Positions 1 through 64,000 of a stretch of 64,000 nucleotides of DNA are shown here, piece after piece. Origin of the DNA: Roseospira marina. GTDB lineage: Bacteria; Pseudomonadota; Alphaproteobacteria; Rhodospirillales; Rhodospirillaceae. The stretch is from positions 310,001-374,000 of the forward strand of contig NZ_JACIGJ010000004.1 in NCBI RefSeq assembly GCF_014197855.1. Reading direction: 5' to 3'. The notes under the pieces were generated by a model. The model worked only from the letters and a program-made list of their open reading frames with translations, was not told the DNA's origin and did not search any database. The position numbers and the translations under genes are program-made. How positions within the stretch are numbered: position 1 is the first letter of the stretch; each line of letters begins with the position of its first letter.

Positions 1-800
1 AGCACCGGCTCGCCCCGCCAAGATATGGCGGAGCCCAAAAGGTCGAGATTTGCAACAGAAACCTTCAACACCGACACCACTCAAACCGATCCGCTCAACA
101 GGGATGCAGGATTTCCTGAAAAGACCAAAATGAGCGACAGGGTCACGACAGACCTCGACGCCATAGCGCTTGTCCCCAGGAGAACGACGGCACGCTCCAT
201 TGCGATCGGCGGCGCCCTCCCAAGCTAAATTGAAGTATAACCAAAACCTTTCCACTCGGTCCACCTGCAAAGGTCGACTGTAGTGCGTCGGTTTTAAATC
301 ATACCCCAATCCGCTTTGACAGATAGTTCGCGTTACCCCCTTTGTCTAGAGATACAACAAGGCAAAAATTTGGCGTGCCATCTGGGCGTGTAAAGGTTCC
401 GCCGGTCCAGAAGGTGGGCCAGAAGGTTCGGCGCAACGGGCAGAATGTGCTTGCGGTCTGTGATGTACAGCCGTACGGTCAGGCGCGGCTTGGCCGGGGG
501 GAGGGGGGGGCGTGGCGGCGCATCACGCACGCCAACCGGCGGCCTGGCGCATTGTGCGGGGCATCTGGGCGATACAAAGCGCCCCACTTTTTTGCTATAC
601 ACGTAAATCGTCGTCGCAATCTGGTCCAGATTGCTCGAGATTTGCTTTAAATTAAGTTTTATTGATGTCGATTGTCGTCGCAATCTGATCCAGATCGCTC
701 GGGATTTGGTTCAGTCCTCAAAAGGGAGAACGACACGCATCGCTCGGCCGCGGCCGGCCGCAAGGGCCGACGGCGGCACTCCAACAGCACGCGACGGCGG
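1..800. other. Gene-poor region downstream of the stress-metabolite operon
   Basis: I see no convincing gene here. The possible reading frames are short, overlap on both strands and show no family motif. The stretch holds AT-rich patches (about 230-330 and 590-680), a G-rich run near 497-510 and the pair of palindromes listed separately. It lies just past the end of the four-gene minus-strand operon, so it may contain its transcription end and decayed mobile DNA. Confidence 0.5.
610..708. repeat. Two operator-like palindromic repeats 64 bp apart
   Basis: A stretch of about 35 bp starting at 610 recurs at 674 with three mismatches. The first copy contains the perfect 19-bp palindrome GCAATCTGGTCCAGATTGC at 616-634. 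The second contains the near-perfect GCAATCTGATCCAGATCGC at 680-698. Symmetry plus duplication at six helical turns is typical of a dimeric regulator's operator. No start codon with a recognisable gene follows on either strand, so the controlled gene may be lost or lie left of the window. Confidence 0.45.
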
Positions 801-801
801 C

Positions 802-1791
802 TCAAAGCCGTCCGTGAAGGACCGTTGTGTGGTGCGCGTCCGTGTCGACCTCGCCGCTTACGGGCGCGCTTAAAGGAGGTGTCCATTGGGGTGGCGCCGG
901 ATCCCGTCGGGCGTCGACGGTCCCATAGATCGACGCCCGGACGACAATGGACTTCGCCCATTCCGAATGCGTCGCGGGCTCGTACATGAGTTGATCGATC
1001 TGAAACACGGCCGGGGCGTCGTGCGCAAGGACGGCTTCGGCCGCCTCAAGATCACTTCGCTGCACCCGATAGCACGTCTCGATGGTTGCGATCTGACAGG
1101 GGTGTATGGCGGTTTTCCCCACGAGCCCGTACTCAAGGTCGCGCATGACCTCCTGCGTGAGGGTCTCGGAATCGCCGAACTCGTCGAAGACCGGTGCCGT
1201 GAGCGGGAACCCGTAGGGCCGGAAGATCGCGACCAGGTTCGCGATCACGGGCCCCACGGCCGTGTCATAGATCGTCCGGCCGGGCCCGCGTCGAACGCCG
1301 AGAAAATTCAGCAGGTCGTTTCCACCGATGCGGAGGGCCAGGATCCGCTCCTTGAGATCGGGTGCCGACAGCACGTCCCGAAGCGCGCTCATTCCACCGG
1401 GGTCAAAAGCCTCCAGGGTTTCCAAGGTCGGCATCAGGTGAAAGCGCCGGGGCGTCATTGCGGCGCACGCGGACACACTGTCCGCGGTTGCCTTCGGGAG
1501 GACGAACCCATCGATCCGCTCCACCCCGGGCATCGTCAGAATGCGCGAGAGCGTTGCCGTGTCACGCGGGCGTACGAACACGAGCGCGCGGCGATCCGTC
1601 CTGATCTGCGGCAGGCATCGGCGCAGGTTGTCCAGGGCGGCCTCGACCTGGCCATACAGAATGCTGTCTTCCGTGCAAAGGATGACGGACCGCAAACCGG
1701 GGTGCCGGTCGCCATTGGCGATCGAGAGAATATCGGGCCGGGTGGCGGGAATGTACAGACTGGCCCCAAGGCGAAGGTGCGTGTTGGTCAT
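802..1791 (-). CDS. CitE-like C-C bond lyase (TIM barrel) of a Ter-type biosynthetic module
   Basis: The 329-residue protein is of the HpcH/HpaI aldolase / citrate lyase beta type, in the divergent branch called C-C_Bond_Lyase that occurs in tellurite-resistance (Ter) associated loci. Visible marks are the N-terminal LGASLYIPATRPD strand, VFVRPRD, the acidic metal-site segments RIGGNDLL and DEFGD, and the C-terminal GKTAIHPCQI typical of CitE-like enzymes. The chosen ATG at 1791 overlaps the upstream stop codon as ATGA, so translation is probably coupled. It is the last gene of the operon. The substrate is unknown; in this module the lyase is thought to help build or cleave a nucleoside-like metabolite. 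Confidence 0.85.
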   Translation of the reverse strand: MTNTHLRLGASLYIPATRPDILSIANGDRHPGLRSVILCTEDSILYGQVEAALDNLRRCLPQIRTDRRALVFVRPRDTATLSRILTMPGVERIDGFVLPKATADSVSACAAMTPRRFHLMPTLETLEAFDPGGMSALRDVLSAPDLKERILALRIGGNDLLNFLGVRRGPGRTIYDTAVGPVIANLVAIFRPYGFPLTAPVFDEFGDSETLTQEVMRDLEYGLVGKTAIHPCQIATIETCYRVQRSDLEAAEAVLAHDAPAVFQIDQLMYEPATHSEWAKSIVVRASIYGTVDARRDPAPPQWTPPLSAPVSGEVDTDAHHTTVLHGRL

Positions 1792-2888
1792 GCGTCCCCC
1801 AACGTCCGGATGACGGCGCACGCCGAGTAAGGGAGGTCGGCATCGAACTCCACGGCAAGGCCCCGCTCTGCGGCGAGCGAGACCAAATGATCTGTGTCTT
1901 CCGAGGTCGGAGTGCGCACAAAAAGCCGCTCGGGAACCCGTCGCAACAGGGCCCGCGTGGACTCGCCGATGCCGGGCTTGATCCTGTTTCTGTCCCCGAT
2001 CCCGCTGCGGGCGAGCATGGCCTCGACGAAGGCCTGCGACACCGCGGAGGCCCGCGACCGTTCCGTTTGCGTCCAGGCGGCCGGTTCGGCATCGGCCAGA
2101 CAGACACGAACGTCCGCCATCTGTTGATCCACGTACCAGCGGCTCAGGTCGCGCTCCGACAGATGATCCAGAATGACGCAGCCGTGGAAATCCCCCGGCC
2201 CGACGACATCGGCGTTCAGGACCGTTCGGCTGACGAGCCCCGAGATCACCCCGTTCAGGATCGCGGAGGGAATGACATAGTCCTCGTCGCCGGCGGCGAT
2301 GTCCGCCTTTCCCGCCAAGTCGGACAGGACACACAGCGGGGCGTCGACAAGCTCCGGAAGATCGCGGGCAAGGGTCTCGGCGAGTTCGTTGGCAATGGCC
2401 CCCTTGCCCGTCCAGCCATCCACGAAGACCACCGTCGAGGTCGCATGCTGCGCGAGGATCGCCCGCATGGCGATACGATCGATTCCCCGGTCGCGAATGA
2501 TGGAGACCGAGTAGTGCGCCACCGTCCGCCCCAAGGTTTCAAGCGTTCTTTTGAGAAGAACGCCGATGGGTGTGCCCGCCCGGGCCAGGCTGACCAGCAC
2601 GATCTCCTCGCCGCCCCGCGCGGCCAAGGCCTTGGCGAGGCGCGCGATATCCCGGCCCACGCGCCCCCGGTTGGCGTCGAAGGCCTGTTCGAACGCCCGC
2701 ATGTAGGCGGGCGTTGGGGCGCTTTCCGGGGCGAGCATTTCGCTGTAGTGCCGCCGGCCGCTCTGGATCGCCCGTTCCTTTGCCTCGACATCGACGAAGT
2801 CCATGCGCACAGGCTTGAGGAGGAATTTCACGTCCGCCGGGTCATAGCTCCCGCTGACTCCGTGCTCCAGTCCCATCATGCCGATCAT
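1788..2888 (-). CDS. StiP-family protein: PRTase-like domain plus PELOTA-type RNA-binding domain
   Basis: The 366-residue protein belongs to the family annotated as 'cysteine protease StiP', which sequence analysis places among phosphoribosyltransferases. Residues about 20-280 form the PRTase-like part: LVSLARAGTPIGVLL is the first nucleotide-fold loop and VVFVDGWTGKG (about 151-162) corresponds to the PRPP loop. The last about 80 residues (from RVPERLFVRTPTS) match a PELOTA RNA-binding module. The gene overlaps both neighbours by 4 nt. In Ter islands it occurs with the same partners, which supports a role in making or attaching a ribosylated metabolite. The enzymatic reaction is not established. 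Confidence 0.85.
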   Translation of the reverse strand: MIGMMGLEHGVSGSYDPADVKFLLKPVRMDFVDVEAKERAIQSGRRHYSEMLAPESAPTPAYMRAFEQAFDANRGRVGRDIARLAKALAARGGEEIVLVSLARAGTPIGVLLKRTLETLGRTVAHYSVSIIRDRGIDRIAMRAILAQHATSTVVFVDGWTGKGAIANELAETLARDLPELVDAPLCVLSDLAGKADIAAGDEDYVIPSAILNGVISGLVSRTVLNADVVGPGDFHGCVILDHLSERDLSRWYVDQQMADVRVCLADAEPAAWTQTERSRASAVSQAFVEAMLARSGIGDRNRIKPGIGESTRALLRRVPERLFVRTPTSEDTDHLVSLAAERGLAVEFDADLPYSACAVIRTLGDA

Positions 2889-3640
2889 GCCCCCGCAGCC
2901 ATGGGCAGCGGCGTCCGAGCCGACAGCGCGGCCATGATCTGGGAGTCGGACGGCGCCACCGCAAAGTCACACAACCCCATGAACGCCACGTCGGTGAGGC
3001 TGTCGCCCACCCCCACCGTCAGGACCGGCTCCTCGCCGATAAGGGCGGCCTGCACATACGCGACGGCTGCGGCCTTGCCCAGAAACGGGGGCAGCACGGC
3101 CAGATTTGTCGCGTTCAGGTGGATCGTCCAGTCGTCCGGAACGAAAGACGTGATGGCCGTCCCCAACCGCGACATGTCCTCGACATCTCCCGCGTTCAGC
3201 TTGACCGAAATGTAGAGCGGAAGCCCCGCGTCCTGGATGATGCGATAGCGGACGTCCACGCGCTGATCGGCGGCCGCCTCCGCGACACCCTCCAGCAGCC
3301 GTTGCAGGACGGGCGCCGTTCTGTCCGCCGCCTGTGCCATGCGCGCGTGCCACACGGGATCCGGCTGACCGTTGGCCGCCAGGATGACGCCACCGAACGA
3401 GCAGACCGCAAGGCTGTCGAACGGGAGGGTCACCCGCCGAAAGGCGTCGACGTTGCGGCCCGTGACCGGAATCACCGTGGCATCCCTGGCGAGCCACTCA
3501 AAAAAGGCGACCTGGCGCCCGCATCGGAAGGACAGCGGATGGCCATCACGGTCCATAGCGGCCGGGTGGTCGGCCGCCGGCTTTTTCCGATGGGTCTGGA
3601 AAAGGGTGTCGTCCAGATCCACGAAGACGATGCGTCGCAT
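2885..3640 (-). CDS. HAD-superfamily phosphatase of the Ter-type biosynthetic module
   Basis: The 251-residue protein carries all HAD signatures. Motif I is FVDLDDTLFQT with nucleophile Asp8 and Asp10, motif II is IPVTGR, and motif IV is GVGDSLTDVAF at about 208-218. The large cap between them resembles sucrose-phosphate-phosphatase-like (Cof-type) enzymes. The ATG at 3640 follows the upstream stop by one base, so it was preferred to longer in-frame extensions that run into the previous gene. It probably dephosphorylates a sugar- or nucleoside-phosphate intermediate made by the neighbouring PRTases. Confidence 0.85.
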   Translation of the reverse strand: MRRIVFVDLDDTLFQTHRKKPAADHPAAMDRDGHPLSFRCGRQVAFFEWLARDATVIPVTGRNVDAFRRVTLPFDSLAVCSFGGVILAANGQPDPVWHARMAQAADRTAPVLQRLLEGVAEAAADQRVDVRYRIIQDAGLPLYISVKLNAGDVEDMSRLGTAITSFVPDDWTIHLNATNLAVLPPFLGKAAAVAYVQAALIGEEPVLTVGVGDSLTDVAFMGLCDFAVAPSDSQIMAALSARTPLPMAAGA

Positions 3641-3641
3641 A

Positions 3642-4790
3642 TCAGGCCCCGGGCGCGTTGAAGAAAACGGGTTCGGCCCCAAGGGTCGCGAGCAGCCCCG
3701 TCTGGGCGGTCTCCGGCGGGGTTTCGTAGCAGACCAGAACGCGGTCGTACTGTCCGTTCCGAACACCGTAGAGGAAGTTGGGGATGCCATCGTTGTAGGC
3801 ATCCGGGAACTCCAGGATGCCTTGGATCTCTGTGCCTTCCTGGATGGGTGAACGGGTGGTGGCCTGCACCCGGACGTCGGCGCCCATGCCCGCAAGGCGG
3901 CGGGCGAGTTGGAACGGCGGGTAAACGAACTCGCCGGTGCCCAGCACCAGGATCCGCTCACCCCGCCGGGCCCGGATCGCCGCCACATGATCCGGCAGGG
4001 GACGCGGCGTGCGCAGGCCGAGACGGCCCCAATTCACCGGGATGAGCGCATCCTTGACCTCTCCGTTGCCCGTCACATCCGGCATCCTGGGCGCGCGGGC
4101 ATCCGACGCGGCGCTGAAGGAATGGCGTCCCTCAAGCAGGGAGAGAAATACCGTCGGGGCGGGCAGTTCGGCGCGCACCTCTTCCCTTCGCGCGTGGCCC
4201 ATCCAGTCCGTGATGGTAACGCATGCGATCTGCGACAGATGCGGCATGTGCCGACGACAGACGTCGGCGAGGGCAATAAACGTCGAACCGGTCGACGCCT
4301 CGTCATCAACCAGAACCAGGGTCCGGCACGCTGCGAACAGCGCGGCATCGGCGGGTGCGGCCGGCTCATAGATCAGATGACCCGTGGCGTGACTGTGGCT
4401 CTCTTCGAAGCGCGCGAGCACGCGGTGGTCCGCCAGACGGTACCGGGTCGAATGCAGGAAAAGGAGGTCCTGCCGTCCGGCCAGGGTCTGCCAGGCGTCC
4501 TGGATGCCGTGCCCAAGGGCGATGGCGGTCTCGGCCATTCCGATCACCACAACCGGTCCCGGCAGATCGTTCGGCAGTTTGGCGGCCAGCTTTCGGTGGA
4601 TCATCCGCATAACGCGGGGCTGCACCGGCAGGTGCCGTCCGAGGACGCGGCTGACGAAGATGAAGGGGCGCTTAGGGTTCCGGCGGCTCGCAAAACCGCA
4701 CAAGTCATCGAGAGCGAGATCGCTGCGGTCGACATTGACCTGGAGAGTCCCCCCCGCCAAGCAAACGCTGGCTCTGGTCATGGCAGGCAT
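3642..4790 (-). CDS. Phosphoribosyltransferase with C-terminal TRSP domain (first gene of the operon)
   Basis: The 382-residue protein has an N-terminal PRTase fold (PRTase_2 type). VVVIGMAETAIALG forms one phosphate loop and LVLVDDEASTGST (about 157-169) is a textbook PRPP-binding loop. The C-terminal part contains RILVLGTGEFVYPPFQLA and resembles the TRSP domain known only fused to this PRTase type. It opens the four-gene minus-strand operon, whose promoter should lie just above 4790. Expected activity is transfer of ribose-5-phosphate from PRPP onto an unidentified base. No ter gene is visible nearby. Confidence 0.85.
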   Translation of the reverse strand: MPAMTRASVCLAGGTLQVNVDRSDLALDDLCGFASRRNPKRPFIFVSRVLGRHLPVQPRVMRMIHRKLAAKLPNDLPGPVVVIGMAETAIALGHGIQDAWQTLAGRQDLLFLHSTRYRLADHRVLARFEESHSHATGHLIYEPAAPADAALFAACRTLVLVDDEASTGSTFIALADVCRRHMPHLSQIACVTITDWMGHARREEVRAELPAPTVFLSLLEGRHSFSAASDARAPRMPDVTGNGEVKDALIPVNWGRLGLRTPRPLPDHVAAIRARRGERILVLGTGEFVYPPFQLARRLAGMGADVRVQATTRSPIQEGTEIQGILEFPDAYNDGIPNFLYGVRNGQYDRVLVCYETPPETAQTGLLATLGAEPVFFNAPGA

Positions 4791-5928
4791 ACCGTTCGTC
4801 TCGCCCTCTCGACCATCCCTTGGCAGACCGCAAAATCAATGGCCGTCTGGTGGGGTCGGCGGCGTCGGCAGGGGCCGAGCCGCTGTTTGGGACAGATTAA
4901 AACCATCGTGAACGTCATACTCGCAATACAGCCCTTACCGTGCCCTCCGCTCGGACACTCTGTACCCTTGCTCGCGACCATGCCGGAGGCCCCCCCCGGC
5001 TCATCCCGGTCCGTTGAAGCGCCGGGCGCATCGTGCCGACCCGGGGCTTCCGACCGATCTGTGCCCGCGGCGCCTGGGCTTTACCGATGCGGCGTGCGAA
5101 GGCCCTGCCCAACCCATGCCAGCCTCCTTAAAACTAGGCACTCAAACAACCGACACAAACCCGTGACGAGGATCACCGTGCTCTTCCCCTCGCCGTTGTG
5201 CAGAGACGACGTGCGATGACCTTGCCGTGGATGTCGCGACTCACGACACCTCAAAACGGACGATCATCAGAGGCGACCGTTTCTGAGCGGTGGGGAGGAC
5301 CACCGGGGATGGAGTTCATCGGGTGGGACCGTACATATGCCACCATCCGCTTTCACTGCTGCCCTCCTGCTGCTGAATGGCACGTGAGCGCTGAAGCATC
5401 GGATGGAGTTGTATGGCCAGCCTATTATAGAGCCGGATACCGGCGCGCCGCTTGGCCTCACACTGGCAAGCGGCCGGAAGATGGCACAACCCAGCCCTTC
5501 GCGCAAAGAGTTGTCTTATGTGGCCTGAAGTGGCTTCAGCAGGGGGCCCTTGCCGCTCCACACAGGCTTCGGTACCACCGGGGCGCTCGGATTGCGCGAC
5601 TGCTTTCTCAGAGATCCGGACCACGAGGCCTTAGACAGGGCTTAATCTGTCTGTGGCGCCCCTCCCGCGTGGCACGGGGTCACGTCAAACGTGCCACAGG
5701 ACCAAGGGCCATGAAGGGGATCGCAGCCATGGGCCCGTGTGTCGTTTTGGACGTTTCGTTAAACGAGCCGACGATCTGCGTCATGGATGGCGGGACAGGG
5801 ATTGTCGGACGTGGCCGGTGCGGATCGACACGGGAGGCGATGGCGGAAGCCCGCCCTGTTGCATCAGCAGAACAATCCTTGCTTGAATTCCGCTTCGGCC
5901 GACTGGACGAGGTAGTGGGGCGTGATAG
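4791..5928. other. Gene-poor 1.1-kb region with mobile-element debris
   Basis: No intact gene can be supported here. The only recognisable coding remnant is the IS110-type transposase start listed separately. The remaining sequence has stop-rich frames and base composition less GC-biased than neighbouring genes, for example around 5380-5440. The operon promoter for the minus-strand genes should lie in the first 100-200 bases of this stretch; I see no clear -35/-10 pair. Confidence 0.5.
5711..5853 (+). pseudogene. IS110/IS1111-family transposase, N-terminal remnant
   Basis: Translation from the ATG at 5711 gives CVVLDVSLNEPTICVMD followed by GRGRCGSTREAMAEA. This matches the start of IS110-type DEDD transposases, in which the first catalytic Asp sits in a 'GLDVSL(K/H)xxxVCVxD' strand. 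After about 48 residues the similarity stops, and the rest of the about 340-residue enzyme, including the C-terminal serine region, is absent. It is a dead fragment left by insertion and deletion. Confidence 0.6.
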
Positions 5929-6318
5929 ATGGCGGACTTTCTTCCAGACACGATCGTCGCCGTGCTGTCAGTTCTCTTCAGCATGGCGCGCTTCGAAAAC
6001 CAGAGGTGGATCCGCGCGCGGCTCAACGGTTATCGGGGCAGCTGGCAACTTCTCGGGGTCCTCGTCGATATGACGGGCGTGCTGGCGCTGTTGTTCTCGG
6101 TCGCCTTCCTTGTGGCTTATGACTATGGCACCTCGGTGGAGCAGGCCGTCGGCCTCCTGGTGATAACCTTTGTCGGCGGCATGGTCGGTTCGACGGCGCT
6201 GGGCGCGGTGCTTGGCGGGGATCGAGCCATCGTGTGGCTGCTCGCGACGCTCCTCGTGTGGGCGCTGGCGGTCGGTTTGGCTACCCATGTCTCGTGGTTC
6301 GGGCTGGTGCGGCTTTAG
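5929..6318 (+). CDS. Small integral membrane protein, function unknown
   Basis: The 129-residue protein has an amphipathic or short hydrophobic N-terminus, a positively charged stretch (RFENQRWIRARLNGYRG) and three strong hydrophobic segments at about 40-63, 72-95 and 100-122. Codon usage and the clean GC-rich third positions support a real gene. I recognise no family. It stands alone between mobile-element debris and tRNA-Glu. Confidence 0.6.
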   Translation: MADFLPDTIVAVLSVLFSMARFENQRWIRARLNGYRGSWQLLGVLVDMTGVLALLFSVAFLVAYDYGTSVEQAVGLLVITFVGGMVGSTALGAVLGGDRAIVWLLATLLVWALAVGLATHVSWFGLVRL

Positions 6319-6587
6319 CCGGTGCCCCTGCCTGCCCTGACACGGTGGGTGCTGGGTTGCGCCAGAGTGGCCCGCGACCGCAAGGATGGTCGAGGCATCT
6401 GATGCCGGAGGTTTAGCACCTTGGCGGTGGACCCCGACGCCCCCGGCGCGGAGGACCTGTTCGGGGGGCTGACGCCTCTATAAGGCAACATGCCGAGATT
6501 GCAGCGGGCACCATTGCGTCTGGTGCGTCCCGAACCGTCCGGCCCCGTTCCGGCACGTCCATTCCGTATATTTTCCGTACGAACGAC

Positions 6588-6612
6588 AAAAGCCGCCCGA
6601 GGGCGGCTTTTA
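6588..6612 (-). terminator. Rho-independent terminator of tRNA-Glu
   Basis: Read on the minus strand, the stem GCCGCCC / GGGCGGC with a 2-nt TC core is flanked by an A-run and a T-run. It lies about 27 nt beyond the 3' end of tRNA-Glu, as expected for its terminator. Confidence 0.8.
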
Positions 6613-6638
6613 AAGCTTTGACACGCTTGGGAAAAGCG

Positions 6639-6714
6639 TGGCGTCCCCAAGGGGATTCGAACCCCTGTTGCCGCCGTGAAAGGGCGGTGTCCTAGGCCTC
6701 TAGACGATGGGGAC
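6639..6714 (-). tRNA. tRNA-Glu(TTC)
   Basis: On the minus strand the 76-nt sequence folds into a cloverleaf. The acceptor stem is GTCCCC/GGGGAC, the anticodon stem CCGCC/GGCGG encloses CTTTCAC with anticodon TTC, and the T arm is CAGGGGTTCGAATCCCCTT. The 3' CCA is encoded. It is an isolated tRNA with its own terminator downstream. Confidence 0.95.
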
Positions 6715-6898
6715 CCAAGGTCCGGCGCCATCGCGCCGGGGACGAATGGTTAGACGATCCGGGGGACGGTTTGCAAGCGGTTTCTTGCGCCCTTTGGCGC
6801 AAAAAAAAGGGGACCGGAGGACGCAAGCGAACCTCGGGCGGGCGACCGGAGCCCCGCGCGCCCCGGGCCGCTGTACGTATCCGGTCGCCTCGTTCCCC

Positions 6899-7882
6899 TC
6901 AGCCCCACAGGGCGCCGGGCGGCGGGCTCATCCAGCCCCGGTCGTAGGCGATGCCGGGCACGCGGTCCTTGCCCAGGAGCACCGGTCCGTCCAGGTCCAC
7001 GAAATCGGCGCCGCTGGCGATCACGGTGGCGGGCGCCATGGCCAGCGATGTGCCCACCATGCAGCCCACCATGACACCCAGGCCGGTCGCGCGTGCCGCC
7101 GCCGTCATCTCCAGCGCCTCGGTCAGGCCCCCGGTCTTGTCGAGTTTCACGTTAACGGCGTCGTACAGGGGGGCGAGCCGTTCGATATCGGTGGTGACAT
7201 GGGCGCTTTCGTCGGCGCACAGCGGCACCGGCGCCTCCAGGCCCACCAGGGCGGCATCCTGGTCCGCGGGCAAGGGCTGTTCCAGCAGGCCAACGCGCAG
7301 GCGGGCCAACGCCGGCAGCGCGGCCCGAAGCTGGTCCAGGGACCAGGCCTCGTTGGCGTCCACGATCAGGTCGGCGGCGGGCGCGCCGTCGCGCACGGCG
7401 GCGATGCGCTCCAGTGCACCCTCAGCCCCCACCTTGATCTTCAGCAGGGGACGATCGGCGAGGGCGGCGGCTTTGTCGCGCATGGCCTCCGGGGCGGCAA
7501 TGGAGAGGGTTTCGGCCGTGACCATGCGCTCGGGCGGGGCTGCGACGCCCGCCAGATCCCAGGCCCGCCGGCCCGTTCGCTTCGACTCCAGGTCCCAGAG
7601 CGCCGCATCGACTGCGTTGCGTGCCGCACCCGCCGGGAGACGGTCGCGAAGATGCTGGCGGGTCAGGCCGCCGGTGAGGGCGTCTTGAATCCCCCGGATG
7701 CTCTCGACCACGCCGTCGGGGGTCTCGCCGTAGCGGGCGTAGGGCACGCTCTCGCCGCGCCCCCAGACCGAGCCCTCGGTGAGCGTGACCACGACCACGA
7801 CCGCTTCCGTGCGGGTGCCGCGCGAAATGGTGAAGCCGCCAGCGATCGGCCAGCGCTCGATGTCGACGCGAACCTCAGGCAT
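6899..7882 (-). CDS. dgcA: N-acetyl-D-glutamate racemase DgcA (enolase-superfamily epimerase)
   Basis: The 327-residue protein is of the muconate-lactonizing / dipeptide-epimerase group. It has the catalytic KxK in LLKIKVGAEG (about residue 147), metal ligands in IVDANEAW, the second catalytic Lys in NVKLDKTGG and the C-terminal GCMVGTSLAMAP loop. On fold alone it would be called an L-Ala-D/L-Glu epimerase. The immediately upstream, 8-nt overlapping DgcN gene instead indicates the D-glutamate pathway, where DgcA converts N-acetyl-D-Glu to N-acetyl-L-Glu. ATG 7882 was chosen because residues upstream of it are only the other frame of dgcN. Confidence 0.85.
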   Translation of the reverse strand: MPEVRVDIERWPIAGGFTISRGTRTEAVVVVVTLTEGSVWGRGESVPYARYGETPDGVVESIRGIQDALTGGLTRQHLRDRLPAGAARNAVDAALWDLESKRTGRRAWDLAGVAAPPERMVTAETLSIAAPEAMRDKAAALADRPLLKIKVGAEGALERIAAVRDGAPAADLIVDANEAWSLDQLRAALPALARLRVGLLEQPLPADQDAALVGLEAPVPLCADESAHVTTDIERLAPLYDAVNVKLDKTGGLTEALEMTAAARATGLGVMVGCMVGTSLAMAPATVIASGADFVDLDGPVLLGKDRVPGIAYDRGWMSPPPGALWG

Positions 7883-8882
7883 CGGCGAGCAACCGATCCA
7901 CGAGCGGCTCCACGCCCGTGCGCACCGGATCCACGACCGGCAGGCCGAGGCGCTCGCTGGCGTTGTGCAGTTCGCGTCGGGCGGCGTCGTCGTCCAGCGC
8001 CGAGGTGTTGAAGCAGCCACCGATGAACCGGGCGTCCGGGCACACCAGCCGGGCGCATTGCAGGTTCAGCGCCATGCACTCTTCCAGGTCGGGTAGGGAA
8101 TAGCCTGGCAGGCCGCGCATGTGGGGACGGCCGGGCTCGTGGCACAGCACGAGGTATTGGGGTTGCGCGCCGTGCAGCAGACCCAGGGAGACGCCGGCGT
8201 AGGAGGCGTGGAACAAGCTGCCCTGGCCTTCGACCAGATCGTAGTGGTCGGGGTCGTTGCCGGGGCAAAGCACTTCGGTCGCGCCGGAGATGAAGTCCGC
8301 CACCACCGCGTCGACGCTCACCCCGCCACCGGCGATCAGGATGCCCGTCTGGCCCGTGGCGCGGAAATCGGCCTTGCAGCCGCGCGCCTTCAGCGCGTGC
8401 TCCATGGCGAGCATGGCGTACATCTTGCCGACCGAGCAGTCGGTTCCGACCGCCAGCACGCGCTTGCCCGGGCGGGGCACGCCGTGGGCGACCGGGAAGG
8501 TGTCCTTCGGATGACGGACGTCGTGTAGCACGCGGCCGTGCTCCTGCGCGGCGTCCATCAGCTCCGGAATGTCGGCCAGTCGGTTGTGCAGGCCCGCCGC
8601 GATGTCGAGCCCGGCGGCCAGCGCGTCCCGGAACACCGCTCGCCAGCTTTCCCCGATGATGCCACCCCGGTTGGCCACGCCCACGACCAGGGTGGCGGCG
8701 CCGCGTGCGGCCGCCTCCTCCACGGTCATTTCGGGCAGGCCGAGGTCCGTTTTGCAGCCCGGCAGGCTCAATTGGCCCACGCAGGCGTTCGGACGCCAAT
8801 ACTGGATGCCGCGCGCGGTCTTGGCGGCGAGGTGGTCGGCGGCATCGCCGAGAAACAGGAGATAGGGCTGGCTGAGATTCAT
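7875..8882 (-). CDS. dgcN: DUF1611-family N-acetyltransferase DgcN
   Basis: The 335-residue protein is of the DUF1611 family, with a P-loop-like VLAVGTDCSVGKMYAMLAM (about 140-160), GQTGILIAGGG and HYDLVEGQGSL, all characteristic of this family. In alphaproteobacteria this protein acetylates D-glutamate, feeding DgcA. The preferred start is MNLSQPYLLF at 8882; an in-frame ATG 32 codons upstream exists but lies in the intergenic region divergent to matB. The LysR/RpiR-type regulator often found with these genes is not present. Confidence 0.85.
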   Translation of the reverse strand: MNLSQPYLLFLGDAADHLAAKTARGIQYWRPNACVGQLSLPGCKTDLGLPEMTVEEAAARGAATLVVGVANRGGIIGESWRAVFRDALAAGLDIAAGLHNRLADIPELMDAAQEHGRVLHDVRHPKDTFPVAHGVPRPGKRVLAVGTDCSVGKMYAMLAMEHALKARGCKADFRATGQTGILIAGGGVSVDAVVADFISGATEVLCPGNDPDHYDLVEGQGSLFHASYAGVSLGLLHGAQPQYLVLCHEPGRPHMRGLPGYSLPDLEECMALNLQCARLVCPDARFIGGCFNTSALDDDAARRELHNASERLGLPVVDPVRTGVEPLVDRLLADA

Positions 8883-9000
8883 GGACGGGAGTCCCCTCGC
8901 TACGACGTGGGTGCCGGACACCGTAGGCCCGCTTTTGCCTCGGGGAAAGGGTGTGTGTATAAGGCGTCGTTCCGTCACGCTGTTCCGAGAGGTTGAAGCG

Positions 9001-10518
9001 ATGTCCGAGTCCTTGTACGCCCTGATGGAGTCCCGGATTCCGGGTGATCGCAGCAGGGTTCTGCTGGAAACCGGCGACGGCGGCTCCTACAGCTATGCGC
9101 AGGCGGAGACGGCCGCGATCCGCATGGCCCGGGCGCTCGCGGACCGGGGCGTGGCGAAGGGCGATCGTGTCGCCGTGCAGGTCGATAAGTCACCCGAGGC
9201 GCTGTTCCTGTATCTGGCGTGCCTGCGGGCGGGATTCGTGTTCCTGCCGATGAACACGGCCTATCGCCCGGACGAGGTCGATTATCTGGTGGGTAACGCG
9301 GAACCGTCCGTGATCGTCTGCCGGCCGGCGGATGTGGCGATCATGGAGGGCATCGCGGCCAAACACGACGGGCCGCTGGTGCTGACGCTGGATACGGACG
9401 GAACCGGAACGCTGGCGGAGGCGGCGGAGGAGGCGCCGGCCGACTTCCCCATGGTCGAGTGCGCCGCCGACGATCTGGCCGCGATGCTGTACACCAGCGG
9501 CACGACCGGCAAGCCGAAGGGCGCCATGCTCACGCACGGCAATCTGGCGGCCAACGGCTTGGATCTGGTCGAATCCTGGCGTTTTACGGCGGACGATGTG
9601 CTGTTGCATGCGCTGCCGATCTTCCATGCGCACGGCCTCTTCGTGGCCTGCCACTGCGTGCTGCTGGCCGGCGCGTCCATGATCTGGCTGCCCGGCTTCG
9701 ATCGGGCGGAGGTGCTGCGGCACCTGCCGCGCGCGACCGCCTTCATGGGCGTGCCGACGTTCTATGTGCGCCTGCTGGCGGGCGAGGATTTCAATCGCGA
9801 GGCCTGCGCTGCCATGCGGCTGTTCACGGCCGGCTCCGCGCCGCTGCTGGCGGAAACGCACGAGGCGTTCAGCGCCCGCACCGGCCACGCCATCCTGGAG
9901 CGTTACGGCATGACCGAGACCGGCATGCTGACCGGGAACCCCTACGACGGGGAGCGGCGGCCGGGTTCGGTCGGGTTCCCGTTCCCGCAGGTCGAGGTCC
10001 GCGTGGCCGACGAGCAGGACCAACCTGTGGTCACCGACGCAATCGGTGACATCCAGGTGCGCGGGCCGAACGTCATGAAGGGCTATTGGCGCCTGCCCGA
10101 AAAAACGGCCGAGGACTTCACGGCCGATGGCTGGTTCCGCACCGGCGATGTGGGGCGGATCGACGAGCGAGGCTATCTGTTCATCGTTGGGCGGGCCAAG
10201 GATCTGGTGATCACCGGCGGCTACAACGTCTATCCGAAAGAGGTCGAATCGGTGATCGACGACCTGCCCGGGGTGGTCGAGAGCGCGGTGATCGGGGTGC
10301 GGCACCCGGACTTCGGCGAGGGCGTGCTGGCCGTGGTCGTGCCGGCGGCGGAGGATGCTCCCGATGAGGCGGCCATTATGGCCCACTGCAAGGAGCATCT
10401 CGCGAACTACAAGACGCCGAAGCGCGTGTTCTTCGTCGAGGAGCTGCCGCGCAACACCATGGGCAAGGTCCAGAAAGCCCAGTTGCGCGAACAGCACGCC
10501 GATCTGTTCAAGGGGTAG
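9001..10518 (+). CDS. matB: Malonate--CoA ligase (malonyl-CoA synthetase)
   Basis: The 505-residue protein is an acyl-CoA synthetase of the ANL superfamily. The P-loop is YTSGTTGKPKGAM (about 164-176), with ERYGMTETGML (A5), the hinge GRAKDLVITGGYNVYPKEVE and the catalytic Lys in NTMGKVQK (about 489). Length and the short linkers match MatB rather than general AMP ligases. It activates malonate to malonyl-CoA with ATP. The gene is divergent from dgcN and followed by an aldehyde dehydrogenase and a TRAP transporter, which could import malonate or another dicarboxylate. ATG 9001 is preceded by GAGAGG. Confidence 0.85.
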   Translation: MSESLYALMESRIPGDRSRVLLETGDGGSYSYAQAETAAIRMARALADRGVAKGDRVAVQVDKSPEALFLYLACLRAGFVFLPMNTAYRPDEVDYLVGNAEPSVIVCRPADVAIMEGIAAKHDGPLVLTLDTDGTGTLAEAAEEAPADFPMVECAADDLAAMLYTSGTTGKPKGAMLTHGNLAANGLDLVESWRFTADDVLLHALPIFHAHGLFVACHCVLLAGASMIWLPGFDRAEVLRHLPRATAFMGVPTFYVRLLAGEDFNREACAAMRLFTAGSAPLLAETHEAFSARTGHAILERYGMTETGMLTGNPYDGERRPGSVGFPFPQVEVRVADEQDQPVVTDAIGDIQVRGPNVMKGYWRLPEKTAEDFTADGWFRTGDVGRIDERGYLFIVGRAKDLVITGGYNVYPKEVESVIDDLPGVVESAVIGVRHPDFGEGVLAVVVPAAEDAPDEAAIMAHCKEHLANYKTPKRVFFVEELPRNTMGKVQKAQLREQHADLFKG

Positions 10519-10520
10519 GA

Positions 10521-10569
10521 CACCCGTCTCGGCCGGTGCGGGGAAGATCGGCCGGCCGAGGCGGGGGTG
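10521..10569. terminator. Hairpin between convergent matB and aldehyde dehydrogenase genes
   Basis: A long imperfect inverted repeat (CTCGGCCGG at 10528-10536 with CCGGCCGAG at 10552-10560, extended by CACCC/GGGTG) fills the 65-bp gap between two converging genes. There is no clear T-run, so it is a terminator-like or transcript-stabilising hairpin serving either direction. Confidence 0.5.
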
Positions 10570-10583
10570 CGCATGGACGGCGA

Positions 10584-12077
10584 TCAGGTCATGTTGATGA
10601 TGATCGTCTTCTTGTGCGTGAAGTGCTCCAGCATGGACTCGAGCGAGGCTTCCTTGCCCAGGCCGGAGGCCTTCACGCCGCCGTAGGATAGGTTCGGCTG
10701 CACCACGAGGTTCTGGTTGACCTGTACGAAGCCCGCTTCCAGCCGCTGGGTGGCGTTCATGGCGGTTCTTAGGTCGCGGGTCCATATGGTGGCGGCGAGG
10801 CCGTACTCGCTGGTGTTGGCCTCGTCGATCACGGCCTCGTAATCGCGGAATTTGAACACGCAGGCGACCGGGCCGAAGATTTCTTCTTTGGCCGGCGGGG
10901 CATCGGGCCCGATGTCGGTGAAGATGACCGGCTGCAGGAACAGCCCCTTCTTCAGCGCCGGATCCTGCGGCAGGCGGGAGCAGGCGATGGCGGTGCCGCC
11001 GGCCTTTTTGCCGGCCTCGATATAGCCCTGCACCTTCTCGAACTGCTGCGGCGAGATGATGGTGCCGATGTCGGTGGCCTCGTCGAGCGGATCGCCCATC
11101 ACCATGGCGTCGACGCGGGCGCGCACCTTCGCGACGAAGGCGTCATGGACGGCCTCGTGCACGTAGATGCGCGATGAGGCGGTGCAGCTCTGCCCCTGGC
11201 GGGTGAAGCGCATGCCGGTGATCGCGCCCTCGACCGCGCGGTCCAGGTCGGCGTCGTCCATGACGATCATCGGGCTCTTGCCGCCCAGTTCCAGCGTGAC
11301 CGGGATCAGCCGGTCGGCGGCCGCACGGGCGACGATGCGGCCGGTCTCCACCGAGCCCGTGAAGCTGACCTTGGCGACCTTCGGGTGGGCGACCAGTGGC
11401 CCGCCGCAGTCGGGGCCGAAGCCGGACAGCATGTTGAAGCAGCCGGGCGGCAGGATCTCGTTCATGATCTGGCAGACGCGCAGCACGGTCAGCGGCGCCT
11501 CTTCCGCCGACTTCACCACCACCGTGTTGCCTGCGACCAGGGCGGGGGCGATCTTCATCGCCATCAGCAGCAGCGGCACGTTCCACGGGATGATGGCGCC
11601 GACCACGCCGACCGGCTCGCGCACGGTGACCGTCATCATGTCGGGATTGAAGGGCACGCTTTCGCCCTTCAGCTCGGAGCCGAGCCCGCCGAAGAACAGG
11701 AACATGTCGGCCAAGACGCCGGCCTCGACCCGGCTTTCCGTCCGCAAGGCCTTGCCCGTCTCCAGGGCGATCAACCGGCCCAGTTCGTCAGCGTGCTGCG
11801 CCAGGCGGGTGCCGCACTCCGTGACCAGTTTCCCGCGCTGGCGGGCGGGCAGACGCTTCCACGCGGTTTGTGCGTGAGCGGCGGCCTGGACGGCGCGTTC
11901 GACGTCGTCGGCGTTGCCCTCGGCCGCCTGGCCGATGACGGCGCCGGTGGCCGGATTGACCACGTCGAAGGTGCGCCCGGAGGCGGCGGCAACCAGTTGC
12001 CCATCGATCAGGTGGTGCCCGCTGAGCGCCTGGGCCAGGGCAAACGGATCGGTCTGGGGCGTGGTATCGAGCGGCAT
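10584..12077 (-). CDS. Aldehyde dehydrogenase, NAD(P)-dependent
   Basis: The 497-residue protein is a full-length aldehyde dehydrogenase. It has IPWNVPLLL, the Rossmann FTGSVETGR, the general base Glu in VTLELGGKSP (about 264) and nucleophile Cys298 in GQSCTASSR, with EEIFGPV and NTSEYGLAATIWT near the C-terminus. The substrate cannot be told from sequence. Its place between matB and the TRAP transporter suggests an aldehyde acid or semialdehyde from the same catabolic route, but betaine-aldehyde-like substrates are equally possible. The start MPLDTT at 12077 gives normal family length. Confidence 0.85.
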   Translation of the reverse strand: MPLDTTPQTDPFALAQALSGHHLIDGQLVAAASGRTFDVVNPATGAVIGQAAEGNADDVERAVQAAAHAQTAWKRLPARQRGKLVTECGTRLAQHADELGRLIALETGKALRTESRVEAGVLADMFLFFGGLGSELKGESVPFNPDMMTVTVREPVGVVGAIIPWNVPLLLMAMKIAPALVAGNTVVVKSAEEAPLTVLRVCQIMNEILPPGCFNMLSGFGPDCGGPLVAHPKVAKVSFTGSVETGRIVARAAADRLIPVTLELGGKSPMIVMDDADLDRAVEGAITGMRFTRQGQSCTASSRIYVHEAVHDAFVAKVRARVDAMVMGDPLDEATDIGTIISPQQFEKVQGYIEAGKKAGGTAIACSRLPQDPALKKGLFLQPVIFTDIGPDAPPAKEEIFGPVACVFKFRDYEAVIDEANTSEYGLAATIWTRDLRTAMNATQRLEAGFVQVNQNLVVQPNLSYGGVKASGLGKEASLESMLEHFTHKKTIIINMT

Positions 12078-12367
12078 GGCGTGGATCCTCCCTTGCGCCC
12101 GGCGTTCGTGCGACCGGGCCGTTTGCGTTATCGGGGCTCGCTTTGATGCCATGCCCGACCCGGGGGTTCAAGCGGACCCGCAGGGGGCGCCTCGGCAGCA
12201 CCCTATTACAAGGGGACGGGGTGTGTCCGCCGCTGCGCGCGCAAACCGATTGGCCTTGTCGGGAATTTTGTGTCTACACTCATGTACCCTACCGGGCCGC
12301 GACCGGTTCGGAACGGGTCTGAAAGCCGGGCGAACCGACGAAGAACGACGGATAGGGAGAGAAACGC

Positions 12368-13381
12368 ATGATGCAGACCACACGTGTGGCCGGGCTTGCC
12401 CTGGCCGCCGCCGCGACGGCCTTGATTGCGATGAGCGGCGTCTCCGATGCCTCCGCTCGCACGCTGAAGGCCTCCCACCAGTGGCCCGGCGGCAAGGGCG
12501 ATCTGCGTGACGAAATGGTGCAGATCATCGCGCGCGAGGTCGCGGCGGCCAATGTCGGGATCGACGTCCGCGTCTATCCCGGCGCCCAGCTCTTCAAGCC
12601 GCGCGAGCAGTGGAACGCCATGGTCAAGGGCGTGCTCGACATCTCGGCCTTCCCGCTCGATTACGCCAGCGGGCAGCATCCGCAGTTCAGCGCGACCCTG
12701 ATGCCGGGCTTGGTGAAGAACCACGAGCACGCGCTGCGTCTGAACGACTCGCCGTTCATGGACGATATCGAGGCCATCATCAACGAAGCCGGGGTGGTCG
12801 TGCTGGCCGACACCTGGCTGGCGGGCGGCTTCGTGGGCAAGGAGCACTGCATCGTGGCGCCGGACGATGCGTCCGGGCAGACCATGCGCGCCGCCGGTCC
12901 CGCGTTCGAGCAGATGCTGGTGGGCGCCGGGGCGTCGATCGCCTCCATGCCCAGCAGCGAGATCTACACCGCCTTGCAGACCGGCGTTCTGGACGGGGCC
13001 AACACCTCCTCCGGCAGTTTTCTGTCCTACCGGATCTATGAGCAGGTCGCGTGTCTCACGCCGCCCGGGGACTATGCTCTGTGGTTCATGTACGAGCCGA
13101 TCCTGATGTCGAAGCGCACCTGGGACAGCCTGAGCGAGGAGCAGCAGGCCGCGTTCCAGTCCGCGGGTGAGAAGGCCGAGTACTACGCCTACGAGGCGGC
13201 GAAGGAGGTCGACGGCAAGATGGTGTCCGCCTTCGAGAATGCCGGCGTGGAGATCGCCCACATGGACGCGGACCAGTTCAAGGCGTGGCTGGCGATCGCC
13301 GACAAGACCTCGTACGCGGCGTTCTCGTCCCAGGTCGAGGGCGGGCGTGCCCTGCTCGACAAGGCGCTGGCGGTCGAATAG
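12368..13381 (+). CDS. dctP: TRAP transporter substrate-binding protein (DctP family)
   Basis: The 337-residue periplasmic binding protein has a signal peptide (MMQTTRVAGLALAAAATALI..., probable cleavage after ...SDASA). The mature part starts TLKASHQWPGGKG and contains QWNAMVKGVLDISAFPLDY, AGPAFEQMLVGAGA and the DctP hallmark TALQTGVLDGANTSSG. GGGAGAG lies upstream of the ATG. It heads a three-gene set with the small and large permease subunits. The ligand is unknown; malonate or another C3/C4 carboxylate is suggested by the nearby matB. Confidence 0.9.
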   Translation: MMQTTRVAGLALAAAATALIAMSGVSDASARTLKASHQWPGGKGDLRDEMVQIIAREVAAANVGIDVRVYPGAQLFKPREQWNAMVKGVLDISAFPLDYASGQHPQFSATLMPGLVKNHEHALRLNDSPFMDDIEAIINEAGVVVLADTWLAGGFVGKEHCIVAPDDASGQTMRAAGPAFEQMLVGAGASIASMPSSEIYTALQTGVLDGANTSSGSFLSYRIYEQVACLTPPGDYALWFMYEPILMSKRTWDSLSEEQQAAFQSAGEKAEYYAYEAAKEVDGKMVSAFENAGVEIAHMDADQFKAWLAIADKTSYAAFSSQVEGGRALLDKALAVE

Positions 13382-13487
13382 TCGCGACCGTGCCGCATTC
13401 CCCGACGCCGGGTTGGACACCGGGCGGGATGGCAGGCCGCCGTCCCGCCATGGGCCCGGCGGGCGGCCGATTCATGCCGACGGATTC

Positions 13488-14009
13488 ATGCTCATGGATG
13501 CCTTTCTCGCGGCCGTGAAGGCCGTTTCCCGTGCGTGCGGCGTTACGGCGGCCCTGTTGGTCGCCACATCTGTGCTCGTCGTCTGCCACATGGTCGTGCT
13601 GCGCTATCTGCTGAACGAAAGCACGCTTTGGCAGACCGATTTCGTCACCTATGCGCTGGTCGCCGCCACGTTCGTCGGCTGTCCCTACGTCCTGATGCTG
13701 CGCGGGCACGTCAACGTGGACCTGATCCCCCTGTTCCTGCCGCACCGGGGCCGGATCGCGCTGGCGCTGCTGGCCGCGCTGATCGGGCTGCTGTTCTGCG
13801 GGGTGCTGGCGTGGAAGGGCTTCACGCTGACGCTGGAGGCCTACCACGAGGACTGGCGTTCGGCCTCGGTATGGAAGGCGCGGCTGTGGATTCCCTACGC
13901 CGCCATCCCGGTGGGTCTGGGGCTGACCTGTCTGCAATACGTGGCCGATGTGCTGGCGCTGCTGACCGGACGGGACCTGCCGTTCGGCATGCAGCCGCAC
14001 GAACGCTGA
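13488..14009 (+). CDS. dctQ: TRAP transporter small permease (DctQ family)
   Basis: The 173-residue protein has four hydrophobic segments and the DctQ-type central region LNESTLWQTDFVTYALVAATFVG, followed by LRGHVNVDLIPLFLP. The start was placed at the ATG at 13488 (MLMDAF); a second ATG six bases on is equally possible, and longer starts would add low-complexity sequence from the intergenic gap. It lies between dctP and dctM in the usual order. Confidence 0.85.
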   Translation: MLMDAFLAAVKAVSRACGVTAALLVATSVLVVCHMVVLRYLLNESTLWQTDFVTYALVAATFVGCPYVLMLRGHVNVDLIPLFLPHRGRIALALLAALIGLLFCGVLAWKGFTLTLEAYHEDWRSASVWKARLWIPYAAIPVGLGLTCLQYVADVLALLTGRDLPFGMQPHER

Positions 14010-14034
14010 GACCGGAGCAAGGGGACGACGGTCC

Positions 14035-15357
14035 ATGGATCCGATTCTGATTGGCGCCCTGATCGGCGCGACCACCGTTGTTGTCCTGGCGCTCGGGGTG
14101 CCGGTCGCGTTCGGGCTGGGCATCGTCGCGATCGCCTATCTGGTCTGGTTCGACGGCTGGTTCAGCCTGTCGGTGATCGCCGAGACGTTCTACGCCGGCA
14201 TCGGCGACTTCACGCTGGTCTCCATCCCGATGTTCATCCTGATGGGGGCGGCGGTGGCCAGTTCCCCCGCCGGCAAGGACCTGTACGAGGCCCTGGATCG
14301 CTGGCTGTACCGGGTGCCCGGCGGGCTCATCATCTCCAACCTGGGGGCCTGCGGGATCTTCGCGGCGCTGTCGGGCTCGTCGCCCGCGACCTGCGCGGCC
14401 ATCGGCAAGATGGGCATTCCGGAGATGCGCCAGCGGGGCTATCCGGCCAGTCTCGCCACCGGCTCCATCGCGGCCGGGGGGACGCTGGGGATCCTGATCC
14501 CGCCGTCCGTGACCATGATCGTCTACGGCATCGCCACGGAAACCTCGATCGGGCGCCTGTTCTTCGCCGGGCTTGTGCCCGGGGCGCTGCTGGTGACGCT
14601 GTTCATGGCGTGGTCCCTGTTCGATGCGTGGCGCAAGGGGTACGCGCTGACGGGCCTGTCGGCGGGCGGGTTCACCCTGTGGCAGAAGGTATCGATCCTG
14701 CCCAAGGTGCTGCCATTCCTGCTCATCATCGTCGGGGTCCTGTACGTGCTCTATGGCGGGGTCGCGACGCCGTCGGAGGCGGCCGGTGTCGGCGCGCTGT
14801 TCTGCCTCGTGCTGGTGGTGCTGATCTACCGAATGTGGAGCGTCCGCCGGCTGTGGACCGTGCTGTCCGACGCCACGCGGGAAAGTGTCATGATCCTGAT
14901 GATCATCGCCGCGTCGGAGCTGTTCAGCTATGCGCTCTCCAGCCTGTTCGTGACCCAGTCGATCGCCCATGCCATCGCCGACATGGAGGTGAACCGCTGG
15001 GTTCTGATGGCCATGATCAACCTGTTCCTGCTGGTGGCCGGCTTCTTCCTGCCGCCGGTGGCGGTGATCCTGATGACGGCGCCGATCCTGCTGCCGATCA
15101 TTGTGGGCGCCGGGTTCGATCCGTACTGGTTTGCGGTTGTCCTGACGATCAATATGGAGATCGGCTTGATTACGCCGCCGGTCGGGTTGAACCTGTATGT
15201 GATCAACGGCATCACCCCGGACGTCCGGCTGCCGACCATCCTGTGGGGTGCGTTTCCCTATGTGGTCTGTATGGCCCTGGCGATCGTGATCCTGTGTGTG
15301 TTTCCGGGGTTGGCCACATGGCTGCCGGACCTGCTGATGGGGCCGGCGATCGGGTGA
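14035..15357 (+). CDS. dctM: TRAP transporter large permease (DctM family)
   Basis: The 440-residue protein has about 12 transmembrane segments. It has the family marks GIGDFTLVSIPMFILMG, SGSSPATCAAIGKMGIPEM and GGTLGILIPPSVTMIVYG, plus the second-half repeat NMEIGLITPPVGLNLYVI. It forms the transport channel with DctQ and uses an ion gradient. It is separated from dctQ by 25 bp and followed 33 bp later by an alpha/beta hydrolase that may be cotranscribed. Confidence 0.92.
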   Translation: MDPILIGALIGATTVVVLALGVPVAFGLGIVAIAYLVWFDGWFSLSVIAETFYAGIGDFTLVSIPMFILMGAAVASSPAGKDLYEALDRWLYRVPGGLIISNLGACGIFAALSGSSPATCAAIGKMGIPEMRQRGYPASLATGSIAAGGTLGILIPPSVTMIVYGIATETSIGRLFFAGLVPGALLVTLFMAWSLFDAWRKGYALTGLSAGGFTLWQKVSILPKVLPFLLIIVGVLYVLYGGVATPSEAAGVGALFCLVLVVLIYRMWSVRRLWTVLSDATRESVMILMIIAASELFSYALSSLFVTQSIAHAIADMEVNRWVLMAMINLFLLVAGFFLPPVAVILMTAPILLPIIVGAGFDPYWFAVVLTINMEIGLITPPVGLNLYVINGITPDVRLPTILWGAFPYVVCMALAIVILCVFPGLATWLPDLLMGPAIG

Positions 15358-15390
15358 CCGTGCCGCGCGCCAAAGCAGAGGAGACTTCCC

Positions 15391-16287
15391 GTGATGGACA
15401 CCAAAGAGAGCGAGGCCGCGTCGCGCCATGTTCTGTGCGCCCGGCAGGAGGGGCTGAAGCGCATGGCCTATCGGCGTTGGGGGGTACGGCCGAAGACGCC
15501 GGACCCGGCCCTGCCGGCCGTGATCTGTGTGCACGGCCTGACGCGCAACAGCCACGACTTCGACGGCCTGGGAGCAACGCTGTTGGATGCGGGCGGTCGC
15601 ACCGTGATGGCCTGCGATGTGCTCGGCCGCGGCAACAGCGACTGGCTGGCCGACTCGTCGGGCTATCAGGTGTCACACTACGTGGGCGACATGTCGGCGC
15701 TGATCGCGCGCGCGGGGACGGATGAGGTGGACTGGGTCGGCACGTCCATGGGCGGGTTGATCGCCCTGCTGCTCGCCGCCAGCCCGCTGTCGCCGATCCG
15801 CCGCCTCGTGCTGAACGATGTCGGGCCGTTCGTGCCCAAGGCGGCGCTGGAGCGGATCACCGCCTACACCACGGCGCCGGCCCCGACCTTCGCCAACCTC
15901 GACGAGGCGGAGGCACACTATCGTGAGGTCCACGCCGATTTCGGCCCGATGACCGACGCGGACTGGGCCGCGTTCACGCGGTTTTCGACCGTGCCGCTGG
16001 AAGACGGATCCGGCCGCTGGCGCCGCCATCAGGATCCAGCCATCGGTGACCCCATGAAGGGTGTCGAGGCCACGGACCTGGATCTGTGGGTGTTGTGGGA
16101 CCTGATCCGCTGTCCGGTTTTGGTGCTGCGCGGGGCCCGGTCGGATCTGCTGCTGCCCGACACGGTCGAGGAGATGAAAACTCGAGGCCCCGGCTGCACG
16201 GTCTATGAGGTGCCCGACGCCGGCCATGCCCCCATGTTCACCACGCCCGAGATCAACCACATGGTGGCAGATTTCCTGGCAGGTTAG
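15391..16287 (+). CDS. Alpha/beta-fold hydrolase
   Basis: The 298-residue protein has the oxyanion-region VICVHGLTRNSHDFDGLG, the nucleophile elbow WVGTSMGGLIALLLA (Ser), an acid in VLRGARSDLLLPDTVEEM and the catalytic His in PDAGHAPMF. It is a generic esterase, lactonase or C-C hydrolase. Either GTG 15391 or ATG 15394 can start it, behind GAGGAGA. The position just after the TRAP genes suggests action on the imported compound or a derivative, which is only an inference. Confidence 0.85.
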   Translation: MMDTKESEAASRHVLCARQEGLKRMAYRRWGVRPKTPDPALPAVICVHGLTRNSHDFDGLGATLLDAGGRTVMACDVLGRGNSDWLADSSGYQVSHYVGDMSALIARAGTDEVDWVGTSMGGLIALLLAASPLSPIRRLVLNDVGPFVPKAALERITAYTTAPAPTFANLDEAEAHYREVHADFGPMTDADWAAFTRFSTVPLEDGSGRWRRHQDPAIGDPMKGVEATDLDLWVLWDLIRCPVLVLRGARSDLLLPDTVEEMKTRGPGCTVYEVPDAGHAPMFTTPEINHMVADFLAG

Positions 16288-16327
16288 GCGGGGCAGTTTA
16301 GGCGGGGCGGGGTAGGGGGCGGCCGGA

Positions 16328-16933
16328 TCAGCCCTTCAGCTTCTGGGCGATGCCGGTCAGGTGCTTGGCCTGGAAGCGCATCAGGCTCAGTTCCTTCTCG
16401 GTGGGCTGGCGGCTGCCGTCGCTGCCGGCCAGGGTGCTTGCGCCATAGGCGCTGCCGCCCCGCACCTCGCTGAGGTCGGTGAGCTCCGGGGCCGAATAGG
16501 GCAGGCCGACGAAGACCATGCCGTGATGCACCAGGGTCGGGATGATCGACAGAATGGTGGTCTCGTTGCCGGATCCGGTGCCGGTGGAGGTGAACACGCC
16601 GGCCGGCTTGCCGATCAGCTTGCCCTCGGCCCACAGCTTGCCGGTCTGGTCGAAGAAGTTGCGCATCTGGCCGGTCATGTTGCCGAACCGCGTCGGCGTG
16701 CCGAACAGGAAGCCGTCGTAGTCGGCCAGTTCGCCCGGATCGGCCACCGGCGCCGACTGGTCCGTCTTGCCGCCGAACGATGCCAGGACATCGTCGGGGA
16801 TATGCTCCGGCACCCGCTTCAGCACGGCCTCGGCGCCGTCCACCGAATTGATGGCCTCGGTCGCCGTGCGGGCCAGGGTCTCGATGTGCCCGAACATGGA
16901 ATAATACAGGACCAGGATTTTCACGTCGCTCAT
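16328..16933 (-). CDS. wrbA: NAD(P)H:quinone oxidoreductase WrbA, type IV
   Basis: The 201-residue flavodoxin-like protein starts [17 protein letters not shown] (FMN phosphate loop) and contains [21 protein letters not shown] and [13 protein letters not shown], all diagnostic of WrbA. Length matches the family. It reduces quinones with two electrons and protects against redox stress. It is the last of three minus-strand genes, after a 103-nt gap from the small XRE regulator. Confidence 0.92.
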
Positions 16934-17036
16934 GGGAGTCTCCAGCCGGAGGGATGCGAAACGGGCCGCCGCGTCGCGACGACGCCGGCGACCCCTGCTG
17001 TCCCCCGATATAGGTCTCGTACCGCCCGGGGCAATC

Positions 17037-17282
17037 TCAGGGGCGTTGACCACGGGCCTCCGTCGGTGCGGGCTCGTCGTCCGGCTGACAGACGAGGATG
17101 TCGCCCGGTTGGCACTCCAAGGTGGCGCAGATGGCTTCCAGCGTTGAAAAGCGCACCCCTTTGACCTTGCCGGATTTGAGCAGGGACAGGTTCTGCTCGG
17201 TGATGCCGACGGCCGCCGCCAAGTCGCGCGATTTCATCTTTCGGCGCGCAAGCATGATGTCCAGGGTCACGACAATGGCCAC
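17037..17282 (-). CDS. Small XRE/Cro-type transcriptional regulator (YozG-like)
   Basis: The 81-residue protein is almost wholly a helix-turn-helix domain: [29 protein letters not shown] then [19 protein letters not shown], followed by a short acidic-proline tail. This YozG-type regulator is commonly paired with a DUF2975 membrane protein, as here (78-nt gap upstream). It probably regulates its own locus. Confidence 0.85.
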
Positions 17283-17360
17283 AATTCCGGGTCCTGTTTT
17301 TTGTGGGGGCGCGAACCCGCGCCGCGCCCCGAGGATGCTCCCCCAAGGCCGCCACCGGCC

Positions 17361-17888
17361 TCAAATGATGGTGGCCTGCTCTTCCCGGAGGAGGCGTCCT
17401 TCATCCATGACCCGGGCGATCACCAGGAAGACGCTGCCAAGGATTAGCGTGCTGACCTGACCATGGTCGACGGTAACTTCAAGGATTCGCTGTCCCACCG
17501 GTGCGGTCATCGTGAGGATCAGCACAAGGAGCGTCGTGAGAACGACGGACGTCAGCGCGTACGCGATGAGCCCGAGCCCGAACCGACGCAGGGCCAGCAC
17601 GTTGTCCCGTTCGAAGATTCGGCCCTGGCCGTACAACCCGAACAAGCGCCACAGCGCCGACAGCATCCAGACTCCGACCAACCCGCCCGCCGTGGCGACG
17701 GCCCCTCCGACCCATTGCTGCCAGACGGCCAGGGTCGCCGGCATATGCTCGCTTAGGGTCGATGTCGTGCGCAGCCAGACCGGTTCGCTCCAGAGGAGGG
17801 CAGGCATGGCGATAAACGCCACGATGCCCAAGGCGACGACCAAGCGGAGGGCGTGGCTCAGGCGACGAATGTGATCCAGGTTGCGCAT
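17361..17888 (-). CDS. DUF2975-family membrane protein
   Basis: The 175-residue protein has four predicted transmembrane segments (about 18-36, 60-88, 108-132 and 145-162). The pattern ALWRLFGLYGQGRIFERDNVLALRRFGLGLIAYAL is typical of DUF2975. The function of the family is unknown; it recurs next to small XRE regulators, as here. Upstream, 17930-17990, is a markedly AT-rich segment that is the likely promoter. Confidence 0.8.
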   Translation of the reverse strand: MRNLDHIRRLSHALRLVVALGIVAFIAMPALLWSEPVWLRTTSTLSEHMPATLAVWQQWVGGAVATAGGLVGVWMLSALWRLFGLYGQGRIFERDNVLALRRFGLGLIAYALTSVVLTTLLVLILTMTAPVGQRILEVTVDHGQVSTLILGSVFLVIARVMDEGRLLREEQATII

Positions 17889-18027
17889 CGCGGCATCCTC
17901 TCAAGCGCGGGACGGCCGTCACAGTGTCACCGGTTTTGCTGTTTTACAATAAATTTTTGCCCCTTGGCGATATTGTTTGCACAAGGGTCCGTTCATCGGG
18001 GCCAGCCCCGGATGTGGAGGCCCGGCG

Positions 18028-18184
18028 TCAAGGGGCCGCGCTTCGGGTGGCGAAGCGCCGGCGGTACGCCCCGGGTGTCAGCCCCATCTGGCGTTTGAAC
18101 ACCCGCCGTGGCGGCCAGATGACCCAGGGTGATGACCTCGCCCGCGTGCGCCTGAATCCAGTGCTGCGCGCGCAGCACCGCCGC
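18028..18184 (-). pseudogene. Truncated GlxA-type AraC-family regulator, C-terminal end only
   Basis: Read leftward from 18184, the translation gives VLRAQHWIQAHAGEVITLGHLAATAGV, the first helices of the AraC-type DNA-binding domain of GlxA-like regulators. Shifting frame then gives FKRQMGLTPGAYRRRFATRSAAP and a stop at 18028, the second HTH half. About seven residues between the halves are missing and the frame is broken. The whole N-terminal DJ-1/amidase-like domain is also absent. It is clearly a dead gene. Confidence 0.7.
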
Positions 18185-18650
18185 TAACGCCGCCTGCCTG
18201 CTGGCCGCGTGGCGCGACCGGGGGGCGCCCATCCTCCATGTTCGGCACGAGTTTCCCACGCCGGACGCGCCGTTCTTCGCCGCCAACTCCCCCGGTGCGG
18301 CGATCCACGACAGCGTCCGCCCGCAGGCCAACGAGCCCGTGGTGCTGAAGCGCAAGGCAAACTCTTTTCGGGACACCGATCTGAAGGACCGGCTCGACGC
18401 GCTCGGTGTGAACCGCGTCGTGATCTGCGGCGCCATGAGCCAGATGTGCATCGACGCAGCCGCCCGCGCGGCGGCCGATTTCGGCTACGCGGTGACCGTC
18501 GTCCACGACGCCTGCGCCGCCCGACCGCAGAGCTTCGAGGGCGTGGATGTTCCGGCGGACCATGTCCACGCCACGGTCATGGCCGCTCTCGGTGCGTTCT
18601 ACGCCACGGTGCGCGCGACCGAGAACGTGTGGACCGAGAGCGGCCGGTGA
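18183..18650 (+). pseudogene. N-terminally truncated isochorismatase-family cysteine hydrolase
   Basis: The open frame from 18183 encodes ANAACLLAAWRDRGAPILHVRHEF and continues through VVICGAMSQMCIDAAARAAADFGY, which contains the catalytic Cys region, and VVHDACAARP to a stop at 18650. The first about 35 residues of the family, including the 'ALLVIDxQNDYF' strand with the catalytic Asp, are missing. The frame instead runs directly into the broken GlxA-type regulator on the other strand. An internal ATG at 18339 could give only a fragment. The gene is probably non-functional. Confidence 0.7.
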
Positions 18651-18674
18651 CGGGTTCGGTTGAGGGGGCGGTTC

Positions 18675-21600
18675 CTACACCCGGAAGTATTTCGCTTGCG
18701 GGTGCAGGATGACGATGGCCGAGGTGGACTGTTCGGGCACCAACTCATCCTCGTCGGTCAGCGACAGGCCGATCCGATCCGCGCCTAGCAGCTCCAGCAG
18801 CCGGTGCTGGTCGGCCAGATTGGGGCAGGCCGGATAGCCGAAGGAGTAGCGCGACCCCCGGTAGTCCTGCTTGAACAGGCCTTCGATCTCGCGGCTGTCC
18901 TCGCTGGCGTAGCCCAGCTCGCCCCGGATCCGCTTGTGGACGACCTCGGCCAGGGCCTCGGCCATCTCCACGCCGATGCCGTGCAGGTAGAGGTAGTCCT
19001 TGTAGCGGTCCTCGGCGAACCACTGGCGGGCCACCTCGGAGACCTGGGCGCCCATGGTCACGGCCTGGAGGCCGATCACGTCGCGCTGCGGGTCGTTGAT
19101 GTCGCGGAAGAAGTCGGCGAGGCACAGCCCGCCCGGCCGGTCCTGGCGCGGGAACGCGAAGCGGGCGACCTCCGTCGTGCCATCCGGCTCGAACAGGACC
19201 ACGGCATCCCCCTCGGAGGCGGCCTTCCAGTAGCCATACACCGCCTGCGGCTTGAGAATGCCCTCCTCGGTGCAGCGCCGCGCCATGTCGTGGAAGATGG
19301 GCCGCAGCTCCTGCACCGCCCAGGCCTTCCAGTCGGCCAGGGTGCGGCCGCTCTTCTTCATGCCCCACTGGAACTGGTACAGCGTGTTCTCGTTGACGTA
19401 GGGCACCAGCGTCTTGGGCGCGATCGAGGTTTCGAGCACGCGGGCGCCCCAGAACGGCGGCTCCGGCGGGGCGATGTCGGCGTGCAGCTCCTGGCGGCGC
19501 AGGCGGATTTCCTCCGCCTCGACGGGCCGGTTGGTGCGCGTGCGGGCCTCCTCCGGGATGTCGAGCGCCTCCGGCTCCGCCTTCTTCTTGCGGGACGGCC
19601 GGCTGGCGCGTTTCTCCTGCAGTTCGGCCAGATAGCCGTCGAAGTCGCCCTCCATCACCTTGCTCATCAGGGTCAGACCGTCGAAGGCATCGCGGGCATA
19701 GGCCACGCGGCCCCGGCCGCCCTCGTAGGCGGCCACGCAGTCCTGTTCGACGAAGGCACGGGTCAGCGCGGCCCCGCCCAGGATGACCGGCGTGTCCCAG
19801 CCCTCCCGCGTCATTTCGACGAGGTTGTCCTTCATGATGACCGTGGACTTCACCAGCAGGCCGGACATGCCGATGGCGTCGGCCTTGTGCTCCTCGGCCG
19901 CCTGAAGAATGGCCGCGATCGGCTGCTTGATGCCGATGTTGACGACCTTGTAGCCGTTGTTGGTGAGGATGATGTCCACGAGGTTCTTGCCGATGTCGTG
20001 CACGTCGCCCTTCACCGTGGCCAGCACGAGCGTGCCTTTCTCCTGGCCCTTGATCTTCTCCATGTGCGGCTCAAGATGGGCGACGGCGGCCTTCATGGTT
20101 TCCGCCGATTGCAGCACGAACGGAAGCTGCATCTTGCCGGCGCCGAACAGCTCGCCGACGACTTTCATGCCGCCCAGCAGGAACTCGTTGATGATCTTCA
20201 GGGGTGCATGGCTCTGCATGGCCTCGTCGAGATCGGCGTCCAGGCCCTGACGGTCGCCATCGACGATGCGCTGTTGCAGGCGCTCCTCGACCGCGGCCGG
20301 GCGCTCCTTCTTCTTCTCCGTCTCGGCGCTGCGATCCTGGTACAGGCGGATGAACTCCTGCAGCGGATCCGGGCCGCCCTCTTCGCGCTTGTCGTAGATC
20401 AGGGCCTCGGCGGCCTTGACCTCGGCCTCCGGGATGGCGTGCAGCGGCTTGATCTTGGCGACGTGGATGATGGCCCCGGTCATGCCGTGGCGCACCGCGT
20501 GGTCCAGGAACACCGAGTTCAGAACGTGCCGGGCCACCGCCTTCAGGCCGAAGGAGATGTTCGACAAGCCGAGCGCGATCTGGCACTCGGGCAGGGCCTC
20601 GTGGATCAGGCGGATGCCCTCCAGCGTCTCCATGCCAAGTTTGCGGTCGTCCTCGTTGCCGGTGCAGATGGTGAAGGTCAGCGGGTCGAACATCAGGTCC
20701 GCCGGCGGCAGGCCATGCTGGTTGACCGCGAAGTCATAGAGCCGCTTGGCGATCTCCAGCTTCTTGTCCGCCGTCTTGGCCATGCCGTCTTCATCGATGG
20801 TCAGGGCGATGACGGTCGCACCGTGCTTGCGGGCCAGCTTCAGGCGCTCGGCGGCAATCTCCTCACCATCCTCGAAGTTGATCGAATTGATGATGGGCTT
20901 GCCGCCATACAGCTTCATGGCCGCTTCCAGCACCGGCGTTTCCGTGCTGTCGAACACCAAGGGTGCGTTGACCGAGCCGCGCAGGCGCGTGACCACCTCG
21001 GTCATGTCCGAAATCTCGTTGCGGCCGACGAAGGCGGTGCAGACGTCCAGGGTGTGGCTGCCGTCCTTCACCTGATCGCGCGCGATGCCGACGATGGCGT
21101 CCCAGTCCTCGGCGTCCTGCAGGTCGCGGAACTTCTTGGAGCCGTTGGCGTTGCAGCGCTCGCCGATGGACAGGATGGCGTTTTCTTGGCGCAGCTCGAC
21201 ACGGGAGTACAGCGAGGCGACCGAGGGCACCCAGACCGTGGTGCGCGTTTGCGCCGCCGGGCGGTGCGAGCCCGCGCGCGCCGTGTCGCGCAGCATGGCG
21301 TCGATGGCCGCGATATGCTCCGGCGTGGTGCCGCAGCAGCCGCCGACCAGATTGACCTTGTCCTCGGCGATGAAGCGGCGGTGCCAGTCGGCCAGCTCAC
21401 GCGGGGTCAGCGGATAGAACGTGGCGCCGTCGCGCAGTTCCGGCAAGCCCGCGTTGGGCTGCAGGCTGATGTATCCGCCCCAGTTTTCCGAGACCCAGCG
21501 CACATGCTCGGCCATTTCCGCTGGACCGGTGGCGCAGTTCATGCCGAACGAGTCCACGCCCAGCGCCTGCGCCACCGTGGCGGCGGCGGCGATGTCGGCG

Positions 21601-22202
21601 CCCACCAGCAGGGTGCCGGTGGTCTCCACCGTGACCTGAAGGAAGATCGGCACGCCGGCCTGATTCTGTGTGATCCGTGCGGCCTTGATGCCGTTGATGG
21701 CGGCCTTGAACTGCAACGGGTCCTGGCAGGTCTCGACCAACACGCCGTCGCAGCCGCCGGCGATCAGGCCCTCGGCCTGGGTCGTGAAGGCGGCCTCCAG
21801 ACTGTCGTAGTCGATGTGGCCGAGGCTGGGCAGCTTGGTGCCCGGCCCGATGGATCCCAGCACATAGCGGCGGCGGCCATCGGTGAACGTTTCGGCGGCC
21901 TCACGGGCCAGCTCCACGCCGCGCTTGTTGATCTCGAACGCCTGATCCTGGAGATCAAATTCCGCGAGAGTGATGGGCGAGCCACCGAATGTGTTGGTCT
22001 GCACCACGTCGGAGCCGGCGCCGTAGTATTTCTGGTGCACCTCCCGGACCACGTCCGGCCGCGACAGGCTGAGAACCTCCGTGCAGTTCTCCTTGCCCCA
22101 GAAATCCCCCTCGACGGACAGGTCCATGGCCTGCACGAGGGAGCCCATGCCGCCATCGCACAACAGAACGTCGCGGGACAGGTGGTCGAGAAAGTCGCTC
22201 AT
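18675..22202 (-). CDS. metH: Cobalamin-dependent methionine synthase
   Basis: The 1175-residue protein has the complete MetH layout. The homocysteine domain covers about 1-330 (LLCDGGMGSLVQ, zinc ligands in MNCATGP and VGGCCGTTPEH) and the pterin domain about 350-620 (IGERCNANGSKKFRDL). The cobalamin cap and Rossmann domain cover about 640-880, with the B12 His in KGDVHDIGKN. The reactivation domain covers about 930-1175 (RYSFGYPACPNLADQ). It methylates homocysteine with methyl-THF. ATG 22202 gives the canonical MSDFLDHLSRDVLLCDGG start. It lies 143 nt after metF, behind a foldable leader. Confidence 0.96.
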   Translation of the reverse strand: MSDFLDHLSRDVLLCDGGMGSLVQAMDLSVEGDFWGKENCTEVLSLSRPDVVREVHQKYYGAGSDVVQTNTFGGSPITLAEFDLQDQAFEINKRGVELAREAAETFTDGRRRYVLGSIGPGTKLPSLGHIDYDSLEAAFTTQAEGLIAGGCDGVLVETCQDPLQFKAAINGIKAARITQNQAGVPIFLQVTVETTGTLLVGADIAAAATVAQALGVDSFGMNCATGPAEMAEHVRWVSENWGGYISLQPNAGLPELRDGATFYPLTPRELADWHRRFIAEDKVNLVGGCCGTTPEHIAAIDAMLRDTARAGSHRPAAQTRTTVWVPSVASLYSRVELRQENAILSIGERCNANGSKKFRDLQDAEDWDAIVGIARDQVKDGSHTLDVCTAFVGRNEISDMTEVVTRLRGSVNAPLVFDSTETPVLEAAMKLYGGKPIINSINFEDGEEIAAERLKLARKHGATVIALTIDEDGMAKTADKKLEIAKRLYDFAVNQHGLPPADLMFDPLTFTICTGNEDDRKLGMETLEGIRLIHEALPECQIALGLSNISFGLKAVARHVLNSVFLDHAVRHGMTGAIIHVAKIKPLHAIPEAEVKAAEALIYDKREEGGPDPLQEFIRLYQDRSAETEKKKERPAAVEERLQQRIVDGDRQGLDADLDEAMQSHAPLKIINEFLLGGMKVVGELFGAGKMQLPFVLQSAETMKAAVAHLEPHMEKIKGQEKGTLVLATVKGDVHDIGKNLVDIILTNNGYKVVNIGIKQPIAAILQAAEEHKADAIGMSGLLVKSTVIMKDNLVEMTREGWDTPVILGGAALTRAFVEQDCVAAYEGGRGRVAYARDAFDGLTLMSKVMEGDFDGYLAELQEKRASRPSRKKKAEPEALDIPEEARTRTNRPVEAEEIRLRRQELHADIAPPEPPFWGARVLETSIAPKTLVPYVNENTLYQFQWGMKKSGRTLADWKAWAVQELRPIFHDMARRCTEEGILKPQAVYGYWKAASEGDAVVLFEPDGTTEVARFAFPRQDRPGGLCLADFFRDINDPQRDVIGLQAVTMGAQVSEVARQWFAEDRYKDYLYLHGIGVEMAEALAEVVHKRIRGELGYASEDSREIEGLFKQDYRGSRYSFGYPACPNLADQHRLLELLGADRIGLSLTDEDELVPEQSTSAIVILHPQAKYFRV

Positions 22203-22231
22203 GGATGCTGCCTGCTTGTCTGAAAGGGCTT

Positions 22232-22319
22232 CATCCCGAGGGCGCAGCACGCCCGACGGCGCCCGGGCGGCGAACCGCCACCACGCGGGAACGGTCGGTC
22301 CGTGCGGGCGCTCGGGATG
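22232..22319 (-). promoter_or_regulatory. Structured leader upstream of metH (riboswitch-like, class unknown)
   Basis: On the minus strand the metF-metH spacer can fold into a 9-bp stem (CATCCCGAG with CTCGGGATG) stacked on a 6-bp stem (CGCCCG with CGGGCG). A 9-nt one-sided bulge TGCTGCGCC separates them, and inside is the hairpin GGCGG-TTCG-CCGCC. It ends about 30 nt before the metH ATG, well placed to affect translation or transcription. It does not clearly match the SAH, SAM-II or cobalamin riboswitch consensus as I know them. Confidence 0.4.
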
Positions 22320-22345
22320 GGAATGTCGGTTGCGCCTCGGCCCCG

Positions 22346-23290
22346 TCAGGCCTCGGCCATCGCGGGGGAGGGCACGGGCATCGGCGGCCGTACCCCCAGC
22401 ACATGACAGATGGCATAGGTCAGGTCCGCGCGGTTCAGGGTGTAGAAATGGAACTGGTCGGCGCCCGCCGCCGCCAGGCCTCGGCACTGCTGGGCGGCCA
22501 CCATGGCCGCGACCATTTTGCGCGTTTCCGCGTCGTCGTCGAGACCGTCGAAGGTTTCGGCCATCCACTGCGGGATGCTGGCGCCGCACATGCCGGCGAA
22601 CTTCGTCACGGTGGTGAAGTTGCTTACCGGCAGGATGCCCGGCACGATCGGCACCGTGATGCCGGCGGCGGCGGCGCGGTCGCGGAAGCGGTTGAACACG
22701 TCGACATCGAAGAAGAACTGGGTGATGGCGCGGGTGGCGCCCGCGTCGACCTTGCGCTTCAGGTTGTCGAGGTCCGCCTCGGCGCTGGACGCCTCCGGAT
22801 GCGGCTCCGGATAGGCGGCGACGCTGACTTCGAAGTCCGCGACTTTCTTCAGGCCCGCCACCAGATCGGCGGCGAAGGCGTAGCCGCCCGGGGTCGGCCG
22901 ATAGACGCCGTCGCTGTCCGGGGCGTCCCCGCGCAGGGCGACGATGTGGCGGATTCCGGCGTCCCAGTACTGCCGGGCCACCGTATCCACCTCCTCGCGG
23001 GTAGCGTCGACGCAGGTCAGATGCGCGGCCGGCTTCAGGGCCGTTTCACGGGCAATGCGGGTTACGGTCTCGTGCGTCCGCTCCCGCGTCGAGCCGCCGG
23101 CGCCATAGGTCACCGACACGAACGCCGGGTCCAGCGGCTCCAGCCGTTTGACGGCGGCCCACAGGCTTTCGGCCATCTTATCCGTTTTGGGCGGAAAGAA
23201 CTCGAACGAGACCTTCACGTCGTCGGGCAGGTGGTTGCACAGCGGTAAGGTCAGGGCCGGTCGGGCGGCGGTGGTGGGGTCGAGGGTCAC
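22346..23290 (-). CDS. metF: 5,10-methylenetetrahydrofolate reductase
   Basis: The 314-residue protein is a TIM-barrel MetF with KVSFEFFPPKTD, VSVTYGAGGSTRERT, AHLTCVDATREE, IVALRGDAPDS and the Q-FFFDVD segment AITQFFFDVDVF. It supplies methyl-THF to MetH. The start codon overlaps the stop of the upstream regulator gene as ATGA, so the two are translated together. Confidence 0.95.
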   Translation of the reverse strand: MTLDPTTAARPALTLPLCNHLPDDVKVSFEFFPPKTDKMAESLWAAVKRLEPLDPAFVSVTYGAGGSTRERTHETVTRIARETALKPAAHLTCVDATREEVDTVARQYWDAGIRHIVALRGDAPDSDGVYRPTPGGYAFAADLVAGLKKVADFEVSVAAYPEPHPEASSAEADLDNLKRKVDAGATRAITQFFFDVDVFNRFRDRAAAAGITVPIVPGILPVSNFTTVTKFAGMCGASIPQWMAETFDGLDDDAETRKMVAAMVAAQQCRGLAAAGADQFHFYTLNRADLTYAICHVLGVRPPMPVPSPAMAEA

Positions 23291-24327
23291 GCGGCGTGCT
23301 CCTTCTCGCGGGAGTCGTCACTGGGATCGGTGCGGGGCTCGGCGGCGGCCTCCAGAGGACGGCGGGCCAGCCACAGAGTCACGGTGAGCGCGCCGCCCGG
23401 CAGGTCGACGATATCGACCACGTCCAGGTCGGCGGCGGAGCACCAGGCGGAGACCTCCTCATGGGCGAACCCGAGGCGGCGGTGTTGATGGCGTTCGCGC
23501 AGGTCTTCCAGGTCGTGGGGCGCGAAATCCACGATGACGAGACGCCCACCCGGGCGCAGGACGCGGGCGCATTCCCGCACGGCGTCCGACGGGCGCTCCA
23601 CATAGTGCAGAACCTGATGGACGGTCACGGCGTCGCGGCTGGCGTCCTCGCAGGGCAGGTGGTACAGGTCGCCGAGGCGCGCCTGACAATGGGTGGCGCC
23701 CACCTCATCCAGGTTAGCCCGGGCCACCGCCAGCATCTCGCGGGACAGGTCCAGGCCCAGGCCTTCGCGGATGTGGGGCGCGTACAGCGCCAGCATCCGG
23801 CCGGTGCCGGTGCCCACGTCCAGCAGATCCCGCACGGTTTCCGGCGGCAGAAGGTGCAGCAGGGATTCTTCCACCCGGCGTTCGTCCGCGTGCAGGCGGC
23901 GCAGGTCGTCCCACTGGTCGGCGTTGGCTCGGAAGTAGGCCTGGGCGGCCTCCGCCCGGACCCGCAGAATCTCGTTGTGGCGTTCACGGTCCCGCGCGGC
24001 CACGGGGTCGCCCTCCGGCAGAAGGTCCACGATGGCCCGCGCCACGGTGCGGCCGGGGCCGTGCGCGGCGAGGCGGTAGAACACCCAGGTGCCTTCGCGT
24101 ACCCGCTCCAGCAGGCCGGAGTCGCACATCACCTTCAGGTGACGCGAGACGCGCGGCTGGCTGAGGCCCAGGATCGAGACCATGTCGGTTACGGTCAGTT
24201 CCCCCCGCGCGCACAGGGCCAGAAGCCGCAGCCGCGTTTCCTCCCCGGCGGCGCGCAGCCCGGCCAGAACCTGATCCATGGTCGCGATCATACACGGAGC
24301 CTTCGCGGTTCGTTGCGAGGCGGCCAT
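23287..24327 (-). CDS. sahR: ArsR-family regulator fused to a SAM/SAH-binding methyltransferase domain (SahR-like)
   Basis: The 346-residue protein has an N-terminal ArsR winged helix (ETRLRLLALCARGELTVTDMVSILGLSQPRVSRHLKVM) and a class I methyltransferase-like domain from about 150 (LLDVGTGTGRMLALYAPH, VDFAPHDLEDLRERH). In Proteobacteria such fusions next to metF/metH or ahcY are SahR, a repressor sensing S-adenosylhomocysteine. Here it heads the metF-metH operon. The start may be the ATG at 24327, 24291 or 24279; the HTH begins soon after the last. A perfect 20-bp palindrome lies 23 bp upstream of 24327. Confidence 0.85.
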   Translation of the reverse strand: MAASQRTAKAPCMIATMDQVLAGLRAAGEETRLRLLALCARGELTVTDMVSILGLSQPRVSRHLKVMCDSGLLERVREGTWVFYRLAAHGPGRTVARAIVDLLPEGDPVAARDRERHNEILRVRAEAAQAYFRANADQWDDLRRLHADERRVEESLLHLLPPETVRDLLDVGTGTGRMLALYAPHIREGLGLDLSREMLAVARANLDEVGATHCQARLGDLYHLPCEDASRDAVTVHQVLHYVERPSDAVRECARVLRPGGRLVIVDFAPHDLEDLRERHQHRRLGFAHEEVSAWCSAADLDVVDIVDLPGGALTVTLWLARRPLEAAAEPRTDPSDDSREKEHAA

Positions 24328-24350
24328 GTTGGTCGCCTCTCTGCATCTAC

Positions 24351-24370
24351 ATATAAAGATATCTTTATAT
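24351..24370. promoter_or_regulatory. Perfect 20-bp palindrome, probable SahR-type operator
   Basis: ATATAAAGATATCTTTATAT is a perfect dyad in otherwise GC-rich DNA, immediately upstream of the ArsR-methyltransferase gene that heads metF-metH. ArsR-family dimers bind AT-rich dyads of this kind, and overlap with the promoter would allow repression. The TATA-like core may also include the -10 element. Confidence 0.75.
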
Positions 24371-24416
24371 CATGACAAGCCGCGTCTCCCCGTGCTTCAA
24401 AAAAAGGGACGCGCGG

Positions 24417-24448
24417 AAAAAAAAAGGGCGCCCGCCGCGCGGACGCCC
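24417..24448 (-). terminator. Rho-independent terminator of the peroxiredoxin gene
   Basis: On the minus strand GGGCGTCCG / CGGGCGCCC (9-bp stem with one G-U pair, loop CGCGG) is followed by nine T residues, about 40 nt past the peroxiredoxin stop codon. Confidence 0.85.
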
Positions 24449-24486
24449 CCCGAATGCGCTGCCCGCCCGCATGGGCGGGGCCGCGA

Positions 24487-25026
24487 CTACGCGGCGGCCT
24501 TGTCGGCTGCGCGGCCCTTCAGCCAAGTCAGCATGGTGTCGGCGTCGGACACCTCGAACGGGTCGACCGGACAGTTGTCGTCGTGGCCGGGCTCGACGAA
24601 CATCTTCTGGATCTCGCCGTCCTCGACGTACATGGAATAGCGCCAGGAGCGCATGCCGAAGCCCAGATTGGACTTGTCCACCAGCATGCCCATCTTGCGT
24701 GTGAATTCGCCGTTGCCGTCCGGCAGCAGGAAGACATTCTGCGCGCCCTGGCTTTTGCCCCACTGGAACATCACGAAGGCATCGTTGACCGACAGGCAGA
24801 CCACGGCGTCCACGCCCAGGGCGCGGAACTCGTCGTACAGTTCCTCATAGCGGGGCAGGTGGCTGGTGGAGCAGGTCGGGGTGAACGCGCCCGGCAGGGC
24901 AAACACGACCACCTTCCGTCCGCCGAACAGCTCGGCCGAGGGCAGGTCCTTCCACTCGAACGGGTTCGGGCCACCCAGGGCCTCGTTGCGGACGCGGGTC
25001 TTGAAGGTGGTGTTGGGAACACGCAT
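24487..25026 (-). CDS. Peroxiredoxin of the Prx5 / hybrid type
   Basis: The 179-residue thioredoxin-fold protein has the peroxidatic Cys52 in [15 protein letters not shown], followed by [17 protein letters not shown] and the Prx5-type [16 protein letters not shown]. It reduces peroxides using glutathione or thioredoxin. It is a single gene with a strong terminator, divergent from the tadA-type gene. No clear OxyR-type site was seen in the 106-bp spacer. Confidence 0.93.
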
Positions 25027-25132
25027 GGAAAAGTCTCCTCTGTGCGGCGGTTGCGATGCGATGCAGCATGGCGCCGTGCGATCGCGTGATAAAGCGGAAT
25101 ATTTCGACCACTTTGATCGATGGAATCAATCA

Positions 25133-25633
25133 ATGACCGGGCCGGGTGATGGGCGGGGTGGGGCATCCGGTAATGCCGTGGCCTCGACAATAGGGGCGGC
25201 CATGGAAGCGGCTCTGGCGGCGGCCGACGCGGCCGGGCAGGCGGGCGAGGTGCCGGTGGGGGCGGTTCTGCTAGACGCCGACGGGCAGGTTCTGGCGCGG
25301 GCGGCCAATCGGGTCGAGACGGACTCCGATCCGACCGCACATGCGGAAATGCTCGTCCTGCGCGCGGCCGCCACGGCATTGCGCACGCCGCGGCTGGTTG
25401 GCTGCACCCTGGTCGTCACCCTGGAACCCTGCGCCATGTGCGCCCAGGCCATCGCGCTGGCGCGCGTGGACCGGCTGATCTTCGGCGCTTACGATCCGAA
25501 AGGCGGCGGAGTCGAGCACGGCGCCCGCGTGTTCGAGCGCACCACCTGCCACCACCGGCCGGAGGTGGTGGGCGGTGTGCGGGAGACCGCCGCCGCCGCC
25601 CTGCTGCGGTCGTTTTTCCGGGCGCGCCGGTAG
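25133..25633 (+). CDS. tadA: tRNA adenosine-34 deaminase TadA-type
   Basis: The 166-residue zinc deaminase has HAEMLVLRAAATAL (His ligand and catalytic Glu) and TLEPCAMCAQAIALARVDRLIFGAYDPKGGG, the PCxxC zinc motif with the tRNA-deaminase continuation. It should convert A34 to inosine in tRNA-Arg(ACG). A shorter start at 25202 (MEAALAAADAAG) fits the usual family length of about 145-155 equally well. The upstream 23 residues are poorly conserved in character. Confidence 0.88.
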   Translation: MTGPGDGRGGASGNAVASTIGAAMEAALAAADAAGQAGEVPVGAVLLDADGQVLARAANRVETDSDPTAHAEMLVLRAAATALRTPRLVGCTLVVTLEPCAMCAQAIALARVDRLIFGAYDPKGGGVEHGARVFERTTCHHRPEVVGGVRETAAAALLRSFFRARR

Positions 25634-25661
25634 GCGGGCGCCCAGAGTCTCCCGGGGCGGC

Positions 25662-26180
25662 TCAAAGCGAATACCGCATGCGCAGGGTTGCCAGCGTTTC
25701 CGGCGCGGTCACCGTGATCGCGGCGTCGTCGAAGCTGGGGCGCTCCGGAATCACGGACGGGTCGCGGGTGAAGCCGAACCCCTCCAGCGGGATGCCGAAC
25801 AGCCCGGTGTCGAACGCGCCGTTGTCATCCTCGTCATGATACATGGCCACGGCATAGCGGCCGGGCGGCAGGTCCGGGATGGTGATCTCGACCGCCCCGG
25901 CCTGTGCGGGGGTCTTGGCGCCCACGCGTTTCTGCTCGGTATCCAGAAATGTGGCGGGATCGTCATAGACGGCGACGTAGATGGTGCCGTCCGCGTTGGC
26001 GACGTGGGTGATGGTCAGGGTCAGGGTGGCATCGGGAGGGGCGGCGGTGTCCGCCGGTTCGGCTCGGCCGGGCGAAGCACTCGTCATCAGCAGCCCGGTT
26101 GTCAGAACCACCAGCGGCACGAGGTGTGGTGTGTGAAGGGTGGTCCGGCGCCCCGCTCCGCGCTGGTCTTCCCGTCGCAT
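25662..26180 (-). CDS. Secreted DUF2141 domain protein
   Basis: The 172-residue protein has a signal peptide (hydrophobic VPLVVLTTGLLMTSAS, cleavage near PGRAEPA). The DUF2141 core is TLTITHVANADGTIYVAVYDDPATFL, PPGRYAVAMYHDEDDNGAFDTGLFGIPLEGFGF and a short C-terminal beta segment. These are small beta-sandwich periplasmic proteins of unknown role. The start at 26180 (MRREDQ) was chosen; a longer reading adds 17 residues without an evident ribosome site. Confidence 0.8.
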   Translation of the reverse strand: MRREDQRGAGRRTTLHTPHLVPLVVLTTGLLMTSASPGRAEPADTAAPPDATLTLTITHVANADGTIYVAVYDDPATFLDTEQKRVGAKTPAQAGAVEITIPDLPPGRYAVAMYHDEDDNGAFDTGLFGIPLEGFGFTRDPSVIPERPSFDDAAITVTAPETLATLRMRYSL

Positions 26181-26384
26181 GCTGTTCTCCGTCTCCAACA
26201 AAAGGGGCTCCAACATATGGGGGGGCGGCACCGCTCCAAACGGGGCGTGCCCGCGCCCGCTCCGGCATGAACACCATTACATAGGCCGTCGGATCGTGCT
26301 GCGCTTCCCCGTCCGGAGCGGAGGCGGTATGCCCGGTCCGAAAAACGCTTTGCTCTTTGCGTGTGTCGCCGTCATTATGCACGT

Positions 26385-27539
26385 ATGATTCATGAAGCTG
26401 TGGTTTCGCGTGTGGATTTGGGCCCGGCGGAGCGCCTGGACTGGCTGCGTCTGATCCGTAGCGAGAACGTCGGGCCGATCACGTTTCACAGACTGCTGCG
26501 CCAATACGGAACAGCCGCCGCTGCCCTGGAGGCGTTGCCCGCGCTGGCGCGGCGCGGGGGGCGTGGCAAGCCCCTGCGGGTGTGTCCCCGGGGCGTCGCC
26601 GAGCGTGAGTTGGCGGCGCTCGACCGGGCCGGCGTGGCCGTGCTGGCACAGGGCGAGGCCCGCTATCCCGCCGCCCTGGCCGCCGTGGAGGACAGCCCGC
26701 CGCTGCTGTTCGCCCGGGGGCATGCGGCGCTGCTCGACCTGCGCGGGGTCGCCATCGTCGGCGCCCGCAATGCCTCGCTGAACGGGCGCAAGCTGGCCCA
26801 TCGCATGGCCCAGGATCTGGCACGGGCCGATCTGCTGGTGGTCTCCGGGATGGCGCGGGGCATCGACACGGCGGCCCATCAGGGGGCGCTGGCGGCGGCG
26901 GGGGCCGGTGGGACCGTGGCGGTGCTGGCGGGCGGTGTGGACGTGATCTATCCGCCGGAGAACGATAGCCTTTATGCGGCCCTGGAGGACCAAGGCGTCA
27001 TCGTCTCGGAGATGCCGCTCGGTGAAGCGCCGCAGGCGCGACATTTTCCGCGCCGCAATCGAATCATTTCCGGGATATCGCTTGGCGTTGTGGTGGTGGA
27101 GGCCGCCGCGCGCTCGGGCTCGCTCATCACGGCGCGGCTGGCGGGAGAGCAGGGACGCGAGGTGTTCGCCGTTCCGGGCTCGCCGCTGGACGGCCGGGCC
27201 GCCGGACCGAACCGACTGTTGCGCGACGGTGCCACCCTGACAGAATCTGCAGATGACGTATTGCAGGGGCTCGCGGACCTTCTGAGGGCGCCACTGAGGG
27301 AGCCGGACCCGGCGGATTTCAGGCCGGCCGCTGCCCCCGTGCCCTCCGACCGCGAACTGGATAGGGCCCGCGCGGATGTGTTGGAAGCCCTGGGGCCGGC
27401 TCCGGTGACGGTTGACGAAATCATCCGCGGCTGCCAATTGTCCGTATCCGTCGTTGCGATCGTGCTGCTTGAGCTGGAACTGGCGGGCCGCCTAGAGCGG
27501 TTGCCGGGCGGCCGTGTCGCGCTCGTGACGGGGCCTTGA
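26385..27539 (+). CDS. dprA: DNA-processing protein DprA
   Basis: The 384-residue protein has an N-terminal SAM-like helical part (WLRLIRSENVGPITFHRLL), then the Rossmann-like DprA core (VAIVGARNASLNGRKLA, SGMARGIDTAAHQGAL, GGVDVIYPPEN, FPRRNRIISGIS, EAAARSGSLITARLA). A C-terminal winged helix (TVDEIIRGCQLSVSVVAIVLLELELAG) completes it. It loads RecA on incoming single-stranded DNA during transformation. The ATG at 26385 is preferred; a GTG eight codons earlier is also in frame. It is followed 62 bp later by topA, a very common alphaproteobacterial order. Confidence 0.93.
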   Translation: MIHEAVVSRVDLGPAERLDWLRLIRSENVGPITFHRLLRQYGTAAAALEALPALARRGGRGKPLRVCPRGVAERELAALDRAGVAVLAQGEARYPAALAAVEDSPPLLFARGHAALLDLRGVAIVGARNASLNGRKLAHRMAQDLARADLLVVSGMARGIDTAAHQGALAAAGAGGTVAVLAGGVDVIYPPENDSLYAALEDQGVIVSEMPLGEAPQARHFPRRNRIISGISLGVVVVEAAARSGSLITARLAGEQGREVFAVPGSPLDGRAAGPNRLLRDGATLTESADDVLQGLADLLRAPLREPDPADFRPAAAPVPSDRELDRARADVLEALGPAPVTVDEIIRGCQLSVSVVAIVLLELELAGRLERLPGGRVALVTGP

Positions 27540-27601
27540 CTGGACGGCGACCTGCCGGCCGGCGAGGCGCAACCGGATAGGACGAAAGGCTGTCGTCGCC
27601 C

Positions 27602-30436
27602 ATGCGCGTTGTCGTTGTTGAATCCCCGGCCAAGGCTAAGACGATCAACAAGTACCTTGGAGACGACTTCACGGTGCTGGCGTCGTTTGGCCACGTGCGT
27701 GATCTTGTCGCCAAGGACGGGGCCGTTGATCCGGACCAGGACTTCTCCATGAAATGGGAGATCGGTCCGAAGTCCGAAAAGCACGTCCGCGAGATCACCG
27801 AGGCGGTGCGCAAGGCCGACGCCGTGTATCTCGCCACTGACCCCGACCGCGAGGGGGAGGCCATCTCGTGGCACGTCCGCGACGTGCTGGCCGGGCGCAA
27901 GGTGCTGGGCGACAAGCCCGTGCACCGCATCACGTTCAACGCCATCACCAAGGCGGCTGTCACGAACGCCATGGCGGCGCCGCGCGACCTGCATCAGGAG
28001 TTGGTCGAGGCTTATCTGGCGCGTCGTGCGCTGGACTATCTGGTGGGCTTTACGTTGTCGCCAGTGCTGTGGCGCAAGCTGCCGGGCAGCCGCTCGGCCG
28101 GGCGCGTGCAGTCGGTGGCCCTGCGCCTGATCTGCGAGCGCGAAGCGGAGATCGAGCGCTTCAAGGAGCGTGAATACTGGTCCGTCGAGGCGTTGATGGC
28201 CACCACGGCCGCCGCCGGCGGTCAGCCCTTCACCGCGCGCCTGACTCACCTGAACGGCGCCAAGCTGGACAAGTTCGACCTGCCGGACGCCGCCGCCGCC
28301 CAGACCGCCGTCGCGGCCATCGAGGGGACGACGTTCTCGGTCGGCAAAGTCGAGCGCAAGACGGCTCGCCGCAATCCGGCGCCGCCGTTCACGACCTCGA
28401 CCTTGCAGCAGGAGGCGTCGCGCAAGCTCTATTTCTCCGCGTCGCGCACCATGAGCGTGGCGCAGCGTCTGTATGAGGGCATCGCCCTTGGTGGCGAGAC
28501 CGTCGGCCTCATCACCTATATGCGGACGGATGGCGTCCAGATGGCGCCGGAGGCGATCCAGGGCGCCCGCGCCACCGTGGAACGGGAGTTCGGCGCCCGC
28601 TACGTGCCGGACAGCCCCCGCGTCTACAAGACCAAGGCGAAGAACGCCCAGGAAGCGCACGAGGCCATCCGCCCGACCGACCCGGGCCGGACGCCGGCCA
28701 TGGTGGCGCCCTATGTCAGCAAGGAACAGCTCGCGCTCTATGAACTGGTCTGGAAGCGCACCATCGCGAGCCAGATGGCCAGCGCCGAACTGGATCAGGT
28801 GGCGGTTGATCTGACGGCGGCAAACGGCGCGGCGACGCTGCGCGCGACCGGGTCGGTCATCACCTTCGACGGTTTCCTGAAAGTCTATCACGAAGGCCGC
28901 GACGACATCGGGGACGCGGGCGGCGACAGCGACGACGAGTCCAACCGCATTCTGCCCCCGCTGACGGAGGGCGACGCGGTGGATCGCCGCGAGGTGCGAT
29001 CAAACCAGCACTTCACCCAGCCGCCGCCGCGGTATTCCGAGGCCAGTCTGGTCAAAAAGATGGAAGAGCTGGGCATCGGCCGGCCGTCCACCTACGCCAG
29101 CGTTCTGTCCGTGCTTCAGGACCGCGACTATGTGCGGCTGGACAGCCGCCGGTTTGTGCCGGAGGACCGGGGCCGGATCGTGACGGCGTTCCTGGAGAAC
29201 TTTTTCGCCCGCTACGTCGAGTACTCGTTCACGGCCGATCTGGAGAACAAGCTCGACGAGATTTCGGCGGGGTCGCTGAACTACCGGGCGGTGCTGCGCG
29301 AGTTCTGGAGCGAGTTCAAGAGCACGGTGGACGAGATCCAGGGGCTGCGCGTCTCGGAGGTTCTGGACGCCCTCGACGCCGAGTTGGGGCCGCACCTGTT
29401 CCCGCCGCCGGAGGACGAATCCGGTCCGGATCCGCGCGCCTGCCCGAGCTGCGGCGAGGGGCGTCTGGGGTTGCGTCTGGGTAAGTTCGGGGCCTTCGTC
29501 GGCTGTTCGAACTATCCGACGTGCCGCTTTACCCGCCAGCTTGTCGCGACGAACGAGGACGATGGCGGCGCGGACGATCTCGCGGCCGGGCCGCGCCTGC
29601 TGGGCACGGATCCCGAAACCGGCAAGGCCGTGACCCTGCGCAAGGGGCCCTACGGCCTCTATGTCCAGTTGGGTGAGCAGGAGCAGATCGGCGAGACCAA
29701 GGCCGGCAAGCCGAAGATGGGGCCGAAACCGCCTCGCGCCTCGTTGCCACGCGGCCTGGACGCGGACCGCGTGGACCTTCAGGTGGCACTGGGGCTGCTC
29801 GCGTTGCCGCGCGACGTGGATGTGCACCCGGACGATGGCACCATGATTCAGGCGGGCCTCGGTCGATTCGGGCCGTACCTGAAGCATGGCGACGTCTATA
29901 AGTCCCTGCCGAAGGACGACGATCCGCTTCTGGTGCTGACGATCGGTCTGAACCGTGCCGTGGATCTGCTGGCGCAGCAGAGCGGCGGGCGCACGCGGAT
30001 GGCGGCGCGGTCGTTGGGCGACCATCCGTCGGATGGCAAGCCGGTGACGCTGAAGGACGGGCGGTTCGGTCCCTATGTCGAGCACGGCAAGGCGCGGGCC
30101 TCCCTGCTCAAGGCCGACCGGGAGAATATCGAGGGGCTCACGCTGGAGAGGGCCATCGAACTGATCCGCCTGAAGGCCGAGAAGGACGCGGCCAAGGCGC
30201 AGGGCACCGGGGCCGTCGAGGGGAGCTCCGGCGGTGCCGCCGCTAAGGGGAAGGCCACGGGCAAGGCGACGACCAAGGCCACGGGGAAGACGGCCAAGGC
30301 GGCCAGCTCCGGGAAGAGCGCGACCTCGAAGACCAAGGCCAAGGCCGCCAAGGCGTCCGAGGACGGGAGTGCGGACACCGACGGCACGACCGGGTCCGGT
30401 TCGCCGCGTGGTCGCAAGGCGGCGTCGGGGCGTTGA
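27602..30436 (+). CDS. topA: DNA topoisomerase I
   Basis: The 944-residue type IA topoisomerase has the N-terminal TOPRIM domain (VVVESPAKAKTINKYLG and DPDREGEAISWH at about 81-92). The active-site Tyr306 lies in LITYMRTDG, and SLVKKMEELGIGRPSTYASV follows. A four-Cys zinc ribbon at about 613-645 (CPSCGEGR...CSNYPTC) precedes C-terminal repeats of the TopA_C type. The tail from about 880 is a Lys/Ala-rich, disordered basic region typical of alphaproteobacterial and actinobacterial TopA. It relaxes negative supercoils. Confidence 0.96.
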   Translation: MRVVVVESPAKAKTINKYLGDDFTVLASFGHVRDLVAKDGAVDPDQDFSMKWEIGPKSEKHVREITEAVRKADAVYLATDPDREGEAISWHVRDVLAGRKVLGDKPVHRITFNAITKAAVTNAMAAPRDLHQELVEAYLARRALDYLVGFTLSPVLWRKLPGSRSAGRVQSVALRLICEREAEIERFKEREYWSVEALMATTAAAGGQPFTARLTHLNGAKLDKFDLPDAAAAQTAVAAIEGTTFSVGKVERKTARRNPAPPFTTSTLQQEASRKLYFSASRTMSVAQRLYEGIALGGETVGLITYMRTDGVQMAPEAIQGARATVEREFGARYVPDSPRVYKTKAKNAQEAHEAIRPTDPGRTPAMVAPYVSKEQLALYELVWKRTIASQMASAELDQVAVDLTAANGAATLRATGSVITFDGFLKVYHEGRDDIGDAGGDSDDESNRILPPLTEGDAVDRREVRSNQHFTQPPPRYSEASLVKKMEELGIGRPSTYASVLSVLQDRDYVRLDSRRFVPEDRGRIVTAFLENFFARYVEYSFTADLENKLDEISAGSLNYRAVLREFWSEFKSTVDEIQGLRVSEVLDALDAELGPHLFPPPEDESGPDPRACPSCGEGRLGLRLGKFGAFVGCSNYPTCRFTRQLVATNEDDGGADDLAAGPRLLGTDPETGKAVTLRKGPYGLYVQLGEQEQIGETKAGKPKMGPKPPRASLPRGLDADRVDLQVALGLLALPRDVDVHPDDGTMIQAGLGRFGPYLKHGDVYKSLPKDDDPLLVLTIGLNRAVDLLAQQSGGRTRMAARSLGDHPSDGKPVTLKDGRFGPYVEHGKARASLLKADRENIEGLTLERAIELIRLKAEKDAAKAQGTGAVEGSSGGAAAKGKATGKATTKATGKTAKAASSGKSATSKTKAKAAKASEDGSADTDGTTGSGSPRGRKAASGR

Positions 30437-30607
30437 TTCTGGCGGCGTTGATCTGGGGAGCGTTGATCTGAGCGGGGCGGGCGCCTGCGGTTCGGTCGCC
30501 TTTCAGAGGCGGTCGCCGGTGCCCAGTGGGCCGCCCCGCTTGCGTCGAGCGACCTCGGCCGCGATGATGGCGACCCCGCCCTCCCTATTCCCAGCCGCCG
30601 CAGGGTC

Positions 30608-31228
30608 ATGGATTACCCGTTGCTTTTGAAGGGACTCGTGATCGGGTTCGCCATCGCCGCGCCTGTTGGTCCGGTGGGCGTGTTGTGCATCCGGCGTGCC
30701 CTGGCGGACGGTCGGGTGGCCGCCTTCGTCGCCGGGCTCGGTGCGGCGGTTGCGGACACGTTCTATGGCGCCGTGGCGGCGCTGGGGCTGACTCTGGTCA
30801 CGGATTTTCTCACGGACCATCAGACCCCGCTCAGCCTGGTCGGCGGCCTGTTCCTGCTGTACCTGGGCTGGAACACGATCCGCGCCCCCTCCGACACGAA
30901 TGTGGAGGCGGAGACGCACAACGGCCTCCTGCGCGACTTTCTGTCGACGTTCCTGATTACGCTGACCAACCCCGCCACCATTCTGGCCTTCATGGCCGTG
31001 TTCGCTTCGATTACGGCGGTGCAGATCAGCAATCCGATGTCGCTGGATGCCGGGCTGCTCATCGTCGGGGTGTTTGTCGGGTCGGCGGCGTGGTGGGGCC
31101 TGCTGTCGGCCGTCACAGGCTCGGTGCGGTCGCGGTTTTCGCCGCGCTGGCTTGTCTGGCTGAACAAGGGGTCCGGCGTGGTCCTGGTCCTGTTCGGCCT
31201 GGGTGTGCTGGTCAACGCGGCGCTCTGA
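30608..31228 (+). CDS. LysE/RhtB-family amino-acid exporter
   Basis: The 206-residue protein has six hydrophobic segments and the family opening GLVIGFAIAAPVGPVGVLCIRRAL, followed by GLGAAVADTFYGAVAALG, LFLLYLGWNTIR and FLITLTNPATILAFMAVF. It is probably an efflux permease for an amino acid or small metabolite of unknown identity. GCCGCAGGG precedes the ATG. It is a monocistronic gene between topA and a convergent yjhX. Confidence 0.9.
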   Translation: MDYPLLLKGLVIGFAIAAPVGPVGVLCIRRALADGRVAAFVAGLGAAVADTFYGAVAALGLTLVTDFLTDHQTPLSLVGGLFLLYLGWNTIRAPSDTNVEAETHNGLLRDFLSTFLITLTNPATILAFMAVFASITAVQISNPMSLDAGLLIVGVFVGSAAWWGLLSAVTGSVRSRFSPRWLVWLNKGSGVVLVLFGLGVLVNAAL

Positions 31229-31288
31229 ACAGGGGTCGCCGCGATAGCGCCGGCATCGGTTCCGGTACACGTTTCGTGACCCGGCGGA

Positions 31289-31320
31289 GGCCCTTGAACG
31301 GACGAATCCGCTCAAGGGCC
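31289..31320. terminator. Hairpin between convergent lysE-type and yjhX genes
   Basis: GGCCCTTGA (31289-31297) pairs perfectly with TCAAGGGCC (31312-31320) in the gap between two converging genes. No T-run follows on either strand, so termination strength is uncertain. Confidence 0.5.
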
Positions 31321-31335
31321 GATCCGTATCACGGG

Positions 31336-31593
31336 TTATCGGTTGTCCGGTTGGGCGCGTACGGCCAGCCGTCCCTCCCGCGAGATGCGGTAGGGCTGGC
31401 CGTTGACGGACGTGATCAGGCGCCGGGCTTTCAGTCGCTTGAACACCGGCAGGTCGCAATCGGCCAAGCCGTATCCGTCGCGGGTGAAGCAGGTGACGTG
31501 AACGATGCGCCCGGACGGGTCGCGGTCATGGCGGATGCACCCGCCCTGTGCCAGCACGTGCAGCACGCGCTGTTCGGTCCTTGAGATATTCAT
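31336..31593 (-). CDS. yjhX: YjhX family (UPF0386) protein, putative toxin
   Basis: The 85-residue protein [18 protein letters not shown]...[25 protein letters not shown]...[19 protein letters not shown] is a complete UPF0386 member with its winged-helix-like pattern. The E. coli homologue is annotated as a toxin and topoisomerase inhibitor, but biochemical support is thin. No antitoxin-like gene is adjacent: the next minus-strand gene upstream is 352 bp away and unrelated. The start was fixed by the strongly conserved MNISRTEQ. Confidence 0.88.
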
Positions 31594-31945
31594 GGGGTGG
31601 GGTCTCGTGCGAGCTGTCGCCAAACGCGCACACACCCTCAGCGCCGCGCAAACGCGCGGTCGGCCGGTGTGATGCGGTGAGACGCCTCGCCGAGGCGAGG
31701 CGCTTAGCGGCGACCCGCAAGCTCTGACATAAAGACCCCACGAAAACGGCGACCGAAACGGCAGCGCAAACGGCGGCAAAGGGCCGCACAACGGACGTAC
31801 GCTATACCCGCATTATGCGCGGGGTCAAGCGGGTCGCGCGTGTGCGTTCAGACGTCGTTGCGGACGTCTGTTCGCGCGACAGGCGGCGTTTCCACGGGGC
31901 ACGCCGCCCGCCGTCGGTTTCGTGATGTCTGGTGGGCCGGAGCCC
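31594..31945. other. Intergenic region upstream of yjhX
   Basis: No gene is seen in these 352 bp. They contain a 7-bp stem GCCTCGC-CGAG-GCGAGGC near 31685, three imperfect 12-bp units beginning AACGGC near 31744-31780, and the 8-bp stem CAGACGTC/GACGTCTG at 31849-31870. The last lies about 75 nt beyond the end of the PilZ-like gene and may be its terminator, although it has no T-run. Confidence 0.4.
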
Positions 31946-32356
31946 TCAGGCCACGACGTGGCTGAGGAGCTGCGACTGTTCCTCGGACAGGCCCAGAAGC
32001 CGGGCCGTGAACCGGCCGGTGCGGGGGTGGGAATCGGCCACCGTGATTTCGATCGGCTCGATTGGGTCCTGTCCCACCGCCTCATCCGGCGTGGTGACCA
32101 GTTCCAGCATGGCGCGCCGGCCTTTCGGCGGCAGAGGGACCTTCGCCCCCGCCACGGGAGTCACGGCCACCTGGCCGCTCAGAACGCTGTCCTCGGTCAC
32201 CGAGACAAGGCACGGCAGACCATTCAGGCGCGCGCGCACGCGCCGGGCCTGTGACGGCGATTGGGACGGGTGGTTGGTGCGCGCGGAGCCATGCGTGGTC
32301 TCGGCGCGGCTGTCGGACTCCCGATGGTCGTCCATGCGGTGAACGGTGGCATCCAT
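31946..32356 (-). CDS. Hypothetical protein, possibly PilZ-like
   Basis: The 136-residue protein has a charged, disordered N-terminus (about 1-40), then a beta-rich domain of about 95 residues. ARRVRARLNGLPCLVSV, EDSVLSGQVAVTPVAG, KGRRAMLELVT and a final GRFTARLLGLSEEQSQLLSHVV follow the order of a PilZ fold (basic R..R entry, D-x-x-S-G turn, hydrophobic end). The c-di-GMP motif is not canonical, so this is a weak call. The ATG at 32356 is preferred over longer GC-rich extensions. Neighbours are yjhX and a STAS protein. Confidence 0.45.
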   Translation of the reverse strand: MDATVHRMDDHRESDSRAETTHGSARTNHPSQSPSQARRVRARLNGLPCLVSVTEDSVLSGQVAVTPVAGAKVPLPPKGRRAMLELVTTPDEAVGQDPIEPIEITVADSHPRTGRFTARLLGLSEEQSQLLSHVVA

Positions 32357-32737
32357 GGCTGAACCCTCTTGCCCCAACTGAACTCGCGTCGGCTCAGAGC
32401 CCGCCGACGCCCGTTTTTCTCCGACGTGGTGTGCTGTCGGTCCTCCGTCCCGCATCCGAATCCCCTCAAGACTCGGTGGGCGGCGGTTTCGACGACACGT
32501 CTGTTACGATACCAAGGCTGCGTTCGTCCAAGGAGTCCGAACGGCGGTCAGCATCGTTCTTTCGACTGTTGCGTCGCTGCATCGCGACCCGGTGCCCACA
32601 GGCACGCTGGCATCGCGAATGCGAGTCGACCACGAATTGGCCGTCCGTGGCAACTCGGCCAAAGGGCGATCTGACGTTTGGCAGGGGGGCGACCGGCCGC
32701 CGTCTGCGGTGTCGGCGCGGCGGCGCTGCGGTGAGCC
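32357..32737. other. Intergenic region with a plus-strand terminator-like hairpin
   Basis: No gene can be supported in these 381 bp. Besides the hairpin at 32386-32418, which is listed separately, I see only mixed-composition sequence with a few AT-rich patches such as 32500-32570. The promoter for the minus-strand PilZ-like gene should lie in the first part. Confidence 0.4.
32386..32418 (+). terminator. Plus-strand Rho-independent terminator-like hairpin
   Basis: GCGTCGGC (32386-32393) and GCCGACGC (32403-32410) form a perfect 8-bp stem with a 9-nt loop, followed by CCGTTTTT. It has the full form of an intrinsic terminator on the plus strand, although the nearest gene to its left is transcribed on the minus strand. 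Confidence 0.6.
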
Positions 32738-33076
32738 TTAGGCGGCCGCGGACCCGTTCGGGTGCATAGTGGTCGTGCAGCCCTCGACGTCAATCAAGTC
32801 GCTGACGTGCGCCTGCTCCAGAATCGACCATGCCGCCGGTCCCACCCCGCGCAGGCGGCACTGCCCCTCCCGATGTTCGGTGAGTTCCTGGGCCATCAGC
32901 AGCATGCCGATGCCGCTGGAATCAATGAAGGTTACGTCCGTCATGTCGAGAACGACACATTCTGGCTCGGACTGGTCCAGTTGGTCGAGAACGGCACTGA
33001 ATCGTTCGAAATCAGCGTGAGTCAGGGATCCACATAGGTGCACAAGTGCCGTTTCGTCCCGCTGTTTCACGATCAT
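32738..33076 (-). CDS. STAS-domain anti-sigma factor antagonist
   Basis: The 112-residue protein is a single STAS domain: VHLCGSLTHADFERFSAVLDQL, CVVLDMTDVTFIDSSGIGMLLMA with the phosphorylatable Ser in the DSSG turn, and a C-terminal helix ending SDLIDVEG. Such proteins bind an anti-sigma kinase or act in partner-switching or signalling complexes. No kinase or phosphatase partner is adjacent. ATG 33076 gives the standard MIVKQRDE opening. Confidence 0.88.
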   Translation of the reverse strand: MIVKQRDETALVHLCGSLTHADFERFSAVLDQLDQSEPECVVLDMTDVTFIDSSGIGMLLMAQELTEHREGQCRLRGVGPAAWSILEQAHVSDLIDVEGCTTTMHPNGSAAA

Positions 33077-33783
33077 TGCGTTGCCCCTCAGCTCCAATCC
33101 TGCTCTCCACGGGTCGGTCCGGTTCGACCGTCCGTTAGAGTGCCGCATGTCGGTGCGACTCAGCAACAGTACCCGAGTGCCTTTGTGGCGCACGGCCATG
33201 GCGTGTGTCTGTGATACACTAAATTTAAAGGAACGCCTACTCCTTCGAAAGGCGCAGACTGGGGGGTGGGTGTGACGCGGCGGTCGACAGCGGCTCTGGA
33301 GTCGCGCCAAAGGTCCGCGCGACGGCACGCGAAACCGCGCTTTCGAGACCGACGGTGCCCGCGCGGCCTCGGGGTCCGGGTCACAGCACGCCCCATGCGC
33401 GGTTCATGCCGCACCTGGCGTGTCAACGACCGAGGTGCACGTCATGAGGGCGGTGGATACGCCAACGCGACCCGCGTGGCGCCCCAACCGCCCGCACGAT
33501 TCGACGCGCGCCGGTGCATCGCCCTAAAATACGGCGCGGGCGAGGAGCTGGATCACGCCGGTCGCCTCGGGGGGGCGTGGAGTTGTGAGGGTCGCGCTGC
33601 GCGGATGGGGCGGATGGGGAAGAGCTGCCCGGTCGGGGGGGCTTCGATGGGCAGGAGTTGCCGGGACCGCGTTGGACGTCCAGGTTTCTTGGGCCGAAAG
33701 GTGGCCCTGTACGGTCCGATTCGACAGGCACGACCGTTGCATTGACCGAATGACGATTCTGTATCGTCCTGTGAGGAGCGATC
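33077..33783. other. 707-bp intergenic region without a supported gene
   Basis: Several short frames exist but none has family signatures or consistent codon bias. Features seen are an AT-rich patch GATACACTAAATTTAAAGG near 33211-33229, which could be promoter DNA for either side, and a G-rich run near 33566-33572. GTGAGGAGCGATC just before 33784 is the ribosome site of the next gene. Confidence 0.4.
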
Positions 33784-34212
33784 ATGTCCGTGACCCAGTT
33801 TGCTGATCTGGCCAGCCTGCGTGAGGCACGCCGCGCCCAAGCCGCCGCGTCCCGAGAGTCGGGTGCGCGCGAGTCCGACAGTCTTCCGACCGGACGGCTG
33901 ACGACCAAGCAGTTCAACCGCCATCTCGCCCATGTGCTGGAGGAGCAGACCCGCTCGGCCATCGCGAAATATGTCGGCGACGTCCATCCGACCGAGGTGC
34001 TGGACCTTGCCCGGCGTGTGGCGAAGCTGCGTGCGCGCTATGTCGCCACGGCGTTGGCGGCGGGTGGGGCCAGTGCCGCGCCGACCAAGGCTGAGATCGA
34101 GGAAATGCGGTTCATGCGCGAGCGGATCGAAGAGCTTGAGTACGCGCTGGCGACGGTCCGCGAGGCCATTGCCAACGAGGTGGTGCAGGTCGAGAACGTG
34201 ATTGCCGACTGA
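33784..34212 (+). CDS. Hypothetical protein with C-terminal coiled coil
   Basis: The 142-residue, soluble, mostly helical protein has a strong ribosome site (TGAGGAGCGATC) before its ATG. The first about 40 residues are Ala/Arg/Glu-rich. The centre TKQFNRHLAHVLEEQTRSAIAKYVGDVHPTEVLDLARRVAKLRARYV is helical, and the end (RFMRERIEELEYALATVREAIANEVVQVENVI) has the heptad pattern of a coiled coil. I do not recognise a family. Codon usage fits a genuine chromosomal gene. Confidence 0.6.
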   Translation: MSVTQFADLASLREARRAQAAASRESGARESDSLPTGRLTTKQFNRHLAHVLEEQTRSAIAKYVGDVHPTEVLDLARRVAKLRARYVATALAAGGASAAPTKAEIEEMRFMRERIEELEYALATVREAIANEVVQVENVIAD

Positions 34213-34586
34213 TAGGGTAAGACGGGTGCGGCCAAAATAATCCGATCAGGCTGACCCGTCCGGGCGCGAGTCCCGGCCGTGTGGCGCGGCGGTCGGGTAA
34301 ACAGGCCCGTGAGTCGCCCGATCGGCAAGTGCAGCCGAGCAGTCGTTTTGAAACCATAATCAACGGCCTTGCGGACTGTTCGGAGACGCAAGTTGAGGTT
34401 TCGTCGTCGTGTGTCGGGTTCCGATCGCGGCGGCCAAACTGTTACGGTGATACCCTCGCGGCGTTTCGGGACGTCACAGAAATGCCCAATCATGGGCATC
34501 GAAAACGCCGGATTGATCCCCATCCTCTTACTCAACAGGCCCGATGCGGTTCCTGCACCAGCCTGCAACAGAAGGAGGATGACATC
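34213..34586. other. 374-bp intergenic region
   Basis: I see no gene. The sequence is less GC-rich between about 34345 and 34540 than neighbouring coding DNA and should contain the promoter of the secreted protein gene at 34587. No clear operator or hairpin was found. Confidence 0.4.
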
Positions 34587-35012
34587 ATGCGTCGATCCAC
34601 CACCGCGTTGACACGCACCGCCGCCGTGACCGCCCTCGCTTTCGCGCTGGGCGCCGGGGGCATGGTAAACTCGGCCTGGGCCCAGAACGACGCACCGGCA
34701 CCGACGTCCGACGCCGGCTGGATCCCGGTCACCTTCACATCCGAAACGCCCGACGTGGGGCAGGCGGATCTGTGCCAGGGCGCGCTGGAGGCGGTTGCGA
34801 CCGGCCAGCCGGTGCCCTTCGCGGCCGCTGGGTGCCTGCGCGCCTTCGTTCTTGAAGCGAACAGCGCGGCCACCGTGGCCATGCCTGCGCCGGAGGCCTG
34901 CGAGGCCCTTCTGCCAAGCCTCGCCATCGGCGAACCGGTCCGGATGGGCGCGGCCGTCCCCTGTGTTGAGGAGTACGTTCTGACCGGGGGCCGACAGGTG
35001 GCGCACCGCTAA
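34587..35012 (+). CDS. Small exported protein of unknown function
   Basis: The 141-residue protein has a classical signal peptide (MRRSTTALTRTAAVTALAFA..., cleavage near NSAWAQ|NDAP). The mature part is acidic, has four cysteines (DLCQG, AAGCL, PEACEA, VPCVEE) that could form two disulfides, and repeats the sense 'IGEPVRMGAAVPC / TGQPVPFAAAGC', suggesting an internal duplication of about 40 residues. AAGGAGG lies nine bases before the ATG. No known family is recognised. Confidence 0.7.
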   Translation: MRRSTTALTRTAAVTALAFALGAGGMVNSAWAQNDAPAPTSDAGWIPVTFTSETPDVGQADLCQGALEAVATGQPVPFAAAGCLRAFVLEANSAATVAMPAPEACEALLPSLAIGEPVRMGAAVPCVEEYVLTGGRQVAHR

Positions 35013-35040
35013 GGGGGGCGCCCTCCCATAGCGGTGCGCC
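35000..35040. terminator. 12-bp stem hairpin spanning the stop codon of the exported protein gene
   Basis: GGCGCACCGCTA (35000-35011) pairs perfectly with TAGCGGTGCGCC (35029-35040) around a 17-nt loop. The left arm contains the end of the coding region including part of the stop codon. There is no T-run, so it may stabilise the transcript or act as a weak terminator. Confidence 0.5.
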
Positions 35041-35469
35041 CATCCCATGATGCTGTGCTCAGAACGGGGCGCCCAAGGCCCGGTAAAAATACGCTGGGCT
35101 TTGACGCCTCGGAGACGGTGCTCGACTAGGCGGCGATGCCAGCCTGCGGTGCTCTCTTGAGATGTCGGGGCGCGCCGCAGGCTGGGGCCAGTGCGCCTCC
35201 CAAGCGGGGCGCCTATGAGCGAGTGTCCCCGGCTCGGTGGCGGACGGTAAGGCCGGACCGACAAGGCCGACGTTGGGGCCGGGGGCACACACCGGGGCCG
35301 GGTTCACACACCGATGTCTCTGTTCGCCTGGAGAGGTAGGGGCGAAACCCGTAGGGGTTGGGCCGGAGGGTGTCAGGTTCCCAAAAGAGCCGGCTGCGCG
35401 CGCCGCGACAGGCGAGCGGCGCCCGAGAGCCTTGCCGCCGCCGGTCCCCGAGGCTATGGTCCGCGCACC
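35041..35469 (+). promoter_or_regulatory. Long leader region of pyrB with hairpin and tandem 19-bp repeat
   Basis: The 429 bp before pyrB hold no supported gene. They contain an 11-bp perfect stem CCAGCCTGCGG (35139-35149) / CCGCAGGCTGG (35175-35185). A tandem repeat of two 19-bp units, GGGGCCGGG(GG/TT)CACACACC, lies at 35275-35293 and 35294-35312. pyrB leaders often mediate pyrimidine control; whether this one does is not shown by the sequence. Confidence 0.35.
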
Positions 35470-36447
35470 ATGAAGGACACTCTTTTTCCCCACCGGGATC
35501 TCCTCGGCATCCAGGGTCTCACGCCCCCGGAAATCGGACATCTTTTGGATCTCGCGGATGGGCAGGTGGACCGCTGCCGGGGCCTCGAAAAGGCCACAGA
35601 CGGTATGGCGGGCCGCACGGTCATCAACCTGTTCTTCGAGAACTCGACCCGCACCCGCACCTCGTTCGAACTGGCCGCCAAGCGCCAAGGCGCCGAGGTC
35701 ATAAACATGCAGGTGTCGACCAGCTCGGTGTCGAAGGGCGAAACGCTCATCGACACGGCGGTGACGCTCAACGCCATGCACCCCGATGTGCTGGTGGTGC
35801 GTCATCCCGAATCGGGGGCGGTCAAGCTGCTGGCCGAAAAGGTGAACTGCGCCGTCGTCAACGGCGGCGACGGCAGCCACGAGCACCCCACCCAGGCGTT
35901 GCTTGACGCGCTGACGATCCGCCGCCGCCGGGGGCGGCTCGACGGCTTACGCGTGGCGATCTGTGGCGACGTGCTGCACAGCCGCGTCGCGCGCTCCAAC
36001 ATCATTCTGCTGACGACCATGGGCGCGGAGGTCCGGCTGATCGGTCCGAACACGCTGGCGCCGGGATCCTTCGCCGCCATGGGGGTGGAGGTCTTTACCA
36101 ACATGCGCGAGGGCCTGAAGGACTGCGACATCGTGATGATGCTGCGGCTTCAGACCGAGCGGATGCGCGGCAACTTCATTCCGTCGGTGCGCGAGTACTT
36201 CCGGTTCTACGGCCTGGACCGCGACAAGCTGTCCCAGGCGCGGCCGGACGCGCTCATCATGCACCCCGGCCCCATGAACCGCGGCGTGGAGATCGACTCA
36301 GACGTCGCCGATGACTTCGAGCGCAGCGTGATTCGGGAGCAGGTCGAGATGGGCGTGGCCGTGCGCATGGCCGTTCTGGCGCGACTGGCGGACAACCTGG
36401 ACCACGCCCGCCGCAACCAGCCGTTTGCCGGTCGGGGAGGCGTCTGA
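35470..36447 (+). CDS. pyrB: Aspartate carbamoyltransferase catalytic subunit
   Basis: The 325-residue protein has the carbamoyl-phosphate loop [18 protein letters not shown], then [32 protein letters not shown] and the C-terminal [12 protein letters not shown]. It makes carbamoyl aspartate in pyrimidine synthesis. The stop codon overlaps the ATG of the next gene (TGATG). Association with a downstream dihydroorotase-like subunit is typical of class A ATCases, which form dodecamers with that partner. No pyrI is present. Confidence 0.95.
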
Positions 36448-37754
36448 TGGGAATCGGAGCGCCGGGCCGTGTCGCCTATGTGAACGCCCGCCTGCTGGAC
36501 CCCGCCTCCGGCCTGGACGCGCCGGGCGGCCTGCTGACCGAGGGCGAACACATTGTCCACTTCGCGCCCGGCCTGTTCGACGACGGACCGCCGGTCGGGG
36601 CCGAGATCGTGGACTGCGGCGGGGCCTGCCTCGCCCCAGGCTTGGTGGATATGCGCGCCCAGTTGCGCGAGCCGGGCCAGGAGCACAAGGAAAGCTTCAA
36701 GAGCGCGGGCCGCGCCGCGGTGGCCGGCGGCATCACGTCGATGGTGGGCCTGCCGAACACGAACCCGGTGATCGACGACGAGGCGACCGTGGAGTTCGTC
36801 GCCCGCCGCGCCCGCCTGATCGGGCTGGCTAAGGTGTTCACCTACGCCGCCGCCACCAAGGGGCTGGCGGGGCAGGAGTTGGCCGAGATCGGCCTGTTGC
36901 GGCAGGCTGGCGCGCTGGCCTTCACCGATGGCGTGAAGGCGATCGCCGACGCCCAGGTCATGCGACGCCTTCTGGCCTATGCCGCCAGTCACGATCTGCT
37001 TGTGATCCAGCATCCGGAGGAACCGAGCCTCGCCACCGGCGCGATGAACGCCGGCGAGTTGGCGACACGGCTTGGCCTCTCCGGCATTCCGCGCGAGGCG
37101 GAAATCATCATGCTGGAACGGGACATGCGGCTGGTCGCTATGACCGGCGCGCGCTACCACGCGGCCCACGTCAGCACCGCCGAGGGTGTCGCCATCCTCC
37201 GCAAGGCCAAGGCGGCGGGCCTGCGCGTGACCTGCGATACGGCCCCGTTTTACTTTGCGCTCAACGAGTTGGAGGTGGGCGAGTACCGCACCTTCGCCAA
37301 GCTGTCGCCGCCACTGCGCGCGGAGGAGGACCGCCGCGCCATCGTCGCGGGGCTGGCGGACGGCACCATTGACGTCATCGCGTCCGACCATTGCCCGCAG
37401 GACCAGGATACCAAACGCCTGCCGTTCAATCTGGCGGAGTTCGGCGGCATCGGGCTGGAAACGCTGCTGCCGGTGACGCTGAAGCTGGTGCAGAACGGCG
37501 CGCTGTCGCTGTTGGAGGCACTGGACCGCGTCACCCGCGCGCCCGCCGATCTGTTGGGGCTGGAGGCCGGGCGGCTGCGCACGGGGGCGCCCGCCGACCT
37601 CGTGGTGTTCGATCCGGAGGCGCCGTGGAAGGTGGTGGCCGACACCATGCGCTCCAAATCCAAGAACTCGCCGTTCGATGGCCATCTGGTGCAGGGCAAG
37701 GTGATCCGCACCGTGGTGGACGGCCGCACGGTCTTCCCCGAACCCGCGCGCTGA
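36447..37754 (+). CDS. pyrC: Dihydroorotase homologue, probably non-catalytic (PyrX-type)
   Basis: The 435-residue amidohydrolase-fold protein is of the type I dihydroorotase family, usually annotated PyrC. The first metal motif, normally D-x-H-x-H-L-R-E-P-G, reads DMRAQLREPG here (about 67-76), so both metal-binding His are replaced by Arg and Gln. YHAAHVST (about 236) and ASDHCPQD (about 311-318) are retained in part, but the usual DHAPH is altered. Known pseudo-dihydroorotases with such losses serve as structural partners of aspartate carbamoyltransferase. The gene is translationally coupled to pyrB, which fits. A catalytic pyrC would then be elsewhere. Confidence 0.8.
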   Translation: MGIGAPGRVAYVNARLLDPASGLDAPGGLLTEGEHIVHFAPGLFDDGPPVGAEIVDCGGACLAPGLVDMRAQLREPGQEHKESFKSAGRAAVAGGITSMVGLPNTNPVIDDEATVEFVARRARLIGLAKVFTYAAATKGLAGQELAEIGLLRQAGALAFTDGVKAIADAQVMRRLLAYAASHDLLVIQHPEEPSLATGAMNAGELATRLGLSGIPREAEIIMLERDMRLVAMTGARYHAAHVSTAEGVAILRKAKAAGLRVTCDTAPFYFALNELEVGEYRTFAKLSPPLRAEEDRRAIVAGLADGTIDVIASDHCPQDQDTKRLPFNLAEFGGIGLETLLPVTLKLVQNGALSLLEALDRVTRAPADLLGLEAGRLRTGAPADLVVFDPEAPWKVVADTMRSKSKNSPFDGHLVQGKVIRTVVDGRTVFPEPAR

Positions 37755-37771
37755 TCCTGGGAGGCTCCGCC

Positions 37772-38392
37772 ATGGCCGACTTCACGCTGGCTCTGCCGTT
37801 GGCCGCCATCGCCGGGTATCTGCTGGGCGCGGTCCCCTTCGGTCTCGTGCTGACCCGTCTGGCCGGGCTGGGCGACATCCGGGCCATCGGCTCCGGCAAC
37901 ATCGGCGCGACCAATGTTCTGCGCACCGGGCGCAAGGATCTGGCGCTGGCGACCCTGCTGCTCGACTCGGGGAAGGGCGCTATCGCTGCCCTGGGGGCGC
38001 GTGCCCTGGCCGGCTGGGACGGGGTGGATCCGGCGCTGGCCGTGGTGGCCGGTGTCGCCGCCGTCATCGGGCACAACTATCCGGTCTGGTTGCGCTTCAA
38101 GGGCGGCAAGGGGGTCGCGACCACGCTCGGCGTGCTGCTGGCGACGGCGTGGCCGGTGGGCGGATTGGCCTGCCTGACGTGGTTGCTGATGGCCGTCCTG
38201 TTCCGCTATTCCTCTCTGGCGGCCCTGACCGCGCTGGCGCTGGCGCCGGCCTATGCGTGGGGTCTGGCCGAACCGGTGCATGTGACCGGCTTCGGTGTGC
38301 TCGCGGTGCTGGCGTGGTGGCGCCACCGCGACAACATCCGCCGACTGATCGCGGGGACGGAAACCCGCATCGGGCATAAGGCGAAGGCGTAA
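37772..38392 (+). CDS. plsY: Glycerol-3-phosphate acyltransferase PlsY
   Basis: The 206-residue integral membrane protein has the three conserved PlsY loops: YLLGAVPFGLVL then GSGNIGATNVLRTGRK, LLLDSGKGA, and HNYPVWLRFKGGKGVATTLG. It acylates sn-glycerol-3-phosphate with acyl-phosphate, the first step of phospholipid synthesis. It follows pyrC by 17 bp, the frequent alphaproteobacterial order pyrB-pyrC-plsY, so it is probably cotranscribed. Confidence 0.95.
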   Translation: MADFTLALPLAAIAGYLLGAVPFGLVLTRLAGLGDIRAIGSGNIGATNVLRTGRKDLALATLLLDSGKGAIAALGARALAGWDGVDPALAVVAGVAAVIGHNYPVWLRFKGGKGVATTLGVLLATAWPVGGLACLTWLLMAVLFRYSSLAALTALALAPAYAWGLAEPVHVTGFGVLAVLAWWRHRDNIRRLIAGTETRIGHKAKA

Positions 38393-38545
38393 GGTTCGTC
38401 CTTCAATACGGGTGTGAGGCCCGGTGTGCGCGGGGTCGAACCAAGGGATCCCCTGCCAAAAGCCATGGATGGAGCGGTGAGCCAACGGCCTTGACTGGCC
38501 GTATGGTGGGGCGACGGCCCATGAATTACCGTGTAAAAAACGCTC

Positions 38546-41500
38546 ATGGTTTCCACATCCCCCGCCGGTTACACGGCGCGACCGGCGGCGGTCCACGCGA
38601 CCGCCGTCCGATGGCGCGCGGTAATCATGACTGTTTTGATCATCCTGATCGGCGTTACGGCCTGTGTCGGGGTGGTCGGCGGCGCGTTTGCGCATCCGGA
38701 TCAGCGGGACACCACCGTCGCCGCCCCGCTGGTGCTGACGGAGCAGGAACAGGCGTGGATCGCCGCGCATCCGGAGATTCGGATGGGGATGGTGGGGGAC
38801 AACGCGCCCTATTCGTTTTTTCACGACGGCGCATTCCAGGGGTTTTCGGTCGATCTGGTGCGGCGCGTCGAGGACTTGACCGGCCTGCGCATCACTGTGC
38901 GCATGGGAAGCTGGGCTCAGATCTACAACGAGGTCGTGGCGGGCCGCCTGGACGCCATCGAGGCGATGTCCTACACCGAGACCCGCTCCGAACACATTCT
39001 GTTCACGGAGCCGTACTACCTCCGCCGAACTATGGTGTTCCACAACCTGGACCACCCCATGCCGCCGTTGACCGATCCCGAGGCCTTCGACGGCCAGCGT
39101 GTCGGTGTGATCCGCGATATTTATTACGCCGAGGATCTGGCCGCGCGCGGCCTCAACGTGGTGCCCTATGACGGCTACCGCGACCTCGTCGCCGCGTTGG
39201 CGTTCGACTGGATCGACGCGGCTCTTGCGCCGGAACTGACCGGTCGGTTCTTTGCCCGGGAAAACGGGTTCTCGTCCGTGGATGTGGCCGGTCCGCTGCC
39301 ATTGACCGATCTGGTGCTGGAGGATTTCCGGTTCGGTGTCCTGCGCACGGAGCCCGTTCTGCGCGACATCCTGGACAAAGCAGTGGCCGCGATTCCCGAT
39401 TCCGAACTCAACGCCATGGTGGACCGGTGGCGCACGGCCCGGCCGGGGCTGACGCTGACCTCGGGGCCGCTGCGCCTGCTGCCGCAGGAGCGGGCGTTGA
39501 TCGCGGAACGTCCGGTGGTTCGGGTCGGGTTCATGCCCGACTATTGGCCGTTCAGCTATCTGGAGGATGGCCGGGTCGCCGGGTTTGCGGTCGATGTGGC
39601 GCGCGAAATCGCCGAACGCGCCGGCATGACCATCGATCCGGTGTTCGATACATGGCCGCGTCTGATGGAGGGGCTGCGCGACGGCAGACTCGACATGATC
39701 TCCAACATCTCGATGACCGAGGAGCGATCGCGGTCCTTCCTGTTCACCGATCCCTACCATCAGGTCCCGGTCACGGTCTTTGTGCGCGCCGGCTTCGGCC
39801 GGTACCAGGATCTGTCGGATCTGGACGGATTGCGCGTGGGGGTGCCTCGGGCCGTCTACTTCCAGAAGCCCCTGGAAGCCCGCCTTGGGGCGGATTTGGT
39901 CGTGCCGTTCCCGCGCACGGTGGACATGATGCAGGCGCTGGCGGAGGGAGAGGTCGACGCCGTCGTGGCCTCGCTGAGCCATGGTCTGGCGCTGATCCGT
40001 ATGCAGGGGCTGATGTCCATCGAGATCGGTGGCGAGTTCCGGCTGAATGGTGTCTCCACCGAGGATCTCCGTTTTGCTGTGACCTGGGACAAGCCGGTCC
40101 TGCGTGGTCTGTTTGGTCGGGTGATGGCGTCCATCCCGGCGGCGCGCTGGTTGGAGCTGGAGAACCGCTGGCTCGGCCCGAGACGGGCGGTGGAGCGCGC
40201 ACCGATGGTGCCGCTCTCGCCCGAGGAGCGGGCGTGGCTGACCGAGCGCGGTGTTGTGCGCGTCTGCGGTGGGGCGGCCGTGGACCCCTTCGAACGCACG
40301 GGGGAGGGCGGCACGTATGCGGGAGTGGCCGGGGATGTGCTGCACGTGCTGTCGCGTCGGGTCGGGTTCGCCTGGGAGGTCGTGCCGGCCGACAGTCGCG
40401 CGGAGGCCCTGGCCAATGCCGAGGCGGGACGCTGTGACCTGCTGCCGTTCGTCGTGGGCGTGCCGGAGGAGCTGTCGGGCTGGTTGGCCACACGGCCCTA
40501 TCTGCGCATGCCGACCGTTGCGGCGACCCTGTTGGACCGGCCGTTCATGAGCGGTATGGCCTCGCTGTCCGGCAAGACCGTGAGTGTGGTCGGGTACTCG
40601 CCACTGCGCTGGACGCTGGAGGCACGCTATCGGGATGTGAACGTCGTGTCTGTGGACACCGAAGAGGCGGGCCTGGACGCCCTCCGCCATGGCCGCGTGG
40701 ATGCCGCGATCGGATCCTTGCCCCGGCTGGGCTATCTGATCGCCCGCCAGCGCACGCCGGAGTTCAAGATCGCCGGACAGATCCCCGAGGATCATACCGT
40801 CCGGCTCGCTTTGTCGGCCGATCTGGAACCGCTGGCCGCAATTCTGAACCGACTGATTGCCACTTCGGACGATGCGGAAATGCAGGCGATCCTCGACCGC
40901 TGGGTCAGCGTGCGGTACGAGCGGACCGTTGACCGCCGGGTCGTCTGGGGTGTGATCGCGGCCTCGGCTGTGCTGGTTCTTCTGGCGCTACTGTGGGTCC
41001 GGCAACTGCGCCGACTGAACGCGCGCCTGAACTCCGCAAACGCGAAGCTGCGTGAGCTCAGCGTGACGGACGGCCTGACGGGGCTGCCCAACCGTGGCTT
41101 CCTGGAAAACCGCATGGCGGAGACGTTTGCGGTCTGCCAGCGCAACCGGCTGCCGTTCGCCGTGGCCATGATCGACGTGGACCACTTCAAGGCCGTCAAC
41201 GACGAGTTGGGACATGCGTTCGGGGACATCTGCCTGCGGCCCATCGCCGACCGCATGGCGGCCCATTTTCGGCGCGGCGGGGATACGGTCGGGCGCTACG
41301 GCGGTGAGGAATTCGTGGCGTTCTCCGCCGGCGCGGGTGCCGTGCATCAGCCGGAGCATCTTGAGGTCCTGCGCCAGACGATCGCCAAGCATGTGGTGGA
41401 GAATGAGGGGACGCGACGGGGCGTGACCATCAGTGTCGGGTGCCACGTTGCGCGACCGGATCAGGACGACACCCTGGCGGCGTTCCTGGCGGTGGCGGAC

Positions 41501-41632
41501 CGCAATCTGTATCGGGCAAAGCAGGCTGGCCGGGACCGGGTGGTGTGCGGACCGGAGGGCGATGGAACGGCTGGTGCCGGTATCGACGGGGAGGCTGACG
41601 CGCGTGAAGAGCCGGTCGCGGACGCGCCGTGA
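38546..41632 (+). CDS. Diguanylate cyclase with three tandem periplasmic solute-binding domains
   Basis: The 1028-residue membrane receptor begins with an N-terminal signal/transmembrane segment at about 28-50. Three SBP_bac_3-type domains follow at about 68-294, 312-545 and 558-790; the openings are TEQEQAWIAAHPEIRMGM, LPQERALIAERPVVRVGF and SPEERAWLTERGVVRVCG. A transmembrane helix lies at about 797-818 and a GGDEF domain at about 835-1010. The catalytic signature RYGGEEF (about 916) and the N-terminal DGLTGLPNR are intact, so c-di-GMP synthesis is expected. I see no EAL domain. Upper domains resemble amino-acid binding proteins, so the signal may be amino acids or related small ligands. 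Confidence 0.9.
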   Translation: MVSTSPAGYTARPAAVHATAVRWRAVIMTVLIILIGVTACVGVVGGAFAHPDQRDTTVAAPLVLTEQEQAWIAAHPEIRMGMVGDNAPYSFFHDGAFQGFSVDLVRRVEDLTGLRITVRMGSWAQIYNEVVAGRLDAIEAMSYTETRSEHILFTEPYYLRRTMVFHNLDHPMPPLTDPEAFDGQRVGVIRDIYYAEDLAARGLNVVPYDGYRDLVAALAFDWIDAALAPELTGRFFARENGFSSVDVAGPLPLTDLVLEDFRFGVLRTEPVLRDILDKAVAAIPDSELNAMVDRWRTARPGLTLTSGPLRLLPQERALIAERPVVRVGFMPDYWPFSYLEDGRVAGFAVDVAREIAERAGMTIDPVFDTWPRLMEGLRDGRLDMISNISMTEERSRSFLFTDPYHQVPVTVFVRAGFGRYQDLSDLDGLRVGVPRAVYFQKPLEARLGADLVVPFPRTVDMMQALAEGEVDAVVASLSHGLALIRMQGLMSIEIGGEFRLNGVSTEDLRFAVTWDKPVLRGLFGRVMASIPAARWLELENRWLGPRRAVERAPMVPLSPEERAWLTERGVVRVCGGAAVDPFERTGEGGTYAGVAGDVLHVLSRRVGFAWEVVPADSRAEALANAEAGRCDLLPFVVGVPEELSGWLATRPYLRMPTVAATLLDRPFMSGMASLSGKTVSVVGYSPLRWTLEARYRDVNVVSVDTEEAGLDALRHGRVDAAIGSLPRLGYLIARQRTPEFKIAGQIPEDHTVRLALSADLEPLAAILNRLIATSDDAEMQAILDRWVSVRYERTVDRRVVWGVIAASAVLVLLALLWVRQLRRLNARLNSANAKLRELSVTDGLTGLPNRGFLENRMAETFAVCQRNRLPFAVAMIDVDHFKAVNDELGHAFGDICLRPIADRMAAHFRRGGDTVGRYGGEEFVAFSAGAGAVHQPEHLEVLRQTIAKHVVENEGTRRGVTISVGCHVARPDQDDTLAAFLAVADRNLYRAKQAGRDRVVCGPEGDGTAGAGIDGEADAREEPVADAP

Positions 41633-41652
41633 CACGCGACGCAGTTTCTTAC

Positions 41653-41970
41653 GAAAGCGTCATGTCGTGGCAAATCTCCGGTCACATGCGCCGTGGCATA
41701 AAGGGATCATCAGAGGCGGACGGAACACCGCCGACGATCTCAGCCCAAGGGCCTCAGCAAAGAGCCTGACCCTCCGATCCGAAATCCAGCGTCCCGTTTT
41801 GGGTCCTACCGCTTCAGCCACGGTTCGATCCCGCCAAGAGCACCCTCCGAACCCCGCGCTTCAGCCACGCGACGGTTCACACCAACGAAGCAACGCCCGC
41901 CCCGCTTTCCCCGCGCGGCGGGCGTTTCGCTGTCCGGGTCCTGGCGTGCCGCTGAACATCGCTTTCTGAC
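41653..41970 (+). repeat. Roughly 310-bp non-coding repeat, copy 1 (candidate sRNA unit)
   Basis: This is the first of four near-identical units. It starts GAAAGCGTCATGTCG, has GCATAAAGGGATCATC, a hairpin of GGCGG/CCGCC with the 8-nt loop ACGGAACA, the motifs ACCCTCCGA and CACCCTCCGA, two CGCTTCAGCCACG copies, and a final GC-rich hairpin ACGCCCGCC/GGCGGGCGT followed by TTT. It begins 20 bp after the GGDEF gene. Copy 2 follows directly with period 318 bp. Confidence 0.8.
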
Positions 41971-42277
41971 GAAAGCGTCATGTCGCGGCAAATCTCCGGT
42001 CACATGCGCCGTGGCATAAAGGGATCATCAGAGGCGGACGGAACACCGCCGATGATCTCAGCCCAAGGACCTCAGCAAAGAGCCTGACCCTCCGATCCGA
42101 AATCCAGCGTCCCGTTTTGGGTCCTACCGCTTCAGCCACGGTTTGGTCCCGCCAAGAGCACCCTCCGAACCCCGCGCTTCAGCCACGCGACGGTTCACAC
42201 CAACGAAGCAACGCCCGCCCCGCATTTCCCCGCGCGGCGGGCGTTTCGCTATTTGGGTTTTGGCATACGGTACCGCC
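41971..42277 (+). repeat. Roughly 310-bp non-coding repeat, copy 2
   Basis: This unit is tandem to copy 1. The first hairpin is perfect here: GATCATC (42023-42029), a 3-nt bulge AGA, GGCGG (42033-42037), an 8-nt loop, CCGCC (42046-42050), and GATGATC (42051-42057). The terminal hairpin is at 42210-42247. Its start forms a small stem CGCTTTC-TGAC-GAAAGCG with the end of copy 1. The tail fades out just before the stop codon of the minus-strand VOC gene. Confidence 0.8.
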
Positions 42278-42284
42278 TGCCAGG

Positions 42285-42734
42285 TTACGCATGCGTTGCC
42301 GTGCTGCCCTGTTCCGTGTCGAGAAGGATGCGGCCGTCGGCGGTCAGCGGAAAGTCGGCTACCCACGTGATCTCCCACGGATGTCCCTCCGGATCGGCGA
42401 AGTAGGCGGTCACACCACCCCACGGCATGGTCCGAACCGGCCGCAATACACGGGCTCCGGCGGCCACGACCTCGGCGAGGCGGGCTGCGACGGCCTCCGG
42501 CGTGGCCACGTTGAGGGCCAAGGTGATTCCGCCGGGGCGCGGGTCCGTCAGACCGGTGTCGTGGGCCAGGTCCGCGCTTCCATACAGACTGAGGACGACT
42601 CCGCCCGCGTCCAGGAAGGCGACAGCATCGGTGCTGTCCGGCGTGGCTCGGAAGCCCAAGGCTTCATAGAACGCGCGGGCGCGTGCCATGTCGCTCACGG
42701 CAAGGGTGATGAGGCTGATGGCGGTCATGGTCAT
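42285..42734 (-). CDS. VOC-family (glyoxalase/dioxygenase-fold) protein
   Basis: The 149-residue protein has two beta-alpha-beta-beta-beta modules: ISLITLAVSDMARARAFYEALGF and then ITLALNVATPEAVAARLAEVVAAG, ending VTAYFADPEGHPWEITWV. It has the length and signature of small single-domain VOC proteins that are glyoxalase-like or antibiotic-resistance-like; the substrate is unknown. It is bracketed by two pairs of the 310-bp repeats, so it looks inserted into, or mobilised with, the repeat block. The start is MTMTAIS at 42734. Confidence 0.88.
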   Translation of the reverse strand: MTMTAISLITLAVSDMARARAFYEALGFRATPDSTDAVAFLDAGGVVLSLYGSADLAHDTGLTDPRPGGITLALNVATPEAVAARLAEVVAAGARVLRPVRTMPWGGVTAYFADPEGHPWEITWVADFPLTADGRILLDTEQGSTATHA

Positions 42735-42830
42735 GTCTCTCCTCGGTGGGCCGGACGCGCGGACGCATGAGTCGGTCGGCCTAGTGAGGGATGGTGCCCC
42801 GACGTTTGGCCCGCTTCCCTGAATTCTTAC

Positions 42831-43139
42831 GAAAGCGTCATGTCGTGGCAAATCCCCGGTCACATGAGGTCTGCATAAAGGGATCATCAGAGGCGGACGG
42901 AACACCGCCGATGACCTCAGCGAAGAAAAACCTGACCCTCCGATCCCGATAGCCAGCGTCCTGTTTTTGGGACTTACCGCTTCAGCCGCGGTTCGATCCC
43001 GCCAAGAGCACCCTCCGAACCCCGCGCTTCAGCCACGCGACGGTTCATACCAACGAAGCAACGCCCGCCCCGCTTTCCCCCGCGTGGCGGGCGTTTCGCT
43101 GTCCGGGTCCTGGCGTGCCGCTGAACATCGCTTTCTGAA
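42831..43139 (+). repeat. Roughly 310-bp non-coding repeat, copy 3
   Basis: This unit starts with the same TTCTTACGAAAGCGTCATG as copy 1 (from 42825) and is the most diverged copy near its front (CACATGAGGTCTGCATAAAG, GATGACCTCAGCGAAG). The internal CCCTCCGA motifs, both CAGCC(A/G)CG motifs and the terminal hairpin (with TTTCCCCCGCG, one extra C, in the loop) are conserved. Confidence 0.8.
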
Positions 43140-43429
43140 GAAAGCGTCATGTCGCGGCAAATCTCCGGTCACATGCGCCGTGGCATAAAGGGATCATCAG
43201 AGGCGGACGGAACACCGCCGACGATCTCAGCCCAAGGACCTCAGCAAAGAGCCTAATCCTCCGATCCGAAATCCAGCGTACCGTTTTTGGGACTTACCGC
43301 TTCAGCCACGGTTTGCCCCGCCAAGAGCACCCTCCGAACCCCGCGCTTCAGCCACGCGACGGTTCATACCAACGAAGCAACGCCCGCCCCGCTTTCCCCG
43401 CGCGGCGGGCGTTTCGCTGTCTGGGGTGC
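43140..43429 (+). repeat. Roughly 310-bp non-coding repeat, copy 4
   Basis: This unit is tandem to copy 3 with a 309-bp period. It has a short deletion (TTTGCCCCGCC instead of TTTGGTCCCGCC) that would break any reading frame shared with the other copies. The terminal hairpin near 43379-43413 is intact. It ends just before the stop codon of the minus-strand PLP decarboxylase gene. Confidence 0.8.
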
Positions 43430-43433
43430 GCTC

Positions 43434-44924
43434 TCACATTGAGGAAGAGGGGGGCGGCCAGCCGGTATCGTGCACCATTAGGTCGGCCACGGTTTGGGCG
43501 CGTCGGATCACATGGTCGCGACCCGCCGAATCCAGCATGACGACGGCCGGTGCCGGGCGGCCGTTGTAGGCCGTCACCTGATCGACTCCGTAGGCGCCGA
43601 CGTCCAGCAGGCAGAGGACATCCCCGACGTCCGTGGTGGCCGGCAGGGCGCGGTGGCTGGGCAGGCGCACAAGCAGGCGCCGCAGCAGCGCGCTCTGGTC
43701 GGCCAGATCGGGCACGGCGTCGAGCAGGGCCGCGAACTGCGTCTCTCCGTCCACATCGAAAAACACGTCGCCGCCGTCGCACAGGGGGCCGCCGACGCGA
43801 AACGGCGTGTCGTGGGGGCGATCGGCGCGAGTCGCGTTGATCATGTGGAAGTACCACTTGTACGCAAATTGATCGCCCATGACGTTGAACCCCGCGTCGA
43901 GCAGCAGCCAGCGGGTGCCCTCCCGCGCCTTGGCGTTGACCACCCGGGTCAGCAGAACCGCCGCGTCGGCGACCAGGGACCGGCCCGGCTCGACGATCAC
44001 GGTGACATCCGGTCCAAGGCCCTCGCGAATCGGCTGCAGCAGCGCGGCGGCCACGGCCTCGGCGTCAATCGCCGCGTGCAGGTAAGCCGGCACCGCGTCC
44101 GGCGCGGGGGCCGCGATATAGCCGACGGGAAGGCCGCCGCCGACGTTCACGCTGGGGACGCGCAGCCCGGTCGTGTGCGCCACGAGGCGTGCCAACTCCA
44201 CCACACGGGCGCCGATGGCGGCGAAGGTCGCGGTGACCGTGATCTGCGAGCCGGCGTGGACGTGCACGCCGACCAGCGTGATGTCCGCGCCGGCATCCTT
44301 CAGCACGGCGGCCAGGGCCGGAAGCTCGCCTGGCGTGCAGCCGAACTTCGTGGCCGCACCGCCCGTCTCTTGCCCTGGAGCGGTGCCGCCGGTCAGGTCC
44401 GGGACCAGACGCAGGGCAACATTGGCCGCCCGTCCGATTGCGCGGGCGAGGGTGGCGACGCGCCGCAGCTCGTGCACCGAATCGATGTTGATCGCGCCCA
44501 CGCCGCCGGCGATGGCCGTGGCCAGCTCGGCGTCCGTCTTGGCGACGCCGTTGAAGACGATCTGGTCCGCGTGGAATCCGGCGAGCCGCGCCTTTTCCAA
44601 CTCCCCGCCGGAGTTGACTTCGATGTCGGCGCCCTCGGCGCGCATCAGCTCGAGCACCGCGCGTAAGCCACAGGCCTTGGCGGCAAAAGCGATTCGGGTG
44701 GCCGGATGGTGGCGGTCCAGCGCCGTGCGGAGCCGGCCCAGCGAGTCGGTTATACGGGCCGCGTCGTACACGAACAGCGGCGTTCCGTGGCGCTCCGCCA
44801 GGAATTGCCCCGTTTGGCCCCGGAGAGTGAGCTGTCCGCCGATGCAGGCAGGAAAGGGCGGGCGGGCCCAGGGCTCCCCCGGAACGACGGTGGGGGCCAG
44901 GGTGCGCGGGGTGGGTCCGGTCAT
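43434..44924 (-). CDS. Fold-III PLP-dependent decarboxylase (diaminopimelate/ornithine decarboxylase-like)
   Basis: The 496-residue protein is of the alanine-racemase/LysA fold. The PLP Lys83 lies in RIAFAAKACGLRAVLEL, followed by the ADIEVNSGGELEKA barrel strand, GVHVHAGSQ, NVGGGLPVGY, IVEPGRSLVADAAVLL and the C-terminal active-site loop GPLCDGGDVFF. It is longer than canonical LysA (about 420), with an extended region before and after the barrel end. It may be diaminopimelate decarboxylase or a relative acting on another diamino acid. The start was set at MTGPTPRTL (44924). It lies between the repeat block and an unknown conserved gene. Confidence 0.82.
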   Translation of the reverse strand: MTGPTPRTLAPTVVPGEPWARPPFPACIGGQLTLRGQTGQFLAERHGTPLFVYDAARITDSLGRLRTALDRHHPATRIAFAAKACGLRAVLELMRAEGADIEVNSGGELEKARLAGFHADQIVFNGVAKTDAELATAIAGGVGAINIDSVHELRRVATLARAIGRAANVALRLVPDLTGGTAPGQETGGAATKFGCTPGELPALAAVLKDAGADITLVGVHVHAGSQITVTATFAAIGARVVELARLVAHTTGLRVPSVNVGGGLPVGYIAAPAPDAVPAYLHAAIDAEAVAAALLQPIREGLGPDVTVIVEPGRSLVADAAVLLTRVVNAKAREGTRWLLLDAGFNVMGDQFAYKWYFHMINATRADRPHDTPFRVGGPLCDGGDVFFDVDGETQFAALLDAVPDLADQSALLRRLLVRLPSHRALPATTDVGDVLCLLDVGAYGVDQVTAYNGRPAPAVVMLDSAGRDHVIRRAQTVADLMVHDTGWPPPSSSM

Positions 44925-44973
44925 GGAGATGCCCCCGGGGCGACGGAACACAGGGTCCGACCATAGAACACGT

Positions 44974-45525
44974 CTAGTGGCCGAGAATGGTGTCGATTTC
45001 GGACTGATCCATAGTCGTTTGGGCACCATGGATGATGGCGCTGGCCATGTCCATCAGCCGCTGCAACGCCCGGCTCGCCAGCCGGGCGGTCTGGGTCACG
45101 CTGTCGGTGTTGCCCTCGGCCAGGGCCGTCTGCATCTCGGAGACCGTCGTCAGCGCCAAATCCTCCATTTGCGCGATGGTCGCGTCGAACGGCTCGCGGA
45201 AGCGCGCGGGACAGTAGTCATAGGCCTCGATGGCGAGGTCCTTGTCCCGGAACGTGCTGTCGGCGAAGTGCGCCGGGTAGGATTTCGGCTGCCATTCCGC
45301 GCAGTCCTCGACCAGATCCGGCATATCCGGAACCATGTCGAGCATCATGATGATCTCGTTAAAGTGGTTGAGATAGTCGGTCGCCAAAAGGGTGTCCGGA
45401 CTGATATTCGTTCCCCGAACGCGCGCCTGCATCGCCAGGAACGCAGGGTCGTCATCGTCCGCCATGGTGCCGGTCTCCACTCCGGACGTGGGTGCGTCCG
45501 CCTTTGCGGCGCCCGGTTCCGTCAT
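44974..45525 (-). CDS. Conserved hypothetical protein, about 180 residues
   Basis: The 183-residue acidic, helical protein has an N-terminal flexible part, then FLAMQARVRGTNISPDTLLATDYLNHFNEIIMMLDMVPDMPDLVEDC and AEWQPKSYPAHFADSTFRDKDLAIEAY. A helical C-terminus (about 110-183) rich in Ala/Thr/Gln follows. It resembles conserved proteins I associate with Rhodospirillales but cannot name. It precedes the PLP decarboxylase gene by 49 nt on the same strand and may share its transcript. Confidence 0.7.
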   Translation of the reverse strand: MTEPGAAKADAPTSGVETGTMADDDDPAFLAMQARVRGTNISPDTLLATDYLNHFNEIIMMLDMVPDMPDLVEDCAEWQPKSYPAHFADSTFRDKDLAIEAYDYCPARFREPFDATIAQMEDLALTTVSEMQTALAEGNTDSVTQTARLASRALQRLMDMASAIIHGAQTTMDQSEIDTILGH

Positions 45526-45872
45526 GCGTGCTATCCCCGCTTTGTGTCCGCAGGTTGTGTGTCCGCACCGTGTCACCGTTGATCCTATCACCATCCCCGC
45601 GCCGTGGGAAACGACCGCCGTGGGTCGGATAGGGAGCGTTGGGCGCCAAAAATTGTGCGCTGCACAAAATACCGTTGACACGGACGCGAAACGGCGTAGA
45701 TTAGGGATATACCGCAGTGCAGCAAAGCCCGGAACCCGAAGACCTCCGAAGCGACTGCCCGGCGGACGAAACAGACAAACGCCCATAGGACGGGCGCTTA
45801 TCCACCTGGGGGCCGGCACTTGCCGGTGTGGGGCTCCCACCGGACGACCCAGAGACAGGAAAGGTCAAGGCC

Positions 45873-46220
45873 ATGATCCGCTCTTACGAAGATCTGATGA
45901 CGTTCAACAAGGACAACCTCGACGCCGCGACCGCCGCCAGCAAGCTCCTGGCCAAAGGGTTCGAGGATATCAGCAAGGAAGCCGTCGCGTTCTCGTCCAA
46001 GTCCATGGACGGTGCGGTGGCCGCCGGCAAGCAACTTGGCGCCTGCAAGACCCCGGCCGACTTCACCAACCTTCAGACCAAGCTGGTCAAGGACAACTGG
46101 GACGCCATGATCGCCCAGTCGAAGAAGATGGTCGAGCTGTCGAACACCGTCATGCGCAGCGCGATGGAACCCGTTCAGGCCCGCACCAAGGTGGTGCTCG
46201 ACGGCTTCGCCCGCGCCTGA
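45873..46220 (+). CDS. Phasin family protein
   Basis: The 115-residue helical amphipathic protein begins MIRSYEDLMTFNKDNLDAATAASKLLAKGFEDISKEAVAF. SMDGAVAAGKQLGACKTPADFTNLQTKLVKDNWDAMIAQSKKMVELSNTVM follows, the Phasin_2 pattern. Phasins coat polyhydroxyalkanoate granules. AGGAAAGG lies upstream of the ATG and a strong intrinsic terminator follows, so it is a single-gene unit, as expected for an abundant protein. Confidence 0.9.
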   Translation: MIRSYEDLMTFNKDNLDAATAASKLLAKGFEDISKEAVAFSSKSMDGAVAAGKQLGACKTPADFTNLQTKLVKDNWDAMIAQSKKMVELSNTVMRSAMEPVQARTKVVLDGFARA

Positions 46221-46273
46221 TCGAACGGCGAGGGCCGGACAGCCAAGGCGTGATGCCTCGGCGGACACGCAAC

Positions 46274-46306
46274 AAAGCCCCGCGTCGACGTGACGCGGGG
46301 CTTTTT
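46274..46306 (+). terminator. Rho-independent terminator of the phasin gene
   Basis: AGCCCCGCGTC / GACGCGGGGCT forms an 11-bp perfect stem with a 5-nt loop (GACGT), preceded by AAA and followed by TTTT, about 55 nt after the phasin stop codon. Confidence 0.9.
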
Positions 46307-46363
46307 GTGTTCGGTGTCACGGTGTGCGGCGCGGCAGAAAAAGGCCGGTCGTGCCGTGTGGTG

Positions 46364-46813
46364 TTATGCCGGATCGCCGGTGTCGGCCTTCAGGCCAGCC
46401 GCCTCAATGGCGTGCACGGCGCAGAGCTCATCGTTTTCGGACACATCGCCGGTCACCCCGACGGCACCCAGGATTCGGCCCTCTGCCGAGCGGACCAGCA
46501 CGCCCCCCGGAACCGGTACGGCCAGACCGCCCGCCAGATCGGACAGCGCGTTCATGAAGCCCGGCATCTTTTGCGAGCGCCGCGCCAGTTCGCGGCCCCC
46601 CATGCCGAGGGTGAGCGCGCCGAACGCCTTGCCCATGGCGATCTCCGGCCGCAGCACGCTGGCGCCGTCGCCCCGCTTCAGCACCTTCAGCCGGCCGCCG
46701 TCGTCCAGCACGGCGACCGTGAGCGGCTGAAAGCCTTCGGACTGGCCCTTCTCCAGGGTGGCGGTGGCGATGGCGTCGGCCACGGCGAGGGACAGGGAAT
46801 GCTCGAACATCAT
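46364..46813 (-). CDS. GlcG/HbpS-family heme- or small-molecule-binding protein
   Basis: The 149-residue protein has LTVAVLDDGGRLKVLKRGDGASVLRPEIAMGKAFGAL and LAVPVPGGVLVRSAEGRILGAVGVTGDVSENDE, the signature of the GlcG/HbpS (DUF336) fold. Family members are linked to glycolate utilisation (GlcG) or heme sensing (HbpS). Its position next to malate synthase G on the same strand, 56 nt downstream, supports a role in glycolate/glyoxylate metabolism. Confidence 0.88.
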   Translation of the reverse strand: MMFEHSLSLAVADAIATATLEKGQSEGFQPLTVAVLDDGGRLKVLKRGDGASVLRPEIAMGKAFGALTLGMGGRELARRSQKMPGFMNALSDLAGGLAVPVPGGVLVRSAEGRILGAVGVTGDVSENDELCAVHAIEAAGLKADTGDPA

Positions 46814-46869
46814 CGGAGTCCTTTTTCAGCGATCACAGGTCAGCGGGGTGACGGAGCCGGTCGTGCGCG

Positions 46870-49062
46870 TCAGGCGGCCAGGGTCGGCTGGCGCGCCTTG
46901 GCGGTGCGGCGATGCCGGTGCAGCAGCGGTTCGGTGTAGCCGCTGGGCTGGCGCGAGCCCTCGAAGATCAGGTCCCGCGCGGCCTGGAACGCCACGCTGT
47001 CGTCGAAGTCCGGGGCCATCGGTTGGTAGGCGGGATCGCCCGCGTTCTGGCGGTCCACCACGGCGGCCATGCGGCGCAGCACCTCCAGAACCTGCTCCGA
47101 CGAGCAGACACCATGGTGCAGCCAGTTGGCGATATGCTGGCTGGAGATGCGCAGGGTCGCCCGGTCCTCCATCAGACCGACGTCATTGATGTCCGGCACT
47201 TTCGAGCAGCCGATACCCTGGTCGATCCAGCGCACGACATAGCCCAGGATGCCCTGGCAGTTGTTTTCCAGCTCCTGGCGGATTTCGTCCTCGGACCAGT
47301 TCACGCCCGCCGCCAGCGGCAGCGTCAGGATGTCGTCAAGGCTGGCGCGCGGGCGCTGGACCAGCTCCGCCTGCCGGGCCATGACGTCGATTTCGTGGTA
47401 GTGCAGGGCGTGCAGGGTGGCGGCGGTGGGGGAGGGCACCCAGGCCGTGTTCGCGCCCGCCTTCGGGTGCGCGCCCTTGGCCGCCAGCATGTCGCCCATG
47501 CGGTCGGGCATGGCCCACATGCCCTTGCCGATCTGGGCGCGGCCGGGCAGCCCCAGGGCGAGTCCCACGTCGACGTTCCAGTCCTCGTAGGCCTGGATCC
47601 ACGGCGTGCCCTTCATGTCCGCCTTGCGGATCATCGGGCCGGCCTCCATCGATGTATGGATTTCGTCCCCGGTGCGGTCGAGGAAGCCGGTGTTGATGAA
47701 GACCACGCGCGACCGCGCCGCCGCGATGCAGGCGGGCAGGTTGACGGTGGTCCGCCGCTCCTCGTCCATGATGCCCATCTTGATGGTGTTGCGCGCGAGG
47801 CCAAGGGCATCCTCCACCCGGGCGAACAGGGTGTCGGCGAAGGCGACTTCGTCCGGGCCGTGCATCTTCGGCTTCACGATGTAGATGGAGCCGGCGCGGC
47901 TGTTGCGGAACGTGCCGTTGCCCTTCAGGTCATGCAGCGCAATCAGGCTGGTGAACAGCGCATCCAGGATGCCTTCCGGCGCCTCCGACCCGTCCGGCAG
48001 CAGCACCGCGTCGCTGGTCATGAGGTGGCCGACATTACGGATGAGCATCAGGGAGCGGCCGGGCAGGATGACCTCGCCGCTGCCGTCGGCGGCCGTGAAG
48101 ATGCGGTCCGCGCTCAGGCGACGCTCCACGGTGCGCCCTCCCTTGTCGAAGGAAGCGCTCAAGGTGCCCTTCATGAGGCCGAGCCAGTTGCGGTAGGCGG
48201 CCACCTTGTCCTCGGCATCCACGGCGGCGATGCTGTCCTCGCAGTCCTGGATGGTCGTGATGGCCGATTCCAGAACCACGTCGGCGACGCCGGCCGGGTC
48301 GTCCGCGCCGATGGGATGTTCGCGGTCGATCACGATCTCAAGGTGCAGCCCATGGCGGCGCAGCAGGATGGCGGCCGGGTCGTCCGGGGTGCCGGTGTAG
48401 CCCACCAACGCCTTGGGATCGGCCAGACCGGTGCGCGTGCCGTCCGCCATCACGGCGGCGAGCTGCCCGCCCGCGAGGGTGTAGCGCACGACGTCGGCGT
48501 GCGACCCCCGGCTCAGCGGCACCGTCTGGTCCAGCCGCCGGCGGGCTTCCGCGATCACGGCGGCGCCCCGCTTCGGATCATACGCGCGGGACGCGGCGGC
48601 GGGCGCATCGGGCAGCGCATCGGTGCCGTACAGGGCATCGTACAGGCTGCCCCAGCGGGCGTTGGCGGCGTTGAGGGCAAAGCGTGCGTTCATCACCGGC
48701 ACGACGAGCTGCGGCCCGGCGACGGTGGCGATTTCCGGATCGACGCCTTCCGTGGTGACGCGGGCCTCCTCCACCGGCGGTTCCGGCTTCAGGTAGCCGA
48801 TCTCGCGCAGGAACGCGGTATAGGCGGCGGGGTCGTGCGGCTGGCCCCGACGCTCCCGGTGCCATGCGTCGATGGCGGTTTGCAGCCGCTCCCGCTCCGC
48901 CAGAAGCGCGCGGTTCTGCGGCACCAGGTCCACGAGGATGGATTCCAGGGATGCCCAGAGCGCTTCCGCGTCGATGCCTGTTTGCGGCAGGATATCGCGC
49001 GACACGAACCGGTCCAGGGCGTCGGCCACGCGCAAGCCACCCCTGTTCTGGTATCCCGTCAT
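46870..49062 (-). CDS. glcB: Malate synthase G
   Basis: The 730-residue protein is of the G type. It has an N-terminal cap, the inserted domain, the catalytic barrel with [53 protein letters not shown] and [11 protein letters not shown], and a C-terminal plug with the catalytic Asp region [17 protein letters not shown]. It condenses glyoxylate and acetyl-CoA to malate. The start MTGYQNRGG at 49062 gives normal length. Its transcript probably continues into the GlcG-like gene. Confidence 0.95.
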
Positions 49063-49177
49063 GGTTCCAGCGTCCTCCGTTGTGTGATAGCGGCCGGGCC
49101 AGCCGGTCGCGCCTCCGTGGTGTAAATCCGACATAGCAAGCTGATATGGCGAGGCGCGGGGGGCGGCGAAACCGGTG

Positions 49178-49194
49178 TTTCCGTATGACGGAAA
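49178..49194. promoter_or_regulatory. Inverted repeat between divergent glcB and photolyase genes
   Basis: TTTCCGT-ATG-ACGGAAA is a perfect 7-bp dyad with a 3-bp spacer in the 255-bp divergent spacer, 116 bp upstream of glcB. It could be an operator of a carbon- or stress-responsive regulator. I do not recognise the motif. Confidence 0.35.
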
Positions 49195-49317
49195 GCCTTG
49201 CCGCAGATTCAATCCGGCGGCTCCGGCCGATCCACGCGGCGCCGCTGCGCGTACCGTGCCCGTATCCGTCACGCCTGTCCCCTGCGTTCCACCCCTGATC
49301 GGGAGCCCATACCCGCC

Positions 49318-50754
49318 ATGACCGAGTCTTCGACTGCTCCCGTCCTGCTCTGGTTCCGTCGCGACTTGCGGCTGGCCGACCATCCCGCGCTCACGGCGGC
49401 CGTCGCAACGGGACGGCCGATCGTGCCGGTCTACCTTCTGGACGGGGACGACCCGGGCGGGCGGCCCCTGGGCGGCGCGGCCCGCTGGTGGTTGCACGAG
49501 TCCCTGGCGGCGCTGGGGCATGCGCTGGAGGCGCGGGGATCCGCGCTGATCCTGCGGCGCGGTCCGCCGGGTGAGGCGTTGGTCGCCCTGGCGCGGGAGA
49601 CCGGGGCGGATACGGTGTACTGGAGCCGCACCGTGGGCGTGGACGAGGCCGCCCTGGCCGCTCGGTTGGAGGATCAGGGGGTGGCGGCGCGCCGGTTCGG
49701 GGGCTGTCTGTTGTTCGATCCGGACGCCGTCCGGACCCAGCAGGGCCGACCCTTCCAGGTGTTCACGCCGTTCTGGAACCGCGTGCTCGCGCTCGACCCG
49801 CCGCCGCGCCCGGAGCCCGCACCGTCCCACATTCCAGCGCCCTACGACTGGCCGGCGGGGGATGCGCTGGAGGACTGGGCGCTGCAGCCCACACAGCCGG
49901 ACTGGGCCGGGGGCCTGCGGGCCACCTGGGCGCCGGGGGAAGAGGCGGCGAACGCGGTGCTCGACGGGTTCCTGGACGGCCCCATTGATTGCTATGCCGA
50001 AGCCCGGGATGCCTTGGGAGTCGATGGGACCTCGCGCCTGTCGCCCTACCTGCGCTTCGGCGAGGTCGGGCCCCGGACCCTCTGGCACGCCGTGCGCGAC
50101 CGGCCGAACGATCCCAGCGCCGAGGTGTTCCTGCGTGAACTCGGCTGGCGCGAGTTCTGCCACCATCTGCTGCACGAGCATCCCGCAATGGCCGAGACGC
50201 CGTTGAAGGAGTCCTTCGCCGCCTTTCCCTGGCGGGACGATCCGGCGGGCCTGGAGGCCTGGCAGACCGGCCGCACGGGCTATCCGGTCGTGGACGCTGC
50301 CATGCGGAAGCTCTGGCGCACCGGGTGGATGCACAACCGGGCCCGCATGATCGTGGGCTCGTTCCTGGTCAAGGATCTGCGTATCGACTGGCGCGAGGGC
50401 GAGCGCTGGTTCTGGGATACGCTGGTGGACGCCTGTCCGGCGAACAATCCGTGCTCCTGGCAATGGATCGCCGGCTGCGGGGCCGACGCCGCGCCGTATT
50501 TCCGCATCTTCAATCCCGTGCTTCAGGGGGAGAAGTTCGACACCACCGGCCGTTATGTCCGGCGCTGGGTGCCGGAACTGGCGCGCCTGCCCGACCGGGT
50601 GCTGCACAAGCCCTGGAGCGCGTCCGCGCCGATCCTGCGCGAGGCGGGCGTCCAGTTCGGCGAGACCTATCCCGGCCGCATCGTGGACCACGGAGAGGCG
50701 CGCGATGCCGCCCTGAAGGCCCTGGCCACCATCACGGACCGCGTGTCAGGGTGA
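49318..50754 (+). CDS. phrB: Class I deoxyribodipyrimidine photolyase
   Basis: The 478-residue protein opens [20 protein letters not shown] (antenna-domain start). It contains the FAD-binding region [36 protein letters not shown], followed by [26 protein letters not shown]. The tryptophans of the electron-transfer chain fall in these segments. It repairs cyclobutane pyrimidine dimers with light. Its 3' end overlaps the convergent MocR gene by 23 nt. ATG 49318 is the start that gives the canonical antenna opening. Confidence 0.93.
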
Positions 50755-52177
50755 ACGGCCCGGCGTCGTACACCGCGCGCACCGCCGCCAGAGCCCCCCG
50801 CAGGCGGTCGAGGTCGGGTTCCCCGCCCACGCAGAGCCGCACACCCTCCGGCATCCGCCCCGGGCCCACATGGAACACGGCGGCCGGCTGCACCAGCACG
50901 CCGCGTGCGGCGAGGATGTCGCGGAAAGCCTCCGCCCGCCAGGGGGCGGGCAGGGTAAGCCACAGGTGCAGCGTGTTCGGTCCGCCGTGCCACGGCAGAT
51001 CGCCCAGTTCCTCCGCCGCGATGACCAGCCGTTCCGCCACCGCGCGCCGCTGCGCCGCCACCAGCGCGTCGGCCGTGCCGTCTTCGATCCAGCGGGTTGT
51101 GATCTCCACCATCAGCGGTGCGGCCATCCAGATCGTGGCCCACACGGTGGCGACGAATTGCGCGCGCAGGGTGGGAGGGACCTGGGCGAACCCGGTGCGC
51201 AAGCCGGGCGCCAGCGCCTTGGCGGTTCCGGTCAGGAATACGGTCCGGTGGGGGATCAGCGTGGCGAGTGGGGCCGGGCGTTGCTCCGGCAACAGGCCAT
51301 AGATGTCGTCCTCGATCACCGTCAGGTCGCGGCGCTCCGCCACCTCGGCCAGCGCCGCCCGGCGCTGCGGCGACGACACCGCCGCCGTCGGGTTCTGGAG
51401 CGTCGGGATGCAGAACAGGGCGCGTGCGCCGGTGCGGGCCGCGGCCTCGTCCAGGGCGTCCGGCACCAACCCCTCCGCGTCGAGCGGAACGCCGACCAGA
51501 TCCACGCCGTGGCGGTGGGCCAGAAGCTTGATGCCCGGATAGCAGATGTCTGCGCACAGGGCGGTCTCGCCCGGCCGCAACAGGGTCAGCATGGTGACCG
51601 CGATGCCATGTTGCACGCCGCCGGTAACCACCACCGCGTCCGGGTCGTCCGGCATGCCGGCTCGCGCCATCCAGGTCGCCCCGGCCGCTCGGTAGCGCGG
51701 CGCCGCGTCATGCAACTGGTAGGCCGCTAGCGGTTGCAGGGCCGCCGGATCGGTGGCCAGTACGGCCAGCGTCTCCGCCAGCCGCTGCTCCGCTCCCACG
51801 GCGGCCGGATGGTTCGGTCCCAGGTCGACCGGCCGGACGGCGGGGCCGACCGTGCCATTGCCGGTCCCGTCATCGAAATCGAAGGTCAGCCGGGCTCCCC
51901 CGCCGACGTGGCCTCCAGGACCCGGCCCCGGGGCGCGGACGAACGTGCCGCGTCCCACGGTGCCTTCCACGAGTCCCCGGCGCGTCGCCTCCGCATAGGC
52001 GCGGCTGACCGTGGTGACGGTCACGCCGAGCGAGTCCGCCAGCGCCCGGTGCGTGGGCAGGCGCTCGCCGGGCGTCAAACGACCGGCCGCGCGGTCAGCG
52101 GCGAGGGCGTCGGCGATGGCGCGGTAAACGGGGACGCTCGGTGACAGGGCGCGTGGGCGCCAGGCGGATCGGGTCAT
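50732..52177 (-). CDS. MocR-type regulator: GntR HTH fused to a PLP-dependent aminotransferase domain
   Basis: The 481-residue protein has an N-terminal GntR winged helix ([45 protein letters not shown]). A fold-I aminotransferase-like domain follows, with [58 protein letters not shown] and the PLP Lys region [17 protein letters not shown]. The usual 'SFSK' lysine appears as TGTAKA. It is divergent from the PhzF operon and most likely controls it, responding to an amino acid or PLP. Confidence 0.9.
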
Positions 52178-52324
52178 GCGGGCCTTCAGTACACTTGTGC
52201 GGAAACCGCCGAACGATCGGCGGCATTGTCTTACTGACAATGTATGCATTGACAGACAAAGCCTGTCAAAGGAACACTTGTGAGGGATACAATCCTCACA
52301 TTGTTAGCCATGGGAGGTAGGACA
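52178..52324. promoter_or_regulatory. Divergent control region packed with inverted and direct repeats
   Basis: The spacer carries four dyads in a row: CCGCCGA/TCGGCGG (52206-52223), CATTGTC/GACAATG (52224-52242), TTGACAG/CTGTCAA (52249-52269) and TGTGAGG/CCTCACA (52279-52300). The 9-mer ACACTTGTG recurs at 52191 and 52274, 83 bp or about eight helical turns apart. MocR proteins such as GabR and PdxR bind direct repeats, making the 9-mers the best candidate operator. The ribosome site GGGAGG of the PhzF gene lies at the right end. Confidence 0.65.
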
Positions 52325-53122
52325 ATGTGTCGGCTGCCGCTGTACCATGTGGACGCGTTCGCGGATCGGCTGTTTGCCGGGAACCCCGCCGCCGTCGTGC
52401 CGCTTCCGGCGTGGCGCGACGATGCGACTCTGTTGGCCATTGCCGCTGAGAACAACCTGTCGGAGACCGCGTTCCTGATCCCGGAGGCGGAGGGCTTCGC
52501 GCTGCGCTGGTTCACGCCCGCCGTCGAGGTGGACCTGTGCGGCCACGCCACGTTGGCGGCGGCCTGGGTCGTGTTCCACCACCTGCGGCCCGAGTGGCAG
52601 AGCGTGCGGTTTACCACCGCCAGCGGCCCCTTGACCGTTCACCGTGTCGGCGATGCGCTGCGTATGGACTTTCCCGCGCGACCGCCGCGGCCCGCTCCGG
52701 TGCCGCCGGGCTTGTCCGAGGCCCTGGGAACAGCGCCGGCCGAGATGTTCGAGGCCGACGGTGAAAACGTGCTGGTCGTGCTGGAAACCCCGGCCGCGTT
52801 GCGGGCGCTGCGTCCGGATGTTCGGGCGCTGGCGGCGGGATTGGGGCACGGCGTGATCGTCACCGCGCCGGCCGGCCCCACCGACGGCGCGGATTTCCTG
52901 TCACGCTATTTCGCGCCCGCCTACGGCATCGACGAGGATCCGGTGACCGGGTCGGCCCATTGCACGCTGGCGCCCTATTGGGCCGCGCGTCTCGGTCACC
53001 CGGAGGTCACCGGGTTTCAGGCCTCCGCCCGGGGTGGGTGGGTGGCGTGCCGTCTCGACGGCGACCGGGTCCATCTGACCGGGACCGTGATTCCCTATCT
53101 CATCGGAGAAATAACGCCATGA
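52325..53122 (+). CDS. PhzF-family isomerase-like protein
   Basis: The 265-residue protein has the diaminopimelate-epimerase-like PhzF fold: YHVDAFADRLFAGNPAAVVPL, AAENNLSETAFLIPE with the catalytic Glu, LRWFTPAVEVDLCGHATLAAA, and the second-half match SRYFAPAYGIDEDPVTGSAHCTLAPYW. The reaction is unknown for most members. It is first in an operon with a serine/threonine dehydratase and AlaX. The start was set at ATG 52325, seven bases after GGGAGG. The gene overlaps the next by 4 nt. Confidence 0.9.
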   Translation: MCRLPLYHVDAFADRLFAGNPAAVVPLPAWRDDATLLAIAAENNLSETAFLIPEAEGFALRWFTPAVEVDLCGHATLAAAWVVFHHLRPEWQSVRFTTASGPLTVHRVGDALRMDFPARPPRPAPVPPGLSEALGTAPAEMFEADGENVLVVLETPAALRALRPDVRALAAGLGHGVIVTAPAGPTDGADFLSRYFAPAYGIDEDPVTGSAHCTLAPYWAARLGHPEVTGFQASARGGWVACRLDGDRVHLTGTVIPYLIGEITP

Positions 53123-54138
53123 CCGCGCTTCCTACCCGCCATCCCCTGGACCGCTCCCCTAGCGCGCTGGTCGGGCGCGTGGGCCTGGAGGCGGCCCGCG
53201 ATATGCTCTCCGGCCTGCTGACGTCCACCGCGCAGATCGAGTGGCCGTTGCTCGCCGAGGCCACCGGCACGCGTGTGATCGTGAAACACGAGAACCACAA
53301 TCCGACCGGCGCCTTCAAGGTGCGGGGGGGGCTCGTGTACATGAGCCACCTGAAGGCCGAGCGTCCCGCCGTCGAGGGGGTCGTGTGCGCCACCCGGGGC
53401 AATCACGGCCAGTCTGCCGCCCTGGCGGCTGCGCGGGTCGGATTGTCGGCCACCATCGTCGTGCCGCATGGCAACAGTCCGGAGAAGAACGCCGCGATGC
53501 GGGCCTATGGCGCCGAGTTGGTCGAGCATGGCGACGATTTCATTCAGTCGTGTGACCACGCCAAGGCCCTGGCGGCGGCGCGGGGCCTGCATCCGGTGCC
53601 GTCGTTTCATCCGTGGCTGGTGGCGGGCGTCGGGACCTACGCGATGGAGCTGTTCACCCAGGCGCCCGATCTCGAGGCGGTGTTCGTGCCGATCGGGCTG
53701 GGGTCCGGGATTTGCGGGGTCATCTCGGCGCGCAACGCGCTCGGTTTGAGCACCAAGGTGTATGGCGTCGTGACGGAAAACGTCGACGCCTACCGGCGTT
53801 CGTTCCTGGCCGGCGCGCCGGTGGCGTGCGAGCGGTCCGATACGGTGGCGGACGGCCTGGCCGTGCGCGTTCCCAATCCGCAGGCGCTGGAGGCCATTCT
53901 CGGCGGCGCCGAGGATGTCCTGACCGTCTCCGATTCCGAGATTGTGGACGCCATGGGCCTGTATGTGAGGGCGACCCACAACATCGCGGAGGGGGCCGGC
54001 GCGGCGCCGTTGGCCGCGTTGTGCCGGTACCGCGATTCTCTGGGGTTGGCCGACAAGCGCGTCGGGCTGATCCTGTCGGGCGGTAACGCGGACCGGGATC
54101 AGCTCGGTCGCGCGCTGAACCTGACCGAGAGTGCATGA
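53119..54138 (+). CDS. PLP-dependent serine/threonine dehydratase
   Basis: The 339-residue fold-II PLP enzyme has the Schiff-base Lys in NHNPTGAFKVRGGLVYMS (about 65), the Asn loop ATRGNHGQSAALAA, the phosphate loop GLGSGICG and the C-terminal ILSGGNADRD. It resembles catabolic threonine/serine dehydratases without a regulatory ACT domain, and could also be related to EutB of ectoine degradation, though no eutC is nearby. It is translationally coupled to phzF (ATGA). Expected products are 2-oxo acid plus ammonia. Confidence 0.88.
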   Translation: MTALPTRHPLDRSPSALVGRVGLEAARDMLSGLLTSTAQIEWPLLAEATGTRVIVKHENHNPTGAFKVRGGLVYMSHLKAERPAVEGVVCATRGNHGQSAALAAARVGLSATIVVPHGNSPEKNAAMRAYGAELVEHGDDFIQSCDHAKALAAARGLHPVPSFHPWLVAGVGTYAMELFTQAPDLEAVFVPIGLGSGICGVISARNALGLSTKVYGVVTENVDAYRRSFLAGAPVACERSDTVADGLAVRVPNPQALEAILGGAEDVLTVSDSEIVDAMGLYVRATHNIAEGAGAAPLAALCRYRDSLGLADKRVGLILSGGNADRDQLGRALNLTESA

Positions 54139-54148
54139 GGACCGGACG

Positions 54149-54865
54149 ATGACCGAGGATCTGTTCCGCACCGATTCCTATCTCGCCACCTGCACCGCCA
54201 CCGTGATCGCGGCGGGGCCGGAGGGCATCCGCCTTGATCGCACCGTGTTCTATCCCATGGGGGGCGGGCAACCGGGGGACACCGGCCGCCTGACCTTGGA
54301 GGACGGCGGCGCGGTGGTCATCACCGACACACGCAAGGACCCCGAGACCGGGGACATCGTGCATGTTCCCGAGGCGGACGCGACCCTGCCCGCCGTGGGC
54401 GCGACCGTGACGGCGGCGATCGACTGGGACCGCCGCCATCGGCTGATGCGGATGCACACGCTGCTGCATCTGCTCAGTTCTCTGGTCGCGGGCGGAGTCA
54501 CTGGCGGCAGCGTGGGCGACGGCAAGGGGCGGTTGGATTTCGACCTGCCGGACAAGACCGTGGACAAGGAAAGCCTAACCGCCGCCCTGAACGACCTGAT
54601 CGCCCGGGACGCGCCGCTCTCCATGCAGTGGATCACCGATGCGGAGATGGAGGCGCAGCCGGATCTGGTCCGCACCATGTCGGTGAAGCCGCCGATGGGC
54701 ACCGGGCGCGTGCGGCTGGTGGCGATCGAGGGCGTCGATCTTCAGCCTTGCGGCGGAACGCATGTGGCGCGCACCGGCGAGATCGGGCCGGTCACGGTGA
54801 CCAAGATCGAGAAGAAGGGCAAACACAACCGGCGCATCAATCTGGCCCTTGCCGAGCCGGCCTGA
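54149..54865 (+). CDS. Alanyl-tRNA editing protein AlaX-like
   Basis: The 238-residue freestanding editing domain has the zinc motif HTLLH (about 103-107) and CGGTH (about 201-205), with FYPMGGGQPGDTG and VRLVAIEGVDLQPCGGTHVARTGEIG. AlaX proteins hydrolyse Ser- or Gly-mischarged tRNA-Ala. It follows the dehydratase by 10 bp, so the operon couples serine/threonine removal with clearing of serine misacylation. Confidence 0.92.
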   Translation: MTEDLFRTDSYLATCTATVIAAGPEGIRLDRTVFYPMGGGQPGDTGRLTLEDGGAVVITDTRKDPETGDIVHVPEADATLPAVGATVTAAIDWDRRHRLMRMHTLLHLLSSLVAGGVTGGSVGDGKGRLDFDLPDKTVDKESLTAALNDLIARDAPLSMQWITDAEMEAQPDLVRTMSVKPPMGTGRVRLVAIEGVDLQPCGGTHVARTGEIGPVTVTKIEKKGKHNRRINLALAEPA

Positions 54866-54907
54866 TTCGTCGTGAGCCGTTGGGGCGGGAGGGCCGCGTG
54901 TCCGTCT

Positions 54908-55378
54908 TCAGTCGTCGGGTAGCGGCTCCCCCTTCTTGTCGCGCAGGTTGGCCATGGAGCGGAGCAGGGTCAGGGACTTGCGCTGAATGTCCTCGGGCAG
55001 CTTCCGGTAGGCCGTCAGCAGATCGATCTCATCCGTCGGCGGGCTCGACGGCGCGGCGAGTGCGGGGGGCGGCGGTTCGCCCAGGCCCGGCAACCGCTCC
55101 GCGATGCGCGGGCCGTCGTCCTCCATGTGATCGAAAAAGTAGTTGATCGGAACCTGCAGCATGAGTGCGATGTCGTACAGCCGGCTGGCGCTGATTCGGT
55201 TGGCGCCGCGTTCGTATTTCTGCACCTGCTGGAAGGTGACGCCCACGGCACGGGCCAGCATTTCCTGGCTCATGCCAAGGGCCTGCCGTCGGGCGCGGAG
55301 CCGCCGCCCCACATGAACATCGACCGGATCCGGCTGGCCGCGCCGCCCGTTGTCCTCCGCGTACACTGGACTTGTCAC
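54908..55378 (-). CDS. XRE-family transcriptional regulator, paralogue A
   Basis: The 156-residue protein has an N-terminal HTH (VGRRLRARRQALGMSQEMLARAVGVTFQQVQKYERGANRISASRLYDIALML), then a Pro-rich linker. The C-terminal helix pair is LTAYRKLPEDIQRKSLTLLRSMANLRDKKGEPLPDD. It is strongly similar along its length to the adjacent gene. The start is inferred as GTG 55378, aligned with the start of the paralogue; an ATG much further upstream would add unlikely low-complexity sequence. Confidence 0.85.
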   Translation of the reverse strand: MTSPVYAEDNGRRGQPDPVDVHVGRRLRARRQALGMSQEMLARAVGVTFQQVQKYERGANRISASRLYDIALMLQVPINYFFDHMEDDGPRIAERLPGLGEPPPPALAAPSSPPTDEIDLLTAYRKLPEDIQRKSLTLLRSMANLRDKKGEPLPDD

Positions 55379-55503
55379 TGATTGCGTTCCCCTCGTCGCA
55401 CCGCGCCCGGTTCGGCGGTCTGTGCCGTGTCGTCTCCCACCGAGCGGAATCCTAAAAGGGTGCAGCCCGTGCGTCGAGACCCATGAGCGGTTCGCGTCCG
55501 ATC

Positions 55504-56013
55504 TCACTCCGCGTCGGGTAGGGGTTCGCCTTTCTTATCCTTCAGACCCGCCATGGAGCGCAGAAGCGCCAGCGCCTTGCGCCGGATGTCGTCAGAGGGA
55601 AGCCGCCAGTACGCGGCGATCAGGTCGAGCTGTTCGCTAGGCATGGACGGCGCGCCGTCGAGCGGCGGCGGGGTGGGTTCAGCGACGCCGGGTATATGCG
55701 CGTCGGCCCGCCCGGCGATGTCGTCGTCGATGTGGTCGAAGAAAAAGCTGATGGGCACGCCCAGCACTTTGGCGATGTCGAACAGCCGGCTGGCGCTGAT
55801 GCGGTTGGCGCCGCGCTCGTACTTCTGGATCTGCTGGAAGGTTACGCCCACGGCCCGGGCGAGCTGCTCCTGGCTCAGGCGCAGCAACACCCGCTGTTTG
55901 CGCAACCGCCGGCCAACGTACACATCGACGGGGTCGGGATGCGACCGCCGCCCCTCCGGTCCGTCGGGTCTCGGTGACGCCGGTGTCGGCGCCTCGGTCT
56001 TGACTGCTGTCAC
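55504..56013 (-). CDS. XRE-family transcriptional regulator, paralogue B
   Basis: The 169-residue protein has the HTH VGRRLRKQRVLLRLSQEQLARAVGVTFQQIQKYERGANRISASRLFDIAKVL and the same C-terminal module (IAAYWRLPSDDIRRKALALLRSMAGLKDKKGEPLPDAE) as paralogue A, separated by 125 bp. The pair arose by tandem duplication. The start GTG at 56013 gives MTAVKTEAPTP. The FQQxQKYERGANRISASRLxDIA motif is typical of a regulator family widespread in Rhodospirillales. It is divergent from hisB. Confidence 0.85.
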   Translation of the reverse strand: MTAVKTEAPTPASPRPDGPEGRRSHPDPVDVYVGRRLRKQRVLLRLSQEQLARAVGVTFQQIQKYERGANRISASRLFDIAKVLGVPISFFFDHIDDDIAGRADAHIPGVAEPTPPPLDGAPSMPSEQLDLIAAYWRLPSDDIRRKALALLRSMAGLKDKKGEPLPDAE

Positions 56014-56200
56014 CGTCCCTCTCCCCCCTCTTATGTGACTCCGCCCCCTCCGATGTCCCTTTTCCGGACGGTCCGTCTTGCCCATGCTTGAAGAGGCCGC
56101 CCGAGCGCCGGCCCCGGCTTGGCGCTGGCATCGTCTTGGCGCCAGCGTCGGGGGGCTGCTACAACGGCGGTTCTCGCGCCCCCACTTGCAGGACCAGACC

Positions 56201-56800
56201 ATGCGTGAAGCAAGCCTTCAGCGAAACACAAAAGAAACCCGGATCTCCGTGGCCGTCAATCTGGACGGAACGGGCCAATACAATATTTCGACCGGGATCG
56301 GATTTCTCGACCATATGCTGGAACAGCTTTCGCGCCACAGCTTGATCGACATTTCGGTGCAGGCCGACGGTGATACACACATAGATTATCACCATACGGT
56401 CGAGGACAGCGCCTTGGCGCTGGGCGAGGCCGTCTCGCAGGCTCTGGGGGACCGCAAGGGCGTCACCCGGTACGGCGAGGCCACCATTCCCATGGACGAG
56501 ACCCTGACCCGGGTTGCGCTCGATCTGTCAAACCGACCCTACCTCGTGTGGCGGGTGGCCTTCAGCCGCGACAAGCTGGGCACCTTCGACACCGAGCTGT
56601 TCAAGGAGTGGTTCCAGGCGTTTGCGCAGATGTCCGGGGCCACGCTGCACGTCGAGACCCTGTATGGCGAGAACAACCACCACATCGCGGAAAGCAGCTT
56701 CAAGGCGTTGGCGCGGGCGCTGCGCCGGGCGGTGGAGATCGATCCGCGCAAGGCCGATGCCGTGCCCTCGACCAAGGGGGTGCTCGGCGGATCGCTGTAA
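56201..56800 (+). CDS. hisB: Imidazoleglycerol-phosphate dehydratase
   Basis: The 199-residue single-domain HisB has [41 protein letters not shown] and the duplicated metal motif [21 protein letters not shown]. Length is that of monofunctional bacterial enzymes without the phosphatase domain. It makes imidazole-acetol phosphate. It is isolated on the plus strand, while hisHAFE lie 3.5 kb away on the minus strand. Confidence 0.96.
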
Positions 56801-57051
56801 GCCACCCCGAATGCGTGGCGGACTTTGGCTCGGTTGTTTCGGTTTCGTGGTGGCATAGCGCGGCATCCCTCCCCACATCCAAGTAAGGGAGTCGGGGACG
56901 TCCGAAGGCCTCTCATGGTTGTCGTTTCGGTGTTGCGCTACGACAAAGTCGGACGTATTTTATGGATAAGCGCGTCAAATCGTCCCTAAGCGGGGGCGTG
57001 TTGGCGGGGTGTCCATTCCGGAAGGTTCCAGCGTAGGGAGGCAGGGACCCC

Positions 57052-58041
57052 ATGCTGTCGCCCGTAGCCATACAGCCGGCCACGCCGGACTACGTTCTGA
57101 ACCTCGGCCCCCGGGCCGTAGAGGGAGCTTCTGCGCGCTTCAGCCGCCAGGGTCCACCCTCTTCTGCCGGACCGGGCGCGCGCGGACCGGCGGCGCCCGC
57201 CTCGGATGGCCAGCGTCGGCCCCCGATGACGATTGTCGGCAGCGCGCCCTCGCTCTCGACCGAGATGATCGGTGTGTTCGGGGGGCTGGATGGAGACGGT
57301 GGGGCGCCAGCGTCTCAAACCAAGGACCAGAGCCGCGCGACACGTCGCCCGATTGATCCGCTGACCGGTCGGCCGGTGGAGATCGATCCGTTCACCGGAA
57401 AGCCCGTGTTCACCGATCCGGCGGATGTCGAGTTTGAAACCCCGGCCGCCGGCAGCCGCGAGGGCGGGGAGGACGCCACCGGTGCGGACGGCCTGACGGA
57501 CGCCGAGCGGGCGGAAGTCCGGCGACTGGCCGCCCGCGATCGCGAGGTTCGCCAGCACGAGGCGGCGCACAAGGCCGCCGGCGGCGGTGTGACCGGCCCG
57601 GCGACCTATACCTTCGTGACCGGTCCCGATGGCAAACAATACGCGGTGGCAGGGGAGGTGCCCATCACCGTCAACACCGCCAGCGGCGACCCGGAACAGG
57701 TGATCCGCGATATGGAGCAGGTGCGCCGGGCCGCCCTGGCGCCCTCCGATCCGTCCCCGGCGGATCGGGCGGCCGCCGCGTCCGCACAGGCGGCCATCAC
57801 CCAGGCGGAGCAGGACCTGCGGAGCGAGGAACAGGCCGCCGAGGCTGAGGAGGCCGCCGAGGATGCGGCCGCGGACACCGGCGCACGCGAAGTCGGTGCG
57901 TCCGGTGCCGCCGATACCGCCACGGCCACCTCCGCTGCCTCCGGTGGCAGTGCCAACCCGGGCGCTTTGACGGCGGCCATTGAGGCCTATCGCGGCAGCC
58001 AAAGCCTTCCGGAACGAGGCGCCGTTCGTCTGATGGCGTAG
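57052..58041 (+). CDS. SprA-related putative metalloprotease
   Basis: The 329-residue protein has a disordered, Pro/Gly/Ala-rich first half. The conserved core is [51 protein letters not shown], containing a zincin-type HEAAH (HExxH). A long Ala/Glu-rich helical tail follows. This matches the SprA-related family (putative metalloprotease CJM1_0395 type) found widely in Proteobacteria, of unknown role. It is followed 177 bp later by a chemoreceptor gene. Confidence 0.8.
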
Positions 58042-58218
58042 ACCCGTCGGGCCGGAGGGCCGCGCTGCGGTCGTACGCGGGGCGTTTCTCTCATAAGGCG
58101 TGCGGAAGAGGGGTTCCAAACCATAGGTCACGCGGGATACTCCGGTTTGCGGCGGAGGGCCGTGCGCAACGGGCTTAGAGCGGACAGCGGGAGCCACGAT
58201 GGTGCAAAGGCGGAAACC

Positions 58219-60294
58219 ATGGCGCGTCTCTTGTCGTCCCTGCGTGTATCGACTCGGCTTTATCTGATTCTTGTGGTGCCTCTGATGGGGCTTTTGGTCG
58301 TCGTCAGTCTGAGCACGGTGAGTCGCTATCAGGCAGTAGTCAACGGCGATAAGCTGATTCGGCTGGCCGCACTGGCCCCTTCGGTGTCTGAACTGATCCA
58401 CATGCTGCAGCGCGAACGCGGCAGCAACGCCGGGTTCCTTGGCAATCCGGACGGCGCGTTCGGGTTCCGACTGCAGGCCCTGCGGCTGGACACGGACGGC
58501 GCTCTCGGGGCGCTGGAGGTGCAATTCAGTCCGGCCACTCTAGAGCGCTTCGGGGCTGAGTTGCAGCAGGCGTATGGCGAGGCCAAAGCAGCCCTGGACC
58601 ACTTGGCCACGAACCGCGAGGCCGTGGATGCCCTCACCGTGTCGGTCACGGACATGGCCGCCTACTACACCGGCACCATATCCGACCTTCTCGATATTAT
58701 CGAGCAGATGCCGCGCTTGAGCGAGGACGTCGCGGTCTCCCGCGAAATCACCGCATACATCGCGCTTTTGCATGCGAAAGAGCGGGCCGGTCTGGAAAGG
58801 GCTATGGGGGCGGCCGGCTTCGGCGCGGGCGGGTTTCAACCGCCCATCTACCAACGATTCCTGACGCTCCGGGGGGAGCAAACGGCCTTTTTAACCCTTG
58901 TCGACGTCCAGGCCGATAACCGAGGCGGCGAGTTGGACGCCCTGCACGCGGCGCTCTCCGGCGAGGCCTCGCGCGAAGTGGACCGCCTGCGCGATATCGC
59001 CGCGGCCAGCATGGCCACGGGGGACACGGCGGGCATCACCGGGGCCGTCTGGTTCGACGCCATCACCGAGAAAATCGATGCCCTCAAGGCCGTGGAGGAT
59101 CAGTTTGCGGACACCGTGATGGAGGAAGCGCAGCGGGCTAGTGCCCGCGCGTGGGGCGGACTGTGGATCACCCTGGCCGTCGCGGGGATCGTTGTGGCGC
59201 TGTCCGTGCCGGTTGCGCTGCGCATCTCCGCCAGCGTCAGCGCGTCTATCCGGGCCATGACGGGCGTCATACGCCGGTTGGCCGCGAAGGACGTCGATGC
59301 GGTCATCCCCGCCCAGGACATGACGGATGAGTTCGGCGCCATGGCGCGGGAGCTGGGCGTGTTCCGGGACGCCATGATCGCGGCCGATCGTCTGGTCCGG
59401 GATCAGGCCGAGAGTGCCCGCCGGCGGACCGAAAACCTTCATCGGCTGGAGGATACGACCCGCACGTTCGACCAAGGCGTCCGCGCGGTGCTTCGTAAGA
59501 TCGCGGTGACGACCCAAACGCTTCAGGAGGCTGCGACGTCCATGTGCACCATCGCGGAGCAGACCCACGATCGGGCCTCCACCATGGCGTCGGAATCGGA
59601 TCGCGCGGCCGGCAGCATCGCGTCCCTTGCCGAGGCGTCGGAGACGCTGTCGACGTCGGTGGGCAATATCGGGCGTTTGGCTCGGCAGTCCAGTGAGATC
59701 GCCGGGCAGGCGGCGGCGGAGGCCGAACGGACGACCACTGTGGTCTCGGGTCTCTCCGACGCGGCACAGAAGATTGGAGAGGTCGTGAGCCTGATTACCG
59801 ACATCGCCGCCCAGACCAATCTGCTGGCCCTCAATGCCACCATCGAGGCGGCGCGTGCCGGGGACGCCGGCAAGGGGTTCGCGGTGGTGGCCAATGAGGT
59901 CAAGAGTCTCGCCACCCAGACCGCCCGTGCCACGAAAGACATCGGCGAGCAGATCGGGGCCGTGCAGGCCGAGACGCAAACCGCCGTCACGGCCATCGCT
60001 GGGGTTGCCGAGATTATCGGGACCATCAACACGGTGGCGTCCGAGATCGCGGCCGCCATGGGCGACCAGGACAGCGCGAGTCGGGCGATTGCGACGAGCA
60101 CCCAGGAGGCCGATAAAGGCACACGGATCGTGTCGCGGACCATCGCGCAGGTCACGGACTCGGCACAGCACAGCGACGAGGCCGCCGCCAATGTGATGGA
60201 GGCGATCGAGGATCTGGACCGGCAGTCTCACGTGCTGACCGATCTGGTCTCGACCTTCCTGCGCGACGCGCGGGCGGACGGTTCGTCCGCTTAG
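58219..60294 (+). CDS. Methyl-accepting chemotaxis protein with NIT sensor domain
   Basis: The 691-residue receptor has a transmembrane segment at about 12-35. A long periplasmic helical region carries the NIT signature [19 protein letters not shown] (about 55-73). A second transmembrane segment lies at about 311-333, HAMP at about 335-385, and the signalling domain contains [42 protein letters not shown] domains sense nitrate/nitrite or related anions. The start was taken at ATG 58219; upstream residues do not fit a membrane signal. Confidence 0.9.
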
Positions 60295-60318
60295 GGTCGG
60301 GGCGCGGGGCCGGAGGGT

Positions 60319-60666
60319 TTACGGCGTCCGCGACGCCTTTTCCTCCAGGCCGGAGGTGCCGAACCGGCGCGCCAGCTCCGCCCACACCTGGTCCGGGGCG
60401 ACGCCCGTCTGTGCCCACAGCACCGACAGGTGATACAGAAGGTCGGCGCTTTCGGTCACCACGGCCTCGGGTCCCTCGACGAGGGCGGCGATGACGACCT
60501 CGGTGGCCTCCTCGCCGACCTTCTGGGTGATCTTCTTGGGACCCTTGGCGAACAGTTTGGCGGTGTACGAGGTGTCCGGATCCGCGCCCTTGCGCCCCAC
60601 CACCACCCGATTCAGATGGTCGAGCACCCGGGCGTCGGGGTGGTCCTCAGGTCCGGGTGCTGTCAT
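60319..60666 (-). CDS. hisE: Phosphoribosyl-ATP pyrophosphohydrolase
   Basis: The 115-residue all-helical MazG-like HisE has [30 protein letters not shown] and [15 protein letters not shown] with the metal-binding acidic residues. It hydrolyses PR-ATP to PR-AMP. The ATG at 60666 overlaps the end of hisF by 20 nt. It is the last gene of hisHAFE. Confidence 0.94.
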
Positions 60667-61429
60667 TGGAATCCTCTCGCATCGGAATGCCGGCGGCCCG
60701 CATGTGGGCCTTCGCCTCGCCGATGGTGTGTTCGCCGAAATGGAAGATGGAGGCGGCCAAAACCGCCGTTGCGTGGCCATCGCGGATGCCCTCGACCAAG
60801 TGGTCGAGCGTGCCGACGCCGCCCGATGCGATCACCGGCACCGACACCGCATCGGCGATGGCGCGGGTTAGCGGCAGGTTGAAGCCCTGGCGCGTGCCGT
60901 CGCGGTCCATGCTGGTCAGCAGGATCTCGCCTGCGCCCAGCTCCACCATGCGGCGGGCCCAGCCGATGGCCTCGATCCCCGTCGGGGTGCGGCCGCCATG
61001 GGTGAAGATTTCGAACCGGTCGTCGCCGACGCTCTTCGCGTCGATCGCGACGACGATGCACTGGGTGCCGAACTTCTCGGCCGCCTCGCGCACGAACTCG
61101 GGGTGATGCACCGCCGCCGTGTTGATGGAGACCTTGTCGGCCCCGGCCAGCAGCAGCCGGCGGACATCCTCCACGGTGCGCACGCCCCCGCCCACGGTCA
61201 GCGGCATGAAGCAGCGTTCGGCCGTGCGCGCCACGACGTCGTACAGGGTCTCGCGGTTATCGCTGCTGGCGGTGATGTCCAGGAAGCACAGTTCATCGGC
61301 GCCGGCGGCATCGTACACCGTGGCCTGCTCGACCGGGTCGCCCGCGTCGCGTAGGTTCACGAAGTTGACTCCCTTGACCACGCGGCCGTCCTTGACGTCC
61401 AGGCAGGGGATGATGCGCATCTTCAGCAT
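60647..61429 (-). CDS. hisF: Imidazole glycerol phosphate synthase, cyclase subunit
   Basis: The 260-residue TIM barrel has catalytic Asp11 in [19 protein letters not shown] and the second Asp in [14 protein letters not shown]. Phosphate loops are in [26 protein letters not shown] and [13 protein letters not shown]. The start (MLKMRIIP) shares one base with the hisA stop. It forms the synthase with HisH. Confidence 0.96.
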
Positions 61430-62178
61430 CAGGCGGAGCCCTCCGTGTCGGCGGCGTGCAGCATCGCGACGGCGGCGTGCAGGTCCAGGCGGCCGTCGTA
61501 GAGCGCGCGCCCGCTGATGGCGCCGATGATGCCCCGGTGCGCTTGCGCGGCGACCGCGCGCACGTCCTCCAGCGAGGAAATTCCGCCCGACAGGATCACG
61601 GGCGTGGTCAGACTTTCCGCCAACGCGGCGGTGGCCTCCAGGTTCGGCCCCTTGAGGACGCCGTCGCGGTCGATGTCGGTGTGGATGATCGCGTCCACGC
61701 CTGCGTCCTCGAACCGCAGCGCGAGGTCGAGGGCCGTGACCCGCGAGGTCTCCGCCCAGCCCTCCACGGCGACCATGCCGTCGCGCGCATCGATACCGAC
61801 CGCGATGCGGCCGGGGAACTCGGTGCAGGCCTTGCGCACCAGTTCGGGATCCCGCAGCGCCACGGTGCCGAGAATGACCCGGGCGACGCCCTTCTCCAGC
61901 CAGAATTCGATGGTGGAGAGGTCGCGGATGCCGCCGCCCAACTGCACCGGGGTCTCCCCGGCGGCGGTGATGATCGCCTCCACGGCGGCTTCGTTGACCG
62001 GCTGGCCCGCGAACGCGCCGTTCAGGTCCACCACGTGCAGCCAGCGGCAGCCGGCGGCGACGAACAGACCGGCCTGACGGCCCGGGCTGTCGTTGAACAC
62101 GGTGGCTTTGTTCATGTCGCCTTTGAGCAGGCGGACGCACTGGCCGTCCTTCAGGTCGATGGCGGGAAACAGAATCAT
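61429..62178 (-). CDS. hisA: ProFAR isomerase
   Basis: The 249-residue TIM barrel has Asp8 in [56 protein letters not shown] (second catalytic Asp) and [14 protein letters not shown]. It isomerises ProFAR to PRFAR. It lies 4 bp after hisH and is coupled to hisF. Confidence 0.96.
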
Positions 62179-62182
62179 GGGG

Positions 62183-62827
62183 TCACGGAGCCCAGCGCAG
62201 GAAGTTGGTGATAAGGCGCAGTCCGGTGGCCTGGCTTTTCTCCGGGTGGAACTGCGTGCCCACCATGGTATCGCGGCCGACGATGGCGGTCACGGGACCG
62301 CCATAGTCCACGGTCGCCAGCACCTGCGCCGGATCGGCCATGGTCATGGCGTAGGAGTGGACGAAATAGGCGTGCTGGCCGGTGCCGATGCCTTCCAGCA
62401 CCGGGTGGCCGGTGGCACTCACGCGCAGGTCGTTCCAGCCCATATGCGGGATCTTCAGCGCGGGATCGTCCGGGGTGATCGGCTCCACGATGCCGTCGAC
62501 CCAGTCGAGGCCGGGGTGCGTACCGTGCTCCCGCCCCTCTCGGGCCATGAGCTGCATGCCGACGCAGATGCCCAGGAACGGGCGGCCGCGCCCATGCACG
62601 GCTTCCGCCAGCGCGTCGATCATGCCGTCCACGGCGCCCAGGCCGCGCCGGCAATCGCCGAAGGCGCCGACGCCGGGGAGAACGACGCGGTCGGCGCGGG
62701 CGACCTCGTCCGGCCGATCGGTCACCCGGACGGTTTGAGCGGTCTGGGCTTCCAGCGTCGCGCGCTCGAACGCCTTGGCGGCGGAACGCAGATTGCCGGA
62801 CCCATAGTCGATAATGGCAATGGTCAT
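62183..62827 (-). CDS. hisH: Imidazole glycerol phosphate synthase, glutamine amidotransferase subunit
   Basis: The 214-residue class I amidotransferase has the nucleophile Cys88 in [11 protein letters not shown], the His/Glu pair in [10 protein letters not shown] and the N-terminal [13 protein letters not shown]. It supplies ammonia to HisF. It is first of the hisHAFE operon, so the promoter should lie just above 62827. Confidence 0.96.
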
Positions 62828-63018
62828 GGAGCCGTCGTTGGTTGCGGTCGCCGGTCGCGGGCGGCCGGGAATCAGAGGATACCTCGCCTTTTAGCAGGAT
62901 GCGACGGAGCGACAAAGGGCTTCCGCAAAAGGCGTCCGCCGCGCGCTTCCCAGGGACCCGTGCCGGCGCCGGGTCTGGGGTCGGTTCCGTCCGGGGGCTC
63001 CGCCAGGGCTGGTTCAGG

Positions 63019-64000
63019 TTATGAAACCGGGCGCACCAGTCGCCCGTTAAACAGAAACATGAGCCACCGCGAGTTTTTAATAATCCCGTGGTGAATGGCT
63101 AAGCCGATCACGATGGTGGATAGCGAAACAAAAATAAAAAGGACATCATCATTCGTAATATAGGGCTCTATCGCTGTGGCAAGAGCGTATATTACCAAGT
63201 AGTGAAAAAGATAGACGGTGTATACGGATTCGGACACAAAACGGAGTGGGCGGCTTGGTCCGGTAATAACATACTGAAACAGGCTGAGAATCAGTCCAAT
63301 CACACACAGATTCGTGAATCCTCGCGTAAAGTGATACAGGGCTTTCTCAAGGTTTCCACCGTTCAAGCCATTGGTTTGAGAGAGAACGATCAGAAGGGCA
63401 GCGGAACAGGTCAGCGCTGGGAGTGAAATCCGGTGAATCCGATCAAAGAAGGCTTTGCTTTTGAAGGCCAGCAGCCCCAGGAAGAAGAAGGGAATATAGG
63501 CCATCGTTGTCCATAGAATCCACTCCAATGGATTTGGTGGCAAAAATTCCTTGAACACGAACGTAAACGACGTGCGCACGAGGATTTGATAGGCGCCCGT
63601 AAGGGCCGCAAGGAGAATAAGAACGGCCCCACCAAACCTCTGGTCCAGGTTCTCATACAAGTGGTCAAGGTTGCCATGCCGTATAAGCCAAAGACACGCT
63701 GGCGTCAGCGCAACGTAGATCATAAGCGAAAAAAGGAACCAAAGATGAAGGTGCCAGACCATCGGCCCCTTCGGATCCGGCGGAATGTCGCCAAAGAAAA
63801 ATGTATTGATGCCCACAAAACCGTTATGGTAGATATACACGAGATAGTTGCTTCCCGGGTTCAGAAGGATCAGGCAGACAGCCAAAGGAACCCCTAAAGC
63901 AATGAGGCGGGATTTTAGGAACCCGCCTGTGCCACGCCGAAGAAAGAGCATGGTCGCAAAGTAACCGGAAATAAGGAAAAACGTCGACATTCGAAAAAGA
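63019..64000 (-). CDS. Acyltransferase family membrane protein (OpgC/acyltransferase-3 type), partial
   Basis: The frame reads off the right edge (LFRMSTFFLISGYFATMLFLRRG at the edge), so the N-terminus is missing. At least 323 residues with about eight or nine transmembrane segments are present, including HLWFLFSLMIYVAL and SESVYTVYLFHYLVIYALA. This is the pattern of acyltransferase-3 / OpgC proteins that O-acylate glucans or other surface glycans. The sequence is clearly richer in A/T than all genes to its left, suggesting recent transfer, perhaps with surface-polysaccharide genes beyond the window. Confidence 0.8.
   Translation of the reverse strand, partial: LFRMSTFFLISGYFATMLFLRRGTGGFLKSRLIALGVPLAVCLILLNPGSNYLVYIYHNGFVGINTFFFGDIPPDPKGPMVWHLHLWFLFSLMIYVALTPACLWLIRHGNLDHLYENLDQRFGGAVLILLAALTGAYQILVRTSFTFVFKEFLPPNPLEWILWTTMAYIPFFFLGLLAFKSKAFFDRIHRISLPALTCSAALLIVLSQTNGLNGGNLEKALYHFTRGFTNLCVIGLILSLFQYVITGPSRPLRFVSESVYTVYLFHYLVIYALATAIEPYITNDDVLFIFVSLSTIVIGLAIHHGIIKNSRWLMFLFNGRLVRPVS

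Follow-up and report, generated by a model that had tools for sequence, protein, structure and literature searches.

The four-gene cassette near the start of the analysed Roseospira marina DNA is, with hardly any room for doubt, the biosynthetic arm of an ordinary Ter (tellurite/stress) locus that is cut by the edge of the window. The window is the whole stretch of 64,000 nucleotides, and its base 1 corresponds to position 310001 of the contig (C4:310001). A TerD match lies at C4:309277-309837, only 164 bases to the left of that base, and leftward on the same strand are found genes for TerD, TerA-like, TerB, TerC, vWA, TerY, PP2C and kinase proteins. The sequence-only reading had described a standalone operon without ter genes. 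This is contradicted by the leftward extension of the contig, which shows TerD and then the rest of the ter operon, and the apparent isolation arises only from where the window begins. Since the TerD, TerB and TerC genes that are linked to the cassette, all outside the window, adjoin its start, a standalone, ter-less operon is rejected at this locus and, barring a misassembly, refuted. Such operons are known from a rhizobium-like genome and from Rhizobium plasmids, but this lends no support to one here. The locus itself is ordinary, a member of a known Ter system.

The cassette occupies the minus strand and is compact. A protein of 382 residues combining PRTase_2 and TRSP domains (3642..4790) is followed by a HAD-IIB-type phosphatase of 251 residues (2885..3640), a StiP + PELOTA_1 protein of 366 residues (1788..2888) and a CitE/HpcH-HpaI-like C-C bond lyase of 329 residues (802..1791). 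None of the four genes contains an internal stop. The PRTase and HAD genes are separated by a single nucleotide (PRTase stop at 3644-3642, HAD ATG at 3640-3638), while the HAD/StiP and StiP/lyase junctions are ATGA overlaps, so that the tight gene arrangement described earlier is borne out by coordinates, intact frames and junctions. The names given to the proteins also stand: Pfam places three of them well above the cut-off and the HAD marginally, and in the family search that had been fixed beforehand as the refutation test, at least three of the four cassette proteins fell in the named families. Together with the synteny with annotated Ter loci, the Pfam results support the assignment of this set to the biosynthetic arm of Ter systems. 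The cassette is said to have been predicted by Anantharaman et al. in 2012 to make a nucleoside-like metabolite. None of the four proteins matched the anti-phage models of PADLOC-DB at E up to 0.1. A promoter scan (1 found, 0.7 expected) and a scan for terminator-like sites (8 found, 4.0 expected, sd 2.1) were not used as evidence.

The same four genes occur in identical order in 18 of 29 mapped loci, or in a nineteenth as well if L086, which duplicates L045, is counted. Ter genes are present in the examined DNA of 17 of these 18. The cassette was matched strongly in 14 genomes; TerD lies within 1.6 kb in 11 of them, on another contig in two, and is missing in one, which is rhizobium-like (G519). 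The gene set is nevertheless not fixed, because a lyase match is missing in several other mapped cassette loci and a HAD match in L088.

A close parallel is seen in Magnetospirillum molischianum DSM 120 (L043), with 67-77% identity across the four cassette genes, where the same strand continues after the cassette with terD, terD, terA, terB, terC, terD, vWA, vWA and terY, the comparison reaching as far as the inside of terY. It differs in having one terA-type match (44%), against two TerD-domain proteins of 457 and 387 residues in the Roseospira genome, and the ter HAD matches across 31 residues only. Plasmid unnamed1 of Azospirillum ramasamyi (NZ_CP029830.1) has all four cassette genes, their order unchanged and their proteins 55-69% identical, together with genes for TerD, TerB, TerC, two vWA proteins, TerY, PP2C and kinase; there, however, the ter block is placed 5' of the cassette, a short ATP-grasp protein is encoded as well, and the stretch is flanked on both sides by IS elements. 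On the IncHI2 plasmid pHum3b of Enterobacteriaceae, the order PRTase, HAD, StiP, HpcH/HpaI is found beside terZABCDE at 34-48% identity, but the cassette and the ter operon stand on opposite strands and point away from each other, the PRTase gene is preceded by a full ATP-grasp gene, and TerW is present. The Acinetobacter jumbo phage ME3 encodes PRTase, HAD and StiP/PELOTA proteins plus TerD; here the identities are 25-37%, there is no lyase match, and the genes are phage-borne.

A ter-less form of the cassette does exist, in rhizobia and not at this locus. Rhizobium etli p42d has the PRTase_2/TRSP, StiP/PELOTA and HAD genes but in the order PRTase, StiP, HAD, with no ter, lyase or ATP-grasp gene within the 25 kb examined. 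In G519, whose PRTase_2 is identical to that of p42d, TerD is found nowhere. This form on bean-rhizobium plasmids offers one handle on the product of the Ter arm, since the cassette could be studied there without ter genes. According to a passage of PMC8115787, tellurite resistance requires only terZ-F and not the biosynthetic arm.

An ATP-grasp neighbour, for which the sequence-only reading had proposed to look, was not found beside the cassette: tblastn gave no match in C4:288000-326000. The ATPgrasp_Ter model (PF15632) has two partial matches in the whole genome (34.4 and 32.8 bits, cut-off 29.1 bits), in frames of 584 and 1138 residues, one of them on the same contig about 32 kb away; this model also matches in 13 of 14 control genomes. 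ATP-grasp is likewise missing from the examined DNA of L043, L044 and L048, and we treat it as an accessory to membership of the Ter cassette.

The favoured interpretation of the cassette is a ribosylation pathway, in which the PRTase would add phosphoribose and the HAD remove the phosphate. In the first protein, PRTase_2 (PF15609, E 6.7e-64) and TRSP (PF12500, E 8.5e-24) are fused. It contains a PRPP-binding-type loop, LVLVDDEASTGST, and such a loop is present in all ten PRTase_2 proteins checked, a subset of those collected. By sequence, it matches no solved structure at E up to 0.1; its AlphaFold model resembles adenine and xanthine phosphoribosyltransferases in Foldseek.

StiP (PF11202, E 1.1e-98) is fused to PELOTA_1 (PF15608, E about 1e-28 to 1.1e-27) and, like PRTase_2, its model lies near phosphoribosyltransferases by Foldseek. 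HGPRT and PyrR are matched with a probability of 1.00, for a model of mean pLDDT only 65.5 whose four lowest-E matches are unrelated folds (TM 0.21-0.27). The loop VDGWTGKG is related to the PRPP loop but without its second acidic residue. In a profile comparison of StiP with PRTase_2, the hhalign alignment is not significant (probability 0.8%, E 0.069), and a sequence search of solved structures gave nothing at E up to 0.1. With modest confidence, the StiP part may be regarded as having a phosphoribosyltransferase-like fold. Both PF11202 and annotated genes in other loci carry the name cysteine protease, and it could be imagined that StiP cleaves a Ter protein. Among 27 StiP proteins, one column holds Cys in 24, but Cys is invariant at no position, and therefore the protease name is disfavoured; with the HGPRT/PyrR-like model also against it, proteolysis seems very improbable. 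The evidence that StiP may be phosphoribosyltransferase-like rather than a protease is a second handle on the arm's product.

The fused PELOTA/L7Ae-like domain raises another option, namely RNA modification: the domain would dock a structured RNA, the PRTases would add phosphoribose to it and the HAD would trim the phosphate. There is an analogy in yeast, where an enzyme ribosylates the initiator tRNA. The fusion of PELOTA_1 to StiP is not confined to this locus; R. etli and phage ME3 have it too. A part of PMC5571608 describes a PELOTA-type domain modelled on L7Ae bound to kink-turn RNA, which speaks for this option, but in that same account L7Ae formed more hydrogen bonds with the RNA than the modelled PELOTA_1 domain did. 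As, moreover, a small sugar phosphate is the reported substrate of one HAD from a Ter locus, we consider RNA modification rather unlikely.

The HAD itself is only marginally recognized by Pfam (S6PP, 20.5 bits, the cut-off being 20.3) and falls below the cut-off of NCBIfam HAD-SF-IIB, yet it retains the full set of HAD motifs (DxD, T, K and GDSxxD), and the catalytic motifs are invariant in 15 of 15 aligned cassette HADs, this one included. By profile, it matches PDB 6d3v/6cj0 (E 9e-63), deposited as 'Trehalose phosphatase', and the gene of this structure is located in a Pseudomonas Ter locus. This Ter-locus HAD fits the Pseudomonas enzyme that is reported, in the portion of PMC6838324 concerned, as a trehalose-6-phosphate phosphatase, that is, for a disaccharide phosphate. 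Among the open-literature papers listed, none was seen to connect the HAD of the Ter cassette with the trehalose phosphatase. A solved Ter-locus HAD filed as trehalose phosphatase provides a third handle on the product.

Could the cassette HAD then be a plain trehalose-6-phosphate phosphatase, with the cassette feeding trehalose metabolism? The deposited name and the strength of the profile match, the handling of the fitting Pseudomonas enzyme as a TPP, the presence of an OtsA-type synthase in this genome, and a weak match of the E. coli plasmid Ter HAD to Trehalose_PPase (E 0.0068; 16 bits, where the cut-off is 27) would all agree with this. However, a separate OtsB is encoded 2.9 kb from OtsA, and to it the cassette HAD shows no meaningful BLAST match (best E 0.077), and the OtsB family PF02358 does not match the cassette HAD at E up to 5. 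Furthermore, in the mapped loci the HAD is grouped with PRTase and StiP genes, and a role in trehalose metabolism appears improbable.

The lyase belongs to C-C_Bond_Lyase (PF15617, E 1.9e-87) and matches PDB 3qll, 'Citrate lyase', at E 3e-14, while NCBIfam RipC_Ccl lies far below the cut-off. From the families, intact motifs, synteny and PRTase-like models, we infer the steps of the ribosylation pathway and its role in signalling. The PRTase_2 enzyme would transfer the 5-phosphoribosyl group of PRPP onto an acceptor, which the CitE-like lyase might prepare or trim by C-C bond chemistry, and the HAD would strip the 5-phosphate from the phosphoribosyl adduct. StiP, with its phosphoribosyltransferase-like and PELOTA/L7Ae-like domains, might make or sense a second ribosyl linkage, or alternatively deliver the product to a partner, either RNA or protein. 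The adjoining TerD/TerB/TerC and vWA/TerY/PP2C/kinase part would bind the completed small molecule or receive its signal, in line with the signalling view of Ter systems in a section of PMC7824862. Against it stand the missing ATP-grasp neighbour, the variable gene set, the modest StiP model with its non-significant profile comparison, and the terZ-F result on tellurite resistance. As a whole, this mechanism is tentative and falls a little short of being probable; the joint statement of Ter biosynthetic arm and mechanism is evenly poised. It is also possible to speculate that the arm makes a ribosylated sugar-like signal of a disaccharide type rather than a classical nucleoside, with the two PRTase domains building a phosphoribosyl-sugar and the HAD finishing it. 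This variant is rather unlikely, but if it were true, 6cj0/6d3v would already show a Ter-pathway enzyme under another name.

The mobile-element debris said to flank the cassette was not confirmed: a few flank ORFs were tried, with Pfam only, and gave no match. For ORF 5198-6073, Pfam has no match with the limit relaxed to E 1, and its slight likeness by eye to the start of an IS110 transposase is not claimed as an identification. Bases 1..801 of the window separate the lyase gene from the first terD, which itself lies outside; in this spacer a genus-limited palindromic repeat is present twice, at 608-644 and at 672-708, the palindrome as such standing at 617-633 and 681-697. It is enriched in the window (6 matches, with 0.39 expected), but its reading as a Ter-specific operator is rejected, because the 37-nt form is dispersed over 26 places in the genome and occurs in 5 of the 20 genomes searched, the five belonging to a single genus. 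What the left flank carries is this dispersed palindromic repeat.

The four minus-strand genes at 4790-802 almost certainly belong to a tellurite/stress (Ter) system. They encode, in order of reading, a PRTase_2+TRSP protein (4790-3642; Pfam E 6.7e-64 for PRTase_2 and 8.5e-24 for TRSP), a HAD protein (3640-2885; a marginal Pfam S6PP match, scoring 20.5 bits where 20.3 is the cut-off), a StiP+PELOTA_1 protein (2888-1788; E 1.1e-98 and 1.1e-27) and a C-C_Bond_Lyase (1791-802; E 1.9e-87). None contains an internal stop in its reading frame. The PRTase stop and the HAD start lie 1 base apart, and the HAD/StiP and StiP/lyase junctions are ATGA overlaps. Frames, junctions and Pfam matches thus bear out the sequence-only reading as regards the four genes, their junctions and their strand.

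The same reading had described the operon as being without ter genes, which proved incorrect. The window spans positions 310001-374000 of its contig in the source genome (57 contigs, 98.6% complete). A search of that genome for TerD gives six matches, all on the minus strand of this contig at 303213-309837, the closest only 164 bases left of window base 1; TerC lies at 304555-305223. Leftward from the cassette, Pfam matches to long frames give two TerD proteins, a 457-aa TerD protein, a 387-aa double-TerD (TerA-like) protein and TerB, followed by TerC, HAD, TerD, two vWA proteins, vWA+TerY_C and PP2C. This stretch also includes a kinase gene with 83% identity to an Azospirillum Ter-locus kinase (tblastn). 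The apparent absence is therefore an edge artefact, since the ter operon adjoins the left end of the window.

Across 289 genomes of the class, PF15609 scores over its cut-off in 4 and reaches E up to 0.001 in 29. For StiP, across 398 genomes of the phylum, the corresponding counts are 12 and 16. Combined, the over-cut-off sets comprise 14 genomes, source genome included, two of which (G356 and G377) share a genus. Eleven of them have a TerD match no more than 1.6 kb away on the cassette's contig; G290 and G387 carry the cassette on small contigs of 5.4 and 10.3 kb, with TerD on a different one, and the rhizobium-like genome G519 gave no TerD match genome-wide. Furthermore, 29 loci (L002, L040-L053, L062, L084-L096) were mapped or read, every one picked for matching a cassette protein; L086 duplicates the L045 record, and the PRTase_2 proteins of L089 and L094 are identical. 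The order PRTase, HAD, StiP, lyase is complete in 18 of the 29, L086 left out, and ter genes are present in the examined DNA of 17 of these 18, the exception, L087, being a 5.4-kb contig. Among the remaining ten loci, no lyase match was obtained in L041, L053, L084, L085 and L089, and the annotation of L094-L096 has none; L047 is a cut locus. L088 combines PRTase_2, StiP and lyase, with no HAD match between the genes. By tblastn, the PRTase matched 2,555 of 72,556 plasmid records, chiefly enterobacterial, and 4 of 50,697 phage records, two of them the same phage.

Cassettes with no ter genes nearby were seen on bean-rhizobium plasmids: the PRTase_2/StiP/HAD cassette of Rhizobium etli p42d (L089/L094) has type III secretion genes about 5 kb away, and 33 plasmid records carry this type at an identity of at least 99%. 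PRTase/StiP cassettes without annotated ter genes, in sparse annotation, occur on plasmids of Mesorhizobium loti (L095) and Rhizobium sp. T1473 (L096, which starts at the first base of its record and covers no upstream side); both adjoin IS elements or group II introns.

In NCBIfam, the cassette HAD falls near the HAD-IIB and sucrose-phosphatase groups, under cut-off. A profile built from eight cassette HADs matches PDB 6d3v/6d3w/6cj0, entitled "Trehalose phosphatase", at E 9e-63 (next PDB match 0.061), and the HAD of an E. coli plasmid Ter locus matches the same entries at E 7e-43. Cross and co-workers (2018) reportedly found both P. aeruginosa enzymes to hydrolyse trehalose-6-phosphate in a magnesium-dependent manner. 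A gene 99.6% identical to the 6d3v sequence lies on P. aeruginosa plasmid CP109686.1, in a Ter locus where the PRTase and StiP genes flank it and ATP-grasp, lyase, TerD, TerB and TerC are present. That locus also has two IS1182 transposase genes. In PMC6838324, a P. aeruginosa "extra-chromosomal TPP" is inhibited with a Ki of 2.1 uM; the paper names its Cys85 and Cys231 and states trehalose-6-phosphate as a strict requirement in TPP assays. The CP109686.1 HAD has exactly two cysteines, 85 and 231 (87 and 233 in PDB chain numbering); from this agreement in numbering we infer that the two may be one enzyme. Over 245 residues, the Roseospira marina HAD shares 38% identity with its Pseudomonas relative, whose reported activity suggests a sugar phosphate as substrate of the cassette HAD. 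The source genome has its own OtsB near an OtsA, with no meaningful BLAST match to the cassette HAD (best E 0.077); thus, trehalose synthesis need not depend on the latter.

StiP is unlikely to be a protease; in an alignment of 27 different StiP proteins, none of the 45 invariant positions is a cysteine, the best cysteine column having Cys in 24. Its loop, FVD-G/S-W-T/C-G/A-KG, resembles a PRPP loop with the second acidic residue missing. For an AlphaFold model built from 8 sequences (mean pLDDT 65.5, pTM 0.71), Foldseek probability 1.00 is restricted to phosphoribosyltransferase chains (HGPRT, PyrR), 13 among the 50 matches listed, over 122-143 columns with TM 0.38-0.48 by target length. Against a PRTase-like fold count the four lowest-E matches, which are unrelated folds (TM 0.21-0.27), and a profile comparison of StiP with PRTase_2 that was not significant. 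The PRTase_2 model (pLDDT 72.4) resembles structures of adenine and xanthine phosphoribosyltransferases, with E down to 3e-6. Anantharaman and co-workers probably saw StiP as a PRTase already, since PMC5571608 credits them with the PRTase-PELOTA link in Ter operons.

In enterobacterial and Pseudomonas Ter loci an ATP-grasp gene precedes the PRTase, whereas none lies beside the R. marina cassette; tblastn found no match at contig positions 288000-326000. L045 (6095-6601), L046 (14192-14698) and L050 (903-1415) encode a short ATP-grasp protein of about 170 aa antisense to ter genes, that of L050 matching ATPgrasp_Ter. Elsewhere in the source genome, the family model gave two partial matches over cut-off, one in a 584-aa frame and the other in a 1138-aa frame that lies about 32 kb from the cassette on its contig; these were discounted as Ter ATP-grasp because the model is also positive in 13 of 14 control genomes.

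PRTase-phosphatase pairs carry out transfer and dephosphorylation in some aminoglycoside pathways. A ribosylation module of this kind is favoured for the cassette, in which PRPP-dependent transfer would come first and dephosphorylation second; lyase and ATP-grasp would be accessory parts, as several loci show no match to them. This mechanism is tentative, leaning to the doubtful side, and the joint statement of identification and mechanism is evenly balanced. According to PMC7824862, the Ter biosynthetic arm is proposed to signal threat to TerB/TerD sensors. In PMC8115787, terZ-F is said to be enough for tellurite resistance; on that account, the arm must serve another purpose or tune resistance. 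PMC12054061 describes a terC mutant as less resistant to phage.

A 37-nt palindromic repeat occurs twice between lyase and terD (608-644 and 672-708) and once within the ter operon (contig positions 301706-301742). With up to 3 mismatches it is found at 26 places in the source genome, and among the genomes searched in 5 of 6 of the genus and 0 of 14 others. To the right of the cassette, 6899-10518 appears by eye to encode a putative enolase-superfamily enzyme, a DUF1611-like protein and an acyl-CoA synthetase.
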